Source: Leucobacter muris (lineage in GTDB: Bacteria; Actinomycetota; Actinomycetes; Actinomycetales; Microbacteriaceae). Taken from it: 64,000 nucleotides of DNA. Shown in pieces: positions 1-64,000 of this stretch (position 1 is its first letter; each line of letters starts with the position of its first letter). The stretch lies in assembly GCF_004028235.1 (NCBI RefSeq), contig NZ_CP035037.1, positions 558,001-622,000 of the forward strand, given 5' to 3'. A program made the translations under genes and the position numbers. The notes under the pieces were generated by a model, which was not told where the DNA came from, ran no database searches, and saw nothing but the letters and a program-made list of their open reading frames with translations.

Positions 1-1304
1 ACGCCGTGAAGTATGCCGCCGAGATCATCCCGCTCGTCGAGGACGTCTCCCTCGACACGGTCTGGCTCGGCCTGCGCGTGCAGGGGAACGGCGCGCAGTA
101 CGGCGCCGATCGCACCTCAGAGGTGATCCTCTCGGCGACCGGTGTGCAGGGCCCCGGCGATCTCGTCGCCTACCTCACCGGCAGCTTCGGCGACATCGAT
201 CGATACTTCGACTCGACCGACGGCTTCGACGCCTCTCAGGGGTACGCGAACGACTCCGTCACCATCCCGCCCGACACCCACACCCACCTCAGCTGGGCCT
301 TCACCGAACCCGGCTACTACACGCTCGACCTGCGGGGAAGCCTGCAGGTGACCCCCGACCAGCAGCCGATCGACATCGCGGCGGGCGAGATCACCTTCGC
401 CGTGGGCGTCGACCCCTACGGTGCCCCGGGCCGCCCCGGCGCGCACGTGCTGAACTCCGGGCACTCCGACCTGGTGCTCGACCTCGACGAACACGAACTC
501 CGCGTGCTCGTCGACCACGAGCACGGCACCTCCGAGGTGCATCAGGAGACGCTCGCCCCCGACGACCTCGTGGTCGAGGTGCCCAACAAGGCCCTGCACG
601 AGATCCCCGGCGATCCGGCCTATCGCTTCCTCGGCCGGCCGGGCGACCAGGTCTACCAGCTCGCCCAGGCGGTGCTGGGCAAGCACGTGCACGGCGAGAT
701 CGATCCGCACCTGTGGCAGAACGTGCGCAACGCGATGTCGTACACCGAGATCATCCGCGACACGCTCATCGAGGTCGATCCGGGGGGCGCCGAGACGTAC
801 ACCGAGAACGCGACCGCCTATCTGCGCGAACTCGAAGAGCTCGACGCCGAGGTGCGCGACACGATCGCCGAGATCCCGCGCGAGGCCCGCACGCTCGTCA
901 CCACCCACGACGCCTACGCCTATCTCGCGCGGGCCTACGACCTCGACATCGTCGGATTCGTGACCCCGAACCCGTCGGTCGAGCCCTCGCTCTCCGAGCG
1001 CAAGAGACTCACGGAGACCATCCGCAACCTGCGGGTGCCGGCCGTGTTCCTCGAACCGAACCTGGCCTCGCGCTCCTCCACCCTCGTCGAAGTCGCGAAA
1101 GAGCAGGGGATCGAGGTCTGCAGCATCTACGGCGACGCCTTCAGCGCCGAGGTGACGAGCTACGTCGAGATGATGCGCTTCAACGCGCACTCCGTGCGGG
1201 ACTGCCTGACCGGTGCGCCGCACGGGGACGAGAAGGCCGCGGGCGCGACCGCGACGCATGAGGACACACCGGGCGCCGACGCCCACGACAAGGAGAATCA
1301 ATGA
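1..1304 (+). CDS. Anchored-repeat ABC transporter substrate-binding protein (5' truncated)
   Basis: The reading frame is open from the window edge, so the N-terminal lobe and signal peptide lie upstream. Counting from the codon at position 6, residues about 1-140 form a surface-repeat (choice-of-anchor M type) domain with GVQGPG and HTHLSW (92-97). Residues about 190-410 are the C-terminal lobe of a cluster A-I (ZnuA/PsaA-like) binding protein. Probable metal ligands are H235 in DPHLW, H301 in THDAY, E350 and D377. A His-rich stretch (EHGTSEVHQ, HVHGEID) is also visible. This fused layout matches the anch_rpt_subst family, whose substrate is predicted to be Zn or Mn but is not proven. The stop overlaps the next ATG by four bases, and the operon continues through the ATPase and permease. 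Confidence 0.85.
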   Translation, partial: AVKYAAEIIPLVEDVSLDTVWLGLRVQGNGAQYGADRTSEVILSATGVQGPGDLVAYLTGSFGDIDRYFDSTDGFDASQGYANDSVTIPPDTHTHLSWAFTEPGYYTLDLRGSLQVTPDQQPIDIAAGEITFAVGVDPYGAPGRPGAHVLNSGHSDLVLDLDEHELRVLVDHEHGTSEVHQETLAPDDLVVEVPNKALHEIPGDPAYRFLGRPGDQVYQLAQAVLGKHVHGEIDPHLWQNVRNAMSYTEIIRDTLIEVDPGGAETYTENATAYLRELEELDAEVRDTIAEIPREARTLVTTHDAYAYLARAYDLDIVGFVTPNPSVEPSLSERKRLTETIRNLRVPAVFLEPNLASRSSTLVEVAKEQGIEVCSIYGDAFSAEVTSYVEMMRFNAHSVRDCLTGAPHGDEKAAGATATHEDTPGADAHDKENQ

Positions 1305-2325
1305 CCCGCTCGCGTACGAGCCGAGCGCTGCTCGGCGGTGCACTGGTGGCAGCCGCCCTCGCGCTGCTGCCGGCCTCGATGGCGCTCGCAGTGGAGGCCC
1401 CCGACGACGGGCTGACGCAGACGCTCGACCCCAATCAGGCTCAGGGCACGGGCCAGGTGGTGCTCGACGACGGGCACATCGACTTCGGCCCGACGCTCAA
1501 CACGGGGGAGTGGATCGTGCAGATCCACGACGACACGGGCGCCCCATCGTACTGGCGCATGCCGTCCGACGTCGTCGCCCACGTGAACGACGCCGCGAAG
1601 CTCACGATCCCCGAGAGCGAGGACTACGCCTTTCTCGGGCTCGAGCCGGGCACCGAGGCCTGGGTGATTCCGCAGGTGCGCAAGCCCGGCGTCATCTGGA
1701 CGGGCTGGAACACGCAGGAGCCCACGGTGCTCGACTCCCTGAGCATGGGCACCACGCTCAGCATCCTCGGGGTGCAGGGGCCGGGCGACGTCTCGGTCTA
1801 CCTGCAGAGCGGCAACTTCGGTCAGCCCGAGCCGCTCTGGTCGACGCACGAGGCGTTCCCGCAGCAGACCTGGATCGAATCGAACACCCACACGCACGCG
1901 AACTGGGTGTTCGACGAACCCGGCGTGTACCTGGTCGAGGTGCAGTTCTCGGGCGAGCTGATCGACGGCGAGCCGGTATCGGCGCACGACACGCTGCGGT
2001 TCGCGGTCGGCGACGGAACCGATTCCGCGCAGGCGTTCACGGCCCGGTTCGACGAGTCGGCGCTCCCCGATGACACCGGCGGAGCCGACGGCGCGACGGG
2101 CCGGGCGAACCCGCGAGCGCCGGGCCCGATCAGGCGGGCGACCCGGCCGACGCGACGGGGCTCGTGATCGGGATCGTCGCCGGTGTGCTGGGCGCGGCGC
2201 TGATCGTCGCGGTCGTGGTGGTGCTGATCGCCCGGTTGGGCGCGAAGAGGCGCGCTCGGGAGCTGGCGTGGCAGCGGGCCCAGGGCCGCGGCGCCGAGCC
2301 GAACGCGAAGGAGGGAACCCGGTGA
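1301..2325 (+). pseudogene. Exported choice-of-anchor M surface protein, frameshifted
   Basis: ATG at 1301 overlaps the upstream stop. Residues 1-30 are a signal peptide ending ALA. One surface-repeat domain follows, with IWTGWNTQEP, GVQGPGDV and HTHANW (197-202), then a Gly/Asp/Pro linker. The open frame runs off at 2167 into an Arg-rich tail. Another frame, from about 2100, encodes the expected linker (PGEPASAGPDQAG), a transmembrane helix (LVIGIVAGVLGAALIVAVVV) and a basic tail ending at TGA 2323-2325. That stop overlaps the ATPase GTG, so the intended gene is 1301-2325 with one base missing near 2090-2105. It was probably a membrane-anchored partner of the transporter. Either a sequence error or a true mutation is possible. 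Confidence 0.8.
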
Positions 2326-3068
2326 GCGTGCTCGAGGTGCAGGGCCTTTCCGTGCGGCTGGGAGGCCGGCGGGTGCTGCGGGACATCGATCTCTCGATCG
2401 GGGACGGCGAGTTCGTCGGTCTGATCGGGCCGAACGGTGCGGGGAAGACGACGCTGCTGCGCTCGGTGCTCGGCGTCGTGCGGCCCGAGAGCGGCCGGGT
2501 GCGGGTGGGTGGCGCTCCGCCGCGCCAGGCGCGCGCCGGCATCGGCTACGTGCCGCAGCGCCACGAGTTCGCGTGGGACTTCCCGATCTCCGTCGAGGAG
2601 ACGGTCATGACGGGCCTCGTGCGCGACGTCGGCTGGTTTCGGCGCCCCCGGCAAGAGCACTACGACGCCGTGGCCGACGCGATCGTGCGCGTCGAGATGG
2701 GCGCACTCGCCCGTCGACCGGTCGGGGAGCTCTCGGGCGGGCAGCGGCAGCGCGTGCTCGTCGCGCGGGCGCTGGCGCTGCGGCCCCGGTTGCTGCTGCT
2801 CGACGAACCGTTCACCGGACTCGACATGCCCACACAGGAGCTGCTGCTCGATCTCTTCCGCGGGCTCGCGGCCGAGGGGCGCGCGGTGGTGATGAGCACC
2901 CACGATCTCGCGGGGGCGATGCACCAGTGCTCGCGCCTCTGCCTCGTGAATCGCACGGTGATCGCCGATGCCAGGCCGGGGGAGCTGCGCGATCCCGCGA
3001 TCTGGATGCGCGCGTTCGACGTGCAGGCGACGAACCCGATCCTGTCGGTGCTGGGGGTGGCCGCCTGA
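2322..3068 (+). CDS. Anchored-repeat metal ABC transporter, ATP-binding protein
   Basis: This 248-residue ATPase starts at GTG 2322 in a GTGA overlap with the upstream surface-protein gene; earlier in-frame ATGs lie inside that gene. Walker A is GPNGAGKTT, the Q-loop is YVPQRHEF, the signature is LSGGQRQRVLVARAL, Walker B is LLLLDEPFTGLD and the switch His is in STHDLA. The Q-loop and the EFAWDFPISVEETV region resemble Mn/Zn (ZnuC/MntB-type) importers, matching the binding protein. It should energise uptake through the permease encoded immediately downstream. Confidence 0.9.
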   Translation: MSVLEVQGLSVRLGGRRVLRDIDLSIGDGEFVGLIGPNGAGKTTLLRSVLGVVRPESGRVRVGGAPPRQARAGIGYVPQRHEFAWDFPISVEETVMTGLVRDVGWFRRPRQEHYDAVADAIVRVEMGALARRPVGELSGGQRQRVLVARALALRPRLLLLDEPFTGLDMPTQELLLDLFRGLAAEGRAVVMSTHDLAGAMHQCSRLCLVNRTVIADARPGELRDPAIWMRAFDVQATNPILSVLGVAA

Positions 3069-4000
3069 TGCTCTCACCGGTCGATTTCATTCAGGATCTG
3101 CTCAATCCCGACCTGCGGTTCCTGCCGAAGGCGCTGCTGGTCGCGGTGATGTCGAGCGTCGTCTGCGGCGTGATCGGCACCTACGTGGTGCTGCGGGGCA
3201 TGGCCTTCATCGGCGACGCGGTGGCGCACGCGGTGTTTCCTGGCCTAGCCGTCGCCTTCGTGATCCAGGGCAACCTGGTGCTCGGAGGCGCTGTCGCAGG
3301 GGTGCTCACCGCGATCATCGTGGCGGTGTTCTCCCAGAACCGCCGCATCAAGGAGGACAGTGTGATCGGGGTGTTCTTCGTGGCGGCGTTCGCGCTCGGC
3401 ATCGTGATCATCTCGCTGTCGCCCGGCTACTCGGGATCCCTGCAGCAGTTCCTCTTCGGCTCGATCACGGGCATCCCCGATGAGGACGTGCTCACGGTCG
3501 CGATCACGGGGGCGGTGCTGCTGCTCGTCGTGTTCCTGCTGCATCGCGAGTTCGTTGCGGTCACGCTCGACCGCGAGATGGCCCGCTCGGCGGGCCTGCC
3601 GGTCTTCGCGCTCGATCTCGGGCTGTACGTGATGGTGGCGATCGCGATCGTCATCTCGATCCAGACGATCGGCAACATCCTGGTGCTCGCGCTGCTCATC
3701 ACCCCCGCCGCCGCGGCCCGGCTGCTCACGGACCGACTGGCCGCGATGATGCTGCTCGCGCCCGTGATCGGCGGCGGCTCCGCTCTCGTGGGACTCTACG
3801 TCTCCTGGAGCTTCGACCTGCCCGCGGGCGGCACGATCGTGCTGGTGGCGACCGCCGTGTTCCTGCTCGCGTGGGTCTTCGCGCCGAGGCACGGCCTGCT
3901 GATGCGCCGGCTGCGGAGGGCGGTGCCGATCGAGGGCGAGGAAGACGAGGACGAGGCGCCCCGGCCCCCGCGGGCTCGGCGTCTGGAGGGAGTGTCATGA
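3068..4000 (+). CDS. Anchored-repeat metal ABC transporter, permease
   Basis: This is a 310-residue membrane protein of the ABC-3 (ZnuB/MntC) family. ATG 3068 overlaps the ATPase stop by one base. Eight or nine hydrophobic helices are visible. The family-typical early motif YVVLRGMAFIGDAVAHAVFPG and the coupling region TLDREMARSAGLPV are present. After the last helix (about residue 275) a 35-residue acidic and basic cytoplasmic tail follows. It should form the membrane channel with the ATPase at 2322 and the binding protein at the window start. The stop overlaps the next start (ATGA), so translation is coupled along the operon. Confidence 0.9.
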   Translation: MLSPVDFIQDLLNPDLRFLPKALLVAVMSSVVCGVIGTYVVLRGMAFIGDAVAHAVFPGLAVAFVIQGNLVLGGAVAGVLTAIIVAVFSQNRRIKEDSVIGVFFVAAFALGIVIISLSPGYSGSLQQFLFGSITGIPDEDVLTVAITGAVLLLVVFLLHREFVAVTLDREMARSAGLPVFALDLGLYVMVAIAIVISIQTIGNILVLALLITPAAAARLLTDRLAAMMLLAPVIGGGSALVGLYVSWSFDLPAGGTIVLVATAVFLLAWVFAPRHGLLMRRLRRAVPIEGEEDEDEAPRPPRARRLEGVS

Positions 4001-6734
4001 ACCGGCGGATCAGAGGCGGCGTGCGCGGGATCGGGATCGCGGCGCTCGTCGTGGCGCTCGCGGCGGGCTCGCTCGGCGCATCGGCGCCGGCCTTCGCGCA
4101 GGATGCGGCGGGGGGCTCGGAAGCGCAGCCGGCGCAGGGGCCCAGCCCGGATCCGAGCCCGGAGACGAGTGCCGAGCAGCCCCTCGGCGACGGCGAGCGC
4201 GCCGATCCTCAGCGAGACGGGGAGACCGGCGCCGGAGCCGAGGTCGAGGCGGCCGATTCCGGCGGGGCCGCCGCCGACACGGCGGAACCCCCGGCCGCGC
4301 CGGGGGTGCGGGCCCCGGTCGGCGCCACCGCGCCTGCCACGGCTGCGGCCCCGACGCTCGCCGAGGCGACGCCGTTCGCCGACCAGTCGGATCAGCCCGC
4401 ACCCGCGAGCCGGGCCAAGCAGGTCATCGGCAACGTGCACACCGACACCGTGTCCGGTTACCTCGACGACGGACGCCTCGTGCTGGAGGCGAAGTACGAC
4501 AGCCCGGGGGGCAGAAAGCCATCCGGATCGACCCGCAGGCGACCGTCTTCCACCTCGTCGACACGACGAGCAGCAGGATGCAGGTGCCGAGCGGCGGTCG
4601 GTACGGATTCATCGGCGAGGCGGGCGACACCTTCTGGTTGGCGCCGCAGACGCAGAACGCCGCCCTCATCTGGCCCGGGTTCAGCACCGAGGACGAGCGG
4701 CTGGTCGGGCAGCTGAGGGGCGGGTCGGTCGCGGTGCGCCTGCTGGGCGTCGACGGGCCGGGGAAAGCCGAGGTGTACCTGCAGGAGACCTTCGGCCCGA
4801 AGCGGGTGTTCAGCTCGAGCGAGCGACTGGCCGACTGGAGCATGGGCGTGCCGCAGCACACCCACATGAACTGGGCGTTCATCGAGACGGGCACGTACAC
4901 CTTCACCTTCGAGATGGAGGCCGTGATCGGCGGCTCGGTGCAGCGGGCGCAGAACGACTACACCTTCGTGGTCGGCGACCTCGACGATCACACGGCCGCG
5001 ACGGCCACCTCGTTCTCGGCCGAGTACAGCGAGGACGCCGAGGGGAACGCGGTGCTCGGCGAGCCTGTTACGTTCACCGCGACCGTCGACTCCGCCGGGG
5101 CGCGCAGCCCGGCGGGAGCCGTGCAGTTCCGCGACGACGAGAGCGGCACCGTGCTGGGCCACGCCCCGGTGGGGGCCGACGGCACCGCGTCATTCCGCAC
5201 CTCCGCCCTGGCTTCGGGCCCGCACCGCATCGTGGCGGAGTTCGTGCCGACCTGGAGCACCGACTTCACCGCCTCGGAGTCCGAGCAGATGACGCTCACC
5301 GTCAGCGGCGAGGCGCAGCCGAGGCCGGAGCATGACGACGTCGACGCGGTGCCCGCCGCCGAGGTGCGCGCCGTTGCGGCCGGCGCGCACGTGCAGGTGC
5401 GGAACCCCGAGAAGACGGTGCGGGCCGGCGAGGTGGTGGCCGGCGCAGTCTCGGCGGAAGCGCTGCGGGGCGGCGACTGGGTCTCGGTCTGGCTGCACAC
5501 CCCCGATCCCGTCTGGCTGGGATGGGTGCGCACGGGTACCGACGGCGGTTTCACCGAGCAGGTTCCGGCCCGCACCGCCGCCGGTACGCACGCGCTGGTG
5601 CTGAAGGACGCGGCGGGCGCCTTCCTCGGCTGGGACGAGGTGCGGGTGACCGGGCAGGCAGGGGGCCCGGAACCGGGCGGTGGAGACCCCGGAGGCGACC
5701 CGGGCGGCGGCAACCCCGGTGGGGGAGGCGGTCCCGGCGGCGGCAGCACTCCGGGCGGCGGCAGCCCCGGTGGCGGCGGTCTGCCCGTGCCGGTGCCGGC
5801 GGCCCCGACGCAGGAGTGCGTACCCAAGGTCGTGCTCGAGACCGGCCACATCGACGCTTTCAACGTCGCCGCGGCCGACGGCCAGGCCGTGCTGCAGCTC
5901 AAGGAGGACGTGACCGGCCTCAACGTGATCCGCGAGGCGGAGAGCGTGCTGCTGCGGGTCAAGGAATCGGCTTACGGCGCCGTGCCGCCGGGCATCGCGG
6001 GCGCTCCGGCGCAGGGCTACGTGCTGCCGCTGAGCCAGGACCCCGATCTGATCTGGCCCGGCTGGAACACGCTGGGGTTCACCGAGGCGAGCGGCTACAC
6101 GAACGTGTCGATCAACGTCGTGGGCGTCGACGGCCCGGGGCGGATCTTCCTCGCCACGCAGGATCCGCTCGGCGCGTGGTCGCCCATCATGGACGGCTTC
6201 GCCATGCCGGGAACGATTCGTGTGCCCCACCCGGCGCACACGCACGCGGCCTGGGTCTTCTCGGCGAAGGGCAATTACAAGCTGACGGTCAACGCGACGG
6301 CGACCAGCCCGGCGACGGGACGGACGCTGACCACGGCGACGCACACCTACATGTTCCAGGTGGGCGACGTCGAGCTGGGCGATGCGTTCTGCGGGGTGGC
6401 CGTCGATCCGAACGCGGCCGCCGCGGGTCTCGCCGTCGGCAGCGCGGTCAAGCAGGCCGGGAGCAAGGCCGTCGCCGCTTCCAAGGCGAAGAACGCCGAT
6501 GCCGCGGCGAAGAAGAGCGGCAGGTCGAGGTCGGCCGCGGCTGCGGGCGCGGACGGCTCGGGCAGCGGCGGGCCGGGAGCGCTGCTGGGGGCGGGAATGC
6601 ACCCGGCGGCCGTCGCGGGTGTGGTCGGGGGCGGCCTGCTGATGCTCAGCGGCATCATCGGCGGCACGGTCTGGTACGTGCGCCGGCTCGGCTCGGCGTC
6701 GGCGGCGACCGCCTCGGCGGCGGTACCGGCGTGA
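3997..6734 (+). pseudogene. Large wall-associated anchored-repeat surface protein, frameshifted
   Basis: ATG 3997 overlaps the permease stop. A signal peptide ending AFAQ is followed by a Pro/Ala/Glu-rich linker. A first surface-repeat domain follows (IWPGFSTED, GVDGPGKAEV, HTHMNW near 4857), then an Ig-like domain (about 4990-5310), a second beta module, a Gly/Pro-rich linker (about 5670-5790), a second surface-repeat domain (IWPGWNTLGF, GVDGPGRI, HTHAAW near 6237) and a C-terminal membrane helix (about 6600-6690). The first 170 codons and the remainder are in different frames. The G6 run at 4506-4511 would read correctly as G7. The layout fits the anch_rpt_wall family, probably bridging wall and membrane to feed the transporter. 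Confidence 0.82.
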
Positions 6735-7536
6735 GCGCGGCCGGCGGAGAGGGCCGGCGCCGAGCCGTGCCCGAGGCGGGCCCGCCGAGACGCTTGATCG
6801 TGGGTTCTCTGCTCGCCGGCCTCGTCGGAGCGGGCTGCGTGTCGGCGGCGCTGCTGCTCGGCGCCCCGGCCCCCGGTGCGGACGTCGCGCCCGCCGTCGC
6901 GCCCGTCGCGCTCGCCGAACCGGTGGCCGCCGAGGCCGGGCCGAGCACGGCCGCCGCCGAGCCCGCGGGGCGCCCGGCTCTCGACCCCGGGTGGCTCGCC
7001 GAGACGGCCGCCCGCACCGGCATCGCTCCGCGGGCGCTCGAGGCGTACGCCTCGGCCGCGCACCGCATCGCGCGCGAGCAGCCCGCGTGCGGGCTGGGCT
7101 GGAACACGCTCGCGGGGATCGGGTTCGTCGAGTCCGAGCACGGCACCATCTTCGGGGGCGCACTGGAGGGCAGCGGGGCGGCGTCGCCTCAGATCATCGG
7201 CATTCCGCTCGACGGCGTCTCGACGAAGGCCGTGCCCGATACCGACGACGGGCGGCTCGACCGCGACCCGGTGTGGGATCGGGCGGTGGGGCCGATGCAG
7301 TTCATCCCCTCGACCTGGGCCGAGTGGGGCGGCGACGGCAACGGCGACGGCATCGCGGATCCGCAGAACATCGACGACGCGGCCTACTCGGCGGCCCGCT
7401 ATCTCTGCGCGGCGGGGGCGATCTCACCGACCCCGACCGCTGGATCGCCGCGGTCGCCGCCTACAACGACACGATCGAGTACAACCACCGAGTGGCCGAG
7501 GCCGCCGAGCACTACGCGTCTTCCTCGGCGGGCTGA
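6731..7536 (+). pseudogene. Lytic transglycosylase (lysozyme-like fold), frameshifted near its end
   Basis: GTG 6731 overlaps the surface-protein stop (GTGA). An N-terminal membrane anchor or signal segment (LIVGSLLAGLVGAGCVSAALL) precedes a transglycosylase domain. It has the catalytic Glu in GIGFVESEHG and the motifs AVGPMQFIPSTWAEWG and DGNGDGIADPQNIDDAAYSAARYLC, typical of MltB/SLT-like enzymes. In the G5 run at 7414-7418 one G is missing; the other frame supplies the expected end (GDLTDPDRWIAAVAAYND) and stops at 7536. It cleaves peptidoglycan glycan strands outside the membrane. Its place in the operon suggests it opens the wall to seat the surface proteins (inference). Confidence 0.82.
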
Positions 7537-7584
7537 GGCCGGCTCCCCGGGCGCAGGGCGCACCGCGCCCCCGCCCGTCAGTGC

Positions 7585-8124
7585 CTATCGGTTCTCGCGT
7601 GCGAGCGGCTCGCCCTCCCGCAGCGTCACCTCGCGCGGTTCGTTCATCGCGAGCAGCACTGCGAAGCCGGCCCACAGTGTGACGATGCCCATCGCGGTGT
7701 CCTTGCCGTTCCACGTGTCCGACTGCCACATCGCGAACCACTCGGAGCCGATCACGATGAAGCCGATGAACCAGATCGCGAAGCCGAGCGCGTAGGCCGC
7801 GTAGCCCCACTTGCGCGCGGCGTCGTACTCGGCGACCCCGGCCGCGCGCCGCAGGAACAGTTTCACCGCGCCCACGATCGCGAGCACCGCGAAGACGCCC
7901 TCGGCCACGATGATGCCGATGTAGCCGACGGTCCACACCCAGGGCGCCGTGATCGCGCGCCACATGAGCGCGTTGCCCTCGAAGGTGGTGTCCATCGAGA
8001 GCACGTGCTTCACGAACTGGTAGTTCGAGTCGTAGTCCATGAGATTGCCGGCGAAGACGAACAGGGCGAACAGGCCTGCCGAGAACAGTGTGAACGCCTG
8101 CAGCAGGCGCAGCGGGTGCTTCAT
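7585..8124 (-). CDS. DUF2165 family small membrane protein
   Basis: The gene encodes 179 residues with four hydrophobic helices (about 10-28, 62-85, 110-130 and 145-165) and short polar loops, including FAGNLMDYDSNYQFVKHV, characteristic of DUF2165. No catalytic residues are evident and the role is unknown. The start ATG 8124 overlaps the stop of the small upstream gene (ATGA), so the two are translationally coupled. It converges on the transglycosylase gene; the 48-base gap holds only a weak GC hairpin (7549-7570). Confidence 0.8.
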   Translation of the reverse strand: MKHPLRLLQAFTLFSAGLFALFVFAGNLMDYDSNYQFVKHVLSMDTTFEGNALMWRAITAPWVWTVGYIGIIVAEGVFAVLAIVGAVKLFLRRAAGVAEYDAARKWGYAAYALGFAIWFIGFIVIGSEWFAMWQSDTWNGKDTAMGIVTLWAGFAVLLAMNEPREVTLREGEPLARENR

Positions 8125-8309
8125 TGCTTCCCCTTCCGTGCGAACACGAGGTCGAGGCGCGGATCGGCGTGGGTGTCGAGGGGGATCGCCTGGATGAACT
8201 CCCAGCCGTGCTCGGCCCGCTCGCGGATCACGTCGCGGTAGTCGATCTCGAGCGCTGCGCCCTCGCGGCGGCGGCGGATCGGAATGCTGACGAACGAGTA
8301 CTCGCGCAT
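8121..8309 (-). CDS. Small DUF4177-like protein
   Basis: This 62-residue protein starts MREYSFVSIPIRRR. The chosen ATG (8309) has a good GGAGGT 6-7 bases upstream; a longer frame to 8336 has none. The pattern 'EYSFVSIPI...YRDVIRERAEHGWEFIQAIP' is the DUF4177 fold, in which a short beta strand is followed by a helix and the 'GWE' signature. Function is unknown. It is the first gene of a two-gene unit with the DUF2165 membrane protein. Confidence 0.7.
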   Translation of the reverse strand: MREYSFVSIPIRRRREGAALEIDYRDVIRERAEHGWEFIQAIPLDTHADPRLDLVFARKGKQ

Positions 8310-8407
8310 GGCGCACCTCCGTCTCCACCATGGCACCGCGGCGGGGACGAGTCAACGCCCCCGAACAGATTCCCCGAGCTTCCATGTCGGCTCCGTACAA
8401 TCGCGGC

Positions 8408-9400
8408 GTGGACGAAACGCAGACCGGCACCGTGATCATGGCGCCCGAACACCTCGAGCACCGACCGGCGTTCGCCCGGGCGCTCGACCGAGCGCTCGCG
8501 GTGCAGCGCCCCGTGGTGCTCGCGCACATCCGCAGCGTGCGGCTGCGCCATCCCGGGGCGACGCCGGATCAGGTGATCCGCATGCTCGAACGCCGCTACC
8601 TGCTCGCGATCACGGGCGGCGGCGCCGCGGTGGGGGCGACCGCGGTCATCCCGGTGATCAGCACGCCGGCGACACTCGCCCTCTCGGGGGTCGAGACGGT
8701 GGGGTTCCTCGAGAGCACCGCGCTGTTCGCGCAGTCGGTCGCCGAGGTGCACGGCATCCCCGTCGAGAACCCGGATCGCGCCCGCGTGCTCGTGATGACG
8801 CTCATGCTGGGGCAGGAGGCGGGCGAGTTGCTCGGCCAGTTCACGAAGCAGGTCGTGGGCAAGGGCGTGGGGCGATCCGCGTTCTGGGGCGAGATGGTGA
8901 CGAAGTCGCTGCCGCGCGGTGCGGTGCGGCCGGTGCTCGACAAGCTGCAGCGCTCGTTCGTGCGCCACTTCGCGAAGATCGGGGGCGGTTCGCTCGTGGG
9001 CAAGGCGCTGCCGTTCGGGATCGGGGCCGCCGTGGGCGGTGCGGGCAACCACATCCTGGGGCGCCGCGTCGTCGCGGCCTCGCGTCGCGCCTTCGGCCCG
9101 GCTCCCGCGGGCTTCGCTCCCGAGCTCGCCCCCCGCGAGGGCGCGGAGCGGCTCGAGCGCCGCATCCTGCGAGGCGCGCGCACCGCGGGCGGTTCGATCG
9201 CGGCGGGCGCCGGCGCGGTGGGGCGCACGGCGAAGCGCGCGGCGGGCTCGGTGAGGCGGGGCTCGCGGCGGGCGTCCGAGACGACCGACGCGGGATCGCC
9301 GGCCGAATTCGCGGCGACGGCAGCCGGAGCGCCCGAGGAGCTCGAGGCTCCGCACTCCGGCGCCGGAGACGACGGGGCCCAGCCGGCTCGGCCCGAGTGA
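8408..9400 (+). CDS. Conserved actinobacterial protein with Gly/Ala-rich hydrophobic segments, EcsC-like
   Basis: This 330-residue product has no firmly recognised family. Residues about 55-100 contain two hydrophobic Gly/Ala/Val stretches (ITGGGAAVGATAVIPVIST, LALSGVETVGFLESTALF). They are followed by helices and another Gly-rich segment near residue 200, a pattern reminiscent of EcsC-type proteins (tentative). The last 90 residues are low-complexity and basic, then acidic. GTG 8408 is preferred because a -10-like TACAAT lies six bases upstream, implying a leaderless mRNA; in-frame ATGs at 8330 and 8384 lack a ribosome site. Confidence 0.6.
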   Translation: MDETQTGTVIMAPEHLEHRPAFARALDRALAVQRPVVLAHIRSVRLRHPGATPDQVIRMLERRYLLAITGGGAAVGATAVIPVISTPATLALSGVETVGFLESTALFAQSVAEVHGIPVENPDRARVLVMTLMLGQEAGELLGQFTKQVVGKGVGRSAFWGEMVTKSLPRGAVRPVLDKLQRSFVRHFAKIGGGSLVGKALPFGIGAAVGGAGNHILGRRVVAASRRAFGPAPAGFAPELAPREGAERLERRILRGARTAGGSIAAGAGAVGRTAKRAAGSVRRGSRRASETTDAGSPAEFAATAAGAPEELEAPHSGAGDDGAQPARPE

Positions 9401-9464
9401 TCGCGCAGCGGTCGGGCGGGGAGCTGCCGCGCGGCCCTGCGCGGCCAGACCCTGCGCGCCCCGC

Positions 9465-9932
9465 TCAGGCGTCGGAGACGGCGGCGGCGAGCAGGTTCAG
9501 CGACTCTTCGAGCTGCTCCTCCGAGACGGCCGGGAAGATCGGCACGAGCTGCGGATCGGTCACCCTCGACCAGTCGTAGGTGAGCGTGACCCGCGTGGAT
9601 CCCGAGTCGATCGCCTCGAGCTCGTAGAGCCACTCCCACCCGTCGGGCTCGTCGGGGTTGCGGGCCTGGGCGGGCTGCCAGCCCACCATCTTGTTCTCGT
9701 CGTAGGCGGTGACGTGGTTGTGCATCTGGTAGTCGCCCATCGCGTCACGGTGCATGTTCATGACGAAGACGTCGCCCACGCCCTGGATGCGCTGCGACTT
9801 CTCGTCGGAGCGCACCATGCCCGAGCCGTCGAACTCGGGGTGCCTGGCGGGCAGCGTCAGCAGGTTGAAGATGGCCTTCGTGGGCGCGTCGATGGTGCGG
9901 GTGACGGCGGTGCGGGTCTCGGTGGTAGTCAT
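9465..9932 (-). CDS. SRPBCC (START-like) family protein, polyketide-cyclase type
   Basis: This 155-residue protein of the Bet v 1/START fold begins 'TRTIDAPTKAIFNLLTLPARHPEFDGSG', the usual helix-grip opening. The C-terminal helix is EEQLEESLNLLAAAVS. Members bind hydrophobic small molecules or aid cyclisation; the ligand here cannot be told. It is a single gene transcribed towards 8408-9400, separated by 64 bases rich in GC inverted repeats that could end both transcripts. Confidence 0.8.
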   Translation of the reverse strand: MTTTETRTAVTRTIDAPTKAIFNLLTLPARHPEFDGSGMVRSDEKSQRIQGVGDVFVMNMHRDAMGDYQMHNHVTAYDENKMVGWQPAQARNPDEPDGWEWLYELEAIDSGSTRVTLTYDWSRVTDPQLVPIFPAVSEEQLEESLNLLAAAVSDA

Positions 9933-10121
9933 GTCCCCAGCCTGCCGCAGCGCCGGGGCGGAGTCACGGGGGTTCGATGGCAGCGAAACCCCCTTGCCAC
10001 AAGCCCCTCCCCCCTGCTCCACGAGTGAGCCTAAGATCGGCGGTGAGGCGCGGGGGACGGTGCCGGGGGCGGCGGTCGCTCCCGGGCGGCGGCCGTGCCG
10101 GGCGGACGGGGGTGAGGCGGC

Positions 10122-11156
10122 ATGGGGCGACGGATCGGCTTCGCGCGCTGGCGCAGCGACGTCGCGAGCGGCGGCAACCGCTACGACGACGAGATCTCGG
10201 GCGAGCTGCGCGGGCTCGGGATCGAACTGCGCGAGCACCCCGTCACCGGGGCCTGGCCCGTGGCTGGCCCCGGCGACCGCGAGCGGTTCGCGACGCTTCT
10301 CGAGGCTGAGCAGCGCTGGCTGGTCGACAACATCGTGGCCGCGGCGGCGCCCGAGGCGATCGCTGCCGCGACGGGGGCGGGCCGCGCGGTCGTCGTGCTG
10401 ATGCACTACTTCCCCTCCGACGACCTCTCCCTGCCGTCGCGGGATCGCGCCGCGCTCGCCGCATCCGAGGAGCGGGCCGTCAGGGCGGCGAGCGCCGTCG
10501 TCGCGACGAGCGCCTGGACGGCCCGCGAGGTGGCGCGGCGGTACGGGCGGCACGACGCGCTCGTCGCAGTCCCGGGGGTCGATGCGGCCGACCCGGCTGC
10601 CGGTTCCGAGCGCGACGGCCGGGCTCCGGCGCTGCTCTGGTTGGCGCGGGTCACCGAGACGAAGGATCCGCTCGCCCTTGTCGACGCGCTCGCCCAGCTG
10701 CGCGAACTGCCGTGGACGGCTCGACTGGTGGGGCCGCACACGGCGCACTCGGATCTCAGCCGCGAGCTGCGGCGCCGCATCGCGGCGGCGGGTCTCGCGG
10801 ATCGCCTCGAGATCACGGGCCCGCGCACCGGTGCGCACCTCGAGCAGATCTGGCAGCGCACCGACCTGCTGGTGCACACCGCGCGCTCCGAGGCCTACGG
10901 CATGGTCGTGAGCGAGGCGCTGGCCCGCGGCATCCCATCGATCGTGCCGCTCGGCACCGGCGCGATCGAGGCGCAGCAGGGCGCGGGCTCCGCGTTCCCG
11001 CCGGGTGATGCCGAGCGGCTGTCGCAGGAGCTGCGGGGGTGGCTCGCCGATCCCGAGCTGCGCCGACGGTGGCGGGACCTCACCGCCGAGCTGCGCCCGC
11101 GCCTGCCCACCTGGACGGCGGCGGCCCGGGTCATCGCCGGGGCGTTCCCTCCGTAG
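10122..11156 (+). CDS. Glycosyltransferase, GT4-like (group 1)
   Basis: The gene encodes 344 residues. The C-terminal half carries the GT-B Rossmann domain with LLWLARVTETKDPLALVDA, the sugar-nucleotide site LEITGPRTG and the E-x7-E motif SEAYGMVVSEAL. The N-terminal domain is short and begins IGFARWRSDVASGGNRYDDEI, typical of GT4 acceptor-binding loops. Substrate is unknown; there are no sugar-biosynthesis neighbours. ATG 10122 follows a GGTGAGG-like ribosome site. It ends at a convergent terminator shared with the ABC permease gene. Confidence 0.82.
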   Translation: MGRRIGFARWRSDVASGGNRYDDEISGELRGLGIELREHPVTGAWPVAGPGDRERFATLLEAEQRWLVDNIVAAAAPEAIAAATGAGRAVVVLMHYFPSDDLSLPSRDRAALAASEERAVRAASAVVATSAWTAREVARRYGRHDALVAVPGVDAADPAAGSERDGRAPALLWLARVTETKDPLALVDALAQLRELPWTARLVGPHTAHSDLSRELRRRIAAAGLADRLEITGPRTGAHLEQIWQRTDLLVHTARSEAYGMVVSEALARGIPSIVPLGTGAIEAQQGAGSAFPPGDAERLSQELRGWLADPELRRRWRDLTAELRPRLPTWTAAARVIAGAFPP

Positions 11157-11157
11157 C

Positions 11158-11196
11158 GCTCGGTCGCGCCGGGGACGCCCGGCAGTGCGACCGAGC
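11158..11196. terminator. Bidirectional hairpin terminator
   Basis: A perfect 10-bp inverted repeat (GCTCGGTCGC at 11158-11167, its complement at 11187-11196) lies between two convergent genes, with the stops just outside each arm. It has no long T tract, as usual in this GC-rich genome. Confidence 0.65.
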
Positions 11197-11197
11197 C

Positions 11198-12853
11198 TCA
11201 CCAGCGCGTCTGCTCGGGCGCCACCCGGGCCAGTACGCGCGCCTCGACGAACTCCACGAGCGCGTACGCGACGAGCGAGACGAGGGTGACCACCACCACG
11301 GTCGCCCAGAGCGACGTGTAGCGGCTCGTCGCCGCGTCGACCGCCATCATGTTGCCGAGACCGGTGCCGGTGGCGAGCCACTCCGCCACCGTGGCGGCCA
11401 GCAGCGCGGTGGGCGCGGCGATGCGGGCGGCCGAGAAGAACGCGGGGGCCATCGCGGGCAGCCGTCCGAGCAGCAGCACGCGCGGCGATGGCGTCGCGTA
11501 GGTCGCGAAGACGTCGGAGACCTGGCCCGGCAGCTGCCGCAGACCGTAGAGGCACGAGACGAGGGTCGGGAAGAACGTCATGATGGCGACCACCACGGCG
11601 GTGCCGAAGGGGCCGCGGCCGAGGGCGGCGACCAGCAGGGGAGCGATCGCGATGATGGGCACGCACCGCAGCGCGACCGCGACCGGGGTGAGCGCGCGGC
11701 GCACCCGCGACGACAGCGAGAACGCGACCGCGAGCAGCAGCCCCATCGCGAGACCGGCGAAGTACCCCGGGGTCGCCACGGCCACGGTCTCGGCCACCGC
11801 CTCGAGCAGTTCGGCGCGGTGCTCGCCGGCGTCGGCCGAGGCGACGAGCCAGTCCCAGACGTCCCACGGGCGTTTCGCGAAGTACGGGTTGAGACCGAGC
11901 GCCTCGAACAGCACGACCCACGCGACGAGCACGATCGCGGTCGTCGCGAGCGCCCCTCCGACGGCTCGCCCCCAGCGCCCCAGCGCGGATCGGCGCGGCG
12001 CCGAGCCGGGCGGCGTGAGCAGCACCGTCGGCCGGTCCGGGCTCGCCCTCCGCGCAATCAGGGAGACCACGCCGTAGCCGAGCAGCGACACCGCCGCGCT
12101 CAGCACCATGAGCGCCCACAGCCCGTCGGTGTCGAGGCTGCGCAGGGCGAGGATCGACAGCACGCCGAGCCCTCGCTCGGCGCCCGTGAACTCGCCGACG
12201 AGCGCGCCGAGGAACGCCGCGGGGACCGAGGCCTGGAGGCCGGCCATCAGGTAGGGCAGGGCCGCCCGCGCCCGCACCGTCACGAGGGTGGTCCAGCGGC
12301 CGCGACCGTACGAGGCCGTGAGGTCGAGCCACGAGCGGGGCACCGCGCGCAACCCGACGAGCAGCGGCACGAGGGTGAGGTAGTAGACCGCCAGCGCCGC
12401 CAGTGTGATCTGGGGCCCGTCGCCGAAGCCGTAGACGAGCCGCAGCAGCGGGCCCAGCGCCACGAGGGGCAGGCAGTAGACCACGAGGGCGAAGCGCAGC
12501 ACGATCCGCTCGAGGCCCGGCAGCAGCACGACGAGCAGCGCGAGCGCGACCGCCGCGAGGTTGCCGAGCAGGTAGCCGGCCAGCGCCTCGCGCATGGTGA
12601 ACAGCAGCCCTCGGCCGTAGACCTCGGCGTTCTCGACGAGTGCGACGGCGATGCCCGACGGCGTGCCGATGAGATGCCGGCCGGCGAGCAGCGTGCGGCC
12701 CAGCAGCTCCCAGAGGCCGATCACCACGAGCCAGCCGAGCGCGGCCCGCAGCGCCGCGGCCCGCTTCGACCCCCGGCGGAGTGCGCCGGGGGCGAGCTCG
12801 CCGCCCGCGGCGCCGTCCTCGAGGCGCTCGGCCCGGGTCGCCGTCAGCACCAT
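11198..12853 (-). CDS. ABC transporter permease with two fused membrane domains (NMT1/taurine-type uptake)
   Basis: This 551-residue protein contains two complete BPD_transp_1 domains. The first (about 30-270) has EAx3G-loop-like ASYGRGRWTTLVTVRARAAL. The second (about 290-545) has a weaker loop around TYATPSPRVLLLGRLPAMAP. Each has about six helices. Such duplicated permeases serve NMT1/THI5-type importers (thiamine precursors, riboflavin, sulfonates and similar). It lies three bases after the ATPase gene and completes the transporter with the binding protein at 13723-14748. Substrate cannot be assigned: no TPP or FMN riboswitch is seen upstream. Confidence 0.85.
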   Translation of the reverse strand: MVLTATRAERLEDGAAGGELAPGALRRGSKRAAALRAALGWLVVIGLWELLGRTLLAGRHLIGTPSGIAVALVENAEVYGRGLLFTMREALAGYLLGNLAAVALALLVVLLPGLERIVLRFALVVYCLPLVALGPLLRLVYGFGDGPQITLAALAVYYLTLVPLLVGLRAVPRSWLDLTASYGRGRWTTLVTVRARAALPYLMAGLQASVPAAFLGALVGEFTGAERGLGVLSILALRSLDTDGLWALMVLSAAVSLLGYGVVSLIARRASPDRPTVLLTPPGSAPRRSALGRWGRAVGGALATTAIVLVAWVVLFEALGLNPYFAKRPWDVWDWLVASADAGEHRAELLEAVAETVAVATPGYFAGLAMGLLLAVAFSLSSRVRRALTPVAVALRCVPIIAIAPLLVAALGRGPFGTAVVVAIMTFFPTLVSCLYGLRQLPGQVSDVFATYATPSPRVLLLGRLPAMAPAFFSAARIAAPTALLAATVAEWLATGTGLGNMMAVDAATSRYTSLWATVVVVTLVSLVAYALVEFVEARVLARVAPEQTRW

Positions 12854-12856
12854 CGC

Positions 12857-13726
12857 TCAGCTCCGGCTGCCGGCGGTCTCGTCGACGCCGAGCAGCGCGC
12901 CGATGCGCTCGACGAGCTCGCCGAAGCCAGGGCTGCGGAAATGCTCGAGGCTGCGCGGCCGTTCGAGGTCGACGGGGATGTCCGCGATCACCGCGCCCGG
13001 CCGCGGCGACATGACCAGCACCCGGTCGGCCAGCAGCACCGCCTCGGAGATCGAATGGGTCACGAGCAGCGTGGTGGTCTGCGAGCCCGACCACAGCGGC
13101 GGCAGCTCGATGTTGAGCCGCCGGCGGGTGAGCTCGTCGACGGCGCCGAAGGGCTCATCGAGCAGCAGCAGCCGAGGCTCGGTGATGAGGCAGCGGGCGA
13201 TCGCAGCGCGCTGCCGCATGCCGCCCGACAGCTGCGCCGGCCGAGCCCGCTCGAAGCCCTCGAGGCCGACGAGCCGCAGCAGCTCGGATACGCGCTCGTG
13301 GTCGACGGGCCTGCGCGCGAGCCGCTGCGCGAGCGCCACGTTGGCCGCGGTCGTGCGCCAGGGCAGCAGCGACGCGTCCTGGAAGGCGATCGCGAGTTCG
13401 CCCCGGCGCCGCACCTCCGTCGGATCGTCGCCGCCGATCCGCACCGATCCGCCGGGGTCGGCCTGTTCGAGGCCCGCGATGATCCGCAGCAGCGTCGACT
13501 TGCCGCAGCCCGAGGGACCGACGAGCGCCGTGACCGAGCCCGCCGCGAGTGTCAGGTCGAGGGGCTCGAGCACGCGCAGCCCGTCGCGGCCGGCTGGGAA
13601 CGTCTTGGAGACCGACGCGCACACCACGTCGGGGGCGGAACCGGCGGCCGCTTCCGCGGCATCGGCGGGGAGCGGGCGGCCCGCCGGGCCGTCCGCTCCG
13701 TCGCTCTCGGCCCCGGGCGCGCTCAC
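12857..13726 (-). CDS. ABC transporter ATP-binding protein (nitrate/taurine/HMP-type)
   Basis: This 289-residue ATPase starts at GTG 13726 in a GTGA overlap with the stop of the binding-protein gene. A 30-residue Ala/Pro/Gly-rich N-terminal extension precedes the core. Walker A is GPSGCGKST, the Q-loop is AFQDASLLPW, the signature is LSGGMRQRAAIARCL, Walker B is LLLLDEPFGAVD and the switch is VTHSISEAV. The DASLLPW Q-loop is typical of SsuB/TauB/ThiZ-type importers. It powers the fused permease immediately downstream. Confidence 0.88.
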   Translation of the reverse strand: MSAPGAESDGADGPAGRPLPADAAEAAAGSAPDVVCASVSKTFPAGRDGLRVLEPLDLTLAAGSVTALVGPSGCGKSTLLRIIAGLEQADPGGSVRIGGDDPTEVRRRGELAIAFQDASLLPWRTTAANVALAQRLARRPVDHERVSELLRLVGLEGFERARPAQLSGGMRQRAAIARCLITEPRLLLLDEPFGAVDELTRRRLNIELPPLWSGSQTTTLLVTHSISEAVLLADRVLVMSPRPGAVIADIPVDLERPRSLEHFRSPGFGELVERIGALLGVDETAGSRS

Positions 13727-14748
13727 GCGGTCGGGCCGTTCTCGTAGATCTCCTCGAGGATCGAGTGATCCCACAACTCCTCCGTCGCACCCTCGATGCC
13801 CAGCACCTCGAACAGCCGCAGATTCTGCTCGACCTGCTCATCGGTGAACCAGCCGAAGCCGAACTCGTCGGTCGCCTCCGAGAACATGATGTCGAGCTGC
13901 ACCTCCGCCTGCTTCTGCTGCGTGGCGAGATCGAGCCCGGCGTCGGGGTACATCTGCACGACCAGCTCGGCCGCCGCACCAGGGTCCTGCTGGTACAGCT
14001 GCCAGCCCTGCGCGTCGCCCCGCATGAGTCGCACGATCCGGTCGCGCTGCTGCTCGTCTTCGAGGCTCGACCGCAGCACCGTGTACGTCTGGCTCATCGG
14101 GTTGTACTCGAAATCGGCGAGCAGCATCGAGTGCGCCTCGACACCCTGTACCGCCAGGGCGACCGGCAGATCGTTGTAGAAGCAGTACAGGCCGTCAACC
14201 TGACCCGCCGTGAGCACGGCCGGGTCGTACTGGCTGGGCACGAACTCCACCTGATCCTGTTCGAGCCCGTTCAGCGCAAGGAACGCCTCGAGTGCCGGGG
14301 TGTCGGTGCCGGCCACGCCGATCTTCTTGCCGTCGAGGTCGCCGGGCTGCTGCAGCGGGGCGTCGGCGAGCGACAGGATCGTGCCCGGGCTCTTCTGATA
14401 CTGGGCCCCGATGATCACGAGGTCGGCGCCCTCCGCATTGGATCGCGCGACCCCGTCGGCGGCCGAGATGTTCATGAGTGAGGCACCGCTCACCGTGCTC
14501 GTGTCGCCCGCCACGTTCGGCCCCCCGGCCGCCAGCCTGACGGTCAGGTCGAGCTCTTCGAACAGGCCGCGATCCTGCGCCAGATAGGTGCCGCCGAACT
14601 GCACCGAGTGCGTCCACGACAGCTGGTAGGTGACCTCCGCGGCCCCGCCGGCCGGAACCGAGCCGCGCGCGCAGCCCACGAGGCCCCCGAGGGCGAGGGC
14701 GCCGGCGCTTCCGAGCAGCGCGCGGCGGGTGAGAGCTGGTGCGGACAT
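13723..14748 (-). CDS. ABC transporter substrate-binding lipoprotein, NMT1/THI5-like
   Basis: The gene encodes 341 residues. Start ATG 14748 has GGAGGT seven bases upstream. The N-terminus TRRALLGSAGALALGGLVGC combines a twin-Arg-like stretch with a lipobox (LVGC), so the protein is probably a membrane-tethered lipoprotein. The body follows NMT1/THI5 proteins: YQLSWTHSVQFGGTYLAQDRGLF (N-lobe), GKKIGVAGTDTPALEAFL and DGLYCFYNDLPVAL. Family ligands include pyrimidine thiamine precursors, flavins and sulfonates; none can be chosen here. It heads the three-gene operon and is divergent from the gene at 14908. Confidence 0.87.
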   Translation of the reverse strand: MSAPALTRRALLGSAGALALGGLVGCARGSVPAGGAAEVTYQLSWTHSVQFGGTYLAQDRGLFEELDLTVRLAAGGPNVAGDTSTVSGASLMNISAADGVARSNAEGADLVIIGAQYQKSPGTILSLADAPLQQPGDLDGKKIGVAGTDTPALEAFLALNGLEQDQVEFVPSQYDPAVLTAGQVDGLYCFYNDLPVALAVQGVEAHSMLLADFEYNPMSQTYTVLRSSLEDEQQRDRIVRLMRGDAQGWQLYQQDPGAAAELVVQMYPDAGLDLATQQKQAEVQLDIMFSEATDEFGFGWFTDEQVEQNLRLFEVLGIEGATEELWDHSILEEIYENGPTA

Positions 14749-14907
14749 GTGACCTCCGAAGATCGACTCATGCGCCAGCCGGGCCCCTCGCCCGGCGCGT
14801 GCCCACAGTTTAGTGGGGCGATCCCGCACCCCTCAGGGGGTTGCGGCGCTCTCACGCGCTGTGGCAACCCCTGTTCGGGCGGGAGACGAGAGCGTAGCCT
14901 CTTCGGC

Positions 14908-16398
14908 ATGGACGGGTTCGCGGCTGTCGATTTCGGGTTCGCGCGAGAGGTTCTGCAGAGGGGCGTCGCAGCGCTGTACCTCGTCGCCTTCATCTCGACG
15001 CTGAACCAGTTCCGACCGCTGCTCGGCGAGCGCGGCCTGCTGCCCGTCACCCGACTGCTCGCGTGGGCCGAGTCTTCGCCGTCGCGGGCGAGGCTGCTGC
15101 GACCGACGCTGTTCCGGCGCATCCGTTACACCGACCGTCGCCTCGCGGTGCTGTGCTGGATCGGCATCGCCCTCTCGGCGCTGCTCGTTGCGGGTGTGCC
15201 CCAGCTCACGGCGCCCTGGGTGCCGATGCTGTGCTTCCTGCTGCTGTGGTTCGGCTACATGTCGATCGCGAGCATCGGCCAGACCTTCTACGGATTCGGC
15301 TGGGAAATGCTGCTGCTCGAAGCGGGGTTCCTCGCCGCGTTCCTGGGATCGACGGATCAACCGCCGCCGACCGCGGTGATCGTGCTGTTCTGGTGGCTCG
15401 TCTTCAGGCTGGAGTTCGGCGCCGGCATGATCAAGATGCGCGGCGGGCGGGAGTGGCGCGACCTGACGGCCCTCATGTACCACCACCAGACGCAGCCGAT
15501 GCCCGGCCCGCTCAGCCGCCAGGCGCACCTGCTGCCCGGCTGGTTCCACCGGGCCGAGGCGCTCGGCAGCCACTTCGCGCAGCTCGTGGTGCCGTTCTTC
15601 CTGTTCGCGCCGATCCTCGGTCTCTGGATCCCGGGCCCGGTGCCCGCGATCATCGGCACCGCGGCCGCCGCGATCATCATCGCGACCCAGCTCTGGCTCG
15701 TGCTCACCGGCAACTTCGCCTGGCTCAACTGGGCCACCGTCGTGCTCGCGTGCTCGGCGATCTCGGTGACCGGAAGCGGCGCCGTCGCGGCGACCGATCC
15801 CGGGGCGCTCGCCTGGTTCGGAGGCCTGCCGCCCTACTGGTTCGGGATCACCACCGCTGTGGGCCTGCTCGTCGTCGCGCTCAGCTGGCCGGCGCTGCGC
15901 AACCTGTTCGCGAGCCGTCAGCTCATGAACGCGAGTTTCAACCGGTGGCAACTGGCGAACGCGTACGGCGCGTTCGGCACGGTCACGAAGGAGCGCGTCG
16001 AGTACGTGATCGAGGGCACCGTCGACGAGGATCCCGGAGCCGCGGAGTGGCTGGAGTACGGATTCAAGGGCAAACCGGGCGACGTGCGACGAGTGCCGCG
16101 GCAGTTCGCCCCCTACCACCTGAGGCTCGACTGGCTGATGTGGTTCCTGCCGCTCGGCCGCTCGCTCGACGAGTGGTTCACGGCGCTGCTCGTGCGCCTG
16201 CTGGAGGCCGACGCTCCGACGCTCGCCCTGCTCGCCGACGACCCCTTTCGCGGCGAGCGGCCGCGGTGGGTGCGGGTGACGTCGTACCGCTACCGCTTCG
16301 CGTCGCGCGCCGAGCGCCGGGCCGACGGCGCGGTGTGGGTGCGGGACCACCGCCGTCCGCTGGTGCAGCCGGTCGGGCTCGAGCAGCCGGCGGAGTGA
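14908..16398 (+). CDS. Lipase maturation factor family membrane protein
   Basis: This 496-residue protein has seven or more hydrophobic helices between residues 20 and 330 and a C-terminal soluble domain. Diagnostic motifs of the LMF1 family are FRLEFGAGMIKMRGGREWRD, MYHHQTQPMPGPLS, and the C-terminal PRQFAPYHLRLDWLMWFLPL. Eukaryotic LMF1 helps fold lipases in the ER; bacterial members are unstudied. ATG 14908 lies seven bases after TAGCCT (14895-14900), implying a leaderless mRNA; the in-frame ATG at 14608 lies inside the divergent gene. Confidence 0.88.
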   Translation: MDGFAAVDFGFAREVLQRGVAALYLVAFISTLNQFRPLLGERGLLPVTRLLAWAESSPSRARLLRPTLFRRIRYTDRRLAVLCWIGIALSALLVAGVPQLTAPWVPMLCFLLLWFGYMSIASIGQTFYGFGWEMLLLEAGFLAAFLGSTDQPPPTAVIVLFWWLVFRLEFGAGMIKMRGGREWRDLTALMYHHQTQPMPGPLSRQAHLLPGWFHRAEALGSHFAQLVVPFFLFAPILGLWIPGPVPAIIGTAAAAIIIATQLWLVLTGNFAWLNWATVVLACSAISVTGSGAVAATDPGALAWFGGLPPYWFGITTAVGLLVVALSWPALRNLFASRQLMNASFNRWQLANAYGAFGTVTKERVEYVIEGTVDEDPGAAEWLEYGFKGKPGDVRRVPRQFAPYHLRLDWLMWFLPLGRSLDEWFTALLVRLLEADAPTLALLADDPFRGERPRWVRVTSYRYRFASRAERRADGAVWVRDHRRPLVQPVGLEQPAE

Positions 16399-16506
16399 TC
16401 GGGGGCCAGCGCGCTTCCGATACGCCCGCCTTGTCAACCCCTTGTCGAGGCCTGCGGCCCGGGGCGAGTCTGGGGTGCACGTCCGCCTTCGGAGACGCGG
16501 TGGGAA

Positions 16507-16525
16507 CGGCGCCCGAAGGGCGCCG
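16507..16525. repeat. Perfect 8-bp hairpin in the leader of the DUF6458 gene
   Basis: CGGCGCCC-gaa-GGGCGCCG lies 37 bases before the start at 16562. The gap 16399-16561 also holds TTGTCA/TTGTCG-like sequences (near 16433-16448) that could act as -35 elements. Confidence 0.4.
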
Positions 16526-16561
16526 CGCCGCACCCTTCGGATCAGGTGAAAGGAGAGGCTC

Positions 16562-16771
16562 ATGGGTATGGGCTCGGGAATCGTGCTCTTCGTCATCGGC
16601 GCCATCATGGCGTTCGCGCTCAACGTGCAGGTCGAGTGGATCGACCTCAACATGGTCGGCTATCTGCTGATGGGCGCCGGCGCCGTGGTGTTCTTCATCT
16701 CGCTGATCCTCTTCTTCTCCCGGCGACGGGGCGGGGGCCAGGTCGATCCGGTCGACCGCGGCATCGAGTGA
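16562..16771 (+). CDS. Small two-helix membrane protein, DUF6458-like
   Basis: This 69-residue protein has two transmembrane segments (IVLFVIGAIMAFALNV and MVGYLLMGAGAVVFFISLIL) around a conserved VEWIDLNMVGYLL, ending in a basic RRRGGGQVD tail. Such proteins are abundant in Actinobacteria and of unknown role. The AAGGAGAGG ribosome site seven bases upstream fixes ATG 16562. The gene stands alone with its own leader. Confidence 0.78.
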   Translation: MGMGSGIVLFVIGAIMAFALNVQVEWIDLNMVGYLLMGAGAVVFFISLILFFSRRRGGGQVDPVDRGIE

Positions 16772-16905
16772 GCGCGGTACGGCGCTCGGCGCGTCGCGCG
16801 GTGGCGCGCGGCGGCTCGCTGCGCGCTCCGCGCGGCGGCTCCGCATGCCCTGTGAGATCGACGCGTCTCGCGCGGCGAAGCGCCGCACCCTGACAGACTG
16901 AGTCC

Positions 16906-17883
16906 GTGGCGAATACTCAGAACGGCCGTGTGGCGGTCTACCTCGACTTCGACAACATCGTGCTCTCCTGGTACGACCGGGTGCACGGCCGCAACTCCTA
17001 CGCCCGCGACCGGCAGCGCATCGCCGAGGATCCCTCCGACGCCGAGATCGCAGCCCGACTGCGGGCGGCGGTGGTCGACGTGGGCGCCGTGATCGACTAC
17101 GCCTCGTCGTTCGGCACGCTCGTGCTCACCCGCGCGTACGCCGACTGGTCGTCGCCCATCAACGCCGACTACCGCGCGCAGCTCGTCGCACGCGCGGTCG
17201 ACCTGGTGCAGCTCTTCCCGGCCGCGGCCTACGCGAAGAACGGCGCCGACATCCGGCTCGCCGTCGACGCGGTCGAGGACATGTTCCGCCTCGACGACCT
17301 CACCCACGTGGTGATCGTGGCGGGCGACTCCGACTACGTGCCGCTCGCGCAGCGCTGCAAGCGGCTCGGCCGCTACGTCGTGGGCATCGGCGTCGCGGGC
17401 TCGACCGCGAAGGCGCTCACCGCGGCGTGCGACGAGTTCGCGTCGTACGACTCGCTGCCCGGCGTCGAACTGCCCCAGCGCGAACAGGAGCAGCCGGCCA
17501 AGCGGCAGAAGCGCGGCAAAGCCGTGGCCGCGTCGAAGGAGAGCCCCGCGATCGAGGCCGTCGAGGAGCAGTCGGCGCCCGCCTCGCGGGCCGACGACGA
17601 TCGCGACGCCGCCGACGAGACCGATGAGACCGATGAGGACTCCGATTTCGCCGTGACCGGGCTGCTCATACGCGCGCTCTGGCTGGGGCAGGAGAAGGAC
17701 GACTCGGGGTGGCTGCACAGCTCGGCCGTGAAGCAGCAGATGCGCCGCATGGACCCGTCGTTCAACGAGAAGGCGCTCGGGTTCCGCTCCTTCTCCGACT
17801 TCCTGAAGTCTCGCTCCGACGTGGCCGAGCTCGAGGAGACGGGGCACGAGCGCCTCGTGCGCCTGCGCGATCAGACCCCGTAG
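16906..17883 (+). CDS. NYN-domain ribonuclease-like protein with C-terminal OST-HTH/LOTUS domain
   Basis: This 325-residue protein has an N-terminal NYN (PIN-like) domain at 1-165. Acidic active-site motifs are YLDFDNI, GADIRLAVDAVEDM and VVIVAGDSDYVPLA. A low-complexity Lys/Glu/Asp-rich linker (175-245) joins it to an OST-HTH/LOTUS domain (about 248-320, VTGLLIRALWLGQ...FRSFSDFLKSR), an RNA-binding fold. This architecture suggests an RNA-processing nuclease. GTG 16906 is preceded at six bases by a CAGACT -10-like hexamer. It is a single gene converging on the SDR gene. Confidence 0.88.
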   Translation: MANTQNGRVAVYLDFDNIVLSWYDRVHGRNSYARDRQRIAEDPSDAEIAARLRAAVVDVGAVIDYASSFGTLVLTRAYADWSSPINADYRAQLVARAVDLVQLFPAAAYAKNGADIRLAVDAVEDMFRLDDLTHVVIVAGDSDYVPLAQRCKRLGRYVVGIGVAGSTAKALTAACDEFASYDSLPGVELPQREQEQPAKRQKRGKAVAASKESPAIEAVEEQSAPASRADDDRDAADETDETDEDSDFAVTGLLIRALWLGQEKDDSGWLHSSAVKQQMRRMDPSFNEKALGFRSFSDFLKSRSDVAELEETGHERLVRLRDQTP

Positions 17884-17924
17884 CGGGCCGGAGACGGGCT
17901 CGGTGCCCGCGTCCTGGAAGAGGG

Positions 17925-17979
17925 GCGCCCGACCCCGTCGCCCCCCTCCGACAGGCTCAGGGGCGGCAGGGTCGGGCGC
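17925..17979. terminator. Bidirectional terminator between convergent genes
   Basis: A perfect 11-bp stem (GCGCCCGACCC at 17925-17935, complement at 17969-17979) has a 33-base loop and sits between the NYN gene stop (17883) and the SDR gene stop (17992). Confidence 0.6.
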
Positions 17980-17991
17980 GACAGGGGTCGT

Positions 17992-18831
17992 TCAGCCGCC
18001 GAGCTTCGCGTAGAGCTCGGCGAACTTCTGGGCGATGCCGTCGTTGTTCCACGACCAGACGTCTTCGCCGCGCAGCACGGCCTCGGCGCCGCCGTCGCAG
18101 TAGATCGTCTGACCGCAGCAGTGCGTGTTGTCGACCGAGGTGAGCCAGATCAGCAGCTTCGCGATGCTCTCGGGATCCTGATGGTAGCCGAGCGGCATCG
18201 GCACGACGGCGTCGATCAGCGCGGACCCCTCGGGCGTCGCGCGCAGATCCGCCGTCATCGGGGTCTTCACGACGCCCGGGCCGACCGCGTTCAGGGGGAT
18301 CCCCGCGCCCGCCCACCGCTCGGTCACGGCCTCGCGATGCACCCAGCGCGAGATCGCCTGCTTCGACGACGCATAGATCAGCCCGCCCGTCTGCTCGTTC
18401 TGCGCGAGCTCCTCGGCGATCCCGAGCGCGGCCTGCTCGTCGTCGTTCAGGAACGCGTCGACGAGCGGCGGGAAGACCGGCTGCACCGACGAGAGCGACG
18501 AGATCAGCGCGGTGCGCGGCGCATCCGACTTCGCGAGTGCCGGCTGCATCGCCTCCAGGAACTCGGTCATGCCGAAGTAGTTGACCGCCGCGGTGATGGC
18601 CTTGGGCAGCGACAGCCCGGCACAGGCGATCACGGCGTCGACGGTGCCGCCCGCCAGCTGCGTAGCCGCCTCGGCCGCAGCGCGGCGGCCCTCGCTCGTC
18701 GAGAGGTCGCCGTCGACCTCGACGCCCGCGAGGTCGACGCCGATGACGGTGTGGCCGTCGGCGCGCAGCAGCTCGGCGGTGGTCTTGCCGATGCCCGATG
18801 CGGCGCCGGTGATGACGTAGGTGCGTGACAT
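17992..18831 (-). CDS. Short-chain dehydrogenase/reductase (SDR)
   Basis: This 279-residue protein has a Rossmann fold with the cofactor motif TGAASGIGK (residues 8-16), ACAG at about 80 and the YxxxK catalytic pair in YASSKQAISRW, with Ser in LISSLSSVQ. The extra loop 'VFPPLVDAFLNDDEQAALGIAEEL' and the ending QTIYCDGGAEA resemble 3-alpha-hydroxysteroid-dehydrogenase-like SDRs. Substrate is unknown. It lies 20 bases after the MarR gene and is probably co-transcribed with and controlled by it. Confidence 0.87.
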   Translation of the reverse strand: MSRTYVITGAASGIGKTTAELLRADGHTVIGVDLAGVEVDGDLSTSEGRRAAAEAATQLAGGTVDAVIACAGLSLPKAITAAVNYFGMTEFLEAMQPALAKSDAPRTALISSLSSVQPVFPPLVDAFLNDDEQAALGIAEELAQNEQTGGLIYASSKQAISRWVHREAVTERWAGAGIPLNAVGPGVVKTPMTADLRATPEGSALIDAVVPMPLGYHQDPESIAKLLIWLTSVDNTHCCGQTIYCDGGAEAVLRGEDVWSWNNDGIAQKFAELYAKLGG

Positions 18832-18851
18832 GGTGATTCCTTTCGTGGGGA

Positions 18852-19421
18852 TCAACCCGCGTGCGAGCGCGGGATGCTGGGGGAGGGCGGAGCGGCGCCC
18901 TCGGAGCCGGGGCCGCTCGGATGCGCCTCGGGTGCGCCCGAGTGCCGCTCGAGGTCTGCGACGGTGCGCTCCGTGACGAGCGAGCCGACGAACTCCTCGA
19001 TCAGCGATGCGAAGGTCGTCGTCTCGCCGTCCGTCCACCGCGCGATCGCGTGCCCGATCATCTGCACGCCCGCGTCGAACAGCCGGTCGAAGGCCTGCCT
19101 GCCGGCGGGGGTCAGTGCGACGATGCCCGCGCGGCCGTCTGATTCGTCGCGGTCGCGCTCGATGAGCCCGGCCTCGCGCAGCCGCGCGATGAGCTTCGAT
19201 GTGGAGGGGCGGCTGAGGTGCACCTCGTCGGCGATCTCGCTGGGGCGCGCGGACCCGCCGCGCAGCCCGAGGGTGTAGACGGCGCGCACGGCGGTCGCGT
19301 CGAGCGGGACGCCGCATGCCGCAGAGATGCGGGTCTGGAAGTCGCGCGACGACCAGCGCGACATGAGCCCCGTGAGCGAGGTGAGCAACCGGGCCCGGGG
19401 ATCCGCGTCGCCGTCGTCCAT
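18852..19421 (-). CDS. MarR-family transcriptional regulator
   Basis: The gene encodes 189 residues. The winged-helix core (about 35-125) has RPSEIADEVHLSRPSTSKLIARLREAGLI and wing DRDESDGRAGIVALTPAGR, both typical of MarR. The last 30 residues are a Pro/Ser/Gly-rich tail. ATG 19421 lies six bases after a -10 hexamer, so the mRNA is leaderless. The promoter overlaps a strong inverted repeat (19439-19461), which suggests autorepression and shared control of the downstream SDR, with a ligand releasing repression (inference). Confidence 0.85.
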   Translation of the reverse strand: MDDGDADPRARLLTSLTGLMSRWSSRDFQTRISAACGVPLDATAVRAVYTLGLRGGSARPSEIADEVHLSRPSTSKLIARLREAGLIERDRDESDGRAGIVALTPAGRQAFDRLFDAGVQMIGHAIARWTDGETTTFASLIEEFVGSLVTERTVADLERHSGAPEAHPSGPGSEGAAPPSPSIPRSHAG

Positions 19422-19427
19422 GCCCCC

Positions 19428-19461
19428 ATTATCGCCCTAATAGTTGCCTCGGGCAATTATT
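19428..19461 (-). promoter_or_regulatory. MarR operator overlapping a leaderless promoter
   Basis: A near-perfect inverted repeat (AATAGTTGCC-tcg-GGCAATTATT, 19439-19461, one mismatch) overlaps a promoter on the minus strand. The -35 is TTGCCC (19451-19456), the spacer 17 bases and the -10 GATAAT (19428-19433), six bases before the MarR ATG. Binding would cover the -35 and spacer and block RNA polymerase. Confidence 0.8.
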
Positions 19462-19685
19462 TTCTGAGAGAGGCCGGAGTCGGCGGGGTGAGCGGCGCCG
19501 ACGGGGGACCGCGGTACCCGGCAGGTGCATCCACCTCGCTCAGCTGCCGTCCCGCCATCGCCGCGGGAGGGCACGAAAAAACCGGACCGCAGAACGCCTC
19601 TCGGCGGAAGGCCGCTCGAAGCGGCAAAAATTGGAGCCCGGGGTTACTGCGGCCCGGCGGCACCAGTCTAACGCAGGGCCTCCGG

Positions 19686-20318
19686 TCAGGCGAGGGAGCC
19701 GTCGCGCCAGCGGCGGGCGCCCGCGTGCAGCTCCTGCGCCATCGTGGAGTAGCGCAGGGCGCGGGTGGTGAGCTGCTGCGCGTGGGCGTCATCGTGCACA
19801 TCGCGCGTGTCGGCGAGGTCGGCCGCTCCGAGCGCCATGATGCGGCAATAGCTCGCGGCCCGGTCGAGGGCGGCCCCGAGATCCCCCACGAAGGCGCCGC
19901 GCAGGATCGTGTCGCAGAGCTCCCCGATCGACACCGGCGTGACCGGCTCGGCCGCCCCCGCCACCACGGGATCGATGGTCAACGCCGCCGCCGATCCGCG
20001 CCGGAACAGATCCGCCGACCCCTCGGCGTCGCCCGCCACCACGCGCCGCAGCAGGTAGAGGCGCCACAGCACCCCCGCGAGGGAGTGAGTTCCCTCGCGG
20101 GCCCACAACTCGGCGATGTCGTCGATGCCGGGGCCCGTCGAGGCGAGCCCCACCACGCGCTCGACCACGGAGGGGTCTGCGCCCGTGCGCACCCGATCCA
20201 GCAGCGCCCACGACGTCTGCTGGGCGATGCGGTGCGAAGCGCCCGGCTCGTCGGAGCCGATGATCCAGTCGAAGTCGGCGGTGGGCTGCAGCACGGGGCG
20301 CTGATGGTCTCGGGTCAC
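19686..20318 (-). CDS. Conserved Microbacteriaceae protein of unknown function
   Basis: This 210-residue, mostly helical protein starts at GTG 20318 after GAGGAG. Features are FDWIIGSDEPGASHRIAQQT, GTHSLAGVLWRLYLLRRVV and IDPVVAGAAEPVTP. From memory, homologues in related genera sometimes carry the label 'DNA-directed RNA polymerase subunit beta', which this sequence does not support: no rpoB motif is visible and it is far too short. The 264 bases on its 3' side before the MarR gene hold the MarR operator and otherwise nothing recognisable. Confidence 0.7.
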   Translation of the reverse strand: MTRDHQRPVLQPTADFDWIIGSDEPGASHRIAQQTSWALLDRVRTGADPSVVERVVGLASTGPGIDDIAELWAREGTHSLAGVLWRLYLLRRVVAGDAEGSADLFRRGSAAALTIDPVVAGAAEPVTPVSIGELCDTILRGAFVGDLGAALDRAASYCRIMALGAADLADTRDVHDDAHAQQLTTRALRYSTMAQELHAGARRWRDGSLA

Positions 20319-20447
20319 ACATCTCCTCGGGTCGGAACGGCGGGAGAAGGGTTCGGGATCCCGCGCGCCCCGCGAGTCTACGCCGCGGGCGCCGCCCCCG
20401 CGTGGATCGGGTGTTCGGGAAAGCCCGATAAAATTGGTGATTCCGGG

Positions 20448-20462
20448 GTCTCGCTACGAGAC
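20448..20462. repeat. Short perfect inverted repeat upstream of the surface-protein gene
   Basis: GTCTCG-cta-CGAGAC lies about 85 bases before the start at 20545 in a 226-base gap; a TACACT (about 20473-20478) downstream could be the -10. It may be an operator or an mRNA hairpin. Confidence 0.4.
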
Positions 20463-20544
20463 ACGCCCTGATACACTCCTCGAGTGGACGCCGTCCAAGT
20501 TCGCTGGGGAAGTGGGCGCGGCGATCTGTTCCGGGGGAACACAG

Positions 20545-22618
20545 ATGATGCTGCAACCGTATTTCCAGCGCGCCGAACACCGCTCGCGAACCGCTCGGCT
20601 CGTTGCCGGCGGGCTGGCGCTCCTGCTCGGCGTCGGCGCACTCCTCGGGATCGCCGCCCCCGCCCAGGCTGCGCCGCCCACGGCCCCGACGGTCGGATTC
20701 ACGCTCCCCGCAGGCGGGGGACTCGTCGAGCTCCAGGGCGCAATCGGTATGGGGAACGTGATCGTCGCAGTGAGCCCGTCGGCGGGTGCGAGTGTGAGCA
20801 TTCAGGGTCCCACCCAGATCGTGGTCTCGCCGACGCAGACGCCGGCTTTCCCCAACCACCGCACCCAGGCGACGGTGGGGTACACGGTCGAAAGCGATGG
20901 CGAGACCGCCAGCGGGCAGATCGACCTCACCTTCGTCCACAAGCCGTGGGTGTTCGCATCGGGCCTGAGCGACGCCGTCGTCGCAGCCGGCGAGACCGTG
21001 CAACTGCGAGTCGAAGCGCGCGGAGAAGAGTTCGTGGCGGGCGCGGCGACCGGCGGCAGCAGCTATTCGGTGAAGGCCCAGCCGTCGATGGGAACCGCAG
21101 CCGTCGCGAGTGACGGGGTGGTCACTTACACGGCCCCCGCGAACGCGGTGCCCAACAGCACCGCAACGGTGCGGATCCTCGCCACCGACCATTACGGCCA
21201 GACCGGCGAGACCTATCAGCCGCTGACATTCACGATCAAGGGCACCGCCGAAGCCGACACCTTCGGCGTCGACATCCCCTCCGGCGACGGCAACACGAGC
21301 ACTCGCGTGGAGATCCTTCCCGACCACGCCCGAGGGGTGAACCCGCGACTCACCAGTGTGCTCGCGAACCCCGGCAACGCCGCGGTGTCGTTCGACGCCA
21401 CGGGCGCGACCTTCACGCCTCCCGTGAGAAACTGGGGCCCGCTGGAGGCCTCGACCGGTTTCGTCGCCCCCCTATACGATCACCGACGACAACGGACCCG
21501 CGACGGCGCAGGTCAACGTTCGTGTGCTGCGGGCTCCGGTCATCACCGCACCGACGCTCGTGGGCGACGTGCCGGTCGGGGGAAGCGCGACTTCGGCGGT
21601 CAAGGTCCTGAACGGTCCAGTGATCCCCGCCACCGACGGCTACAGCATCGTTGCACCGCCGAGCTTCGGCACGGCGACGGTGAACGACGCGGGCGTGGTC
21701 GCCTACGCCGCCCCGGCCGGCATGCCGCTCGGCACCATCGACAGCGTCACCGTGCGGGTCACCGACAAGGTCGGGCAGTCCGAGACGGTCGACGTCCGAT
21801 TCGAAGCGTACGAGGGCGCGGCCGCCCCCGACATCACGATGGAGCAGCCCGACGCGGCGTTCGTGCTCGACCTGCTCGACGGCTCGGGCGGGGAGGGCAA
21901 GGCCCTCGCCGCGGTCAGCCTCGTCTCCGGCGACGCGGCAGTGCAGCCCGACCTGGCCTCCGGCGCAGTCGCGGTGATGCCGGACCACGCCTGGAGTGCG
22001 GGCGAGGCCGCGCACGAGATCACTCTCGCCTACACCGTGGCGGATGCCCGGGGCGGCACCGCCACGGGCACCGTGACCGTCGCCGTGCTGCCGAAGCCGG
22101 CGTTCGCCCACACCGAGCCGGGCCTCGTCAGCAAGACCGCCAGAGTCGGCGATCTGGTGCAGTTTGACGCCGGGGCCCTCCTGCCGGGCAATCTGCCCGA
22201 GACCGGGGCCTTCACCGTGCTGCAGCAGCCCACGGCGCTCCCCAATGCGGGTGCAGCGGGCCCCGCCGCCGCGATGCGGCAACTCTCGGCATTCTCGATG
22301 CTGCTCGCGACGGGCCCCGCCACCGTGAACGAGGCCGGGATCGTGACCGTCGACACGCGAGGAATGGCGGTGAACACGCAGTACGAGTTCGTCGTGCGGG
22401 CCACCGACCGGGTCGGGCAGTTCGCCGATCAGACGTTCAGGATCAACCTCGCAGCGGCGGCGGCCCGCACCGACGAGCCCGGTGTCACCAGCGCGACTTC
22501 CAGGGCTGCACGGCTTGCGAGCACCGGTGCGGACCCGTCGGGGCTGCTGCTCGCTGCCGGAGCGCTGCTCCTCGGGGGCATGCTGCTGGTGCGTCGCAGC
22601 ACTCGGCGAAGCGTCTGA
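20545..22618 (+). pseudogene. Sortase-anchored (LAxTG) surface protein, frameshifted
   Basis: ATG 20545 begins a signal peptide (GLALLLGVGALLGIAAPAQA). The following 640 residues are tandem Ig/cadherin-like beta modules with repeated phrases such as 'VTYTAPANAVPNSTATVRILATDHYGQT', 'VAYAAPAGMPLGTIDSVTVRVTDKVGQ' and 'VVRATDRVGQ'. The C-terminus has a sorting signal: LASTG, a hydrophobic helix (LLLAAGALLLGGMLLV) and RRSTRRS. LAxTG is the motif used by class E sortases of high-GC Gram-positives. The frame changes at the C6 run 21467-21472; removing one C joins both halves. It is likely an adhesin or structural wall protein. Confidence 0.82.
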
Positions 22619-22623
22619 CGCGG

Positions 22624-22698
22624 TGGTGCCCCCAGTAGGGATCGAACCTACGACCTGCGGATTAAAAGTCCGTAGCTCTACCGCTGAGCTATAGGGGC
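22624..22698 (-). tRNA. tRNA-Lys (anticodon UUU)
   Basis: A complete cloverleaf reads on the minus strand. The acceptor GCCCCTA pairs with TGGGGGC, the discriminator is A and CCA is encoded (22624-22626). The anticodon loop CTTTTAA gives UUU, and the T-arm is GGTTCGATCC. Confidence 0.95.
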
Positions 22699-22802
22699 GG
22701 ACCCGGATAAGCCTATCGGATCGGTGCGCGCCGCTGCACGCCAGCCGGGACTGCCTCCGCTCCTCGGCCGGGGTCCCCTGCCCCCTCCTCGGAGACGACG
22801 AA

Positions 22803-22850
22803 GCGGAGCCCCGAACTGCGCCCCGGAGGCAGTGCAGTTCGGGGCTCCGC
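22803..22850 (-). terminator. Terminator of the pst operon
   Basis: A perfect 17-bp stem (22803-22819 with 22834-22850) and 14-base loop lie 48 bases beyond the pstB stop. Confidence 0.8.
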
Positions 22851-22860
22851 GGTGCGGGAG

Positions 22861-22883
22861 GCCGGCGCGGCAGCCGCGCCGGC
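22861..22883 (-). terminator. Second hairpin after pstB
   Basis: GCCGGCGCGG-cag-CCGCGCCGGC, a perfect 10-bp stem with a 3-base loop, lies directly between the pstB stop and the longer terminator, giving tandem hairpins. Confidence 0.6.
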
Positions 22884-22897
22884 CTCGACGCGGAGAC

Positions 22898-23677
22898 CTA
22901 CCCGAAGCGGCCCGAGACGTAGTCCTCGGTCGCCTTCACGGACGGGGTCGAGAAGATCTTCGAAGTGGCGTCGTACTCGATGAGCGTGCCCGGCTTGCCC
23001 GTGCCGGCGATGTTGAAGAACGCCGTGCGATCCGAGACGCGCGAGGTCTGCTGCATGTTGTGGGTCACGATGACGATCGTGTACTCCTTCTTCAGCTCGT
23101 CGATCAGATCCTCGATGGCGAGCGTCGAGATCGGGTCGAGCGCCGAGCAGGGCTCGTCCATGAGCAGCACCTCGGGCGAGACCGCGATGGCGCGGGCGAT
23201 GCAGAGGCGCTGCTGCTGACCGCCCGAGAGGCCCGATCCCGGCTTGTCGAGGCGATCCTTCACCTCGTTCCACAGGTTGGCGCCCTGCAGCGAGCGCTCC
23301 ACGAGATCGTCGGCGTCGCTCTTCGAGATCTTGCGATTGTTGAGGTTGACGCCGGCCAGCACGTTCTCCCGGATCGACATGGTGGGGAACGGGTTGGGGC
23401 GCTGGAACACCATGCCCACCTGCCGGCGCACGAGCACCGGATCGACGCCCGGGCCGTAGAGGTCGTCGCCGTCGAGCAGCACCTCGCCCTCGACGCGCGC
23501 GCCGGGGATGACCTCGTGCATGCGGTTGAGGGTGCGCAGGAACGTCGACTTGCCGCAGCCCGAGGGGCCGATGAACGCGGTGACGCTGCAGGGCTCGATG
23601 TTGATGGAGACGCCCTCGACGGCGAGGAAGCTGCCGTAGTAGACGTTGAGGTCGTTGACTTCGATGCGCTTGGACAT
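22898..23677 (-). CDS. pstB: Phosphate ABC transporter ATP-binding protein PstB
   Basis: From ATG 23677 the product has the family-standard 259 residues. Walker A is GPSGCGKST, the signature [16 protein letters not shown], Walker [14 protein letters not shown] and the switch [20 protein letters not shown] and the C-terminal [10 protein letters not shown] are PstB hallmarks. It drives high-affinity phosphate import with PstSCA. A ribosome site (AAGGGA) precedes the ATG, but the frame is also open upstream with no stop back into pstA, so the sequence as given encodes a 636-residue PstA-PstB fusion. Confidence 0.93.
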
Positions 23678-24808
23678 TGCGTTCCCTTGGTTTTGAGACG
23701 GTGGAGTAAGACTGGGGCGGGCGGTGGTCAGCGCCCGGTGCTGGGGGGAGAACTTCTTCGCGACGAAGCGGGCGACGAGGTTGAGGGCCATGACGATGAG
23801 GATGAGCACGAGGGCCGCCGCCCAGGCCCGCTCGAGGAACGCCCACGCGGGATTGCCCTGGTTCGCGAACTGGGTGTACACGAACACCGGCAACGACTGC
23901 ATGCGGTCGTTGAACAGGTTGTAGTTCATGCTCGCGGTGAATCCGGCGGTGATGAGCAGGGGCGCGGTCTCGCCGATCACGCGGGAGATCGACAGCATGA
24001 TGCCCGTGGTGATGCCAGCGATCGAGGTGGGCAGCACCACCTTCATGATCGTCAGCCACTTCGACACCCCCAGCGCGTACGAGGCCTCGCGCAACTCGTT
24101 GGGCACGAGCCGCAGCATCTCCTCGCTCGACCGCACGACCACGGGGATCATCAGCACCGAGAGGGCGACCGCGCCGATGATGCCCATGCGCACGCCGGGC
24201 CCGAGGAAGAGCGCGAAGGCCGCGTAGGCGAACAGGCCGGCGACGATCGAGGGGATGCCGGTCATCACGTCGACGAGAAAGGTGATGGTCTTCGCGAGTC
24301 GACCGCGGCCGTACTCGACCAGGTAGATCGAGGTCATGAGGCCGAGCGGCACCGAGATGACCGTGGCCGCGAGCGTGATCATCAGCGTGCCCACCATCGC
24401 GTGCAGCGCGCCGCCGCCCTCACCCGTGACGTTGCGCATCGAGGAGTTGAAGAACTCGGGGTCCAGGCGTGCCACGCCGTTGCCGACGACCGTGATCGCC
24501 ACCGAGATCAGCGGCACCATGGCGAGCAGGAATGCCCCCGTGACGAGATTGGTGACGAAACGGTCGGTCGCCTGGCGGCGGCCCTCGACGGCGGCCGAGA
24601 TCGAGGTCGTCACGACGAGGTGCAGGATCAGGCCGATCAGCACGGCGCCGACGAGGTTGAACTCGGCGCCGTTCGCGAGGGAGAGCAGGCCGAAGAGGGC
24701 GAGCGACGCGGCGAGGCTCGCGCCGAGGATGATCCAGGTCGTGGGCTTCGGCAGCCGGTTGCCCGTGAGCACGGCGCCGGGGGAGACGGGGCGGACGGTG
24801 AGTGCCAT
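23678..24808 (-). CDS. pstA: Phosphate ABC transporter permease PstA (open into pstB)
   Basis: A variable N-terminal region with two helices is followed by the PstA core: [30 protein letters not shown] region, the EAA-type loop [24 protein letters not shown] and [11 protein letters not shown]. PstA normally ends just after the last helix (FVAKKFSP here). No stop occurs, and the frame continues through 25 Pro/Ser/Thr/Gln-rich residues into PstB. If the six-G run at 23743-23748 had five, PstA would end at 23728. The gene starts two bases after the pstC stop. Confidence 0.88.
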
Positions 24809-24810
24809 GG

Positions 24811-25749
24811 TCAGTTGGCTCCAGAGAACTCGGCGCGGCGGCTCACGATCCAGCGGGCGACCGCGTTGACGAGGAACGTGACGATGAAGAGGATGAGGCC
24901 GGTGGCGATGAGCACGTTGACGTTCTCACCGTAGGCTTCGGGGAAGGAGAGAGCGATGTTCGCGGCGATGGTCGACGGGTTCTCACTGGTGAGCAGCCGG
25001 AAGCTCACGAGGCCGGTCGCCGAGAGCACCATCGCGACCGCCATCGTCTCGCCGAGGGCGCGGCCGAGGCCGAGCATGGCGGCCGAGACGATGCCGGGGC
25101 GGCCGAAGGGCAGCACGGCGAGGCGGATCATCTCCCAGCGGGTCGCGCCGAGCGCGAGCGCCGCCTCCTCGTGCAGCACGGGCGCCTGCAGGAAGATCTC
25201 GCGGCAGACCGCGGTCATGATGGGCAGCACCATGACGCCGAGCACGAGGGCGGCGGTGAGGACCGTGCGACCGGTGCCCGACACCGTGCCGCCGAAGAAC
25301 GGGATCCACCCGAGGTAGGTGTTGAGCCACACGAATACGGGCTGAGCGGCGGGCGCCAGCACGCCGATGCCCCACAGGCCGAAGACCACACTGGGCACGG
25401 CGGCGAGCAGGTCGACGATGTAGCCCAGCACGGCCGACACCCTGCGGGGCGCGTAGTGCGAGATGAAGAGCGCGATGCCGATCGCGAGCGGCAGCGAGAT
25501 GAGCAGCGCCAGCACGGCGGCCCAGATCGTGCCGAAGATGAGCGGCCAGACGTACGACCAGAAGTTGTCGGGCAGCAGCGAAGCGGTCTCGTCGGTGGCG
25601 ACGAAGGCGGGCAGGCTCTGCACGATGAGGAAGATCGCGACCGCCGCCAGGGTGACGAGGATCATGCTGCCGGCGAAGACCGCGGAGCGCGAGAAGATGC
25701 GATCGCCGAGGCTCAGCACGGGCTTGGAAGTGGCGGAGGTGGAGGTCAC
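24811..25749 (-). CDS. pstC: Phosphate ABC transporter permease PstC
   Basis: This 312-residue protein has six helices. The PstC signature regions [38 protein letters not shown] (cytoplasmic EAA loop) and [13 protein letters not shown] are present. With PstA it forms the phosphate channel. It follows pstS after 130 bases containing two strong hairpins, probably letting more PstS than PstCAB be made. Its stop is two bases before the pstA start. Confidence 0.94.
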
Positions 25750-25793
25750 TCGGGCTCCTGGATCGGTGGGAAGAGGGCGAGGATCGGGATCCC

Positions 25794-25871
25794 GTCCCCT
25801 GGGTCTGCCGCAGGGGACGACGCCGCGGACGCGGGCCCGCCCCCTATCTATTGTGAGGGAGCGGGCCCGCG
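25794..25871 (-). promoter_or_regulatory. Tandem hairpins between pstS and pstC (attenuation or RNA stability)
   Basis: Two inverted repeats fall in the pstS-pstC gap: an 11-bp perfect stem (25830-25840 with 25861-25871, extended by CCCT/AGGG inside) just after the pstS stop, and an 8-bp stem (25794-25801 with 25811-25818). Such structures commonly reduce read-through and stabilise the binding-protein message. Confidence 0.55.
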
Positions 25872-25879
25872 AGCGGATG

Positions 25880-26974
25880 CTACTTGATGGCGGCGATGGC
25901 CGGCTCGATCTGGCTGCGCAGATCGGCCGAGATGGGGGCGCTGCCCGCGGCGTCGGCGGCGAGCTGCTGGCCCTCCTCGCTGACGATGTAGCTGAAGTAC
26001 TCCTTCACCAGCTCGGCGTTCGCGGCATCGGCGTATTCCTCGCAGCCGATCAGGTAGCTGACGAGCACGATCGGGTAGACGCCCTCGGCGGTGCTGGTGC
26101 GGTCGAGCTCGATCGCGATGTCGTGGTCGGTGCGGCCCTCCTCGACGGTCGAGGCGTCGACGATCGCGGCGGCGGCCTCGGGCGAGTACTCGACGTACTC
26201 CTCGCCGACCTTGATCGCGACGGTGCCGAGGCCCTCGGCGCGCGACGCGTCGGCGTAGCCGATGGTGCCGACGCCGTTGGTCACGGCCTCGACGACGCCC
26301 GAGGTGCCCTGCGCACCCTCGCCGCCGAACTCGGTCGGCCAGCTCTCGATCGAGCCGACGGTCCAGTCGGAGGCCGCGGTGGCCGAGAGGTACTCGGTGA
26401 AGTTGCCGGTGGTGCCCGACTCGTCGGAGCGGTGCACGGCGGTGATGTTCAGGTCGGGCAGCTGAGCGCCCTCGTTCTGCGCGGCGATTGCCGGGTCGTT
26501 CCACTGGGTGATCGAGCCGTTGAAGATCTTCGCGACGGTGGCCGCGTCGAGGTTCAGCGAGTCGAGGCCCTCGACGTTGAAGATGATGGCGATCGGTGAG
26601 ATGTAGGCGGGGAACTCGACGAGCGCGTCGGTGGCGCAGCTGTCGAAGGGGCCGGCCTCGATCTCGTCGGTCTTGAACGCCCGATCGCTGCCCGCGAAGG
26701 CGGAGGCGCCCTGCTGGAAGGTCTCGCGGCCCGCGCCGGAACCGGCGGGATCGTAGTTCACGGTGACATCGGCGTGCGTGGTCTGGAAGCCGGCGACCCA
26801 GGCCTCCTGTGCCGAGCCCTGCGACGAAGCGCCGCCGCCCACAAGGGTGCCGGAGAGCGACGAGGCCTGGGCATCGCCCTCGGCCGAACCGCCCTCGTTC
26901 GCGGCGCACGAGGTGAGGGTGAGCGCGGCGATGCCGCCGATGGCGGCGACCTTTGCGAATGCTGAAAGCTTCAC
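25880..26974 (-). CDS. pstS: Phosphate-binding lipoprotein PstS
   Basis: This 364-residue protein starts at GTG 26974. The signal peptide ends in the lipobox LTSC, with Cys at about 23. The PstS core shows GGGASSQGSAQEAWVAGF, the phosphate-binding loop YDPAGSGAGRETF and DESGTTGNFTEYL, all typical of actinobacterial PstS. It captures phosphate at the outer membrane face and delivers it to PstCA. It heads the operon; a PHO box lies about 95-115 bases upstream. Confidence 0.95.
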   Translation of the reverse strand: MKLSAFAKVAAIGGIAALTLTSCAANEGGSAEGDAQASSLSGTLVGGGASSQGSAQEAWVAGFQTTHADVTVNYDPAGSGAGRETFQQGASAFAGSDRAFKTDEIEAGPFDSCATDALVEFPAYISPIAIIFNVEGLDSLNLDAATVAKIFNGSITQWNDPAIAAQNEGAQLPDLNITAVHRSDESGTTGNFTEYLSATAASDWTVGSIESWPTEFGGEGAQGTSGVVEAVTNGVGTIGYADASRAEGLGTVAIKVGEEYVEYSPEAAAAIVDASTVEEGRTDHDIAIELDRTSTAEGVYPIVLVSYLIGCEEYADAANAELVKEYFSYIVSEEGQQLAADAAGSAPISADLRSQIEPAIAAIK

Positions 26975-27034
26975 TTCGAGTATGTTCCAATCTCAATCTG
27001 AAATGAGGGAATGATCGCGAACGACCACATGTCC

Positions 27035-27089
27035 ACGCTAGGGAGGCTTCGTGACGCGAGGTCTGCCGGGAGGTGAACAGAGGGTGAAC
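27035..27089 (-). promoter_or_regulatory. PHO box and pstS promoter
   Basis: On the minus strand two direct 11-base units, GTTCACCCTCT and GTTCACCTCCC (27068-27089), match the PhoP-binding repeat GTTCACC known from Streptomyces. They end five bases before the -35 position of a promoter with -10 TAGCGT (27035-27040). Phosphate starvation should activate pstS; the box is also 48 bases upstream of the divergent gene at 27137. Confidence 0.7.
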
Positions 27090-27136
27090 TCGCGGTGCCC
27101 GCTGCCTGTCGCCGTATGCGATGTAGCATGGTGCGC

Positions 27137-28372
27137 GTGAGTGGGAAGAGACGGATCGCGGTTTTCGGGGCGGCGCTTGCGGTGATCGCCGGCGGCATCG
27201 GACTGGTGGGGTGCGCGCCTGAGCCGGAGGAGGCCCCGGTCGCGGCCCCCGAGCCGACGGCGACGCCCGAGCCCGAACCGACCCCCGAGCCTCAGCCCGG
27301 CGTCGGCCCCGCCTGCCCCACCGACCACTGCGTGAGCGTGGCGGTGTCGGGCGACCTGCTCTTCCACGAGGGGCTCTGGAGCCAGTACGCGATCCCCACC
27401 AACGAGGCGGGCCAGAACTTCGACTTCGTACCGCTGCTCGAGGGGCAGCGCGCCTACCTCGACCGCTCCGACCTGGCGATCTGCCAGATGGAGACCCCGC
27501 TCGCCCCGGTCGGCGGCCCTTACGCGGGCTACCCGGCCTTCAGCACGCCGCCCGAGCTGGCCGCCGCGGTCAAGGCGATCGGATACGACGTCTGCACCAC
27601 CGCGTCGAACCACACCGTCGACCAGGGCGCCGAGGGGCTCGTCCGCACACTCGACGTGCTCGACCAGGCCGGCATCGCCCACACCGGATCGTACCGGGCC
27701 GAGGGCGAGCGCGACGTGCCGCTCATCGTCGAGGCCAACGGCGTGAAGGTCGCGATCATCACGTCGACGTTCTCGCTCAACGGCCTGTACGCCGACTACG
27801 AGTGGCAGGTCGACTACCGCGAGGAGGAGCCGCGCGTCGACCCCGAACGGGCGATCGCGAAGGCCCAGAAGGCCCGCGAGATGGGCGCCGAGATCGTGAT
27901 CGGCGTGCAGCACATCGGCGAGGAGTACTGGTCCGAGCCGACCGGCGGCCAGATCGAGCTCGCGCATCAGCTGCACGACAGCGGCCTGTTCGACTTCGTC
28001 TACCAGCACCACTCCCACTCGGTGCAGCCCTTCGAGAGCTACAACGGCAAGTGGATCCTCTACGGCACCGGCAACACGATCAGCGAGTCGGCGCCGCCCG
28101 CACAGCAGGTGAACAACGAGTTTCTGATGGCGCGCGTGCAGTTCGCGAAGCAGACCGACGGCACGTGGGTCACCAACGACCTCGCCTGGAACGCCGCCAC
28201 GAACACGCAGGACGGCCGCTACAAGTGGTGCTCGGTGATGCCGGATCAGCCGCAGGGCGTCTGCCAGTCGCCCGACTTCGATGCCGGCGTGCTCGAGCGC
28301 ACGCGCGCGACGGCCAACGCGATGGGGGCGGCCGACTTCGGCGCCCGCGAGTGGCTGATCACGCAGGAGTAG
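27137..28372 (+). CDS. CapA family lipoprotein (poly-gamma-glutamate synthesis-like)
   Basis: The protein has about 411 residues. A signal peptide with lipobox (GGIGLVGC) precedes a Pro/Glu/Thr-rich spacer. The PGA_cap (metallophosphatase-like) domain follows: VSGDLLFHEGLW, QMETPLAP, TASNHTVDQGAEGL, IGVQHIGEEYW and YQHHSHSVQPFE, the last His cluster being likely metal ligands. In CapA proteins this domain aids poly-gamma-glutamate production; no capBC is present here, so the role is open. GTG 27137 lies seven bases after TAGCAT; ATG 27128 is an alternative but lies within that -10. It may share the PHO box with pstS. Confidence 0.82.
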   Translation: MSGKRRIAVFGAALAVIAGGIGLVGCAPEPEEAPVAAPEPTATPEPEPTPEPQPGVGPACPTDHCVSVAVSGDLLFHEGLWSQYAIPTNEAGQNFDFVPLLEGQRAYLDRSDLAICQMETPLAPVGGPYAGYPAFSTPPELAAAVKAIGYDVCTTASNHTVDQGAEGLVRTLDVLDQAGIAHTGSYRAEGERDVPLIVEANGVKVAIITSTFSLNGLYADYEWQVDYREEEPRVDPERAIAKAQKAREMGAEIVIGVQHIGEEYWSEPTGGQIELAHQLHDSGLFDFVYQHHSHSVQPFESYNGKWILYGTGNTISESAPPAQQVNNEFLMARVQFAKQTDGTWVTNDLAWNAATNTQDGRYKWCSVMPDQPQGVCQSPDFDAGVLERTRATANAMGAADFGAREWLITQE

Positions 28373-28556
28373 CGGCGCGCGGCTCCGCCGCGTCGCGCCC
28401 CCTGTGCCTGCGCCTGCGCCCAACCCGTCGCAGGTGCGCGGGCTGCACGCATGCCGACTGGTCGAAAACGGTCGGGTTTCCGGAGTCGCGCAGCAGTTCT
28501 TACCCGCTCGGGAGAGCCGGAGGGCCCCTGCGCCCGCCGAGAGGTGCGCGCGAGCC

Positions 28557-29573
28557 TCAGTGCTTGAGCGGGTAGGTCTCGACCGCCACGATGCCCGCTT
28601 CGGGGCGCGCGCGAGAGAAGTGCAGCACCGAGAAGCCTGCGGGCGGCAGCGACGCGGCTTCTTCGAGGTAGCGGCCCTGGGGGCTGCCGGTGACGATCGC
28701 GAGTTGCCGCGCGAGGTCGGGCAGCACGGGGCGGTGGCTGCAGAGGATCGCGTTGCGGCCGCGGCCGATCACCTTGGCGACGAGCTTGCGCAGCGAGCTC
28801 AGGTCGCCCTCGTCCCAGGCGTCCTGACTGAGCGCCTGCTTCGCGCGCACCCGCTTGCCGAGGCGCTCGGCGAGGGGCGCCACCGTCGAGAGGCAGCGCA
28901 CCGCGGTCGACGAGTAGATGCGGCGGGGCCCGAACGCCTGCAGCGTGGGAACCAGCGTCTCGGCCTGCTCCTCGCCGACGTCTGCGAGGGGGCGCAGATG
29001 GTCGACCGGGAAGGCGCTGCTGCGGGGCTCGGCCTTCGCGTGCCGCAGCAGGGTGACCGAGAACGTGTCGACCAGTTCACGGTCGACGAGCCGCAGGAAG
29101 ACGTCGTACAGCTCGCGGTCGGCGTCGTAGCTCAGACGCTCGCGCACCCGGTCGGCGGGCACCCACTCGATGGCCTGCACCTCGTCGTTGGGCTTGAACT
29201 TGGCGCTCGCCTCGGCCTTCGACGACACCTTCGCGGCCCAGTACTGCACCGTCTTCGAACGGCCGCCGCTGAGCGCGTAGTGGATCGTGCCCAGATTCAC
29301 TCCGAGCGACACCCGGTAGCCCGTCTCCTCGCGCGTCTCTCGCACCGCGGCCTGCGGCATGCTCTCGCCGGGGTCGAGCTTGCCCTTGGGGAACGAGACG
29401 TCGCGCTGCTTCGCCCGGTGGATCAGCAGCACGACGATGCCGGGATCGCCGTGCTCGTCGTAGACCCGCCGCCAGCAGACGGTGCCCGCCGCCAGCACCT
29501 CGGTCGGCTTCGCCGCGGGCTCGGCCGACGCGGAGCCCCTCTTCGCGCGCTTCTGCGTGGCGGTCGGGCTCAC
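28557..29573 (-). CDS. Nudix hydrolase with C-terminal histidine phosphatase domain (MutT1-like)
   Basis: This 338-residue protein starts at GTG 29573 in a GTGA overlap with ppk. Residues about 25-160 are a Nudix domain with box G-KLDPGESMPQAAVRETREETGY. Residues about 175-330 are a phosphoglycerate-mutase-like phosphatase with LLRHAKAEPRS and CSHRPVL. The pairing matches mycobacterial MutT1, which hydrolyses 8-oxo-dGTP and dinucleoside polyphosphates. Coupling to ppk suggests a link to polyphosphate and nucleotide metabolism under stress. Confidence 0.88.
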   Translation of the reverse strand: MSPTATQKRAKRGSASAEPAAKPTEVLAAGTVCWRRVYDEHGDPGIVVLLIHRAKQRDVSFPKGKLDPGESMPQAAVRETREETGYRVSLGVNLGTIHYALSGGRSKTVQYWAAKVSSKAEASAKFKPNDEVQAIEWVPADRVRERLSYDADRELYDVFLRLVDRELVDTFSVTLLRHAKAEPRSSAFPVDHLRPLADVGEEQAETLVPTLQAFGPRRIYSSTAVRCLSTVAPLAERLGKRVRAKQALSQDAWDEGDLSSLRKLVAKVIGRGRNAILCSHRPVLPDLARQLAIVTGSPQGRYLEEAASLPPAGFSVLHFSRARPEAGIVAVETYPLKH

Positions 29574-31696
29574 CGGCTCCTCCGCGAACGCGCCTGGGTG
29601 CGGTCGATCATCACCAGATCTTGCAGGTCGGGCAGCGGTTCGCCCTCTTCGCTCACCACGCGCCGCTGCCAGCTGCCGTCGGACAGCATGCGCCACGACG
29701 ATACGTCGTCGCTGAACGCGAACCCGAAGAAGCGGTCGATGCGGGCCAGGTGCTCGCGGTCCTCGAGGCGCACGAGCACCTCGATGCGGCGATCGAGGTT
29801 GCGGTGCATGAGGTCTGCGCTGCCGATGAACACCTCGCGCTCGCCCGCGTTCTCGAAGGCGTAGATGCGGGAGTGCTCGAGGTAGCGGCCGAGCACGGAG
29901 CGCACGCGGATATTCTCGGAGAGGCCCGGCACGCCGGCGCGGATCGAGCAGATTCCGCGCACCCACACGTCGATCGGCACGCCGTCCTGGCTGGCGCGGT
30001 AGAGGGCGTCGATGATCGCCTCGTCGACCATCGAGTTGGCCTTCAACTTGATGCCGCTCGGCAGGCCGGCGCGGGCGTTCTCGGCCTCGCGCTCGATGCG
30101 CTCGAGCAGACCGCTGCGCAGCTGCAGCGGGGCGACGAGCAGCCGGTCGTAGTCGGTCTCGATCGCGTAGCCCGACAGCACGTTGAACAGCTTCGTCACG
30201 TCGCGGCCCACCTCGGGCGACGACGTGAAGAGGCCGAAGTCTTCATAGATGCGGCTGGTCTTCGGGTTGTAGTTGCCCGTGCCGATGTGGCAGTAGTGGG
30301 CGAGACGCCCCTGCTCTTCGCGGATCACGTGCACCAGCTTGCAGTGCGTCTTGAAGCCCACGAGGCCGTACACGACGTGCACGCCGGCCTGCTCGAGCTT
30401 GCGCGCCCAGGTGATGTTCGCCTCTTCGTCGAAGCGGGCCTTCACCTCGACGAGGGCGAGCACCTGCTTGCCGGCCTCGGCCGCCTTGATGAGCGACGCG
30501 ACGATGGGGCTGTCGCCAGAGGTGCGGTAGAGGGTCTGCTTGATGGCGAGCACGTCGGGGTCGGTGGCCGCCTGTTCGACGAAGGCCTGCACGCTCGTCG
30601 AGAACGACTCGTAGGGGTGGTGCACGAGCACCTCGCGCCGGGCGATCGCGCCGAACACGTCGGGCTTCTCACTCGGCGAGTTGGTGCGGAACTGCGGGTG
30701 CGTGACCGGGATGTGCGGCTTGAACTTGAGATCGGGGCGCCGGATGCCCGAGAGCGCGAAGAGCCCGCTGAGGTCGAGCGGCGCCGGCAGTGTGTAGACC
30801 TGCTGCTCGTCGATGTCGAATTCGCTCACCAGCAGTTCGAGCGTCGCCTCGTCCATGTCGTCTGAGATCTCGAGGCGGATGGGCGGGCCGAAGCGGCGGC
30901 GCAGCAGCTCTTTCTCGAGGGCCTGGATGAGGTTCTCGGTCTCGTCTTCCTCGATCTCCATGTCTTCGTTGCGGGTGACCCGGAAGACGTGGTGGTCGAG
31001 CACCTCCATGCCCGGGAACAGCCCGTCGAGCTGGTTGGCGATCAGCTCTTCGAGCGCGATGAAGCGCACGTCGTCGATGCTCTCGCGCTGGTCGACCCGC
31101 ACGTAGCGGGGGATCATCTGCGGCACCTTCAGGCGGGCGAACTCGACCTTGTCGGTGCGCGGGTTGCGCACCCGGATCGACAGGTTGAGGGCGCGGCCCG
31201 AGATGTAGGGGAACGGGTGCGCGGGATCGACCGCGAGCGGCATGAGGATCGGGTAGATGTGGCGCTCGTAGTAGTCGGTGAGGTGCACACGATCGGCCGT
31301 GTCGAGCTGCTCCCACTCGACCACGCGGATACCCGCCTCGGCGAGGCCGGGCTGCACCTGCTCGCGGAAGCAGCGCGCGTGCCGCAGCTGCAGTTCGTAG
31401 GCCGTGCGATTGATGTCGGCCAGCACGTCGGTCGGGGCCCGGCCCACGTTGGTCGGCAGGGCCAGGCCGGTAACGATGCGGCGCTTGAGGCCCGCGACGC
31501 GCACCATGAAGAACTCGTCGAGGTTCGAGGCGAAGATGGCGAGGAAGTTGGCGCGTTCGAGCAGCGGCACCCCGGGGTCTTCAGCGAGCTCGAGCACGCG
31601 CTGATTGAAGGCGAGCCAGCTCAGCTCGCGATCGATGTACCGGTCGGCGGGCAGTTCTGCTCGTTCGACGGCGGTCTCTCGGGTGTCTTCGGTCAT
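29570..31696 (-). CDS. ppk: Polyphosphate kinase 1
   Basis: At 708 residues it has the usual PPK1 length. The N-terminal domain opens YIDRELSWLAFNQRVLE. The catalytic part contains FLxFASNLDEFFMVRVAGLKRR, HHPYESFSTSVQAFVEQAA, IKQTLYRTSGDSPI, HCKLVHVIREE, YCHIGTGNYNP with the conserved His region, and IGSADLMHRNLDRRIEV. The enzyme reversibly makes long-chain polyphosphate from ATP in the cytoplasm. It overlaps mshD upstream (ATGA) and the Nudix gene downstream (GTGA), placing it in a four-gene coupled operon led by a GlnR-like regulator. Confidence 0.96.
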   Translation of the reverse strand: MTEDTRETAVERAELPADRYIDRELSWLAFNQRVLELAEDPGVPLLERANFLAIFASNLDEFFMVRVAGLKRRIVTGLALPTNVGRAPTDVLADINRTAYELQLRHARCFREQVQPGLAEAGIRVVEWEQLDTADRVHLTDYYERHIYPILMPLAVDPAHPFPYISGRALNLSIRVRNPRTDKVEFARLKVPQMIPRYVRVDQRESIDDVRFIALEELIANQLDGLFPGMEVLDHHVFRVTRNEDMEIEEDETENLIQALEKELLRRRFGPPIRLEISDDMDEATLELLVSEFDIDEQQVYTLPAPLDLSGLFALSGIRRPDLKFKPHIPVTHPQFRTNSPSEKPDVFGAIARREVLVHHPYESFSTSVQAFVEQAATDPDVLAIKQTLYRTSGDSPIVASLIKAAEAGKQVLALVEVKARFDEEANITWARKLEQAGVHVVYGLVGFKTHCKLVHVIREEQGRLAHYCHIGTGNYNPKTSRIYEDFGLFTSSPEVGRDVTKLFNVLSGYAIETDYDRLLVAPLQLRSGLLERIEREAENARAGLPSGIKLKANSMVDEAIIDALYRASQDGVPIDVWVRGICSIRAGVPGLSENIRVRSVLGRYLEHSRIYAFENAGEREVFIGSADLMHRNLDRRIEVLVRLEDREHLARIDRFFGFAFSDDVSSWRMLSDGSWQRRVVSEEGEPLPDLQDLVMIDRTQARSRRSR

Positions 31697-32673
31697 GCGT
31701 CCATTGTGTCATCGACCCCTGACGAAGCCGGTCTCGCCCACTGACGGCTGCGTGAATCGACGGTGAACGACGCGTGCTCGTACAGTCGCACAGCCCGCTC
31801 GTTCTCGCCGTCGACGTAGAGCGTCACGCGGTCGGGGGAGTGCTGGGCCATGCGCGCGAGCGTCACGTCGAGCAGCAGCCCGCCGAGGCCCCGCCCTGCG
31901 TACTCGGGGCGCACGCCCACGGCGTAGAGCTCGCACTCCACGCCGTCGTCGCCGCGCACGGTCTTGATCCAGGTCGATCCCGCGAGCTCGTCGCCCGGAT
32001 CCTCGGCGAGCAGCACCAGATCGGCGGGCTCGAACCACGGCTCGTCGCGCATGAGCTCGAAATCGGCCTCCGTGATCCGCCCCTGCTCGGGGTGCGTCGC
32101 GAACGCGGCCGCGTTCGCCCGCACCCACGCGGCCGCGTCGGCGGGGCGCTCGGGATCGAACGCCCGCAGCCGCAGCCCCTGCGGCACGGGAAGGGCGAGC
32201 GGGTCGCGCCCGTCGGCCGGCAGCAGCCCGGGGTCGAGCGCCATGCGGTAGAGCGATCTCACGGGCGCGAAGCCGGCCCGCGCGAGCAGCGCCTCGGCGG
32301 CCGGGTTCTCGCCGTGCGCCCAGGCCTTCAGCTCGCCGGGGTCTCGCGCGAGCAGTTCCGCGAGCGCCGCGGATCCGACGCCACGGCCGCGGTGCCCGGG
32401 GCGCACCGCGAGGTCGACCTCGCCCTGCCCCACGATCCCGACCGCGACGGGCCCGCCCGCATCGTCCGAACCGCGCGCACCGGTGCCGGGATCCGGTTCG
32501 GCGCCCGCGTCGATGAACAGCAGCAGCGCCCGCTGCCCCTGCGCCGCCGCCAGCAGCGCCTGATCCGACACGGGCGAGGAACCGTCGGCGGCCTCGGCCT
32601 CGGCGATCAGCGCGCGCGCATCGGACAGCGCCCGATCCGACGCCCCCTCGGCGATCTCGAGCTGTGCTGGCAT
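31693..32673 (-). CDS. mshD: Mycothiol synthase MshD
   Basis: This 326-residue protein has two tandem GNAT domains: the N-terminal one includes VDLAVRPGHRGRGVGSAALAELL, the C-terminal one ECELYAVGVRPEYAGRGLGGLLLDVTLARM with DGENERAVRLYEHASF. It acetylates Cys-GlcN-Ins to finish mycothiol, the main thiol of Actinobacteria. It begins directly after the regulator gene stop and overlaps ppk. The glnR-mshD order recalls Rv0818-Rv0819 of Mycobacterium. Confidence 0.93.
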   Translation of the reverse strand: MPAQLEIAEGASDRALSDARALIAEAEAADGSSPVSDQALLAAAQGQRALLLFIDAGAEPDPGTGARGSDDAGGPVAVGIVGQGEVDLAVRPGHRGRGVGSAALAELLARDPGELKAWAHGENPAAEALLARAGFAPVRSLYRMALDPGLLPADGRDPLALPVPQGLRLRAFDPERPADAAAWVRANAAAFATHPEQGRITEADFELMRDEPWFEPADLVLLAEDPGDELAGSTWIKTVRGDDGVECELYAVGVRPEYAGRGLGGLLLDVTLARMAQHSPDRVTLYVDGENERAVRLYEHASFTVDSRSRQWARPASSGVDDTMDA

Positions 32674-33342
32674 CTACTCCTCCTCGACGCGGGCACGTGC
32701 GAAGCCGTACCCGACGCCCCGCACCGTGCTGATGAGCCCCTCGTGCTCTCCCAGTTTCGCGCGCAGGCGCCGCACATGCACGTCGACCGTGCGCGTGCCG
32801 CCGAAGTAATCGGTGCCCCACACCTCGCTGAGCAGCTGCTCCCGCGTGAACACCCGTCCCGGGTGCCCCGCGAGGAAGTGCAGCAGCTCGAACTCCTTGT
32901 AGGTGAGATCGAGCGGGCGGCCGAACAGCCGCGCCGTGAAATTGGACTCGTGAATGACAACGCCCGCGGCCTGGACCGCGGGCGGAGGAGCAGTGGCCGC
33001 CGAGGCGGGCCGACCGAGCAGGCGCAAGCGCAGCTCGATCTCGGCGGGACTCGCCGTGGGCAGCAGCAGCTCGCTCACGCCCCACTCCCGCGTCAGAGCG
33101 GCGAGCGCGAGCTCGGGCAGCAGCACCACCCGCGGCGTATCCACGCCCTCGGCGAGAGCCAGGCACGCGCTGCGGGCCCGGCGGGCATCGAGGGTGCCGT
33201 CGACGAGGATCGCGTCGAAGCGCGCCGCCATCGTCTCGGGCACGCGCAACGACAGCGGCGAGGTGCGCACGTCGTGCGGCAGCAGATCCAGCCCGGGCAG
33301 GGAATCGGCGGGATCTCGATCGGTGAGGCAGAGAAGCTGCAT
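32674..33342 (-). CDS. GlnR-like OmpR-family winged-helix regulator
   Basis: The gene encodes 222 residues. Residues about 1-110 are a degenerate receiver domain (MQLLCLTDRDPADSLPGLDL opening, a single plausible Asp in AILVDGT, lacking the full acidic pocket). Residues about 125-218 are an OmpR/PhoB DNA-binding domain: LDLTYKEFELLHFLAGHPG, FTREQLLSEVWG, TRTVDVHVRRLRAKL and STVRGVGYGF. The degenerate receiver, lack of an adjacent kinase and mshD neighbour match the orphan nitrogen regulator GlnR. Three GAAAC repeats at its own promoter (33397-33423) suggest autoregulation. Confidence 0.82.
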   Translation of the reverse strand: MQLLCLTDRDPADSLPGLDLLPHDVRTSPLSLRVPETMAARFDAILVDGTLDARRARSACLALAEGVDTPRVVLLPELALAALTREWGVSELLLPTASPAEIELRLRLLGRPASAATAPPPAVQAAGVVIHESNFTARLFGRPLDLTYKEFELLHFLAGHPGRVFTREQLLSEVWGTDYFGGTRTVDVHVRRLRAKLGEHEGLISTVRGVGYGFARARVEEE

Positions 33343-33379
33343 GGATCGGCTCCCTTCACTGTGCGTTCAACCCGAGGCA

Positions 33380-33423
33380 ATAGTACTGCGGGCACTGTTT
33401 CGCGACCGTTTCGACCGTGTTTC
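33380..33423 (-). promoter_or_regulatory. GlnR-type repeats and promoter of the regulator gene
   Basis: On the minus strand GAAAC occurs three times with exact 6-base spacers (33419-33423, 33408-33412, 33397-33401), an 11-bp period as in actinobacterial GlnR boxes. A -10 hexamer TACTAT lies at 33380-33385, so the repeats cover the -35 area. Confidence 0.55.
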
Positions 33424-33567
33424 TCGCGGCGCCGAGTGCTTCGCCGCCGGCCGCGCGGCGCCGCGCGGCCGCACCCGAAAGCGACCATCATCGCCAGACA
33501 GCGGGAGAAGAAGCTCGTGCAGAGGGGCCTCGGCCCGCGCCCTGGGGCGCTGTGGGACAATGGGGGC

Positions 33568-33870
33568 GTGAGCGATCCCGTGCAGTCCGATGCCCCGGAG
33601 ATGCCCGACGTGCAGTCGTGGCATCTGCCGCGCATGATCATCGCCTGGGCCGTGGCCGCCCTCATCGGCACGCTCGTCACGCTGCTCGTCCCGCAGGAGG
33701 GTCGCTTCGCCTGGCTGGCCTTCGCAGTGGGGGCGAGCACGCTCGTCACCTTCGCACTGCAGCTGGGCACCGCTCAGCGCGAGGGCTTCATCACCCGGGT
33801 CTCGTTCAGCGTGGCCGGGTCGGTGGTGCTGATCGCGGTGATCGACGTGATCGGCATGCTGCTCGGCTGA
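33568..33870 (+). CDS. Small three-helix membrane protein
   Basis: This 100-residue protein has three hydrophobic helices (RMIIAWAVAALIGTLVTLLV, FAWLAFAVGASTLVTFALQL, VSFSVAGSVVLIAVIDVIGMLL) and a polar, acidic N-terminus. No family is recognised with certainty; it looks like a small actinobacterial membrane protein of unknown role. GTG 33568 is chosen because GACAAT (33556-33561) ends six bases upstream, indicating a leaderless mRNA. It is divergent from the GlnR-like gene. Confidence 0.72.
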   Translation: MSDPVQSDAPEMPDVQSWHLPRMIIAWAVAALIGTLVTLLVPQEGRFAWLAFAVGASTLVTFALQLGTAQREGFITRVSFSVAGSVVLIAVIDVIGMLLG

Positions 33871-33981
33871 GGCTGAGGCTGAGTCGCGAGCTCAGGCCGA
33901 GCCGCGGCCGGGGCTCGCGGGCGGTCAGAGGGGTGAGGATCGCGCCGTACCCCGATGCGCGCGTTGTATTAGACTGGCGTC

Positions 33982-34092
33982 ATGCTTCTCGCTCTCGAAC
34001 TCTTCTTTCTCGGCCTGCTGGGTCTCGCCGGTGTCGCGATCGCGTGGATCTCGGGCACCGTCGTCTACAAGCTCTTCAAGGGCCAGCGCTAA
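33982..34092 (+). CDS. Single-helix small membrane protein (36 aa)
   Basis: This short ORF encodes MLLALELFFLGLLGLAGVAI followed by AWISGTVVYKLFKGQR: one membrane helix and a basic tail. TAGACT (33970-33975) lies exactly six bases before ATG 33982, a strong leaderless promoter signature that supports real expression. Its stop is 39 bases before ygfZ, so both may be co-transcribed. Function is unknown. Confidence 0.7.
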   Translation: MLLALELFFLGLLGLAGVAIAWISGTVVYKLFKGQR

Positions 34093-34131
34093 TCACCCGC
34101 TCGCCTCACGTCTCATGAGCGGGAGGGTCTG

Positions 34132-35259
34132 ATGCAGTCGTTCCTCGAGCTTCCGGGCGCCGTCGCCGACCCGGTGGGCGTCGCCTCTCACTACGGCGAG
34201 CCGTTGCCCGAGCAGCGCGCGCTCGAACGGGGCGCCGCGATCGTCGACCTGTCGCACCGCGGCATCGTCACGGTCTCCGGCCCCGACCGTCTGAGCTGGC
34301 TGCACTCGATGACGAGTCAGCAGCTGACGGGGCTGCGCCCGGGCGAGAGCACCGAGACGCTGCTGCTCGATCCGAACGGCCGCATCGAGCGTGCGATGCG
34401 CGTGGTCGACGATGGCGAGCGCAGCTGGCTGCTCGTCGACGAGGGCTCGTCGGAGCCGCTCGCGGCGTTCCTGCAGCGCATGCGATTCGCCCTGCGCGTC
34501 GAGGTGCACGACGTCTCGAACGAGTACGCGGCCGTGCTCGCCTTCACCGGAGCGGGCCCCGCCGCGGAGGCGCTGCGCGGGCTGACGCCCGCGGTGGAGT
34601 GGCAGGATCCGTGGGCAGCGGTGACCGGCGGTGGCGTGCAGTACGCCGCCCCCGAGGGGCACGCGGCCGAGGGGTGGTCGGTGTCGCAGTTCGTGTTCGC
34701 GCGCGAGCAGCTCCCCGCGGTGATCGAGCTGGCGAGCGGCGCGAGCGGCGAGGTGCGCGCCGCGGGCCTGCTCTCGCTCGAAGCGCTCGAGGTGCGCGCG
34801 TGGCGGCCGGCGCAGCACGCCGACGTCGACGAGCGCGCGATCCCGCACGAGTTCGACTGGCTGCGCACGGCCGTGCACCTCACGAAGGGCTGCTATCGCG
34901 GCCAGGAGACGGTCGCGAAGGTGCACAACCTGGGGCATCCTCCGCGTCGCCTGGCGATGCTGCACCTCGACGGCTCGGGGGGCGAGCTGCCGACGCCCGG
35001 CGCGCTCGTGTTCCGCGCGCCGCAGCCGGAACAGGACCGGGATCCCGAGGCGCGACCGGTGGGCCGCATCACCCGCGCCGCGCTGCATCACGAGTGGGGC
35101 GGCATCGCGCTCGCCCTGCTGAAGCGCGCGCTGCCCGAGGACGCGCCGCTCGAGGTCGAGCTGCCCGACACCGCCGAGCGCGCGGCCGCGGCGCAGGAGC
35201 CGATCGTGCCCGCCGATGCCGGAGCGACGCGCCACATCCCGCGCCTCAAGCGGCTGTAG
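34132..35259 (+). CDS. ygfZ: Folate-binding Fe-S cluster repair protein YgfZ
   Basis: This 375-residue protein of the GcvT-like fold has the diagnostic KGCYRGQE motif (in VHLTKGCYRGQETVAK, about residue 255) with the conserved Cys, plus IVDLSHRGIVTVSGPDRLSWLH near the N-terminus. YgfZ uses tetrahydrofolate and aids assembly or repair of [4Fe-4S] proteins under oxidative stress. ATG 34132 has GGGAGGG seven bases upstream. The gene is somewhat longer than enterobacterial YgfZ, as in other Actinobacteria. Confidence 0.93.
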   Translation: MQSFLELPGAVADPVGVASHYGEPLPEQRALERGAAIVDLSHRGIVTVSGPDRLSWLHSMTSQQLTGLRPGESTETLLLDPNGRIERAMRVVDDGERSWLLVDEGSSEPLAAFLQRMRFALRVEVHDVSNEYAAVLAFTGAGPAAEALRGLTPAVEWQDPWAAVTGGGVQYAAPEGHAAEGWSVSQFVFAREQLPAVIELASGASGEVRAAGLLSLEALEVRAWRPAQHADVDERAIPHEFDWLRTAVHLTKGCYRGQETVAKVHNLGHPPRRLAMLHLDGSGGELPTPGALVFRAPQPEQDRDPEARPVGRITRAALHHEWGGIALALLKRALPEDAPLEVELPDTAERAAAAQEPIVPADAGATRHIPRLKRL

Positions 35260-35322
35260 TCTCCGAGCACCGCCCGCCGCCCGGCACACCGCCCGCACTG
35301 CGAAACCTCATAGACTGGAACC

Positions 35323-36066
35323 ATGACGAACAAGCTGATCCTGCTCCGCCACGGGCAGAGCGACTGGAACCAGAAGAACCTCTTCACCGGCTGGGTGGAC
35401 GTGCGACTGACCGAGCAGGGGCGAGGCGAGGCCGCCCGCGCCGGAGAGCTGCTCGCGGAGTCGGGCGTGCTGCCCGACGTGCTGCACACCTCGGTGCTGA
35501 GCCGGGCGATCCAGACCGCGAACATCGCTCTCGACAGCGCGGATCGTCTGTGGATCCCGGTGCGCCGGTCGTGGCGGTTGAACGAGCGCCACTACGGCGC
35601 ACTGCAGGGGCTCGACAAGTCCGAGACGCTGCAGAAGTACGGCGAGGAGCAGTTCATGGAGTGGCGACGTTCGTTCGACACGCCTCCGCCGCCCCTCGAC
35701 GACTCGAGCGAGTGGTCGCAATCCGACGATCCGCGCTACGCGGGCATCGATGGCGAACGGCCGCGCACGGAATGCCTGAAAGACGTCGTCGAGCGGCTCG
35801 TCCCCTACTGGGAGGGCGAGATCCTGCCCGACCTCAACGCAGGCAAGACGGTGCTCGTCACCGCGCACGGCAACTCGCTGCGCGCCCTCGTGAAGCACCT
35901 CGACGGCATCTCTGACACCGATATCGCGGGTCTCAACATCCCGACGGGCATGCCGCTCGTCTACGACATCAACGAAGACGGCACCCCGGCGGGTGCGGGC
36001 CGATACCTCGACCCGGAGGCCGCCGCCGCCGGTGCCGCAGCGGTCGCCGCGCAGGGCAAGCACTGA
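35323..36066 (+). CDS. gpmA: 2,3-bisphosphoglycerate-dependent phosphoglycerate mutase
   Basis: This 247-residue histidine phosphatase has [18 protein letters not shown] (catalytic His 10), [14 protein letters not shown] and [19 protein letters not shown] with the second catalytic His. It interconverts 3- and 2-phosphoglycerate in glycolysis. The C-terminal 30 residues are Ala-rich. TAGACT (35311-35316) lies six bases before ATG 35323, so the mRNA is leaderless. The stop codon is inside a 21-bp tandem duplication, followed by a bidirectional terminator. Confidence 0.95.
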
Positions 36067-36093
36067 GCCGACCAGGGCAAGCACTGAGCCGAC
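36052..36093. repeat. 21-bp perfect tandem duplication across the gpmA stop
   Basis: The unit cagggcaagcactgagccga-c occurs at 36052-36072 and 36073-36093 without mismatch. The first copy contains the gpmA stop (36064-36066); the second copy repeats the codons and stop downstream, a recent replication-slippage product. Confidence 0.9.
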
Positions 36094-36116
36094 GCCGAGG
36101 GCGGATCGGCTGCAAC

Positions 36117-36148
36117 GTGAAGGGCCCCTCGGAGGAGGGGCCCTTCAC
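36117..36148. terminator. Bidirectional terminator between gpmA and the DUF3073 gene
   Basis: A perfect 14-bp stem (GTGAAGGGCCCCTC, loop ggag, complement) sits between two convergent genes. Confidence 0.8.
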
Positions 36149-36170
36149 ATGTGCGAGGCGCGAGGCTGAG

Positions 36171-36389
36171 TCAGCGCTCGCCGCGGGGATCGTCGGTGTC
36201 GTCTTCGTCGACGGGGTCGTCGTCGGAGTTGTATTTGCTGGCGTACTCAGCCCAGGGATCTTCATCGGAGCCGCGCTGCGACCTCTGCGCGAGCTCGCGC
36301 TCAAGTTGTGAGAGATCGGTGTTGGGGCTGAAATACTTCAGCTCCCTGGCTACCTTGGTGTGCTTTGCCTTCTGACGGCCGCGCCCCAT
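36171..36389 (-). CDS. DUF3073 domain-containing protein
   Basis: This 72-residue protein starts MGRGRQKAKHTKVARELKYF and then has SPNTDLSQLERELAQR. It is the conserved, highly charged actinobacterial DUF3073 protein, with a basic N-terminus and an acidic tail (DDDPVDEDDTDD). Function is unknown. ATG 36389 has AAGGGGG upstream. The leader contains a 9-bp hairpin (36413-36438), and AT-rich sequence further up (36440-36475) probably holds the promoter. Confidence 0.9.
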   Translation of the reverse strand: MGRGRQKAKHTKVARELKYFSPNTDLSQLERELAQRSQRGSDEDPWAEYASKYNSDDDPVDEDDTDDPRGER

Positions 36390-36412
36390 GCGTGACCCCC
36401 TTACACATTCAG

Positions 36413-36438
36413 GCCTCGCGGGCGATCTTCCGCGAGGC
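36413..36438 (-). repeat. Leader hairpin of the DUF3073 gene
   Basis: GCCTCGCGG (36413-36421) pairs perfectly with 36430-36438 around an 8-base loop, 24 bases before the start codon. It could affect mRNA stability or translation. Confidence 0.45.
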
Positions 36439-36519
36439 AGGTACTTATACAAATAGACGTATGGAGCAGATTCTAGCAGATCGGAGCAACGGGTGAGACG
36501 CGGCCATTACGATGAAGGC

Positions 36520-37160
36520 ATGACCTCCCGCCGCCCCCGCGCCACCCGCATTCTGCTCATCGCGGTGCTGGTGATCGCGGCGCTCGTGCTGGCGGGCGCG
36601 ATCGCCGTGCTGCTGCCGATTCTCACCCATCAGAGCGCCGGCGGGTCGGGTCAGACCGTGCCCGAGCAGTTCGTCTCCGAGACGAGCGCGCAGGGTTCGG
36701 ACGGGCGAACGCGCGAGCTGCGCGTCGAGACGCCGGACGGCGCGCCCGCCGAACTCGACGCGCTGCAGCCCGGCGACACCCTCGTGGTGCGGGGCGACGG
36801 CTTTGATGCCGGTATCGGAATATACGTGGCCGTGTGCGCGATCCCGAGCGGTCCCGACGAGAAGCCGGGGCCCTGCCTGGGGGGGGCATCCCGGAGGGGG
36901 CCGAGGAGGGGCACGCGCAGCAGGCGGCGCTGGCGAGCGTGTGGATCACCGACGACTGGGCGTGGCAGGCGTTCGCCACGCAGCGCTACGACGACGCGCA
37001 GTCCGGATCCTTCACCGCCACCCTCTCGGTGCCGGCGCCCACGAGTGACGGCCTCGACTGCCGCGAGACCCGCTGCGCGATCGCGACCCGAGCAGACCAC
37101 ACCGCGGCGCGGGATCGGGTGCAGGACATGCTGCTGCCGGTCGCGTTCGCGCGGGAGTAG
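36520..37160 (+). pseudogene. Membrane-anchored neocarzinostatin-like protein, frameshifted
   Basis: ATG 36520 lies six bases after TACGAT. A signal-anchor (ILLIAVLVIAALVLAGAIAVLL) is followed by a beta domain: LQPGDTLVVRGDGFDAGIGIYVAVC, then in another frame ASVWITDDWAWQAFATQRYDD, GSFTATLSVPA and DGLDCRETRCAIATRADHTA. The paired Cys and overall order resemble the neocarzinostatin fold of actinobacterial exported proteins. The frame breaks at the G8 run 36879-36886, which would read through as G9. It is probably an exported protein; ligand and role are unknown. Confidence 0.75.
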
Positions 37161-37206
37161 CGCGCCGGCCCGTCACGACGAAGCCCGCTCGTGCCGAGCG
37201 ACGGGC

Positions 37207-38502
37207 TCAGTGCGCGAGCGGCGCGATGGCGAGCGTGGCGACGGTGTAGATGGCGAGGCCGGCGAGAGCGCCCACGACGGTGCCGTTGATGCGGATGAAC
37301 TGCAGATCCTTGCCGACCTGCAGCTCGATCTTCTCGGCGGCCTCCTGCGCATCCCAGCGCTGCACGGTCTCGGTGATCACGCCGGCGATGTCGTGGCGGT
37401 AGTTGCGCACCAGGTGCTCGACCACGCCCATCACCCACACGTCGATCTTGTACTGCAGGGTCGGATCGTCGAGCAGCTTGCGGCCGAAGTCCTGCACCGC
37501 CGAGACGATCCGCGTGCGCAGTTCGCTGCCGGGCTCCTCGAGCATCGACACGATCGCCGCCCTGGCCGTCTCCCACGTGCTGGCGGCGACGGCGCGGATG
37601 CGCGGGCTGTCGAACACCTCGTGCTTGAACGTCTCGAGCTGCTGCTGCAGGCGCTCCTGCTGCTGCAGATCCCGGGCGAGATCGGCGAGGAATCTGGCGA
37701 TCGCGATGCGGAACGGATGCTCGGGATCGGCGCCGACGCGCTGGGCGAACCGCACGGTCTCGGCGTGCAGCCGGTCGTCGACGAAGCGATCCACGATGTT
37801 CGGCACCCAGGAGGGCAGCCTCGACGAGATGACGCGGTCGAACGCCGCCGGGTGCGCGAGCAGCCACTCCTCGACACGGGAGGCCGCGATGTCGATGAGG
37901 GGCTGCTGGTGTCCGCCGTCGACGAACGACTCCGCCGCGCGGCCGAGCAGCGGCCCCCACTCGGGCTCGACGACGTGGCGGCGCACGAGCATCTCGACAA
38001 GCTCTTGCACGTCGCCGTCGTCGAGCACGGTGAGGGCTCCGAGACCGGCGCTCGCGATCATGTCGCCCACGCGTTCGGCGTTGGGCCGCTGCGACAGCCA
38101 TTCGCCCGCGTGCCTGGCGCCGCTGATGCCGGCGAGCTTGTCGTGCACCACGTCGTCGGCGAGGAAGTTCTCCTCGACGAACGACCCGAGGCCCTCTCCG
38201 ATGTCGTCCTTCTTGCTCGAGATGAGGTTGGTGTGCGGGATCTTGAGGCCGAGCGGGTGCCGGAAGAGGGCGGTCACCGCGAACCAGTCGGCGAGGGCGC
38301 CGACCATGCCGCCCTCGCTGGCCGCGCGCACGTAGCCCAACCACGGGTAGCGGGTCTGCAGCGCGAAGGAGATCACGAACACGATCGCCATGCCGATGAG
38401 CAGGGCGACCGCGAGGCGCTGCATGCGGCGCAGCTCGGCGAGCCGCTCGAAGTCTGCGGGGGACACGGCCCCCAGGGTGCGGCGTGTGCGGGACGACGGC
38501 AT
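37207..38502 (-). CDS. DUF445 family membrane protein (YjiN-like)
   Basis: This 431-residue protein has a first helix at about 33-52, the DUF445 opening EGGMVGALADWFAVTALFRHPLGLKIPHTN, a long helical soluble region and a final hydrophobic helix (GTVVGALAGLAIYTVATLAI) after IELQVGKDLQFIRINGT. Function is unknown; the family sits in the inner membrane. ATG 38502 is six bases after GATAAT (38509-38514), a leaderless arrangement; longer in-frame starts lie in the divergent gene. It is divergent from the RND permease with only 55 bases between the starts. Confidence 0.92.
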   Translation of the reverse strand: MPSSRTRRTLGAVSPADFERLAELRRMQRLAVALLIGMAIVFVISFALQTRYPWLGYVRAASEGGMVGALADWFAVTALFRHPLGLKIPHTNLISSKKDDIGEGLGSFVEENFLADDVVHDKLAGISGARHAGEWLSQRPNAERVGDMIASAGLGALTVLDDGDVQELVEMLVRRHVVEPEWGPLLGRAAESFVDGGHQQPLIDIAASRVEEWLLAHPAAFDRVISSRLPSWVPNIVDRFVDDRLHAETVRFAQRVGADPEHPFRIAIARFLADLARDLQQQERLQQQLETFKHEVFDSPRIRAVAASTWETARAAIVSMLEEPGSELRTRIVSAVQDFGRKLLDDPTLQYKIDVWVMGVVEHLVRNYRHDIAGVITETVQRWDAQEAAEKIELQVGKDLQFIRINGTVVGALAGLAIYTVATLAIAPLAH

Positions 38503-38557
38503 CTCAGTATTATCCTCCACGGCGGGCTCCCGGTAGCCGCATGAAATAATCGACACC

Positions 38558-41500
38558 ATGCACCTTCTCACGGCGCTCAGCCTGAAGAACCGCGCGTTGA
38601 TCGCGCTCGTCACCATCGTCGCCGCGGTTTTCGGCCTCATCGGCGTGGGATCGCTCAAGCAGGAGCTGATGCCATCCGTCCAGTTCCCCGCGATCGCGGT
38701 GGTGACCACCTACCCCGGCGCCTCTCCCGAGGTCGTCAACAACGACGTCTCCGGCCCCATCGAGACGGCTCTGCGCAGCGTGCCGCAGCTCGAGACCTCG
38801 ACCGCGACGTCGAGCACGGGCGCTTCCATGGTCGTCGCGCAGTTCACCTACGGCGTCGACATCACCGCGACCGAGCAGAAGGTGGAGCGCGCGATCAGCC
38901 GCATCTCGCAGCTGCTGCCGGAGGCCGCCGATACGCAGGTGATGTCGGGCAGCATCGACGACTTCCCCGTGATCCAGATCGCCGTCGCCCCGGCCGAGGG
39001 GGAGACGCCGGAGGAAGCGGCGCAGCTCATCGAGCGCGTGGCGATCCCCGAGCTGAGCGACATCGACGGGGTGCGCGACGCGCAGCTCTCGGGCGCCCGC
39101 GAGGAGCGGGTCACGATCGCCCCCTCGGCCGAGGCCCTCGCCGCGAACGGGCTCTCGTCGCAGACCATCGCCGACGCGCTGCAGCAGAGCGGCGTGCTCA
39201 TGGCGGCCGGCACCGTCACCGACGGGGACCGCACGCTCGCGGTGCAGGCGGGAACGGAGCTCGCCTCGGTCGAGGACATCGCGGCGATCCCGCTGCCGGG
39301 CACCGGCGCGTTCAGCGATCCCTCCTCCTTCGACGACGAGGCCCCGCCCGCGCCCCTCACCCTCGGCGACGTCGCCGAGGTGCGCCTCGAGCCGGGCCCC
39401 GAGCAGAGCATCTCGCGCATCAACGGCGCGCCCGCCCTCACGATCGGCGTCACCAAGATGTCGGCCGCGAACACCGTGGACGTGTCGCACGCGGTGCAGC
39501 AGAAGCTCGACGAACTGCAGGATCAGCTCGGCGGCGAGCAGCTCTCGGTCGTGTTCGATCAGGCGCCGTACGTCGAGCAGTCGATCCACACGCTCACCAC
39601 CGAGGGCCTGCTCGGCCTGGTGTTCGCCGTACTCGTGATCCTCGTGTTCCTGATGTCGGTGCGGGCGACGCTCGTCACCGCGATCTCGATCCCGACCTCG
39701 GTGCTGCTCACCTTCGTGGGGCTCAACTTCGCCGAGTACACGCTCAACATGCTCACGCTGGGCGCGCTCACCATCTCGATCGGCCGCGTCGTCGACGACT
39801 CGATCGTGGTCATCGAGAACATCAAGCGGCACCTCGCCCCGGGCGTCGACCGCACGAAGACCATCATCGAGGCGGTGCGCGAGGTCGCCGGCGCGATCAC
39901 GGCGTCGACGATCACGACCGTCGCGGTGTTCCTGCCGATGGCGTTCGTCGACGGCATGGTGGGCGAGCTGTTCCGCCCGTTCGCGTTCACGGTGACGATC
40001 GCGCTCGCCGCATCGCTGCTCGTCTCGCTCACGATCGTGCCGGTGCTCGCCTACTGGTTCCTGAGGCCGGATCGGAAGAAGCGGGGCGCAGACGCGGACG
40101 GTGTCGCCGAGGCGCCCGCAGCCGCTCCCGCCGCGGCTGCCGCGGACGCGCCGGCTCAGCAGCCGGTCGCAGCGGAGCCGCTCACGGCCCTGCAGCGGGG
40201 GTACCGACCGGTCATCGACTGGACGCTCAAACGCCCCGCGGCGACGCTGCTCACCGCGGTGCTCGTCTTCGGTCTCACGATCGCGCTCACCCCGTTCATG
40301 AAGACGAACTTCATGGGTGACGACGAGCAGAACTCGATCGGCCTCGTGCAGACGCTCGCGCCCGGCACCAGCCTCGAAGCCCAGCTCGCTCAGGTCGAGC
40401 GCGTCGAGGGCGCGCTCGCCGAGCTCGCCGACATCGACACCGTGCAGGTGACCATCGGCAGCGGCGGCGGCATGGGCGCGATCTTCGGAGGCGGCGGCGA
40501 CGGAGCGGTCAGCTACTCGATCACCACCGACTCCGACGCCGACCAGGCCAGGGTTCAGGACGACATCCGCGCGGCCGTCGACGGCCTCGACGACGCGGGC
40601 GAGTTCTCGCTCGGCCAGTCGGGCGGCGGCGTGACCATGTCGAGCGCCATCGAGGTCAACGTGTCGGCCCCCGATCAGCAGACCCTCGCAGAAGCGAGCG
40701 ACGCGATGCTCGCCGAACTCGAGCAGCAGCCCGGCCTGCGGCAGGTCGAGAGCGACCTCGGCGCCTCGCGCCCCTTCTTGCAGGTGGCGGTCGACCGCAC
40801 CGCCGCGGCCACGGCGGGCCTCACCGAGGCCGCCGTCGCCGCCCAGATCGCGCAGCAGATGCAGCCGCGCCAGATCGGCCAGATCACCCTGGACGCCGAC
40901 AACGTCTCGATCTACCTGACCGACGGCGTCGCAGCCGTCGACCAGGCCGGGGTCGCAGCGCTGCCCATCATGACGGCGCTCGGTCCGCGAACGCTCGACA
41001 CCCTCGCCACGATCCAGGTCGCGGACGGCCCCGTGACCGTGCGCACCGAGGACGGCGTGCGCATGGTGACCGTCTCCGCGCTGCCCGAGGGCGACGACCT
41101 GACCGTCGCGAGCGCCGCCGTGAACACCGCCCTCGAAGCGGTCGACCTGCCCGCCGGCGCCACCGCCACGGTCGGCGGCGTGATGTCGCAGCAGGCCGAG
41201 GCCTTCGAACAGCTGGGACTCGCCCTGCTCGCCGCGATCCTCATCGTCTACGTGGTGATGGTGGCGACCTTCCGCAGCCTGCTGCAGCCGCTGCTGCTGC
41301 TCGTGTCGGTGCCGTTCGCCGCGACCGGCGCGATCCTGCTGCTCATCGCGACCGGCATCCCGCTCGGCGTCGCGTCGCTGATCGGCGTGCTCATGCTCGT
41401 CGGCATCGTCGTGACGAACGCGATCGTGCTTATCGACCTCGTCAACCAGTACCGCGACCGCGGCGACTCGCTGCACGACGCCGTCGTGCACGGCTCCCTG

Positions 41501-43003
41501 CAGCGTCTGCGCCCCATCGTGATGACGGCGCTCGCGACCATTCTCGCGCTCACGCCGATGGCGCTCGGGATCACGGGCAAGGGCGGGTTCATCTCTCAGC
41601 TCCTCGCGGTCGTCGTGATCGGCGGCCTGCTGTCGTCGACCGTGCTCACGCTCATCGTGCTGCCCACGCTGTACTACGCGGTAGAGCGTCGTCGTGAGGG
41701 CGGAGCCGGGCGCGCGGCTCGGCGCCGCGGGGACGGCGGAGGGGCCGGAGGTCGCGGGAGCGTCCGTGCGCCGTGGCGGCGCGGCCCGAGGCGCAGCCCG
41801 CAGGCCGGCGCCGAGGCATCCGTGTCGGCCGGCCCCGAGGCGCTCGCCTTCGCCGGAGCCGTCGGCGCGGTGGGCACCGTGGGCGTGCTCGGCGCCGACA
41901 CCACGCGCGAGACGACGACGGGCTACCCCGCGGAGTCGCCCGGCGAACTCCTCGACCGGTTCGCGGGCGACAGGGATCCCGACCCGGCTGCTGAGCCGGA
42001 GCACCCGCGTGCCCCGGAGGCCGTCGATCCCGAGACCGTGGATGCCGGGCCCGCCCGCGACGCGCATCGCGCAGCCGACGGCATCGATCCCGAGGCGACG
42101 GGGGAGACCCCGGCCGGTGCGCTCCCCGCCCTCGAGGAGCAGTCCGACGGCGGCGCGCATGTGACCGATCCCGAGCCTGCACACGGTGCTCGCGACGCCG
42201 ACGAGCTCGCGACGCCCGAGCCGGTGCCGGCGCCCGTCGCCGCGCAGGCCGATCCCGCTACGCAGCGTGCGATCCTCAGCGAGCTCATGCGGGTGGGACT
42301 CTCGGCCCCCGAGTTGACCGATCGTGATGGCTCAGAGACGGACGAGACGGACGAGACGGCCGGGACCGATGCGGAGGGCGAAGTGGGTCCGGCGACCGCG
42401 CAGATGTCGCTCGCGCTCGCCGACCTCGGATTCACCGGCGAGGACAACCCTCTAGAGACGGGTGACGGACCTGTCGACGACGAGGCGCCCGAGCGGGCGG
42501 TAGCGGAAGCCGATCGCGAGACCGGATCCGAACCCGAACCCGAACCCGAGATCGAAGCGGAGCCCGAGCTCGAGGGCGAGTCCGATCACGAGGTCGGCGA
42601 TGACGACCTCGAGCAGACGGTGCCGCGGCACGCGGGCGCCGGGCTCGATGTCGAGGACATCGAAAGCGCCGAGGCCGCCGACGAGGTGACGCCGCTCGTG
42701 CTGCCGGGGGATCCCGGGGAGCATTCCGAGCCCGAGCCCGAGCCCGAGCCGCGGGCCGGTGTCGCCCCCGAGTTCGATGCCGGGGACGAGCCGAGCCGAG
42801 GCGACGCCCGCGACGCGCCTCCCGCGGCACCTCCCGTGACCGGCGAGCTCGACTGGGAGCAGCTCATGTGGGAGGCCACGCAGGAGGTCGAGGCCGCCGA
42901 GCAGCGCGCCGGGGCCGACGCCGAAACCGAGAACACCCGCGCCCTCGCGTCGGAACCGGGCAGCGACGAGGGCAAGCAGCCCGAAGACGAGAGCGGGCGA
43001 TAG
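38558..43003 (+). CDS. RND-family efflux permease with long acidic C-terminal extension
   Basis: The gene encodes 1481 residues. Residues 1-1045 are a full AcrB/HAE1-like RND permease with twelve helices, two large extracellular porter loops, the TM4 proton-relay motif ISIGRVVDDSIVVIENIKRHL and the repeat-half motif LMLVGIVVTNAIVLIDLVNQ. The remaining 435 residues have no helices. They are Ala/Pro/Glu/Asp-rich, with runs like EPEPEPEIEAEPELE, and must face the cytoplasm. No adaptor gene lies nearby. The helicase gene begins two bases after the stop. Substrate is unknown (drugs or lipids are possible). Confidence 0.9.
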   Translation: MHLLTALSLKNRALIALVTIVAAVFGLIGVGSLKQELMPSVQFPAIAVVTTYPGASPEVVNNDVSGPIETALRSVPQLETSTATSSTGASMVVAQFTYGVDITATEQKVERAISRISQLLPEAADTQVMSGSIDDFPVIQIAVAPAEGETPEEAAQLIERVAIPELSDIDGVRDAQLSGAREERVTIAPSAEALAANGLSSQTIADALQQSGVLMAAGTVTDGDRTLAVQAGTELASVEDIAAIPLPGTGAFSDPSSFDDEAPPAPLTLGDVAEVRLEPGPEQSISRINGAPALTIGVTKMSAANTVDVSHAVQQKLDELQDQLGGEQLSVVFDQAPYVEQSIHTLTTEGLLGLVFAVLVILVFLMSVRATLVTAISIPTSVLLTFVGLNFAEYTLNMLTLGALTISIGRVVDDSIVVIENIKRHLAPGVDRTKTIIEAVREVAGAITASTITTVAVFLPMAFVDGMVGELFRPFAFTVTIALAASLLVSLTIVPVLAYWFLRPDRKKRGADADGVAEAPAAAPAAAAADAPAQQPVAAEPLTALQRGYRPVIDWTLKRPAATLLTAVLVFGLTIALTPFMKTNFMGDDEQNSIGLVQTLAPGTSLEAQLAQVERVEGALAELADIDTVQVTIGSGGGMGAIFGGGGDGAVSYSITTDSDADQARVQDDIRAAVDGLDDAGEFSLGQSGGGVTMSSAIEVNVSAPDQQTLAEASDAMLAELEQQPGLRQVESDLGASRPFLQVAVDRTAAATAGLTEAAVAAQIAQQMQPRQIGQITLDADNVSIYLTDGVAAVDQAGVAALPIMTALGPRTLDTLATIQVADGPVTVRTEDGVRMVTVSALPEGDDLTVASAAVNTALEAVDLPAGATATVGGVMSQQAEAFEQLGLALLAAILIVYVVMVATFRSLLQPLLLLVSVPFAATGAILLLIATGIPLGVASLIGVLMLVGIVVTNAIVLIDLVNQYRDRGDSLHDAVVHGSLQRLRPIVMTALATILALTPMALGITGKGGFISQLLAVVVIGGLLSSTVLTLIVLPTLYYAVERRREGGAGRAARRRGDGGGAGGRGSVRAPWRRGPRRSPQAGAEASVSAGPEALAFAGAVGAVGTVGVLGADTTRETTTGYPAESPGELLDRFAGDRDPDPAAEPEHPRAPEAVDPETVDAGPARDAHRAADGIDPEATGETPAGALPALEEQSDGGAHVTDPEPAHGARDADELATPEPVPAPVAAQADPATQRAILSELMRVGLSAPELTDRDGSETDETDETAGTDAEGEVGPATAQMSLALADLGFTGEDNPLETGDGPVDDEAPERAVAEADRETGSEPEPEPEIEAEPELEGESDHEVGDDDLEQTVPRHAGAGLDVEDIESAEAADEVTPLVLPGDPGEHSEPEPEPEPRAGVAPEFDAGDEPSRGDARDAPPAAPPVTGELDWEQLMWEATQEVEAAEQRAGADAETENTRALASEPGSDEGKQPEDESGR

Positions 43004-43005
43004 CG

Positions 43006-44775
43006 GTGGCGCAGAAGGGCCGACGCGGCTTCAAACCCCCGTCGAACTACGAGCCGGGCCGCAAACCCGGTCGTGCCGGCAAACGCTGGGCCGGGGGCCG
43101 CGCAGCCGCCGCCGGTGACGAGGGGCAGCCGACGCGCGGAGCCAGGGGCGCCGGCCGGGACAGCGGCGCCGGACACCCGCGCAGCACCCAGGGTGGGCAG
43201 CGGCAGTCGAACGCGCGGAATCGCGGGGCTGCCGAGCGCGGCCGCGAGGCGGGAGAGCGCGGCCGCAAAGCGGGAGAGCGCGGCCGCGAGGCGGGAGAGC
43301 GCGCTACGACCGCGGGACGGAGGCGGCCGGCGGAGAGCCGGCCGGTGCGCGAGGACCGTTCCGACCGCGCGGCTCGCGCGGCGGGCTCGGGCGGGGCGGG
43401 GCGCGAGGGAGCTCCGGGCCCCGGCGAACGGCGCGATCAGGCGCGCGTCTACGCGTTCGGAGCCGTTGGACAGGCCGAGCGGGTGGCGGGCGGACCCCGC
43501 CCCGCCGAGCCCCCCGTGCTCGAGCGGCTCGACGCCCGCCTCATCACCGCCGCCGACGCGGAGGGCGTCGCCTTCGGAGACCTCGGCCTCGGGCCGAACA
43601 TCGTGCGCGTGCTCGCCGAGCTCGGCGCCGAGCAGCCGTTCCCCATCCAGGCCGCGACGATCCCCGACGCGATCGCCGGTCGCGACGTGCTCGGCCGGGC
43701 CCGCACCGGATCTGGCAAGACCATCGCGTTCGGCGCCGCCGTGGTCGAGCGGCTGCTGAAACTGAAGGCGGAGGGCGCCTTCGCGGGCGACGGCGCCGCC
43801 TCGCGCGATCGACTCCGCCGCGGTGAGCGTCAGGGGGCGCCGAAGCGGCCTCCCCGCAACCCGAAGGCCCTGATCCTCGCCCCCACGAGGGAGCTCGCCC
43901 TGCAGATCGACCGCACGGTGCAGCCGATCGCCCGCTCCGTCGGATTCTTCACCGCGCAGCTGGTGGGCGGCGTTCCCCTCGACCCCCAGATGCACGCGCT
44001 CGAGCGCGGCGTCGACATCGTGATCGGCACGCCCGGGCGCGTGCGCGACCTCGTGAACCGCCGCAAGCTCGACCTGCGCGAGGTGCTCGTCTCGGTGATC
44101 GACGAGGCCGACCACATGTGCGAGCTCGGGTTCCTCGAGCCCGTGCAGCGAGTGCTGCGCGACACGGTGCGCGGCGGGCAGCGGCTGCTGTTCTCGGCCA
44201 CCCTCGACAGCGGCGTCTCGGATCTCGTGTCGGAGTTCCTGCGCGATCCCGCCGTGCACGAGGTCGGGGGCGAAGCGGTGAGCGAGGCCGAGCACCGCGT
44301 GCTCATCGTGCTGCGGGAGCACAAGGACCGCGTGCTCGTCGAACTCGCGTCGCGCCCCGGGCGGATCATGGTGTTCTGCCGCACGCGCGCCTACGCCGAG
44401 CGCCTCGCCGAGATGCTCGACGAGGCCGGGCTGCGCGTCACCGCGCTGCACGGCAACCTCAGCCAGGCCAGGCGCGAGCGCAACCTCGAGCGCTTCGCCT
44501 CGGGCAAGGCGTCGGTGCTCGTGGCGACCGACGTGGCTGCGCGAGGCCTCCACGTCGACGACGTCGACCTCGTGGTGCAGGCGGACCCGCCCGACGACTA
44601 CAAGACCTACCTGCACCGCGCGGGCCGTACGGCGCGGGCAGGCCGCGACGGGCTCGTGCTCACGGTGATCCCGCGCACCAGGCAGAAGCGCACGCGCGAA
44701 CTGCTCGGGCAGGCCGAGATCGTGCCCGCCTCCTTCGGCGACCACGAGCCCGGCGACGATCCGACGACCCCGTAG
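43006..44775 (+). CDS. DEAD-box ATP-dependent RNA helicase
   Basis: This 589-residue protein starts at GTG 43006, two bases after the RND gene; earlier in-frame starts lie within that gene. A basic, disordered N-terminal region of about 165 residues contains three copies of an ERGREAG-type heptad. The helicase core has the Q motif PFPIQAATIPDAIAG, motif I ARTGSGKT, Ia PTRELALQ, GG, Ib GTPGR, II DEAD, III SAT, IV VFCRTRAYAERLAE, V ATDVAARGLHVDDV and VI HRAGRTARAG. It likely remodels structured RNA or ribosome precursors. Co-transcription with the efflux permease is unexplained. Confidence 0.95.
   Translation: MAQKGRRGFKPPSNYEPGRKPGRAGKRWAGGRAAAAGDEGQPTRGARGAGRDSGAGHPRSTQGGQRQSNARNRGAAERGREAGERGRKAGERGREAGERATTAGRRRPAESRPVREDRSDRAARAAGSGGAGREGAPGPGERRDQARVYAFGAVGQAERVAGGPRPAEPPVLERLDARLITAADAEGVAFGDLGLGPNIVRVLAELGAEQPFPIQAATIPDAIAGRDVLGRARTGSGKTIAFGAAVVERLLKLKAEGAFAGDGAASRDRLRRGERQGAPKRPPRNPKALILAPTRELALQIDRTVQPIARSVGFFTAQLVGGVPLDPQMHALERGVDIVIGTPGRVRDLVNRRKLDLREVLVSVIDEADHMCELGFLEPVQRVLRDTVRGGQRLLFSATLDSGVSDLVSEFLRDPAVHEVGGEAVSEAEHRVLIVLREHKDRVLVELASRPGRIMVFCRTRAYAERLAEMLDEAGLRVTALHGNLSQARRERNLERFASGKASVLVATDVAARGLHVDDVDLVVQADPPDDYKTYLHRAGRTARAGRDGLVLTVIPRTRQKRTRELLGQAEIVPASFGDHEPGDDPTTP
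43234..43296 (+). repeat. Three 21-bp tandem repeats in the helicase N-terminus
   Basis: Units at 43234-43254, 43255-43275 and 43276-43296 encode ERGREAG, ERGRKAG, ERGREAG; the middle copy has two substitutions. They extend a basic low-complexity RNA-binding tail. Confidence 0.85.
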
Positions 44776-44892
44776 CTCCGGGCGGCGGGCCGGGCCGGCG
44801 GGGCGGGGCGCTGGGCGGTCGATGCGACGCTGGCGGGCGGCGGCGACGCTGGGCGGGACACGGCACTGGGCGCGCTCCCGCGGCAGCTCACC

Positions 44893-44955
44893 GCACCGAT
44901 CCACCTCGGAGCACCTCTTCCCGGCGGATCGAGGTGCTGCCGGCTCGATCGGTGC
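44893..44955. repeat. 63-bp palindromic element, copy A
   Basis: Outer arms GCACCGATC (44893-44901) and GATCGGTGC (44947-44955) enclose inner arms GCACCTC (44911-44917) and GAGGTGC (44931-44937). A second copy of exactly the same length lies at 53543-53605, sharing GCACCGATC, GCACC, GGATCGAGGTGC and CTCGATCGGTGC at the same offsets. It lies 118 bases after the helicase stop within the 423-base gap 44776-45198, which otherwise holds the regulatory sites listed separately and no ORF. Confidence 0.75.
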
Positions 44956-45003
44956 CGCTGCGTGAACTCGGGGGTGGGGCAGAACATGCGGACGCTTCGA
45001 GAG

Positions 45004-45131
45004 TGGAGATGATCTCCAGGAACAGAACCCTGTTTTTGGAGAGACCGCACAACGATGTGCGGGGTCGGCCGCGGCTCCGATTGTGGGGAGCGCGGCGGCC
45101 GGTTGTCGCTGTCGGTGGTGCCCCCTAGCCT
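45004..45131 (+). promoter_or_regulatory. Promoter and palindromic operator of the acyl-CoA dehydrogenase gene
   Basis: The -35 TTGTCG (45103-45108), 17-base spacer and -10 TAGCCT (45126-45131) form a clear sigma-A-type promoter. Upstream are the perfect palindrome TGGAGAT-g-ATCTCCA (45004-45018) and the inverted repeat CCGCAC-N6-GTGCGG (45045-45062), candidate regulator sites. Confidence 0.6.
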
Positions 45132-45198
45132 GGCAGCAGGTCAGCGGATCGCGGGCGCACGGCGCCGCGCATCCGCGCATCACGTCGAAGGAGCATCG

Positions 45199-47268
45199 AT
45201 GAGCGTCACCATCACGCCGCAGTCCACCAGCGCCCGCATCGACATCGAGCGGGTCGGCGACGCCCTGCTCGGCCGCTGGAAGAAGGAGCGGCTCGAGTCG
45301 CGCCGGCTCGCCGAAGACCCCCGCCTGCACACGATCCCCGGCCAGCCCATGGCCGAGCACCGCGAGCGCGTGCTCGAACAGCTCGGCATCCTGGTCGAGG
45401 AGGGCGCGATCCAGCGCGCCTACCCGACCGATCTCGGCGGCAGCGACAACCACGGCGGCAACATCGCGGCGTTCCAAGAGCTGGTGCTCGCCGACCCGTC
45501 GCTGCAGATCAAGAGCGGCGTGCAGTGGGGGCTCTTCGGCGCGGCGATCCTGCACCTCGGCACGCGCAAGCACCACGAGCGGTGGTTGCCCGACGTGATG
45601 AGCCTCAAACTGCCCGGCGCGTTCGCCATGACCGAGATCGGGCACGGCTCCGACGTCGCCTCGATCGGCACCACGGCCACCTACGATCCCGAGACCGAGG
45701 AGTTCGAGATCCACACGCCCTTCACGGGCGCGTGGAAGGAGTTCCTCGGCAACGCGGCGCTGCACGGGCAGGCCGCGGTCGTCTTCGCGCAGCTCATCAC
45801 GCGCGGCGTCAATCACGGCGTGCACGCCTTCTTCGTGCCGATCCGCACGCCCGACGGCGAGATGCTGCCCGGCGTGGGCAGCGAAGACGACGGGGTGAAG
45901 GGCGGCCTCAACGGCATCGACAACGGGCGCCTGCATTTCGACCACGTGCGCATCCCCCGTGAGAACCTGCTCAACCGCTACGGCGACGTCGCCGCCGACG
46001 GCACCTACTCCTCGGCGATCGAGAGCCCCGGCCGCCGCTTCTTCACCATGATCGGCACGCTCGTGCAGGGTCGCGTTTCCCTCGACGGGTCCTCGGTGCG
46101 GGCGATGCAGGCCGCGCTCGCGATCGCCATCCGCTACGGCAGCGAGCGGCGCCAGTTCCCCGGGGCCTCCGGCCGCGAGACCGTGCTGCTCGACTACGGC
46201 CTGCACCAGCGGAGGCTCCTGCCGCGGCTGGCCCAGAGCTACGCCATGGCTTTCGCCGACGAACGGCTGCTCACCGTCTTCGACGAGGTGTTCTCGGGTG
46301 CACGAGACACCCCCGAGAACCGCGAGGACCTCGAGACCCTGGCCGCGGCGCTGAAGCCCCTCTCCACCTGGGCCGCGCTCGACACGCTGCAGGAGGTGCG
46401 CGAGGCCTGCGGCGGCGCCGGCTTCATGGCCAAGAATCGCGTGACCGGGCTGCGCGCCGACCTCGACATCTACGTGACCTTCGAGGGTGACAACAACGTG
46501 CTGCTGCAGCTCGTCGGCAAGCGCCTGCTCACCGACTACGCCGAGCAGTTCAAGGGCGCCGACCGGGCCGCTCTCATCAAGGCGGCCGCGAGCCAGCTGG
46601 GCGGGCGGGTCAGCCGCTTCGGCCTGCGCCAGGTGGGGCAGAGCATCTTCGACCTCGGCCAGATGGCGCGATCGGTCGAGAGCCTGCGCAGCCCCGAGGC
46701 GCAGCGGGAGCTGCTCGCCGACCGCGTGCAGACCATGATCTCCGAGATCGCGATGGCGCTGCGCGAGGCCACCAAGAACACGCCGAAGGACGACAAGCGC
46801 GCCCGTGCCATCGCCGCCGAAGACGCCTTCAACGCGCAGCAGCACAAGCTCATCGCGGCCGCCCGCGCCCACGCCGAGCTGCTGCAGTGGGAGGCCTTCA
46901 CCGAGGCGGTCGAGCAGATCGACGACGAGGGCTCCCGTCAGGTGCTGACCTGGCTGCGCGATCTCTTCGGCTTCGGACTCATCGAGAGCAACGCCTCCTG
47001 GTACCTCGTGAACGGCCGCATCTCGGGCCAGCGCGCCGAAGCCGTCACCGCCTACATCGACCGCCTCATCGGTCGGCTGCGCCCGCACGCCCTCGACCTC
47101 GTCGAGGCCTTCGGTCTCAGCCCCGAGCTGCTGCGCGCCGAGATCGCCACGGGCATCGAGGGCGAGCGCCAGGAGGAGGCCCACGCCTACGTCGAAGCGC
47201 AGCGCGCGGCTGGCACCTGGCCGATGCATGAGAAGGATCTCTACCGCGCGAAGAAGAAGGCCGACTAG
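45199..47268 (+). CDS. Acyl-CoA dehydrogenase/oxidase family flavoprotein
   Basis: At 689 residues it is longer than simple acyl-CoA dehydrogenases and matches the acyl-CoA oxidase layout. N-terminal helices are followed by the beta domain with FAMTEIGHGSDVASIGTTATYD (FAD contact), then PRENLLNRYGDV, EVREACGGAGFMAKNRVTGLRADLDIYVTFEGDNNVLLQ (FAD/CoA region, catalytic Glu in FEGD) and a C-terminal oxidase domain. It introduces the alpha-beta double bond in fatty acyl-CoA. ATG 45199 follows AAGGAG. It has its own promoter with palindromic operator candidates, suggesting fatty-acid-responsive control. Confidence 0.92.
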   Translation: MSVTITPQSTSARIDIERVGDALLGRWKKERLESRRLAEDPRLHTIPGQPMAEHRERVLEQLGILVEEGAIQRAYPTDLGGSDNHGGNIAAFQELVLADPSLQIKSGVQWGLFGAAILHLGTRKHHERWLPDVMSLKLPGAFAMTEIGHGSDVASIGTTATYDPETEEFEIHTPFTGAWKEFLGNAALHGQAAVVFAQLITRGVNHGVHAFFVPIRTPDGEMLPGVGSEDDGVKGGLNGIDNGRLHFDHVRIPRENLLNRYGDVAADGTYSSAIESPGRRFFTMIGTLVQGRVSLDGSSVRAMQAALAIAIRYGSERRQFPGASGRETVLLDYGLHQRRLLPRLAQSYAMAFADERLLTVFDEVFSGARDTPENREDLETLAAALKPLSTWAALDTLQEVREACGGAGFMAKNRVTGLRADLDIYVTFEGDNNVLLQLVGKRLLTDYAEQFKGADRAALIKAAASQLGGRVSRFGLRQVGQSIFDLGQMARSVESLRSPEAQRELLADRVQTMISEIAMALREATKNTPKDDKRARAIAAEDAFNAQQHKLIAAARAHAELLQWEAFTEAVEQIDDEGSRQVLTWLRDLFGFGLIESNASWYLVNGRISGQRAEAVTAYIDRLIGRLRPHALDLVEAFGLSPELLRAEIATGIEGERQEEAHAYVEAQRAAGTWPMHEKDLYRAKKKAD

Positions 47269-47352
47269 CAGCGCGCGGGCTCGTGAACGCCCGCCCCGCG
47301 GCATAGAGTTGGAGGCACGGCAGATCGGTTCCGTTCACAGGGCAGGTGGGGC

Positions 47353-48243
47353 ATGACCTTCAACGACAACGCTCGCATCGATACCGGACGAGTGTCGAAG
47401 CGCAGCGGCGCGCGGCGAGGCGGCCTGATCGCGGGCGGCGGTGTGGGGGTCGCGCTGCTGCTCGCGCTCGGTTCGCAGCTGTTCGGCGTGAACCTGCTGC
47501 CGTTCGCGCCCGTGGTCGACCAGCTGATCAGCGGCAGCTCCCTCTCGGGCGAGCGCTCCGAGGCGCTGCCCGGCTGCGAGACCGGCGCCGACGCGAACGA
47601 AGACGCCGAGTGTCGCATGGCGGCCACGGCCGACTCCCTCGATCGCTTCTGGACGGGCGAGGTCGACGGCTATCGTGCACCCGCGGAAGTGGTGCTCTAC
47701 GACGGCCAGACCCAGTCGGCGTGCGGCGCCGCTTCGTCTGCGACGGGCCCGTTCTACTGCCCTTCCGACGAGTCGATCTATCTCGACGTCGCCTTCTTCG
47801 ACACGCTGAGCAGCGACTACGGCGCGTCGGACGGGTCGCTCGCCCAGATGTACGTGCTCGCCCACGAGTGGGGCCACCACATCTCGAACCTCATCGGCAC
47901 GCTGCAGCAGACGGGCCGCGAATCCGGGCCCGCGTCGGGGTCGGTGCGCCTCGAGCTGCAGGCCGATTGCTTCGCGGGCGCCTGGGGGAAGAATGCGTCC
48001 ACCGTCACCGACGACGCGGGTGTGCCCTTCCTGCAGCCCGTCACGCAGCAGCAGATCGCCGATGCCATGAGCGCTGCGGCCGCCGTGGGCGACGACCACA
48101 TCATGGAGTCGGCCGGCGCCCCGGTGAACCCCGAGCGGTTCACGCACGGCACATCCGAGCAGCGCCAGCGCTGGTTCCAGGAGGGCTACCGCAGCGGCCC
48201 CGGCGCGTGCGGTACCTTCGACGTGCCCGCTTCGGAGCTGTAG
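47353..48243 (+). CDS. Neutral zinc metallopeptidase (YpfJ/KPN_02809 family)
   Basis: This 296-residue protein has one N-terminal membrane anchor (LIAGGGVGVALLLALGSQLFGV). The extracytoplasmic domain carries the zinc motif HEWGHH (in YVLAHEWGHHISNL) with the downstream RLELQADCFAGAW supplying the third ligand, and Cys pairs likely forming disulfides. Residues DNARIDTGRV at the start are typical of the family. The substrate is unknown. A -10-like TAGAGT occurs near 47303, so the transcript probably has a short leader. Confidence 0.92.
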   Translation: MTFNDNARIDTGRVSKRSGARRGGLIAGGGVGVALLLALGSQLFGVNLLPFAPVVDQLISGSSLSGERSEALPGCETGADANEDAECRMAATADSLDRFWTGEVDGYRAPAEVVLYDGQTQSACGAASSATGPFYCPSDESIYLDVAFFDTLSSDYGASDGSLAQMYVLAHEWGHHISNLIGTLQQTGRESGPASGSVRLELQADCFAGAWGKNASTVTDDAGVPFLQPVTQQQIADAMSAAAAVGDDHIMESAGAPVNPERFTHGTSEQRQRWFQEGYRSGPGACGTFDVPASEL

Positions 48244-48401
48244 GCCGGACGGGCGCGCCGCACGCTGTGCAGGGCTCGCCCGGCTGCGCACCGGCCTGCC
48301 CGGCTCCGCACAGACATGCTCGGCGGGCCATCGAGAACCGACAGCCCGTCCCGGCTCGTCCGGCCCGAGCGGATGGTCCCGCCCGGCGAGTCGCATCGTG
48401 C

Positions 48402-49256
48402 TCAGCGGCGCTTGCGCTTCTTCTCCGCTCGGCGCAGCGCCTTCGCGCGCTCGGCCTTCTCCTTCGCCGCCGCGAGCTGCGCGCCGCGCGAGCCCGGTTT
48501 GGGGCCCGCCTTCTTCGCCGCCGGTTTCGGGCGCGCCTGCTTCGCGGGCTTCCTGCCGTTGGCGCCCGTCCAGCCATCGGCAGCTGCGGCCGCGGGCCGG
48601 GAGCTGCGGGCCGTGCGGCCGCGCATGATGCCCACGAGCTGCTGCACATCGGCAGCGTCGCGATCCACGTCCCAGCTCGCCCAGATCCCGCTGCCCGCGA
48701 GCTCGGGCTCTCCGGTCACCGGCAGCACGGCATGGGCGCGCTTGTCGCTCAGGTGCCGGGCGAGGGGAAGGGGGAGCAGGATCGCGCCGGCGCCGGTCGC
48801 GACGAGTTCGAGGGCGGCCTTCACACCGGTCGGCATCCAGGAAGGGTCCTCCCACGACCGCGCGGCGGGCCACTGGGGGAAGTGATCTGGGTGGTCGAGC
48901 AGCGGCACCAGCTCGAGGTCGCCCACCGAGATCTCGGAGCTTTCGGCGAGCTCGTGGTCGGCGGGCACCACGAGCGCCACGGCCTCCGTGTAGAGCAGCA
49001 TCGCGTGGCGGCTGCGGTCGGGCTCCGACGAGCCCTCCGGGCGCTCGCCCGCGCGCGTGCGCTCGAGCATCACGTCGACCCCTTGCGCCTCGGCCTTCCG
49101 ACCGAAGGCCGTCTCGACGGGCACCAGTTCGAGGGGGTCGCCGCCGGCCCGCTCCCAGCGCTTCGCCCACTTGCTGGGAGCGGTGCCCCGAGTGAAGCCC
49201 AGGCGCAGCGCGCCCGTGTCGTCGGCGGGGGCTGAGGGAAGTTCGGCGTCGTTCAC
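48402..49256 (-). CDS. LysR-type effector-binding domain protein lacking the HTH, with basic tail
   Basis: This 284-residue protein starts at GTG 49256 in a GTGA overlap with the upstream alkyltransferase-like gene. Residues about 15-210 correspond to a LysR substrate-binding domain (LRLGFTRGTAPSKWAKRW, EAVALVVPADHELAE, LVATGAGAILLPLPLARHL). No N-terminal winged helix exists in any frame. Residues 220-284 are a Lys/Arg/Ala tail (KPAAKKAGPKPGSRGAQLAA, AEKKRKRR) that could bind nucleic acid. It may sense a small molecule or act with a partner; function is unknown. Confidence 0.8.
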   Translation of the reverse strand: MNDAELPSAPADDTGALRLGFTRGTAPSKWAKRWERAGGDPLELVPVETAFGRKAEAQGVDVMLERTRAGERPEGSSEPDRSRHAMLLYTEAVALVVPADHELAESSEISVGDLELVPLLDHPDHFPQWPAARSWEDPSWMPTGVKAALELVATGAGAILLPLPLARHLSDKRAHAVLPVTGEPELAGSGIWASWDVDRDAADVQQLVGIMRGRTARSSRPAAAAADGWTGANGRKPAKQARPKPAAKKAGPKPGSRGAQLAAAKEKAERAKALRRAEKKRKRR

Positions 49257-49591
49257 AGCGCTATTTTCGCGTAGATCTCGTGCGTGTACGGGAGCCGTGC
49301 CGTGGAGAGCGCGATGCGGTAGCGCTCCGGAGACTCGACGTGCCTGAGCGGTGTGCCCTCCTCGACGTAGTGCGGGTGGGCGAGCCGGGCGTGCCCCTGG
49401 GGCGGCAGCCCGCTGGCGGGCACCACCCGCCACCACGGCACCGCGTGCCCGTACAGGGCCATCACACGACCGACGGCGCGCGGCGCTTCCGAGCCGATCG
49501 CGATCCCCACATCGCCGTAGGTCATCACGCGGCCGGCGGGGATGCGCTCGACCACGTCGAGCACGGCTTCGACGAACTCCGCACTGGGCAT
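49253..49591 (-). CDS. Alkyltransferase-like protein (ATL, MGMT family)
   Basis: This 112-residue protein matches the MGMT DNA-binding domain: VVERIPAGRVMTYGDVGIAIG, PRAVGRVMALYGHAVPWWRVVPASG. The active-site PCHR of MGMT is VPWWR here, with Trp in the Cys position, so it cannot transfer alkyl groups. It should instead bind O6-alkylguanine and flag it for nucleotide excision repair, as ATL proteins do. It is translationally coupled to the LysR-effector-like gene. ATG 49591 is the only sensible start. Confidence 0.9.
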   Translation of the reverse strand: MPSAEFVEAVLDVVERIPAGRVMTYGDVGIAIGSEAPRAVGRVMALYGHAVPWWRVVPASGLPPQGHARLAHPHYVEEGTPLRHVESPERYRIALSTARLPYTHEIYAKIAL

Positions 49592-49650
49592 GGCACCAGG
49601 GTACGCGCTCGAGGCGACCGGGGGGCGCCGTGCTTCGCAGCTCATCGAGT

Positions 49651-49718
49651 CGGCCGATTCGTATCGAGTCGGCCTGCGATTCGCGCGAATTCCGTGCCGG
49701 GTCGATACGAATGGGCCG
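49651..49718. repeat. Long imperfect palindrome between the ATL and VIT genes
   Basis: Perfect arms ATTCGTATCGA (49657-49667) and complement (49702-49712) are extended on the outside by CGGCC/GGCCG; the sequence ATCGAGTCGGCC is also directly repeated (49644-49655, 49663-49674). It lies downstream of the VIT gene stop and may act as terminator. Confidence 0.55.
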
Positions 49719-49779
49719 TCTCGATGGGGCGAGGAACTCGGGGCGGGGCGGGGCGGACTCGGGTCGGGATCCCCGGCCG

Positions 49780-50511
49780 CTATCCGAGCGAGGAGACCCC
49801 GAGCAGCGTGCCGACGAGATACGTCGCCGCGACGGCGATGCCGCCGAACACCAGCTGCCGCAGCGCGCCCGAGAACGGGTTGCGGTCGGTGAAGCGGGCG
49901 GCGGTGAAACCGGCCGCTAGCAGGCCCGCGCCGCCGAAGACGAGCCCCCACCAGAGCGTGCCGAAACCCAGCAGGAACGGAAGCACCGGGATGATTGCGC
50001 CCACGCTGAACGCGGCGAACGAAGACCCGGCCGCCACGAGCGGCGAGGGGCGGTCGTCGGGGCTCAGCCCGAGCTCGTGCGCGAGATGCACCTTCAGCGC
50101 CTGCTCGCTGTTCGCGTGCACCTGCGTGGCCGCGTCGCTCGCGGTCTGCGGCGACATGCCCAGGTGCTCGAACATCACCGTGAGCTCGGCCTGCTCGCCG
50201 ACCGGGTTGCGGTCGAGCGCGTCGCGTTCGGTCTGCACTTCGACCGCCAGCTGCTCGTTCTGGGTGCGCACCGAGGTGTACTCGCCGAGCGCCATCGAGA
50301 TCGCGCCCGAGATGAGACCGGAGACGCCCGTGATCGCGATGATCCCCGGGCTCGCGCCCGCTGCGGCGATGCCCGAGATGAGGCCGATGTTCGACACCAA
50401 CCCGTCCATCGCGCCGAACACCGATGCGCGCAGCCAGCCCGACCCCGCCGACGACGAGTGCGTGTGATCGTAGTCGTGCGGGTTGGCGATGTCGATGGGT
50501 CCGTCGTTCAT
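49780..50511 (-). CDS. VIT1/CCC1-family iron/manganese transporter
   Basis: This 243-residue membrane protein has WLRASVFGAMDGLVSNIGLISGIAAAG (TM1 with conserved D and G), GLISGAISMALGEYTSVRTQNE (TM2) and three C-terminal helices after a cytoplasmic segment rich in E/D/H (QTERDALDRNPVGEQAEL) that in VIT1 binds metals. It likely exports or sequesters Fe2+ or Mn2+. It is a single gene; an N-terminal His-rich tag (DYDHTHSS) is noteworthy. Confidence 0.9.
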   Translation of the reverse strand: MNDGPIDIANPHDYDHTHSSSAGSGWLRASVFGAMDGLVSNIGLISGIAAAGASPGIIAITGVSGLISGAISMALGEYTSVRTQNEQLAVEVQTERDALDRNPVGEQAELTVMFEHLGMSPQTASDAATQVHANSEQALKVHLAHELGLSPDDRPSPLVAAGSSFAAFSVGAIIPVLPFLLGFGTLWWGLVFGGAGLLAAGFTAARFTDRNPFSGALRQLVFGGIAVAATYLVGTLLGVSSLG

Positions 50512-50640
50512 GAACACCTCGGGGTCGTGGGGAGGGTGCGCGCCGGGTGCGGCGCGACCTGAGCGGCGCTGGATTCGGCGCGACCGCAGCAACCGTAGCA
50601 AGGTTGCGACGAGAGGGAGAAGCCCTGATCCAAGGTCGAA

Positions 50641-50686
50641 TACCCGAGGGATCGAGTTCGCCCAGACGAACTCGATCCCTCGGGTA
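50641..50686 (-). terminator. Terminator of the ABC-F gene
   Basis: A perfect 20-bp stem (50641-50660 with 50667-50686) and 6-base loop lie 47 bases beyond the ABC-F stop. Confidence 0.8.
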
Positions 50687-50732
50687 CGCGTTCCGTCGAT
50701 GCACCGGCGCGCGCCCGATCGCGGTTCCCGGC

Positions 50733-53012
50733 TCACTCGCCGGCGAGATCCAGCACCTCGCCCTCCCAGCGCGAGCGCAGCCAGCGATCGTGCGTCGCGA
50801 TCACGAGCCCGGTGCTCGCCGCGGGGCTCGCGGTGAACTCGCGCAGCGCCGTCTCGAGCTCCTCGACCAGGGTGAGGGAGAGGTGGTTCGTGGGCTCGTC
50901 GAGCAGCAGCACGTCGGGCGGATCGGCGACGAGCGCCGCGAGGGCGAGCCGTCGGCGCTGGCCCACGCTGAGCGCGCCGACGGGCCGGACAACGTCGCGC
51001 CTCGCCAGCAGGCCGGTCTCGTGCAGCGGCAGCGCGTCGGCGGTGTCGACGCCGACCGCGTCGCGGTAGACGCGCTCCGCCGAGCGGTCCGCGTGCTCGA
51101 ACTCGACCTCCTGCGGCAGGTAGCCGACGCGTGCGTGCGACGCGATCTCGAGCTCGCCGCGATCGGGGTCGAGGCGGTGGGCGAGGATCGCGAGCAGCGT
51201 CGACTTGCCCGAGCCGTTCGGCCCCGTGAGCATGAGCCGGCCCCCGGTCGGCAGTTCGAAGGAGGTCGGCCGCAGCCGCCCGGCGAGGGCGATCCGGTCC
51301 GCGCGGATGAGTGCGGACGGTGAAGCTTCGCCGCGAGCGTCGGCGGATCGGGTCGGATCGAGCTCCGCCACCGCGCCTCCCGCCCGCCCGTCACCCGGCG
51401 ATGAACTGCCGCGCGGTGCGAGACCCTGTCCGTGCGGTACACCGCGTTCCCGGGGAGCCGCCGCCCCGAACCCGGCGAAGCGCAGCGGCTCGGGCGGGCG
51501 TCGCACCCGCTCCCGTTCGAGCACGTCGAGGCGCACGCGCGCGTTGCGGGCGCGTCGGGCGGTGACGCGAGCGTCTTTGTCGGCGTAGAACTTGCGCGTG
51601 ATCTTCGCCTCCGACTTCGACTCGTGCTTGCGGTTCACCTCGCGCGATCCGACCTCGATCTCGTGGATCAGCGCCTCGCGCTCGGCCGTCTCGGCGGCGT
51701 AGCGGGCGCGCCAGCGCTCCATCTCCGCCTGCCGCGCGGCGCGTGCCGCCGAGTAGCCGACTCCCCAGAGCCGCACGCCGAAACCCGAGCCCGGGTCGTC
51801 GGTCACGGGACCCGCCGGGAGGGAATCGTGCGGCCCGGGCGCCGAGAGGGGACGGGAACTCGGTGCGGACCCGGATCGGGAGCCGGTGCCGGATCCCGAT
51901 CCCGTGAGGGACCCGGAGCCCGAGCCGATGCCGGATGCGGCCGCGCCGGATCCCGACCCCGAGGCGCCGGAGCCCTCGACTGCGCGCTCCGCACCATGCG
52001 TCTCCGCTGCGCTCGCCTCTGCCGCGATCGCAACCCAGTCTGGCGAGTGCGCGGCGAGTCCCGCCGCCCCGACCCGTCCGGCGCTCGCCACCGGTTCCGC
52101 GTCCGCGAGCACCTGTGCGGGAAGGGGCAGCGCGTCGAGATCGAGGATGCGCGTGCTCACCGCGTCGAGCAGCGCGCGGTCGTGGCTCGCGACGATCACG
52201 ATGCCGGGCCAGCCGGCGAGCACCCGCTCGAGGTAGGCGGCCGAGGCGTCGTCGAGGTGGTTCGACGGCTCGTCGAGCAGCAGGGTCTGCGGCGCGGTGA
52301 GCAGCAGTGCCGCGAGCGCCAGGCGCAGCCGCTGCCCGCCCGACAGCTCGCCGATCGGGCGGCCCTCGGCGATGCCGCCGAGCCCCAGCCCGAAGAGGAT
52401 CTCGCCCCGGCGAGCCGCGGTCGACCAGGCGCTCGTGCGCTCGGCGTCCTCGAGCGCGAGAGCGTAGGCGTCGGCGACCTCGGGGTCGTCGGGGTGGGAA
52501 GCGAAGCGCTCTCCGAGCCGCTCGATGCGCTCGAGCGCGTCGAGCGCGGTGCGCTGGGCGTCGTCGAGCACCCAGCCGAGCGGCGTCTCGTCGGGGTAGG
52601 GCAGCTGCTGGGCGAGCAGGCCGACCGAGCCCGGCAGCGCGACGGTGCCGGAGTCGGGGCGCGATCCGGGATCGTCAGCCGGGCCTCCCACGGTGCGTGC
52701 CGGAGGGTCTTCGGAGCTTGCCCGGCCTGCCGCTGTGTCTCCTGCCGGGCCTCCCGCCGATCCTCCCGCCGCCGCGAGGATGCGCAGCAGGGTCGACTTG
52801 CCGGTGCCGTTCTCACCGATCAGGCCGATGCGATCGCCCGGTTTCGCCGTGAACGAGATATCGCTGAGTACGCGGCGGTCGCCGTAGGAGCGGGAGACGC
52901 CGTCGACGATCAGGTGCGCGGTGCCGGGCGCCGACCCCGCGCCGTCGGATGCGGAGCGGGACGCCGCACGGGTCGCGGCTGCGAGGTCTGGGGTGGTGTT
53001 CGATGCGGGCAT
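50733..53012 (-). CDS. ABC-F family ATPase (ribosome-associated)
   Basis: This 759-residue soluble protein has two ABC domains: Walker A GENGTGKST and GPNGSGKST, signatures LSGGQRLRLALAAL and LSVGQRRRLALAAL, Walker B LLLDEPSNHLDD and LLLDEPTNHLS, and no membrane helices. The inter-domain linker is unusually long (about 230 residues) with Gly/Ser repeats (GSGSGSLTGSGSGTGS), a helical 'RRAREALIHEIEVGSREVNRKHE'-type arm and Pro-rich parts. ABC-F proteins bind the ribosomal E site and regulate translation or protect against antibiotics. ATG 53012 follows GAGAGG; the frame is open to an upstream ATG at 53174. Confidence 0.9.
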   Translation of the reverse strand: MPASNTTPDLAAATRAASRSASDGAGSAPGTAHLIVDGVSRSYGDRRVLSDISFTAKPGDRIGLIGENGTGKSTLLRILAAAGGSAGGPAGDTAAGRASSEDPPARTVGGPADDPGSRPDSGTVALPGSVGLLAQQLPYPDETPLGWVLDDAQRTALDALERIERLGERFASHPDDPEVADAYALALEDAERTSAWSTAARRGEILFGLGLGGIAEGRPIGELSGGQRLRLALAALLLTAPQTLLLDEPSNHLDDASAAYLERVLAGWPGIVIVASHDRALLDAVSTRILDLDALPLPAQVLADAEPVASAGRVGAAGLAAHSPDWVAIAAEASAAETHGAERAVEGSGASGSGSGAAASGIGSGSGSLTGSGSGTGSRSGSAPSSRPLSAPGPHDSLPAGPVTDDPGSGFGVRLWGVGYSAARAARQAEMERWRARYAAETAEREALIHEIEVGSREVNRKHESKSEAKITRKFYADKDARVTARRARNARVRLDVLERERVRRPPEPLRFAGFGAAAPRERGVPHGQGLAPRGSSSPGDGRAGGAVAELDPTRSADARGEASPSALIRADRIALAGRLRPTSFELPTGGRLMLTGPNGSGKSTLLAILAHRLDPDRGELEIASHARVGYLPQEVEFEHADRSAERVYRDAVGVDTADALPLHETGLLARRDVVRPVGALSVGQRRRLALAALVADPPDVLLLDEPTNHLSLTLVEELETALREFTASPAASTGLVIATHDRWLRSRWEGEVLDLAGE

Positions 53013-53237
53013 GGTGGCCGCCTCTCGGAATCGGGTGCTCCGCAGGGTGGCCGGGGTGCGCGTGAGACGGGTCGCCGATCCCGCGTCGTGAGGCGCGCGT
53101 ATGGCGGCTCGGATCGCGCGGGCGGGCGCTGCAGCCGCGCGCGGCGCGGCGGGCCCGAGGTGATCACGCAGCATCCCGTGGCATCGACCCTGGCGCGCTC
53201 AGCGCGCAGCGGAACCGGAACGGGGATTGAGGCTGCG

Positions 53238-53262
53238 TTAGTTCTTCACGCCCCCGAGTGTA
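53238..53262 (-). promoter_or_regulatory. Candidate promoter and three-codon leaderless uORF of the ABC-F gene
   Basis: On the minus strand TACACT (53257-53262) is followed after seven bases by GTG AAG AAC TAA (53238-53249). The remaining leader to ATG 53012 is about 225 bases, GC-rich and able to fold. This resembles leader-controlled ABC-F resistance genes; no matching -35 is clear (TTGCGC at 53282-53287 has a 19-base spacer). Confidence 0.4.
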
Positions 53263-53542
53263 CGCCAGACAGGGTGCGGGTGCGCAAGTGCGGGTTCGGG
53301 GCGGTCCACCGAGACCCGGCTCGGCGCCGGGGCCCGGGTCACCGGGATCCGGGCCCCTGCCGGGATCCGGCCTGTCACCGAGCCGCCGTGCTCTAGCCTG
53401 CCGCGATCGGGCCGTCGCCGTGTTCCGGCCATGGCTCTCGCTGCGATCCGGTCCCGCCCCCACCCGCTCCCCGCTTCCCGCCCGCTCCACGGCGCCACCC
53501 GCGCCCCGACCCCTGGGCCCTCGGCATCGCAGCGACCCAGCC

Positions 53543-53605
53543 GCACCGATCGAGCTTCACGCACCGGATCCGCCCGGATCGAGGTGCATGAAGCTCGATC
53601 GGTGC
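53543..53605. repeat. 63-bp palindromic element, copy B
   Basis: A perfect 17-bp outer stem (53543-53559 with 53589-53605) contains inner arms GCACC/GGTGC (53561-53565, 53583-53587) and GATCCG/CGGATC (53567-53572, 53575-53580), nearly a full cruciform. It matches copy A at 44893-44955 in length and in four conserved blocks. The surrounding 819-base gap 53013-53831 also has the ABC-F leader and a repeated CCGGGATCCGG; I see no gene in it. Confidence 0.75.
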
Positions 53606-53831
53606 GCGGACGGCGCACGGACGGTGCGGGCGGGGCGCGAACCGCACACGACCGGCGCGCGGGCGGTGCGCGGGCGGTGGGGCGATCGATGCGGAGCCGG
53701 AGGGCCCGAACGCGTGACCGGCCGAGCAGGAGCGCCCGGGTGCGCTGCGCGCCCATCGGCCCCGGCGCAGCGCGCGCCCTCCGGCCCGGGGCGGCGTACG
53801 CTGGAGACCTGCACGGCGATGGGAGAGCGGC

Positions 53832-54326
53832 ATGACGATGGACACCAGCGGACGGATCGAACCGACGGGGCGGGGCGCGGATCTCGCGCTCGTGCGCTCG
53901 CTCGCGCTGCCCGTCGAGGAGGCCTGGGCCTACCTCACCGACTCGGAGCTCACCGAGCAGTGGTTCGGGCCCTGGGAGGGCGACGGGCGCGCCGGAGGCG
54001 CGGTGCGCGTGCGCATGCGGTTCGAGGATCACGAACCGGCGATCGGCGTGCGCATCCTCGCGTGCGACCCCTTCGAGCGGCTCGTGCTCAAAGCCGAGGA
54101 CGAGGTCGGCGGCTGGCACCTGGAGCTGCTCGTCGAGCGCGACGGCGACGACTCGCTGCTCACGCTCGTGCACCACCTCGACACCACCGACGAGGTCGGC
54201 GAGATCGGGCCGGGCTGGGAGTACTACCTCGACCTGCTCGTCGCCGCCACCCAGGGCACCGAGCGCCCCAGCTTCGACAGCTACTACCCGGCGATGCGCG
54301 AGGCCTACCTCGCGATGCGCCCCTAG
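53832..54326 (+). CDS. SRPBCC/AHSA1 domain protein
   Basis: This 164-residue protein has the activator-of-Hsp90-homology START-like fold: LVRSLALPVEEAWAYLTDSELTEQWFGPWEGD at the start, LTLVHHLDTTDEVGEIGPGWEYYLDLL in the C-terminal half. Such proteins bind small hydrophobic ligands; the ligand is unknown. ATG 53832 follows GGGAGAG. A TACGCT about 35 bases upstream may be the -10. Confidence 0.85.
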   Translation: MTMDTSGRIEPTGRGADLALVRSLALPVEEAWAYLTDSELTEQWFGPWEGDGRAGGAVRVRMRFEDHEPAIGVRILACDPFERLVLKAEDEVGGWHLELLVERDGDDSLLTLVHHLDTTDEVGEIGPGWEYYLDLLVAATQGTERPSFDSYYPAMREAYLAMRP

Positions 54327-54388
54327 CGGGGGCGCCGTGGCGCACGCTCGCGGCGCTGGGGCCTGCGTCGCCGAGTATGCTGACCGGG

Positions 54389-54877
54389 ATGAGCGCATCC
54401 CCGACCGTCGAAGAGTTCTGGGCCGAGGTCCGCACCGCGCTTCCGGGCCTGCCTGAGGCGGTGCCCGAGGCCTGGGCGTTCGGCGCGACACCGGATCACG
54501 CCGATGGTCTGCTGGCTCTCGTGCTCGAGGGCACGAAGACCGCGACGGCCTCGTCGCTCTGGGACCTTGAGCACACGGGCGATCCGGTGCCCGGCGTCGG
54601 CGAGCTGAGCATCATCCTCGACGGTCGCGGAGTGCCGCGCGCGCTGCTCGAGACGACCGCGGTCGAGGTCGTCGCGTTCGACGAGGTGTCCGAGTCGCAC
54701 GCCTTCGCGGAGGGGGAGGGCGACCGCAGCCTCGCGCAGTGGCGCGAGGTGCACGAGCACTACTGGCGCGCCTACTCCGCGAGTCCGAGGGGGTTCGAGT
54801 CCCGCATGCCGATCGTCTGCGAGCGGCTGAAGTTGAGGTACGCCGAGGGGCGAGCGGCCTCGACCGCTCGCCCCTGA
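54389..54877 (+). CDS. ASCH domain-containing protein
   Basis: This 162-residue protein has the ASCH (PUA-like) fold: EEFWAEVRTALPGL, GLLALVLEGTKTATASSLWDLEH, VPGVGELSIILDGRGVPRALLETTAVEVVAFDEVSESHAFAEGEG. The 'GTKTATxS' element marks the RNA-binding pocket. Some family members are amidohydrolases or bind RNA; the exact role is open. TATGCT (54376-54381) ends seven bases before ATG 54389, suggesting leaderless expression. Confidence 0.88.
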   Translation: MSASPTVEEFWAEVRTALPGLPEAVPEAWAFGATPDHADGLLALVLEGTKTATASSLWDLEHTGDPVPGVGELSIILDGRGVPRALLETTAVEVVAFDEVSESHAFAEGEGDRSLAQWREVHEHYWRAYSASPRGFESRMPIVCERLKLRYAEGRAASTARP

Positions 54878-54942
54878 CATAGCCGCTGATCTCGGTGCGT
54901 GCGGGCAGGCCTCCGAGCTCGGTGAGACCCGGCGGGGATCGA

Positions 54943-55000
54943 CCGAGCGGCGGATTTCGCACCCATCTGCTCAGCGGCGCATGCGAAACCCGCCGCTCGG
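54943..55000. terminator. Large hairpin after the ASCH gene
   Basis: A 19-bp inverted repeat with one mismatch (54943-54961 with 54982-55000) and 20-base loop lies 65 bases after the ASCH stop and immediately before the LLM remnant. Confidence 0.6.
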
Positions 55001-55007
55001 CGAGAGT

Positions 55008-55129
55008 TCACACCGCGTCTCCCCGAACTGGCCCCGTGTGCGGCTGCCAGCCGGGCGGGGGCGCCGCGTGCTCGGCGAAGGCCTGCAGCACGCGCAGGTT
55101 GTACGCCGCGCCGAGCCGGTTCGGGATCG
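55008..55129 (-). pseudogene. 3'-end remnant of an LLM-class oxidoreductase
   Basis: On the minus strand this fragment encodes IPNRLGAAYNLRVLQAFAEH and ends GWQPHTGPVRGDAV before TGA 55008-55010. It corresponds to the last 38 residues of the LLM gene at 55739. Over about 122 bases the DNA differs at 11 positions plus one 3-base gap (roughly 90% identity). No upstream part of the gene remains; sequence before 55129 (gene orientation) is unrelated. Confidence 0.8.
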
Positions 55130-55167
55130 GAGCAGCACAGTGATTCGATCCCGAACTCCTCACCTGT

Positions 55168-55632
55168 TCAGGGTGCGGTCTGAAGCGCCATGTGAATGGT
55201 CGGGTACGGTCGGCCATCCCCATCGAGCTCGCTACGGCCGATCTGCGCGAAGCCCCGACTGAGGTAGAAGCCGAGAGCTCCGCTGTTCTGCTCGTTCACA
55301 TCCACTTTCGAGACTGCCTGGTTCTCGATGACTTCGGCGAGAAGCGCCGAGCCGACGCCCTCGCCACGGACGGCATCGGAGACGAACAACATCTCCAGGG
55401 CGCCGTCACGCACTCCCGCGAACCCGACGCGTCGCCCGTTCTTCTCGGCGACAGTGAGTGTCACGGCGGGAAAGTAGTCCGATGCAAGATGAGATTCGAT
55501 TCGAGCGAAGTCGGATTCGTCCAGGAAATCGTGGGTGGCGCGGACCGCGCTGCGCCAGATTTCAATGAGTGCTTCGTGCTCCTGCGGGCCGCGGCCGGCT
55601 CGGATGTTCAACTGAGCGGCTCCTTCTCGCAT
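55168..55632 (-). CDS. GNAT family N-acetyltransferase
   Basis: This 154-residue protein has the GNAT core GVRDGALEMLFVSDAVRGEGVGSALLAEVI (acetyl-CoA loop R-G-E-G-V-G-S) and VDVNEQNSGALGFYLSRGFAQIGRS, similar to YjaB/ElaA-type enzymes. The acceptor is unknown. Its base composition is visibly less GC-rich than its neighbours, and it lies between two copies of an LLM oxidoreductase 3' end, suggesting acquisition or rearrangement. Confidence 0.87.
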   Translation of the reverse strand: MREGAAQLNIRAGRGPQEHEALIEIWRSAVRATHDFLDESDFARIESHLASDYFPAVTLTVAEKNGRRVGFAGVRDGALEMLFVSDAVRGEGVGSALLAEVIENQAVSKVDVNEQNSGALGFYLSRGFAQIGRSELDGDGRPYPTIHMALQTAP

Positions 55633-55738
55633 GGGCCGATTCTATGACCCGCGTGACCGTCTGCGTACTCCGCAGCCTCGCCTGGAGGCTGCGTCAGCGC
55701 TCCACACCACCACCGTCGCGGGGTGAGAGGAGGTGAGC

Positions 55739-56801
55739 TCAGACCGCGTCTCCCCGAACCGGCCCCTCCGTGTTCGGCTGCCAGCCGAGCGCGGGCGCCA
55801 CGTGCTCGGCGAAGGCCTGCAGCACGTGCAGGTTGTATTCCACGCCGAGCTGGTTCGGGATCGTGAGCATGAGCGTGTCGGCCGCCATCACCGCCTCGTC
55901 GGCGAGCAGCTGGTCGATCAGGCGATCCGGGGTGTCGGCGTACGTCTTGCCGAACGTGGACCGGATGCCGTCGATGATCCCGACCTGATCCTGCCCGTCG
56001 CGGCCCCGCACGCCGAAGAACATCTCGTCCTGCTCGCTCACCAGCGGGAACACGCTGCGGCTCACCGAGACGCGCGGCGATCCGGTGTGCCCGGCCTCGC
56101 GGTACGCCGCGCGGAAGCGCTCGATCTGCTCCCGCTGCAGCTCGTGGAACGGCTGCCCCGTCGCCTCGGTGAGCAGCGTCGAGCTCATGAGGTTGAGGCC
56201 CTGCCGGCCCACCCACTCGGCGGAGTCCCGCGATCCCGCACCCCACCAGATGCGGTCGCGCAGCCCGGGCGACCTCGGTTCGACCGCGAGCCTGCCGGGG
56301 GGGGGGGGGGGGGGGGGGCATCTGCGGGTCGCTGTCGACGACGCCGTCGCCGTCGATCGCGCGCAGGAACAGCTCGAACTTGTCTCGGGCGATGTCGGCG
56401 CCGCGCGGATCCTCGGATCCCGTGTACCCGAAGGCCTCGTAGCCGCGCAGGGCGGTCTCGGGGGATCCCCGGCTCACGCCGAGCGCGATCCGGCCGTCCG
56501 AGATGAGGTCGAGCGCGGCCGCCTCCTCGGCGAAGTACAAGGGGTTCTCGTAGCGCATGTCGATCACGCCGGTGCCCACCTCGATGCGGCGGGTGCGGGC
56601 GGCCATCGCGGTGAGCAGCGGGATCGGCGAAGCCGCCTGCCGCGCGAAGTGGTGCACGCGCACGTAGGCGCCGTTCACGCCGATCTCGTCGGCCCCCTCG
56701 GCCAGCTCGATCGTCTGGTGCAGCATGTCGCCCGCGGTGCGAACGCGCGAACCGGGCACCGGCCCGTAGTGCCCGAATGACAGGAATCCGAAAGCTCTCA
56801 T
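55739..56801 (-). pseudogene. LLM-class flavin-dependent oxidoreductase, interrupted by a poly-G tract
   Basis: ATG 56801 opens RAFGFLSFGHYG, with VRVHHFARQAASPIPLLTAMAARTRRIEVGTGVIDMRYENPLYFAEEAAALDLISDGRIALGVSRGSPE-type luciferase-like motifs in the N-terminal part. After a 22-base G tract (56297-56318, C on the coding strand) the frame is lost. The expected continuation (PRSPGLRDRIWWGAGSRDSA, then GRQGLNLMSSTLL to PVRGDAV) is in the next frame. Removing one base, or adding two, restores a 354-codon gene. The family oxidises substrates with FMN or F420; substrate is unknown. Confidence 0.82.
56297..56318. repeat. 22-base poly-G tract inside the LLM gene
   Basis: Twenty-two consecutive G on the plus strand encode a run of Pro on the minus strand. 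The length is one more than a multiple of three, which breaks the frame. It is either a slippage-prone contingency tract or an assembly error. Confidence 0.9.
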
Positions 56802-56977
56802 GCGGGGTGCAACACCCGATCCCGAATTGTATTCCCGTGCATGTAAATCGATCGCCGCCCCGCCTGGCGACACGAATCCCCCGCGCGACGGGCGCGCCGC
56901 GAAGCCGGTACCGCGGGACGACCCCCGCGGTACCCAGGGCTGACGCGCGCGCCGGGCGCCGAATCTAGCGTCGAAGC

Positions 56978-57763
56978 ATGGAGATTCACTCGAGCGATAT
57001 GGGACTGGTGGCGCGCGTCGCCCACCTCGGCAAGCACTACGGCGAGGGACCGCAGCGGGTCACCGCCCTGGACGACGTCTCGATCGGCATCAGGCGCGGC
57101 AAGTTCACCGCGATCATGGGACCCTCGGGATCGGGCAAATCGACGCTGATGCACGTCATGGCCGGCCTCGACAGCCCCAGCGAGGGGCGCGTCTGGCTGG
57201 GCGACGACGAGATCACGAACCTCGGCGACGCCGCGCTCACGAAGCTGCGCAGGCGCCGGATCGGCTTCGTGTTCCAGTCGTTCAACCTCGTGCCCACGCT
57301 CGACGTCATGGGCAACCTGCGGCTGCCGTTCGAGCTCGACGGGCGCCGCCCGAACGCCGAGGAGCAGCACCGCATCGGTTCACTCGTCGAGACGCTCGGC
57401 CTCGCGAACCGCCTCAAGCACCGCCCGCACGAACTGTCGGGCGGCCAGCAGCAGCGCGTCGCGATCGCGCGGGCCCTCGCCACGCAGCCGGATGTGATCT
57501 TCGCCGACGAGCCCACGGGCGCGCTCGACTCCCGCACCGGGCGCGAGGTGCTCGGCCTGCTGCGATCCGCCACCCGCACCGCGGGCCAGACCATCGCGAT
57601 GGTCACCCACGACCCCATCGCGGCGAGCCACGCCGACCGCATCCTGTTCCTCGCCGACGGGCGCATCGTCTCGGATCGCGAAGCGATGACCGCCGAGCAG
57701 ATCTCGGAGACCATGCTGAACCTCGAGTCGGTGGCCGTCGCCGGATCCGGGGCCGCGGCATGA
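56978..57763 (+). CDS. ABC transporter ATP-binding protein (MacB/LolD-like)
   Basis: This 261-residue ATPase has Walker A GPSGSGKST, Q-loop FVFQSFNLVPTLDVMGNLRLP, signature [16 protein letters not shown], Walker B VIFADEPTGALDSRTG and switch MVTHDPIAA. The FNLVPTL and EPTGALDS signatures mark the MacB/LolD/BceA exporter group. It pairs with the FtsX-like permease that overlaps its stop. TAGCGT (56966-56971) ends six bases before ATG 56978, a leaderless start. Confidence 0.92.
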   Translation: MEIHSSDMGLVARVAHLGKHYGEGPQRVTALDDVSIGIRRGKFTAIMGPSGSGKSTLMHVMAGLDSPSEGRVWLGDDEITNLGDAALTKLRRRRIGFVFQSFNLVPTLDVMGNLRLPFELDGRRPNAEEQHRIGSLVETLGLANRLKHRPHELSGGQQQRVAIARALATQPDVIFADEPTGALDSRTGREVLGLLRSATRTAGQTIAMVTHDPIAASHADRILFLADGRIVSDREAMTAEQISETMLNLESVAVAGSGAAA

Positions 57764-59148
57764 TCGCCGTGATCCGGGAGCACGCCTCCACCATCGTCGT
57801 CTCTGCGCTGTCGTCACTGTTCGCGGTGACGCTGACCCTGTTCACCGGGATCCTCACCGCCGCCATCGACCCGGCCGTGATCGAGGCGGGCGGCACCTTC
57901 CGCGTGGTGCTGATGATGGTGGCGCTCATCTTCATCCTGATCGCGCTCTACGTCGGGGCGATCGTCACCGCCAACACCTTCTCGACCATCATCGCGGGCC
58001 GCACCCGCACGATCGCGCTGCTGCGGCTGATCGGCGCGAGCGCGGCGCGGGTGCGCGCGCGGGTCGCGGGGGAGGGGCTCGCGATGGGGCTGCTCGGCGC
58101 GGTGCTCGGGTTCGGGATCGCCGAGGCGCTGTGCGCCGCCGCGGTGACGTGGGGGCCGGACGCGGGCTGGCTTCCCGCGGGTCGGGACTATCCGCTGTTC
58201 GATCCGCTGACAGTCGTCGCGGTCGCGATCGTCGCGCTCACGACCTGGGTGGCGGCGTGGTCGGGATCGCGGCGCGTGGGCCGCGTCTCGCCGATCGCCG
58301 CGACCGGGGCCGCCGTCGAGCTGCCCGCCGACCGCGCGGGACGACGCCCGGCGCGCACGGTGTGGGCGGTCATCCTGCTCATCATCGGGGTCGCGCTGCT
58401 GGCGATCGGGATCGTGCTCGGCCTCATGACGCCGCTCGCGCTCTTCATCGCGTTCATGGGCGGGCTCTTCTCGTTCACCGGCATCGCCCTCGGCGCCCAC
58501 TTCGTGATGCCCCCGCTGCTGCGGATCTCGGGCCGGGCGCTGGGCAACGGACCGTCGGGGCGGTTGGCGGCGGCGAACGCCGTGCGCTTCCCGGAGCGCA
58601 GCGCCCGCTCCACGATCGGCCTCGTGATCGGCGTGACCCTCATCACGATGTTCGCGGTGGCGCTCGCGAGCTATGAGACGATGACGCTGCAGGCCTTCGC
58701 GAGCGACCCGCGCCTCGCGGCCGACTTCACGGCCACCCTCGCCGTCACCACCGGCGTGTTCACGGGCCTCGTCGGCTTCTCGGGAGTCATCGCCGCCGTC
58801 GGCCTGGTCAACACGCTCTCGCTGAGCGTGCTGCAGCGCACCCGCGAGCTGGGCCTGCTGCGCGCGCTCGGGTTCACCGGGGCGCAGGTGCGCCGCATGG
58901 TGCTGGCCGAGAGCGCCCAGATGACGCTCACCGCCCTCGTCTTCGGGCTCGTGCTCGGAGTGTTCTACGGATGGACCGCGGCGCAGACGCTGCTGGGGTT
59001 CCAGACGGGGCTCATGGCGCCGGCCATCCCGTGGCCGATCATCGGCGGCATCGTGGTGTGCGGGATCGCGCTCGCCCTCATCGCGGCGGCGGCACCGGCC
59101 CGGCGCGCGATCCGGGTGTCTCCCATCGCCGCCCTCGCTGCGCAGTGA
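57760..59148 (+). CDS. FtsX-like ABC transporter permease
   Basis: This 462-residue protein overlaps the ATPase stop (ATGA). It has two FtsX-type units with about eight to ten helices: the first around residues 45-160 with AGRTRTIALLRLIGASAARVRARV, the second around 330-455 with QRTRELGLLRALGFTGAQVRRMVLAE and a final PARRAIRVSPIAALAAQ. Large extracellular domains typical of MacB are short here, as in Bce-type or antimicrobial-peptide exporters. Substrate is unknown and no sensor kinase is adjacent. Confidence 0.9.
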   Translation: MIAVIREHASTIVVSALSSLFAVTLTLFTGILTAAIDPAVIEAGGTFRVVLMMVALIFILIALYVGAIVTANTFSTIIAGRTRTIALLRLIGASAARVRARVAGEGLAMGLLGAVLGFGIAEALCAAAVTWGPDAGWLPAGRDYPLFDPLTVVAVAIVALTTWVAAWSGSRRVGRVSPIAATGAAVELPADRAGRRPARTVWAVILLIIGVALLAIGIVLGLMTPLALFIAFMGGLFSFTGIALGAHFVMPPLLRISGRALGNGPSGRLAAANAVRFPERSARSTIGLVIGVTLITMFAVALASYETMTLQAFASDPRLAADFTATLAVTTGVFTGLVGFSGVIAAVGLVNTLSLSVLQRTRELGLLRALGFTGAQVRRMVLAESAQMTLTALVFGLVLGVFYGWTAAQTLLGFQTGLMAPAIPWPIIGGIVVCGIALALIAAAAPARRAIRVSPIAALAAQ

Positions 59149-59202
59149 GCGCTGCGCGTCTCGCACCGTTCTGCTGCGCGCTCTCATGAGCGAATCGGGA
59201 GT

Positions 59203-59241
59203 GCTTCTGGCTGCGCGTCGGCCCCCGACGCGGCCAGAAGC
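59203..59241 (+). terminator. Terminator after the ABC exporter
   Basis: GCTTCTGG and GCGTCGG (59203-59210, 59215-59221) pair with 59225-59231 and 59234-59241, giving a 15-bp interrupted stem 55 bases after the permease stop. Confidence 0.65.
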
Positions 59242-59341
59242 GACCCCGGCTCGAGACAGGCCGTGACGATCCCGCTGAAGCGGCCAACGCCGCCCGCGAA
59301 CGTCTCGGAAGAATGTCGGCGGCCGCGACTAGGCTGAAGCC

Positions 59342-60922
59342 ATGACCGTTGTGATTGATCCCGCATTCGATCCCGTCCCCTCTCTCGCCCGCGCCACAAG
59401 CGTGAGCGTCTCGTCGCAGCCGCCGGTCGACCCCGGCGCTCTCGCGGTCTTCGTGCCCGCCGAGGGCGAGCTGCCCGAGAGCATCGCCGAGATCGGCCGC
59501 GACGCGCTCGCCGCAGCTGGCTTCACCGGCGCGGAGAACCAGACGCTGCTGCTGCCGGGCACCCCGCTGCGGGTGCTCGTCGGCACCGGCAAGGCGGGCA
59601 TCGACAGCGATGCGCGCCTGCGCGACGCCGTCGCGGCCTTCACGCGCGCGGCGCGCGAGGAGGCCCGGATCGGGGTCGATCTCACCGAGCTGCTGGCCTC
59701 GGGCGACTGGGACGCCGAGGTGGCCGTGCAGGCCGCGATCGAGGGTGCAGTGCTCGCCCGATACCGTTACGACGCTCTGAAGAGCGACCCGAAGACGGTC
59801 GCGCTCGAAGAGCTCATGCTGCAGATCGGCGAGCAGCACGCCGAGGCCGCCGAGTACGGGGTCGAGCGGGGGCTGATCCTCGCCCGCACCGCCGCGCTCT
59901 CGCGCGACCTGGCCAACACCCCGCCCCGCCACCTCAGCGCGGTCAAGTTCGCCGAGGTCGTCGAGCTGCTCGCGCCCGAGTTCGGTCTCGAGGTCGAGGT
60001 CTTCGACCGCGAGGCGCTCATGCAGCTCGGCACGGGCGGCCTGCTCGGCGTCAACGCGGGCAGTGTCGAGGAGCCGCGCATGATCAAGGTCTCGTACCGC
60101 CCCGAGGGCGCCGCGCTCGCCGACGCCGAGGGCCATCTCGCGCTCATCGGCAAGGGCATCATGTACGACTCGGGCGGCATCAGCCTGAAGCCGTCGAACG
60201 CGATGCACGCGGCCATGAAGTTCGACATGATGGGCGCGGCCGCGGTGTTCGCGTCGATGACCGCCCTGCGCGACCTCGGCACCACCACCGCGGTCACCGG
60301 CTGGCTCATGTGCACCGACAACATGCCCTCGGGCAGCGCGACCAAGCTCGGCGACGTGCTCACGATCCGCGGCGGCAAGACCGTCGAGGTGAAGAACACC
60401 GACGCCGAGGGGCGCCTGGTCATGGCCGACGGCCTTGTGCTCGCCACCGAGGAAGAGCGCCGGCCCGACGCGATCGTCGACATCGCCACCCTCACGGGCG
60501 CCGCGATGATGGCGCTCGGCACCCGCACCGCTGCGATGCTCGCCAATAACGACTCCGTCGCCGAGCAGCTGCAGGCGGCCGCCGATGCCACCGATGAGAA
60601 CATCTGGCGGTTCCCGCTCGATCACCGCTACCGCGACCAGCTCAAGTCGAACGTCGCCGACCTCTCGAACATCGGCGGCCAGTACGCCGGCGTGATCCTC
60701 GCCGCGCTCTTCCTCAACGAGTTCGTCGACGGGCTGCCGTGGGGGCACCTCGACATCGCCGGCACCATGCAGGCCGAGAGCGACGACCTGTGGCGCTCGG
60801 TCGGCTCGACCGGCTTCGGAGCTCGACTCCTCGCCGAGTTCGCCGCCGGCTTCGTGAAGCCCGCCGGAGAGGTCGACGCACCCGAGACCGACATCGATGA
60901 GGCGGACGCCGACGATGAGTGA
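59342..60922 (+). CDS. pepA: Leucyl aminopeptidase (M17)
   Basis: This 526-residue protein has an N-terminal macro-like domain and a C-terminal M17 catalytic domain. Metal-ligand and active-site motifs are ALIGKGIMYDSGGISLKPS, MKFDMMGAA and the family signature NTDAEGRLVMADGL, then DIATLTGAA. It removes N-terminal residues from peptides in the cytoplasm with two metal ions. TAGGCT (59330-59335) ends six bases before ATG 59342, so the mRNA is leaderless. The acidic C-terminus overlaps the next aminopeptidase gene by eight bases. Confidence 0.95.
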   Translation: MTVVIDPAFDPVPSLARATSVSVSSQPPVDPGALAVFVPAEGELPESIAEIGRDALAAAGFTGAENQTLLLPGTPLRVLVGTGKAGIDSDARLRDAVAAFTRAAREEARIGVDLTELLASGDWDAEVAVQAAIEGAVLARYRYDALKSDPKTVALEELMLQIGEQHAEAAEYGVERGLILARTAALSRDLANTPPRHLSAVKFAEVVELLAPEFGLEVEVFDREALMQLGTGGLLGVNAGSVEEPRMIKVSYRPEGAALADAEGHLALIGKGIMYDSGGISLKPSNAMHAAMKFDMMGAAAVFASMTALRDLGTTTAVTGWLMCTDNMPSGSATKLGDVLTIRGGKTVEVKNTDAEGRLVMADGLVLATEEERRPDAIVDIATLTGAAMMALGTRTAAMLANNDSVAEQLQAAADATDENIWRFPLDHRYRDQLKSNVADLSNIGGQYAGVILAALFLNEFVDGLPWGHLDIAGTMQAESDDLWRSVGSTGFGARLLAEFAAGFVKPAGEVDAPETDIDEADADDE

Positions 60923-62309
60923 GTCGACTCCCTCGGCGTCTCGGCGCTCCCGCCGGGGCGGGCGCTCGGCGCGCGCCCCGCAGCACCTGCTCAAGGATCG
61001 CGACGCCTACATCGACTACCTCTCAGAGTTCATCGCCGAAGCGCCGTCGTCGTACCACGCCGCCGCAGCGCTCCAGAAAGCACTCGAGGCCGCCGACTTC
61101 AGCGCCCACGACGAGACCGAGGCGTGGCAGGCGGTCATCGACGGATCGCGGGGTTTCGTGCGCCGCGACGGCGCGCTGATCGCGTGGCGCGTCGGCAAGA
61201 AGGTGTCGGCCGACAGCCCCGTGCGGGTGCTCGGCTGCCACACCGATTCGCCCGGCTTCACGGTCAAGCCGCGCCCCGACTTCACCGCGCACGGGTGGAG
61301 CCAGGTGGGCGTCGAGGTCTACGGCGGGCCGCTGCTCAATTCGTGGCTCGACCGCGACCTCGAGTTGGCCGGTCGCATCGTCACCCGCGACGGCACCGAG
61401 CGCCTCGTGCGCACCGGGGCGGTGGCCCGCATCCCGCAGCTCGCGATCCACCTCGACCGCGAGGCGAACTCCGGCCTCACGCTCGACCGGCAGCGCCACA
61501 CGCAGCCCGTGATCGGGCTCGTGCCCGCTGCGGGCTCTGGGGCGGGCTCCGATCCGGACTCGGAAGCGGGCGCTCCCTCGGCGCTCGCGCTACTGGCCGA
61601 TGCGGCCGGCGTCGCGGCCGACGAGATCGCCGGAACCGACGTGCGCCTGCACGACACCCAGCCTCCCGCCCGTATCGGCGTGCACGGCGAGCTGTACGCC
61701 TCGCCTCGCCTCGACAACCTCAGCTCGACGGTCGCGGGACTCGTCGCCCTGCTCGCCTCCGAGCCGGCCCCCGGCACCATCTCGGTGCTGGCCGCGTTCG
61801 ACCACGAAGAGCTCGGGTCCGAGACCCGCTCGGGCGCCTCCGGACCGTTCCTCGAGGAGGTGCTGGCTCGCATCCGCGCGGGCCTCGAGGCGACGGTCGA
61901 AGACTCCGCTCGCGCGTTCGCCCGATCCTGGTGCCTGTCGGCCGACGCCGGGCACTCGGTGCACCCGAACTACCCCGAGAAGCACGACCCGCGAGTGCAG
62001 CCGCTCGCCGGCCGGGGGCCGATGCTCAAGGTGAACGCCAACCAGCGCTACGCGAGCGACGCCCACGGCGCCGCCCTGTGGCTGCGCGTGTGCGAGGCGG
62101 CCGGCGTGCAGACGCAGGAGTTCGTGTCGAACAACACGTCGCCGTGCGGTTCCACGATCGGGCCCCTCACCGCGACGCGCCTCGGCATCCGCACCGTCGA
62201 CGTCGGCGTGCCGCTGCTGTCGATGCACTCGGCGCGCGAACTCGCCCACGTCGACGACCTTCACGGTCTCGCCCGGGCGACTGGCGCGTTTTTCTCAACC
62301 CTGTCATAA
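60915..62309 (+). CDS. M18 family aminopeptidase
   Basis: This 464-residue protein has M18 zinc-binding motifs: RVLGCHTDSPGFTVKP (His, Asp), LDNLSS region Asp, AAFDHEELGSETRSGASGPFL (Glu pair), CLSADAGHSVHPNYPEKHDP and the final LLSMHSARELAHVDDL with the last ligand His. It resembles ApeB/aspartyl aminopeptidase. ATG 60915 overlaps the pepA end by eight bases in another frame, so translation is coupled and peptide breakdown by M17 and M18 enzymes is co-expressed. A short basic N-terminus precedes the fold. Confidence 0.93.
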   Translation: MSESTPSASRRSRRGGRSARAPQHLLKDRDAYIDYLSEFIAEAPSSYHAAAALQKALEAADFSAHDETEAWQAVIDGSRGFVRRDGALIAWRVGKKVSADSPVRVLGCHTDSPGFTVKPRPDFTAHGWSQVGVEVYGGPLLNSWLDRDLELAGRIVTRDGTERLVRTGAVARIPQLAIHLDREANSGLTLDRQRHTQPVIGLVPAAGSGAGSDPDSEAGAPSALALLADAAGVAADEIAGTDVRLHDTQPPARIGVHGELYASPRLDNLSSTVAGLVALLASEPAPGTISVLAAFDHEELGSETRSGASGPFLEEVLARIRAGLEATVEDSARAFARSWCLSADAGHSVHPNYPEKHDPRVQPLAGRGPMLKVNANQRYASDAHGAALWLRVCEAAGVQTQEFVSNNTSPCGSTIGPLTATRLGIRTVDVGVPLLSMHSARELAHVDDLHGLARATGAFFSTLS

Positions 62310-62337
62310 TCCGGGCCACGTTCGCTAGGATCGTGCT

Positions 62338-62622
62338 ATGAGTGAGATGCAGCAGACGGGACACACCGGCGTCGCCCTCTCGCACAACGCGCTGATGCCC
62401 AGCGTGCAGCGTATCGGGGAGCGCGACATCGAGATCACCTACCTCGGAACGAACGCGGCGGGGCAGCCGACGTGGATCATGTGGAACGCGACCGAGCCCT
62501 ACCTCATCGGCATGCTGTCGCGCGGCAAGATGGGCTACCACTTCGAGCAGCGCACCAGCTCGGGAGTCATGCTGCACGAGAACATCTCGCTGAATCGGGT
62601 GCAGCGCGCGCTCGGCGGCTGA
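62338..62622 (+). CDS. Small conserved protein of unknown function
   Basis: This 94-residue soluble protein has no recognised family. The sequence has short beta-like segments (IEITYLGTNAAGQPTWIMWN, PYLIGMLSRGKMGYHFEQRT) ending with VMLHENISLNRVQRALGG. TAGGAT (62326-62331) lies exactly six bases before ATG 62338, a strong leaderless signal that supports expression. It sits alone between the aminopeptidases and the tRNA cluster; the 185 bases after it carry a likely tRNA promoter (TTGCAC at 62746-62751, TAAGAT at 62771-62776). Confidence 0.7.
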   Translation: MSEMQQTGHTGVALSHNALMPSVQRIGERDIEITYLGTNAAGQPTWIMWNATEPYLIGMLSRGKMGYHFEQRTSSGVMLHENISLNRVQRALGG

Positions 62623-62807
62623 GGCGCGACTGAAGCATTGGGCGTCGGCGCGGCGTTTTCCTCGGAGTCGCGGGCCGGTGTCAGTGGCTCCACGCGGGGA
62701 ACAGCGGGCGCGACACGCCAGGGATGCGCAGTTCTCGAACCCGATTTGCACTGCACCCGTTTCTCCGCATAAGATCATATCTCGGTAGCAAGCGAGAAAT
62801 CGCTTCG

Positions 62808-62879
62808 GCCCCATCGTTTAGCGGCCTAGGACACCGCCCTTTCACGGCGGCAGCACGGGTTCGAATCCCGTTGGGGTCA
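62808..62879 (+). tRNA. tRNA-Glu (anticodon UUC)
   Basis: The acceptor GGCCCCA pairs with TGGGGTC, discriminator A; the stem CCGCC/GGCGG frames the loop CTTTCAC, giving UUC. CCA is not encoded. The T-arm is GGTTCGAATCC. Confidence 0.95.
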
Positions 62880-62909
62880 CTAAACACCGAATACAATTGA
62901 ATACACCAT

Positions 62910-62986
62910 GGCCCTGTGGCGCAGTTGGTTAGCGCGCCGCCCTGTCACGGCGGAGGTCGCGGGTTCAAGTCCCGTCAGGGTCGCCA
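62910..62986 (+). tRNA. tRNA-Asp (anticodon GUC)
   Basis: The acceptor GGCCCTG pairs with CAGGGTC, discriminator G, CCA encoded (62984-62986). The anticodon loop CTGTCAC gives GUC. Confidence 0.95.
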
Positions 62987-62990
62987 GTCG

Positions 62991-63017
62991 AAGAACCCTT
63001 CTACGGAAGGGTTTCTT
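62991..63017 (+). terminator. Hairpin after tRNA-Asp
   Basis: AAGAACCCTTC, loop tacg and its near-perfect complement (one extra T) follow the tRNA by four bases and are followed by T-rich sequence. Confidence 0.65.
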
Positions 63018-63050
63018 CGTCTCTGGCGGTCGCCATGAAAGTGATTGCCT

Positions 63051-63123
63051 GGCTCTGTAGCTCAGTTGGTAGAGCGTTCGACTGAAAATCGAAAGGTCAC
63101 CGGATCGATGCCGGTCGGAGCCA
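63051..63123 (+). tRNA. tRNA-Phe (anticodon GAA)
   Basis: The acceptor GGCTCTG pairs with CGGAGCC, discriminator A; the loop CTGAAAA gives GAA. CCA is not encoded. The T-loop GGATCGATGCC is slightly unusual (no TTC). Confidence 0.93.
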
Positions 63124-63125
63124 CT

Positions 63126-63163
63126 GAACCCCCGCGTAGCTTCTACATCGCGGGGGTTCTTTT
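63126..63163 (+). terminator. Rho-independent terminator after tRNA-Phe
   Basis: A perfect 11-bp stem GAACCCCCGCG (63126-63136 with 63149-63159) is followed by TTTTG, two bases after the tRNA. Confidence 0.85.
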
Positions 63164-63192
63164 GTACCTGGTCAGAAGACATTTTTAAAGCT

Positions 63193-63234
63193 AAAGCCCC
63201 GCGTGGATCAAAGCGATCCGCACGGGGCTTTTTC
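63193..63234. terminator. Second strong terminator
   Basis: A stem of about 15 pairs with one mismatch (63195-63209 with 63215-63229), flanked by AAA and TTTTT, can terminate in both directions. Confidence 0.75.
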
Positions 63235-63310
63235 TGTTTCTGGCCGCAGTACCGCCCTATGTACATCCATCCCCGTATTGGGTTCGTAAATGTCGGAGGG
63301 TGCGCCTAGG

Positions 63311-63330
63311 ATTCGAACATAGTTTCGAAT
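63311..63330. promoter_or_regulatory. LexA/SOS-box-like palindrome
   Basis: ATTCGAA-N6-TTCGAAT (63311-63330) contains TCGAAC-ATAG-TTTCGA, one base from the actinobacterial LexA consensus TCGAAC-N4-GTTCGA. It lies about 18 bases before the small ORF at 63348. Confidence 0.6.
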
Positions 63331-63347
63331 AGACGCGGGAGTGCTAA

Positions 63348-63476
63348 ATGATGACGACAGTTGGTGGAATTGCTGAAGCAGCGAAGCTCTGCGGGATACC
63401 CCCGTCAGCCCTGCTCGATCGCTTCCTCAGCTCGCTCGAAGACGAGCTTGGGGGAGACGCCCAGCGCGTGGCATAG
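63348..63476 (+). CDS. Small ORF behind the SOS-like box (possible truncated gene)
   Basis: GGGAG precedes two in-frame ATGs (63348, 63351). The 42-residue product begins MMTTVGGIAEAAKLCGIPPS and ends at TAG 63476. The first part looks like a genuine N-terminus; the second half overlaps the end of the XRE gene on the other strand and may be read-through into foreign sequence. It could be the 5' remnant of a LexA-controlled gene cut by the element to its right. No family is assigned. Confidence 0.35.
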   Translation: MMTTVGGIAEAAKLCGIPPSALLDRFLSSLEDELGGDAQRVA

Positions 63477-63650
63477 CTCCACGAATGCCGGCGTCGGGAT
63501 GTCGCGCTTGTTGTTGAGGTAGTTCAACACAGCGCTCTTCGAGAGCCCCGTGGCCGCAACGAGAGAGTCGATGGTGACCTTGTTGCGGCCACGCTCGGCT
63601 CTAAGTTCTGCTGCAATAGCGGCATTGAACGCGTCTCCGTAAGTTCCCAT
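63405..63650 (-). CDS. XRE-family helix-turn-helix regulator
   Basis: This 81-residue protein is almost entirely an HTH_3 domain: LRAERGRNKVTIDSLVAATGLSKSAVLNYLNNKRDIPTPAFVELCHALGVS. It resembles prophage or plasmid immunity repressors. It is divergent from the second regulator at 63755, with an inverted repeat between them, the usual repressor/cro arrangement. The DNA here is less GC-rich than the core genome, supporting horizontal origin. Confidence 0.85.
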   Translation of the reverse strand: MGTYGDAFNAAIAAELRAERGRNKVTIDSLVAATGLSKSAVLNYLNNKRDIPTPAFVELCHALGVSPKLVFERAEEAIEQG

Positions 63651-63678
63651 GCGTCCATCATAGCGCCAACTTGGATAC

Positions 63679-63702
63679 TTTTGTCCACAAATTGGACCAA
63701 AA
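63679..63702. promoter_or_regulatory. Operator candidate between divergent regulators
   Basis: TTTTGTCCA-caaa-TTGGACCAAAA forms an inverted repeat (core GTCCA/TGGAC at 63683-63687 and 63693-63697) in the AT-rich gap between the two HTH genes. Confidence 0.5.
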
Positions 63703-63754
63703 AGTTTTCCGATGAGCGTTGCGCTGTACTCAAACGTGTGCCTATAGTGTCCGT

Positions 63755-63997
63755 ATGGAAACCAAGACCGCGGCAGAACTCATCGAAGAGGCCCGCCTCG
63801 ATGCAGAGCGATCCATCAAGTGGACCGCAGAAAAATCGGGCATCGCTCTTACTACATTCAAGCGAAAGCTTAACGGTGGAACCGACTTCACCGTCAGCGA
63901 GACTCTCCGAGTTGCCCGAGCGCTCGGGGTGGAACCGTTCACGCTTCTCCCGACCGGGTTTCTTCCCCAGCGCGCTGCGGAGGTGCTCGCAGCATGA
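63755..63997 (+). CDS. Small XRE-like helix-turn-helix protein (Cro-like)
   Basis: This 80-residue protein has a lambda-repressor-like fold: SIKWTAEKSGIALTTFKRKLNGGTDFTVSETLRVARALGVEPFTLLP. ATG 63755 is favoured over 63719 because TATAGT (63743-63748) lies exactly six bases upstream with TTGCGC at 63719-63724 as -35. Its stop overlaps an ATG (ATGA at 63994-63997), so a further coupled gene follows beyond the window. Together with the opposite repressor it probably controls an integrated element. Confidence 0.82.
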   Translation: METKTAAELIEEARLDAERSIKWTAEKSGIALTTFKRKLNGGTDFTVSETLRVARALGVEPFTLLPTGFLPQRAAEVLAA

Positions 63998-64000
63998 GCG
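63994..64000 (+). CDS. Start of a further gene, cut by the window edge
   Basis: ATGAGCG at 63994 overlaps the stop of the preceding regulator in the ATGA pattern seen in many operons here. Nothing more can be said. Confidence 0.4.

Follow-up and report, generated by a model that had tools for sequence, protein, structure and literature searches.

The window analyzed here is the whole stretch of 64,000 nt of Leucobacter muris DNA at G000:C1:558001-622000, in a genome assembled as a single 3.21-Mb contig. It opens within an operon of seven genes, six of which reach into it, with the operon start ~2.5 kb upstream; in order, the genes encode a sortase-type surface protein, a binding protein (SBP), a ZnuE-like membrane protein, an ATPase, a permease, a second surface protein, and a lytic transglycosylase (LT). 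The first protein (P0001; L006:7457-9586, outside the window) has an LSTTG-type sortase tail; its first ATG is at 7457, but translation probably starts at 7517, where an ATG precedes the signal peptide. The SBP (P0002) N terminus is likewise outside the window, with the gene starting ~405 bases before it (about G000:C1:557595). The sequence-only reading listed the six visible genes; the operon also includes this surface protein and the SBP N terminus. P0001 also contains two additional GHYH motifs beyond its repeat domain, which could be more metal sites.

Within the window, all six genes are on the (+) strand: the 3′ part of the SBP gene (anch_rpt_subst, ZnuA/AztC-like; 1..1304; PF01297), followed by genes for the ZnuE-like membrane-anchored repeat protein (1301..2325; NF038134, 194.7 bits), the ABC ATPase (anch_rpt_ABC; 2322..3068), the ABC permease (anch_rpt_perm; 3068..4000; PF00950), the ZnuF-like surface protein (3997..6734; two NF038134 stretches and PF16640), and the exported LT (6731..7536). 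The ZnuF-like protein comprises two repeat domains, an Ig-like domain, and a C-terminal membrane segment, at which no LPxTG motif was evident. Order and overlaps of 1–4 bases had been proposed earlier, and the overlaps can be read from the sequence at the SBP/ZnuE (4 bases, 1301-1304), ATPase/permease (1 base, 3068), permease/surface protein (4 bases, 3997-4000), and surface protein/LT (4 bases, 6731-6734) junctions. However, the ZnuE/ATPase overlap (4 bases, 2322-2325) requires switching to the second ZnuE frame toward the end of the gene, which is open from 1301 to 2167 and has its membrane tail in another frame ending at 2325.

Judged by its sequence, the cluster is an anchored-repeat ABC system (TIGR03769-TIGR03773), and a profile search suggested by the earlier reading found operon proteins above the curated NCBIfam cut-offs of all five models. 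Specifically, the SBP scored 748.8 bits with TIGR03772 (cut-off, 350.45), the ATPase 348.4 bits with TIGR03771 (268.8), the permease 449.5 bits with TIGR03770 (296.8), and the large surface protein 206 bits with TIGR03773 (190.3), a cut-off missed by the ZnuE-like protein (179.7) and the upstream surface protein (128.2). TIGR03769 exceeded its curated cut-off in all four repeat proteins, bearing out the claim that the binding protein and the surface proteins share one repeat domain, and its five matches in the 3.2-Mb genome (E up to 0.001) all lay inside the operon. Among NCBIfam models outside the anchored-repeat families, AztC and AztB of the Paracoccus denitrificans AztABCD system ranked top for the SBP and permease, and AztA ranked third for the ATPase. 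Unlike true AztABCD members, however, these proteins scored under the curated cut-offs (AztA, 186.6/220; AztB, 229.4/280; AztC, 202/350), and the profile search gave no AztD-family match among the operon's proteins.

The SBP is a cluster A-I metal SBP of the ZnuA family, with a TroA/AztC fold and His/His/His/Asp ligands. Alignment with solved SBPs placed the ligand codons on the (+) strand at 708..710 (H376), 906-908 (H442), and 1134-1136 (D518), with H90 encoded upstream of the window. Three of the ligands named earlier from the visible part (H235, H301, and D377) correspond to H376, H442, and D518 of the full protein; the fourth, E350 (E491), aligns with a Glu that we take to be a non-ligand in AztC, and the further His is H90. 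Among 89 SBPs, a set that counts five loci twice (L039-L043 = L053, L047, L055, L048, L049), H90 was conserved in all 89, H376 in 88 (one T), and H442 and D518 in 88 each (one gap), as was E491 (88/89, one gap). These sites are probably occupied by zinc, the likely metal of the importer, since the related system of Corynebacterium diphtheriae (znuAECB/znuFG) has been studied as Zur-regulated zinc uptake. The earlier view of a metal importer whose surface proteins share one domain thus stands, with zinc probably its substrate.

A Zur-like box, a 7-1-7 palindrome, was found ahead of the first operon gene, 38 bases upstream of its likely ATG, in the search for a Zur site upstream of the window that had been recommended earlier. 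The search used a Zur-type consensus, and the reversed pattern was absent from the whole genome. The operon would accordingly be a candidate for control by Zur binding, and the genome contains two FUR-family genes. Other Zur-like sites were observed at G000:C1:1826981-1826995 (L127:4482), between a divergent MFS protein and ABC ATPase that are possibly a zinc-metallophore pair, and at G000:C1:3095913-3095927 (L128:4914), ahead of a CobW_C-domain protein without a CobW nucleotide-binding Pfam match. Two more, with two mismatches (L129:5936 and 5964, within G000:C1:3115000-3125000), lie just before an ordinary znuA-type gene that has a FUR-family gene in its neighborhood.

The repeat domain inside the SBP differs from the ordinary copies in the order of its halves. 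In ordinary copies, an HxD motif comes first and an HxH motif later. In the SBP, the C-terminal half is placed first (54..404, residues 158-274, matching NF038134 positions 77-184) and contains HxH (H233/H235, at 279-287), and the N-terminal half is placed second (447..671, residues 289-363) and contains HxD (H294/D296, at 462-470). We derived a repeat-domain HMM from 336 matches to the domain found outside the SBP frames of the same loci; it aligned its positions 75-164 to residues 157-255 of the L. muris SBP and then its positions 1-72 to residues 289-363. This swapped order recurred in 89/89 SBPs, 84 of them within strict limits and five (L046, L120, L111, L121, and L108) with a longer first piece; the HMM had no match in 25 insert-free paralogues or in 89 shuffled SBPs. 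H233, H235, H294, and D296 were invariant in the 89 SBPs, and the corresponding motif residues did not vary across 61 aligned ZnuE rows. The AlphaFold2 model of the ZnuE-like protein has strands E53...E119-123 followed by E132...E225-236; in the SBP model, the counterpart of the second ZnuE block comes first (E156...E259-270) and that of the first block comes second (E284...E352-356). Since the order of the HMM pieces is swapped and the AlphaFold2 strand order agrees, the SBP holds a whole repeat domain, opened at one loop and joined at the old ends, i.e., a circular permutant. As far as the literature was searched, this permutation is new; the paper on C. diphtheriae znuAECB (PMC12445094) notes the SBP motif "in the reverse orientation," with no occurrence of "permut" in its accessible text.

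The place of the insertion bears on its possible function. Homology of the SBP to solved structures ends at residue ~139 (with the MntC match reaching query residue 83) and restarts at ~370, just before H376. In AztC, a flexible loop (residues 117-133) before His138 was reported to be required for zinc transfer from the chaperone AztD (PMC7463823, PMC6689063). Because the homology gap corresponds to the loop stretch, the grafted domain stands in place of the AztC acceptance loop. Both systems thus have a candidate zinc-acceptance element before the second His ligand, but the AztC loop is short, whereas the Leucobacter SBP has a whole permuted domain there. Residues 91-148 of the SBP model fall below pLDDT 50, and the graft-to-cleft geometry is not readable from it. 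AdcA (a ZnuA-like domain fused to ZinT) and the streptococcal Pht proteins offer another likeness, as zinc-binding accessory domains either fused to a cluster A-I SBP or suggested to supply one with zinc (PMC6689063 and PMC12445094, in the portions available); those accessory domains are unrelated and fused or separate, whereas the Leucobacter domain is permuted and inside the SBP.

Conservation of the gene order in relatives, on which the sequence-only reading had staked its proposal, was found throughout. Our 80 named loci are the best 80 of 586 confirmed stretches and therefore lean toward close relatives; some genomes are repeated among them (L122/L123, L086/L087, and L084/L088/L098). The permease and ATPase were within reach in 77 of the 80, the others (L084, L088, and L116) being short contigs, and SBP-ZnuE-ATPase-permease occurred on one strand in 77/77 of these testable loci. 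Further repeat domains, varying in number by locus, were present in 75/80 of these best-matching loci. The SBP exceeded the TIGR03772 cut-off in 7/54 Leucobacter genomes and in 3/396 genomes of a phylum sample that included the L. muris genome.

The sequence-only reading had also described the mechanism of the family as undefined, which is out of date: the C. diphtheriae homologues were studied between 2019 and 2025. Their genes are reported to be regulated by Zur and zinc (PMC6711530), and the accessible parts of PMC12445094 describe ZnuE as needed for low-zinc growth, a znuA deletion as having only a modest effect, and ZnuE, ZnuF, and ZnuG as showing zinc-dependent thermal shifts, with His-to-Ala mutants still zinc-responsive in vitro. 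As described there, the C. diphtheriae cluster (dip0438-0445; PMC6711530, PMC12445094) shares the four-gene core of SBP, ZnuE, ATPase, and permease, the HxD/HxH wall proteins, and the reversed SBP motif order, and Zur control has been shown for it. Unlike the Leucobacter operon, it is closed by two membrane proteins of unknown function, and "transglycosylase" is absent from the available text of PMC12445094.

We consider it reasonably probable that the operon encodes a Zur-controlled anchored-repeat zinc importer in which wall and membrane repeats pass zinc to the permuted graft of the SBP while the LT adapts the wall. The computed parts of this explanation are the protein families, the order of the genes, the Zur-like boxes, the invariance of the motif residues, the permutation, and the insertion place; zinc occupancy, Zur binding, the direction of transfer, and the LT role are what we infer. 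Under zinc shortage, Zur would release the operon. Each repeat domain is predicted to be a β-sandwich in which the HxD and HxH strands together make up a zinc site, so that wall- and membrane-anchored repeat proteins would capture zinc within the thick wall and carry it across. ZnuE and the grafted SBP domain would meet at the membrane, where repeat proteins would pass zinc to the lipid-anchored SBP, giving a path from repeat domain to grafted domain, to the H90/H376/H442/D518 site, and to the permease; the LT would adapt the wall during zinc starvation. More tentatively, and with rather less confidence, we suggest that the SBP acquired, at its acceptor loop, a circularly permuted version of the very domain that donates zinc to it, formed when the C-terminal half of a wall repeat folded up with the N-terminal half of the repeat after it; zinc would pass from copy to copy, from wall to membrane to SBP, and then within the SBP to the transport site. 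In this reading, the LT would have joined the operon, perhaps on more than one occasion, because it adapts the wall. The precise roles of the C. diphtheriae wall proteins are stated as open in the accessible parts of PMC12445094, and the presence of the surface domain, in permuted form, at the zinc-acceptance place of the SBP makes a relay open to experiment along a defined path.

The surface repeats might instead serve as a wall-bound zinc buffer or store with no direct handover, leaving the SBP graft as a structural leftover or docking site. We regard this as unlikely, although repeat-domain number does differ between loci and, in C. diphtheriae, ZnuF and ZnuG lower low-zinc growth when znuAECB is missing, with sequestration or storage among the possibilities raised by the authors (PMC12445094, as far as accessible). 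The grafted HxH/HxD motifs, invariant in 89/89 SBPs, argue against it, as does the position of ZnuE next after the SBP in 77/77 testable loci, together with its reported requirement in low zinc in the relative. The findings of PMC12445094, in the parts seen, speak both for and against a relay, and because the facts from the relative fit both readings, it is the graft carried by the SBP that tips the balance toward handover. The metal relay from wall to transporter proposed earlier thus gains from the permuted graft at the AztC-loop place while itself staying conditional. A manganese or iron substrate is very improbable: several of the solved SBPs that match best in sequence and fold bind these metals, level with AztC, and the ATPase scores 229 bits with the manganese-type MntA model, but the third ligand is a His (H442, which pairs with AztC His204 in the alignment), and the Zur-like boxes and the regulation of the relative by Zur and zinc point away from both metals. 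That the operon is decaying in the L. muris genome also seems rather improbable. GC3 tracks indicate frame switches near 2070 (ZnuE), 4500 (large surface protein), and 7405 (LT), i.e., in 3/7 genes, the latter two also being flagged by a codon-usage scan that did not flag the one near 2070. However, the upstream surface protein, SBP, ATPase, and permease are all open with the ligands kept, and 6 of the 9 candidate breaks that the scan found in the window fall outside the operon, so assembly indels are possible. Other candidate breaks, near 56290 and 60973, may be assembly indels or gene decay. In a relative (L044, G017), the SBP also looks frame-broken, since it matched as two overlapping pieces in different frames.

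The LT is of the SLT_2 type (PF13406, 33.9 bits vs a cut-off of 24.3), with a catalytic-type Glu in IGFVESEHG, and is the one SLT_2 match in the genome (E up to 0.01); the MltB model TIGR02283 was not reached (28.9 vs 248.45, on a frame-broken piece). An LT occurred in 21 of the best 80 of 586 loci (L098 and L107 partial), always downstream on the same strand, with some of the other 59 loci ending too early for a call. Two readings of its putative role are about equally good: it may make room in the wall, as proposed earlier, or it may be a backup wall hydrolase that needs no metal and would serve in zinc starvation. The latter, which is compatible with a relay, has a nearly even chance. It draws on ShyB of Vibrio cholerae, a wall hydrolase reported as Zur-regulated and EDTA-resistant within the zinc-starvation response (PMC6381278, in part), and on the 12/21 linked loci in which the LT comes straight after the permease, without an intervening full repeat domain. 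CobW-type genes (26/80 loci) and S14 genes (11/80) nearby also fit, these counts having no background rate and one representative of each checked. Conversely, in 9/21 loci the LT follows one or two repeat domains, as room-making predicts; ShyB is a Gram-negative endopeptidase, whereas the Leucobacter enzyme is an LT in an importer operon; and LT homologues of system-free genomes lie away from Zur-like boxes (0/12 regions). Another zinc-tied LT is Acinetobacter SltB, where LT loss is reported to relieve a zinc-starved mutant (PMC11834433, as available).

We analyzed 34 LTs (22 operon copies and 12 solitary, leaving out duplicates L039-L042 and two partial copies), in all of which the Glu of IGxvEsxHG was invariant (34/34). 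On their tree, the operon/solitary label required 3 changes compared with 10.1 for shuffles (0/500 as low), and operon LTs formed two groups, one of which also held the solitary L130 and L138; with the root of the tree not fixed, there may have been one LT gain with later losses. An LT homologue elsewhere in 14/47 system-free Leucobacter genomes counts against a strict LT-importer tie. In Actinomycetota, the recurring linkage would connect wall turnover with zinc starvation. L130 (G024:C1:3268717-3269478) is a lone operon-type LT in an SBP-less Leucobacter genome, perhaps left over from a system that has since been lost.
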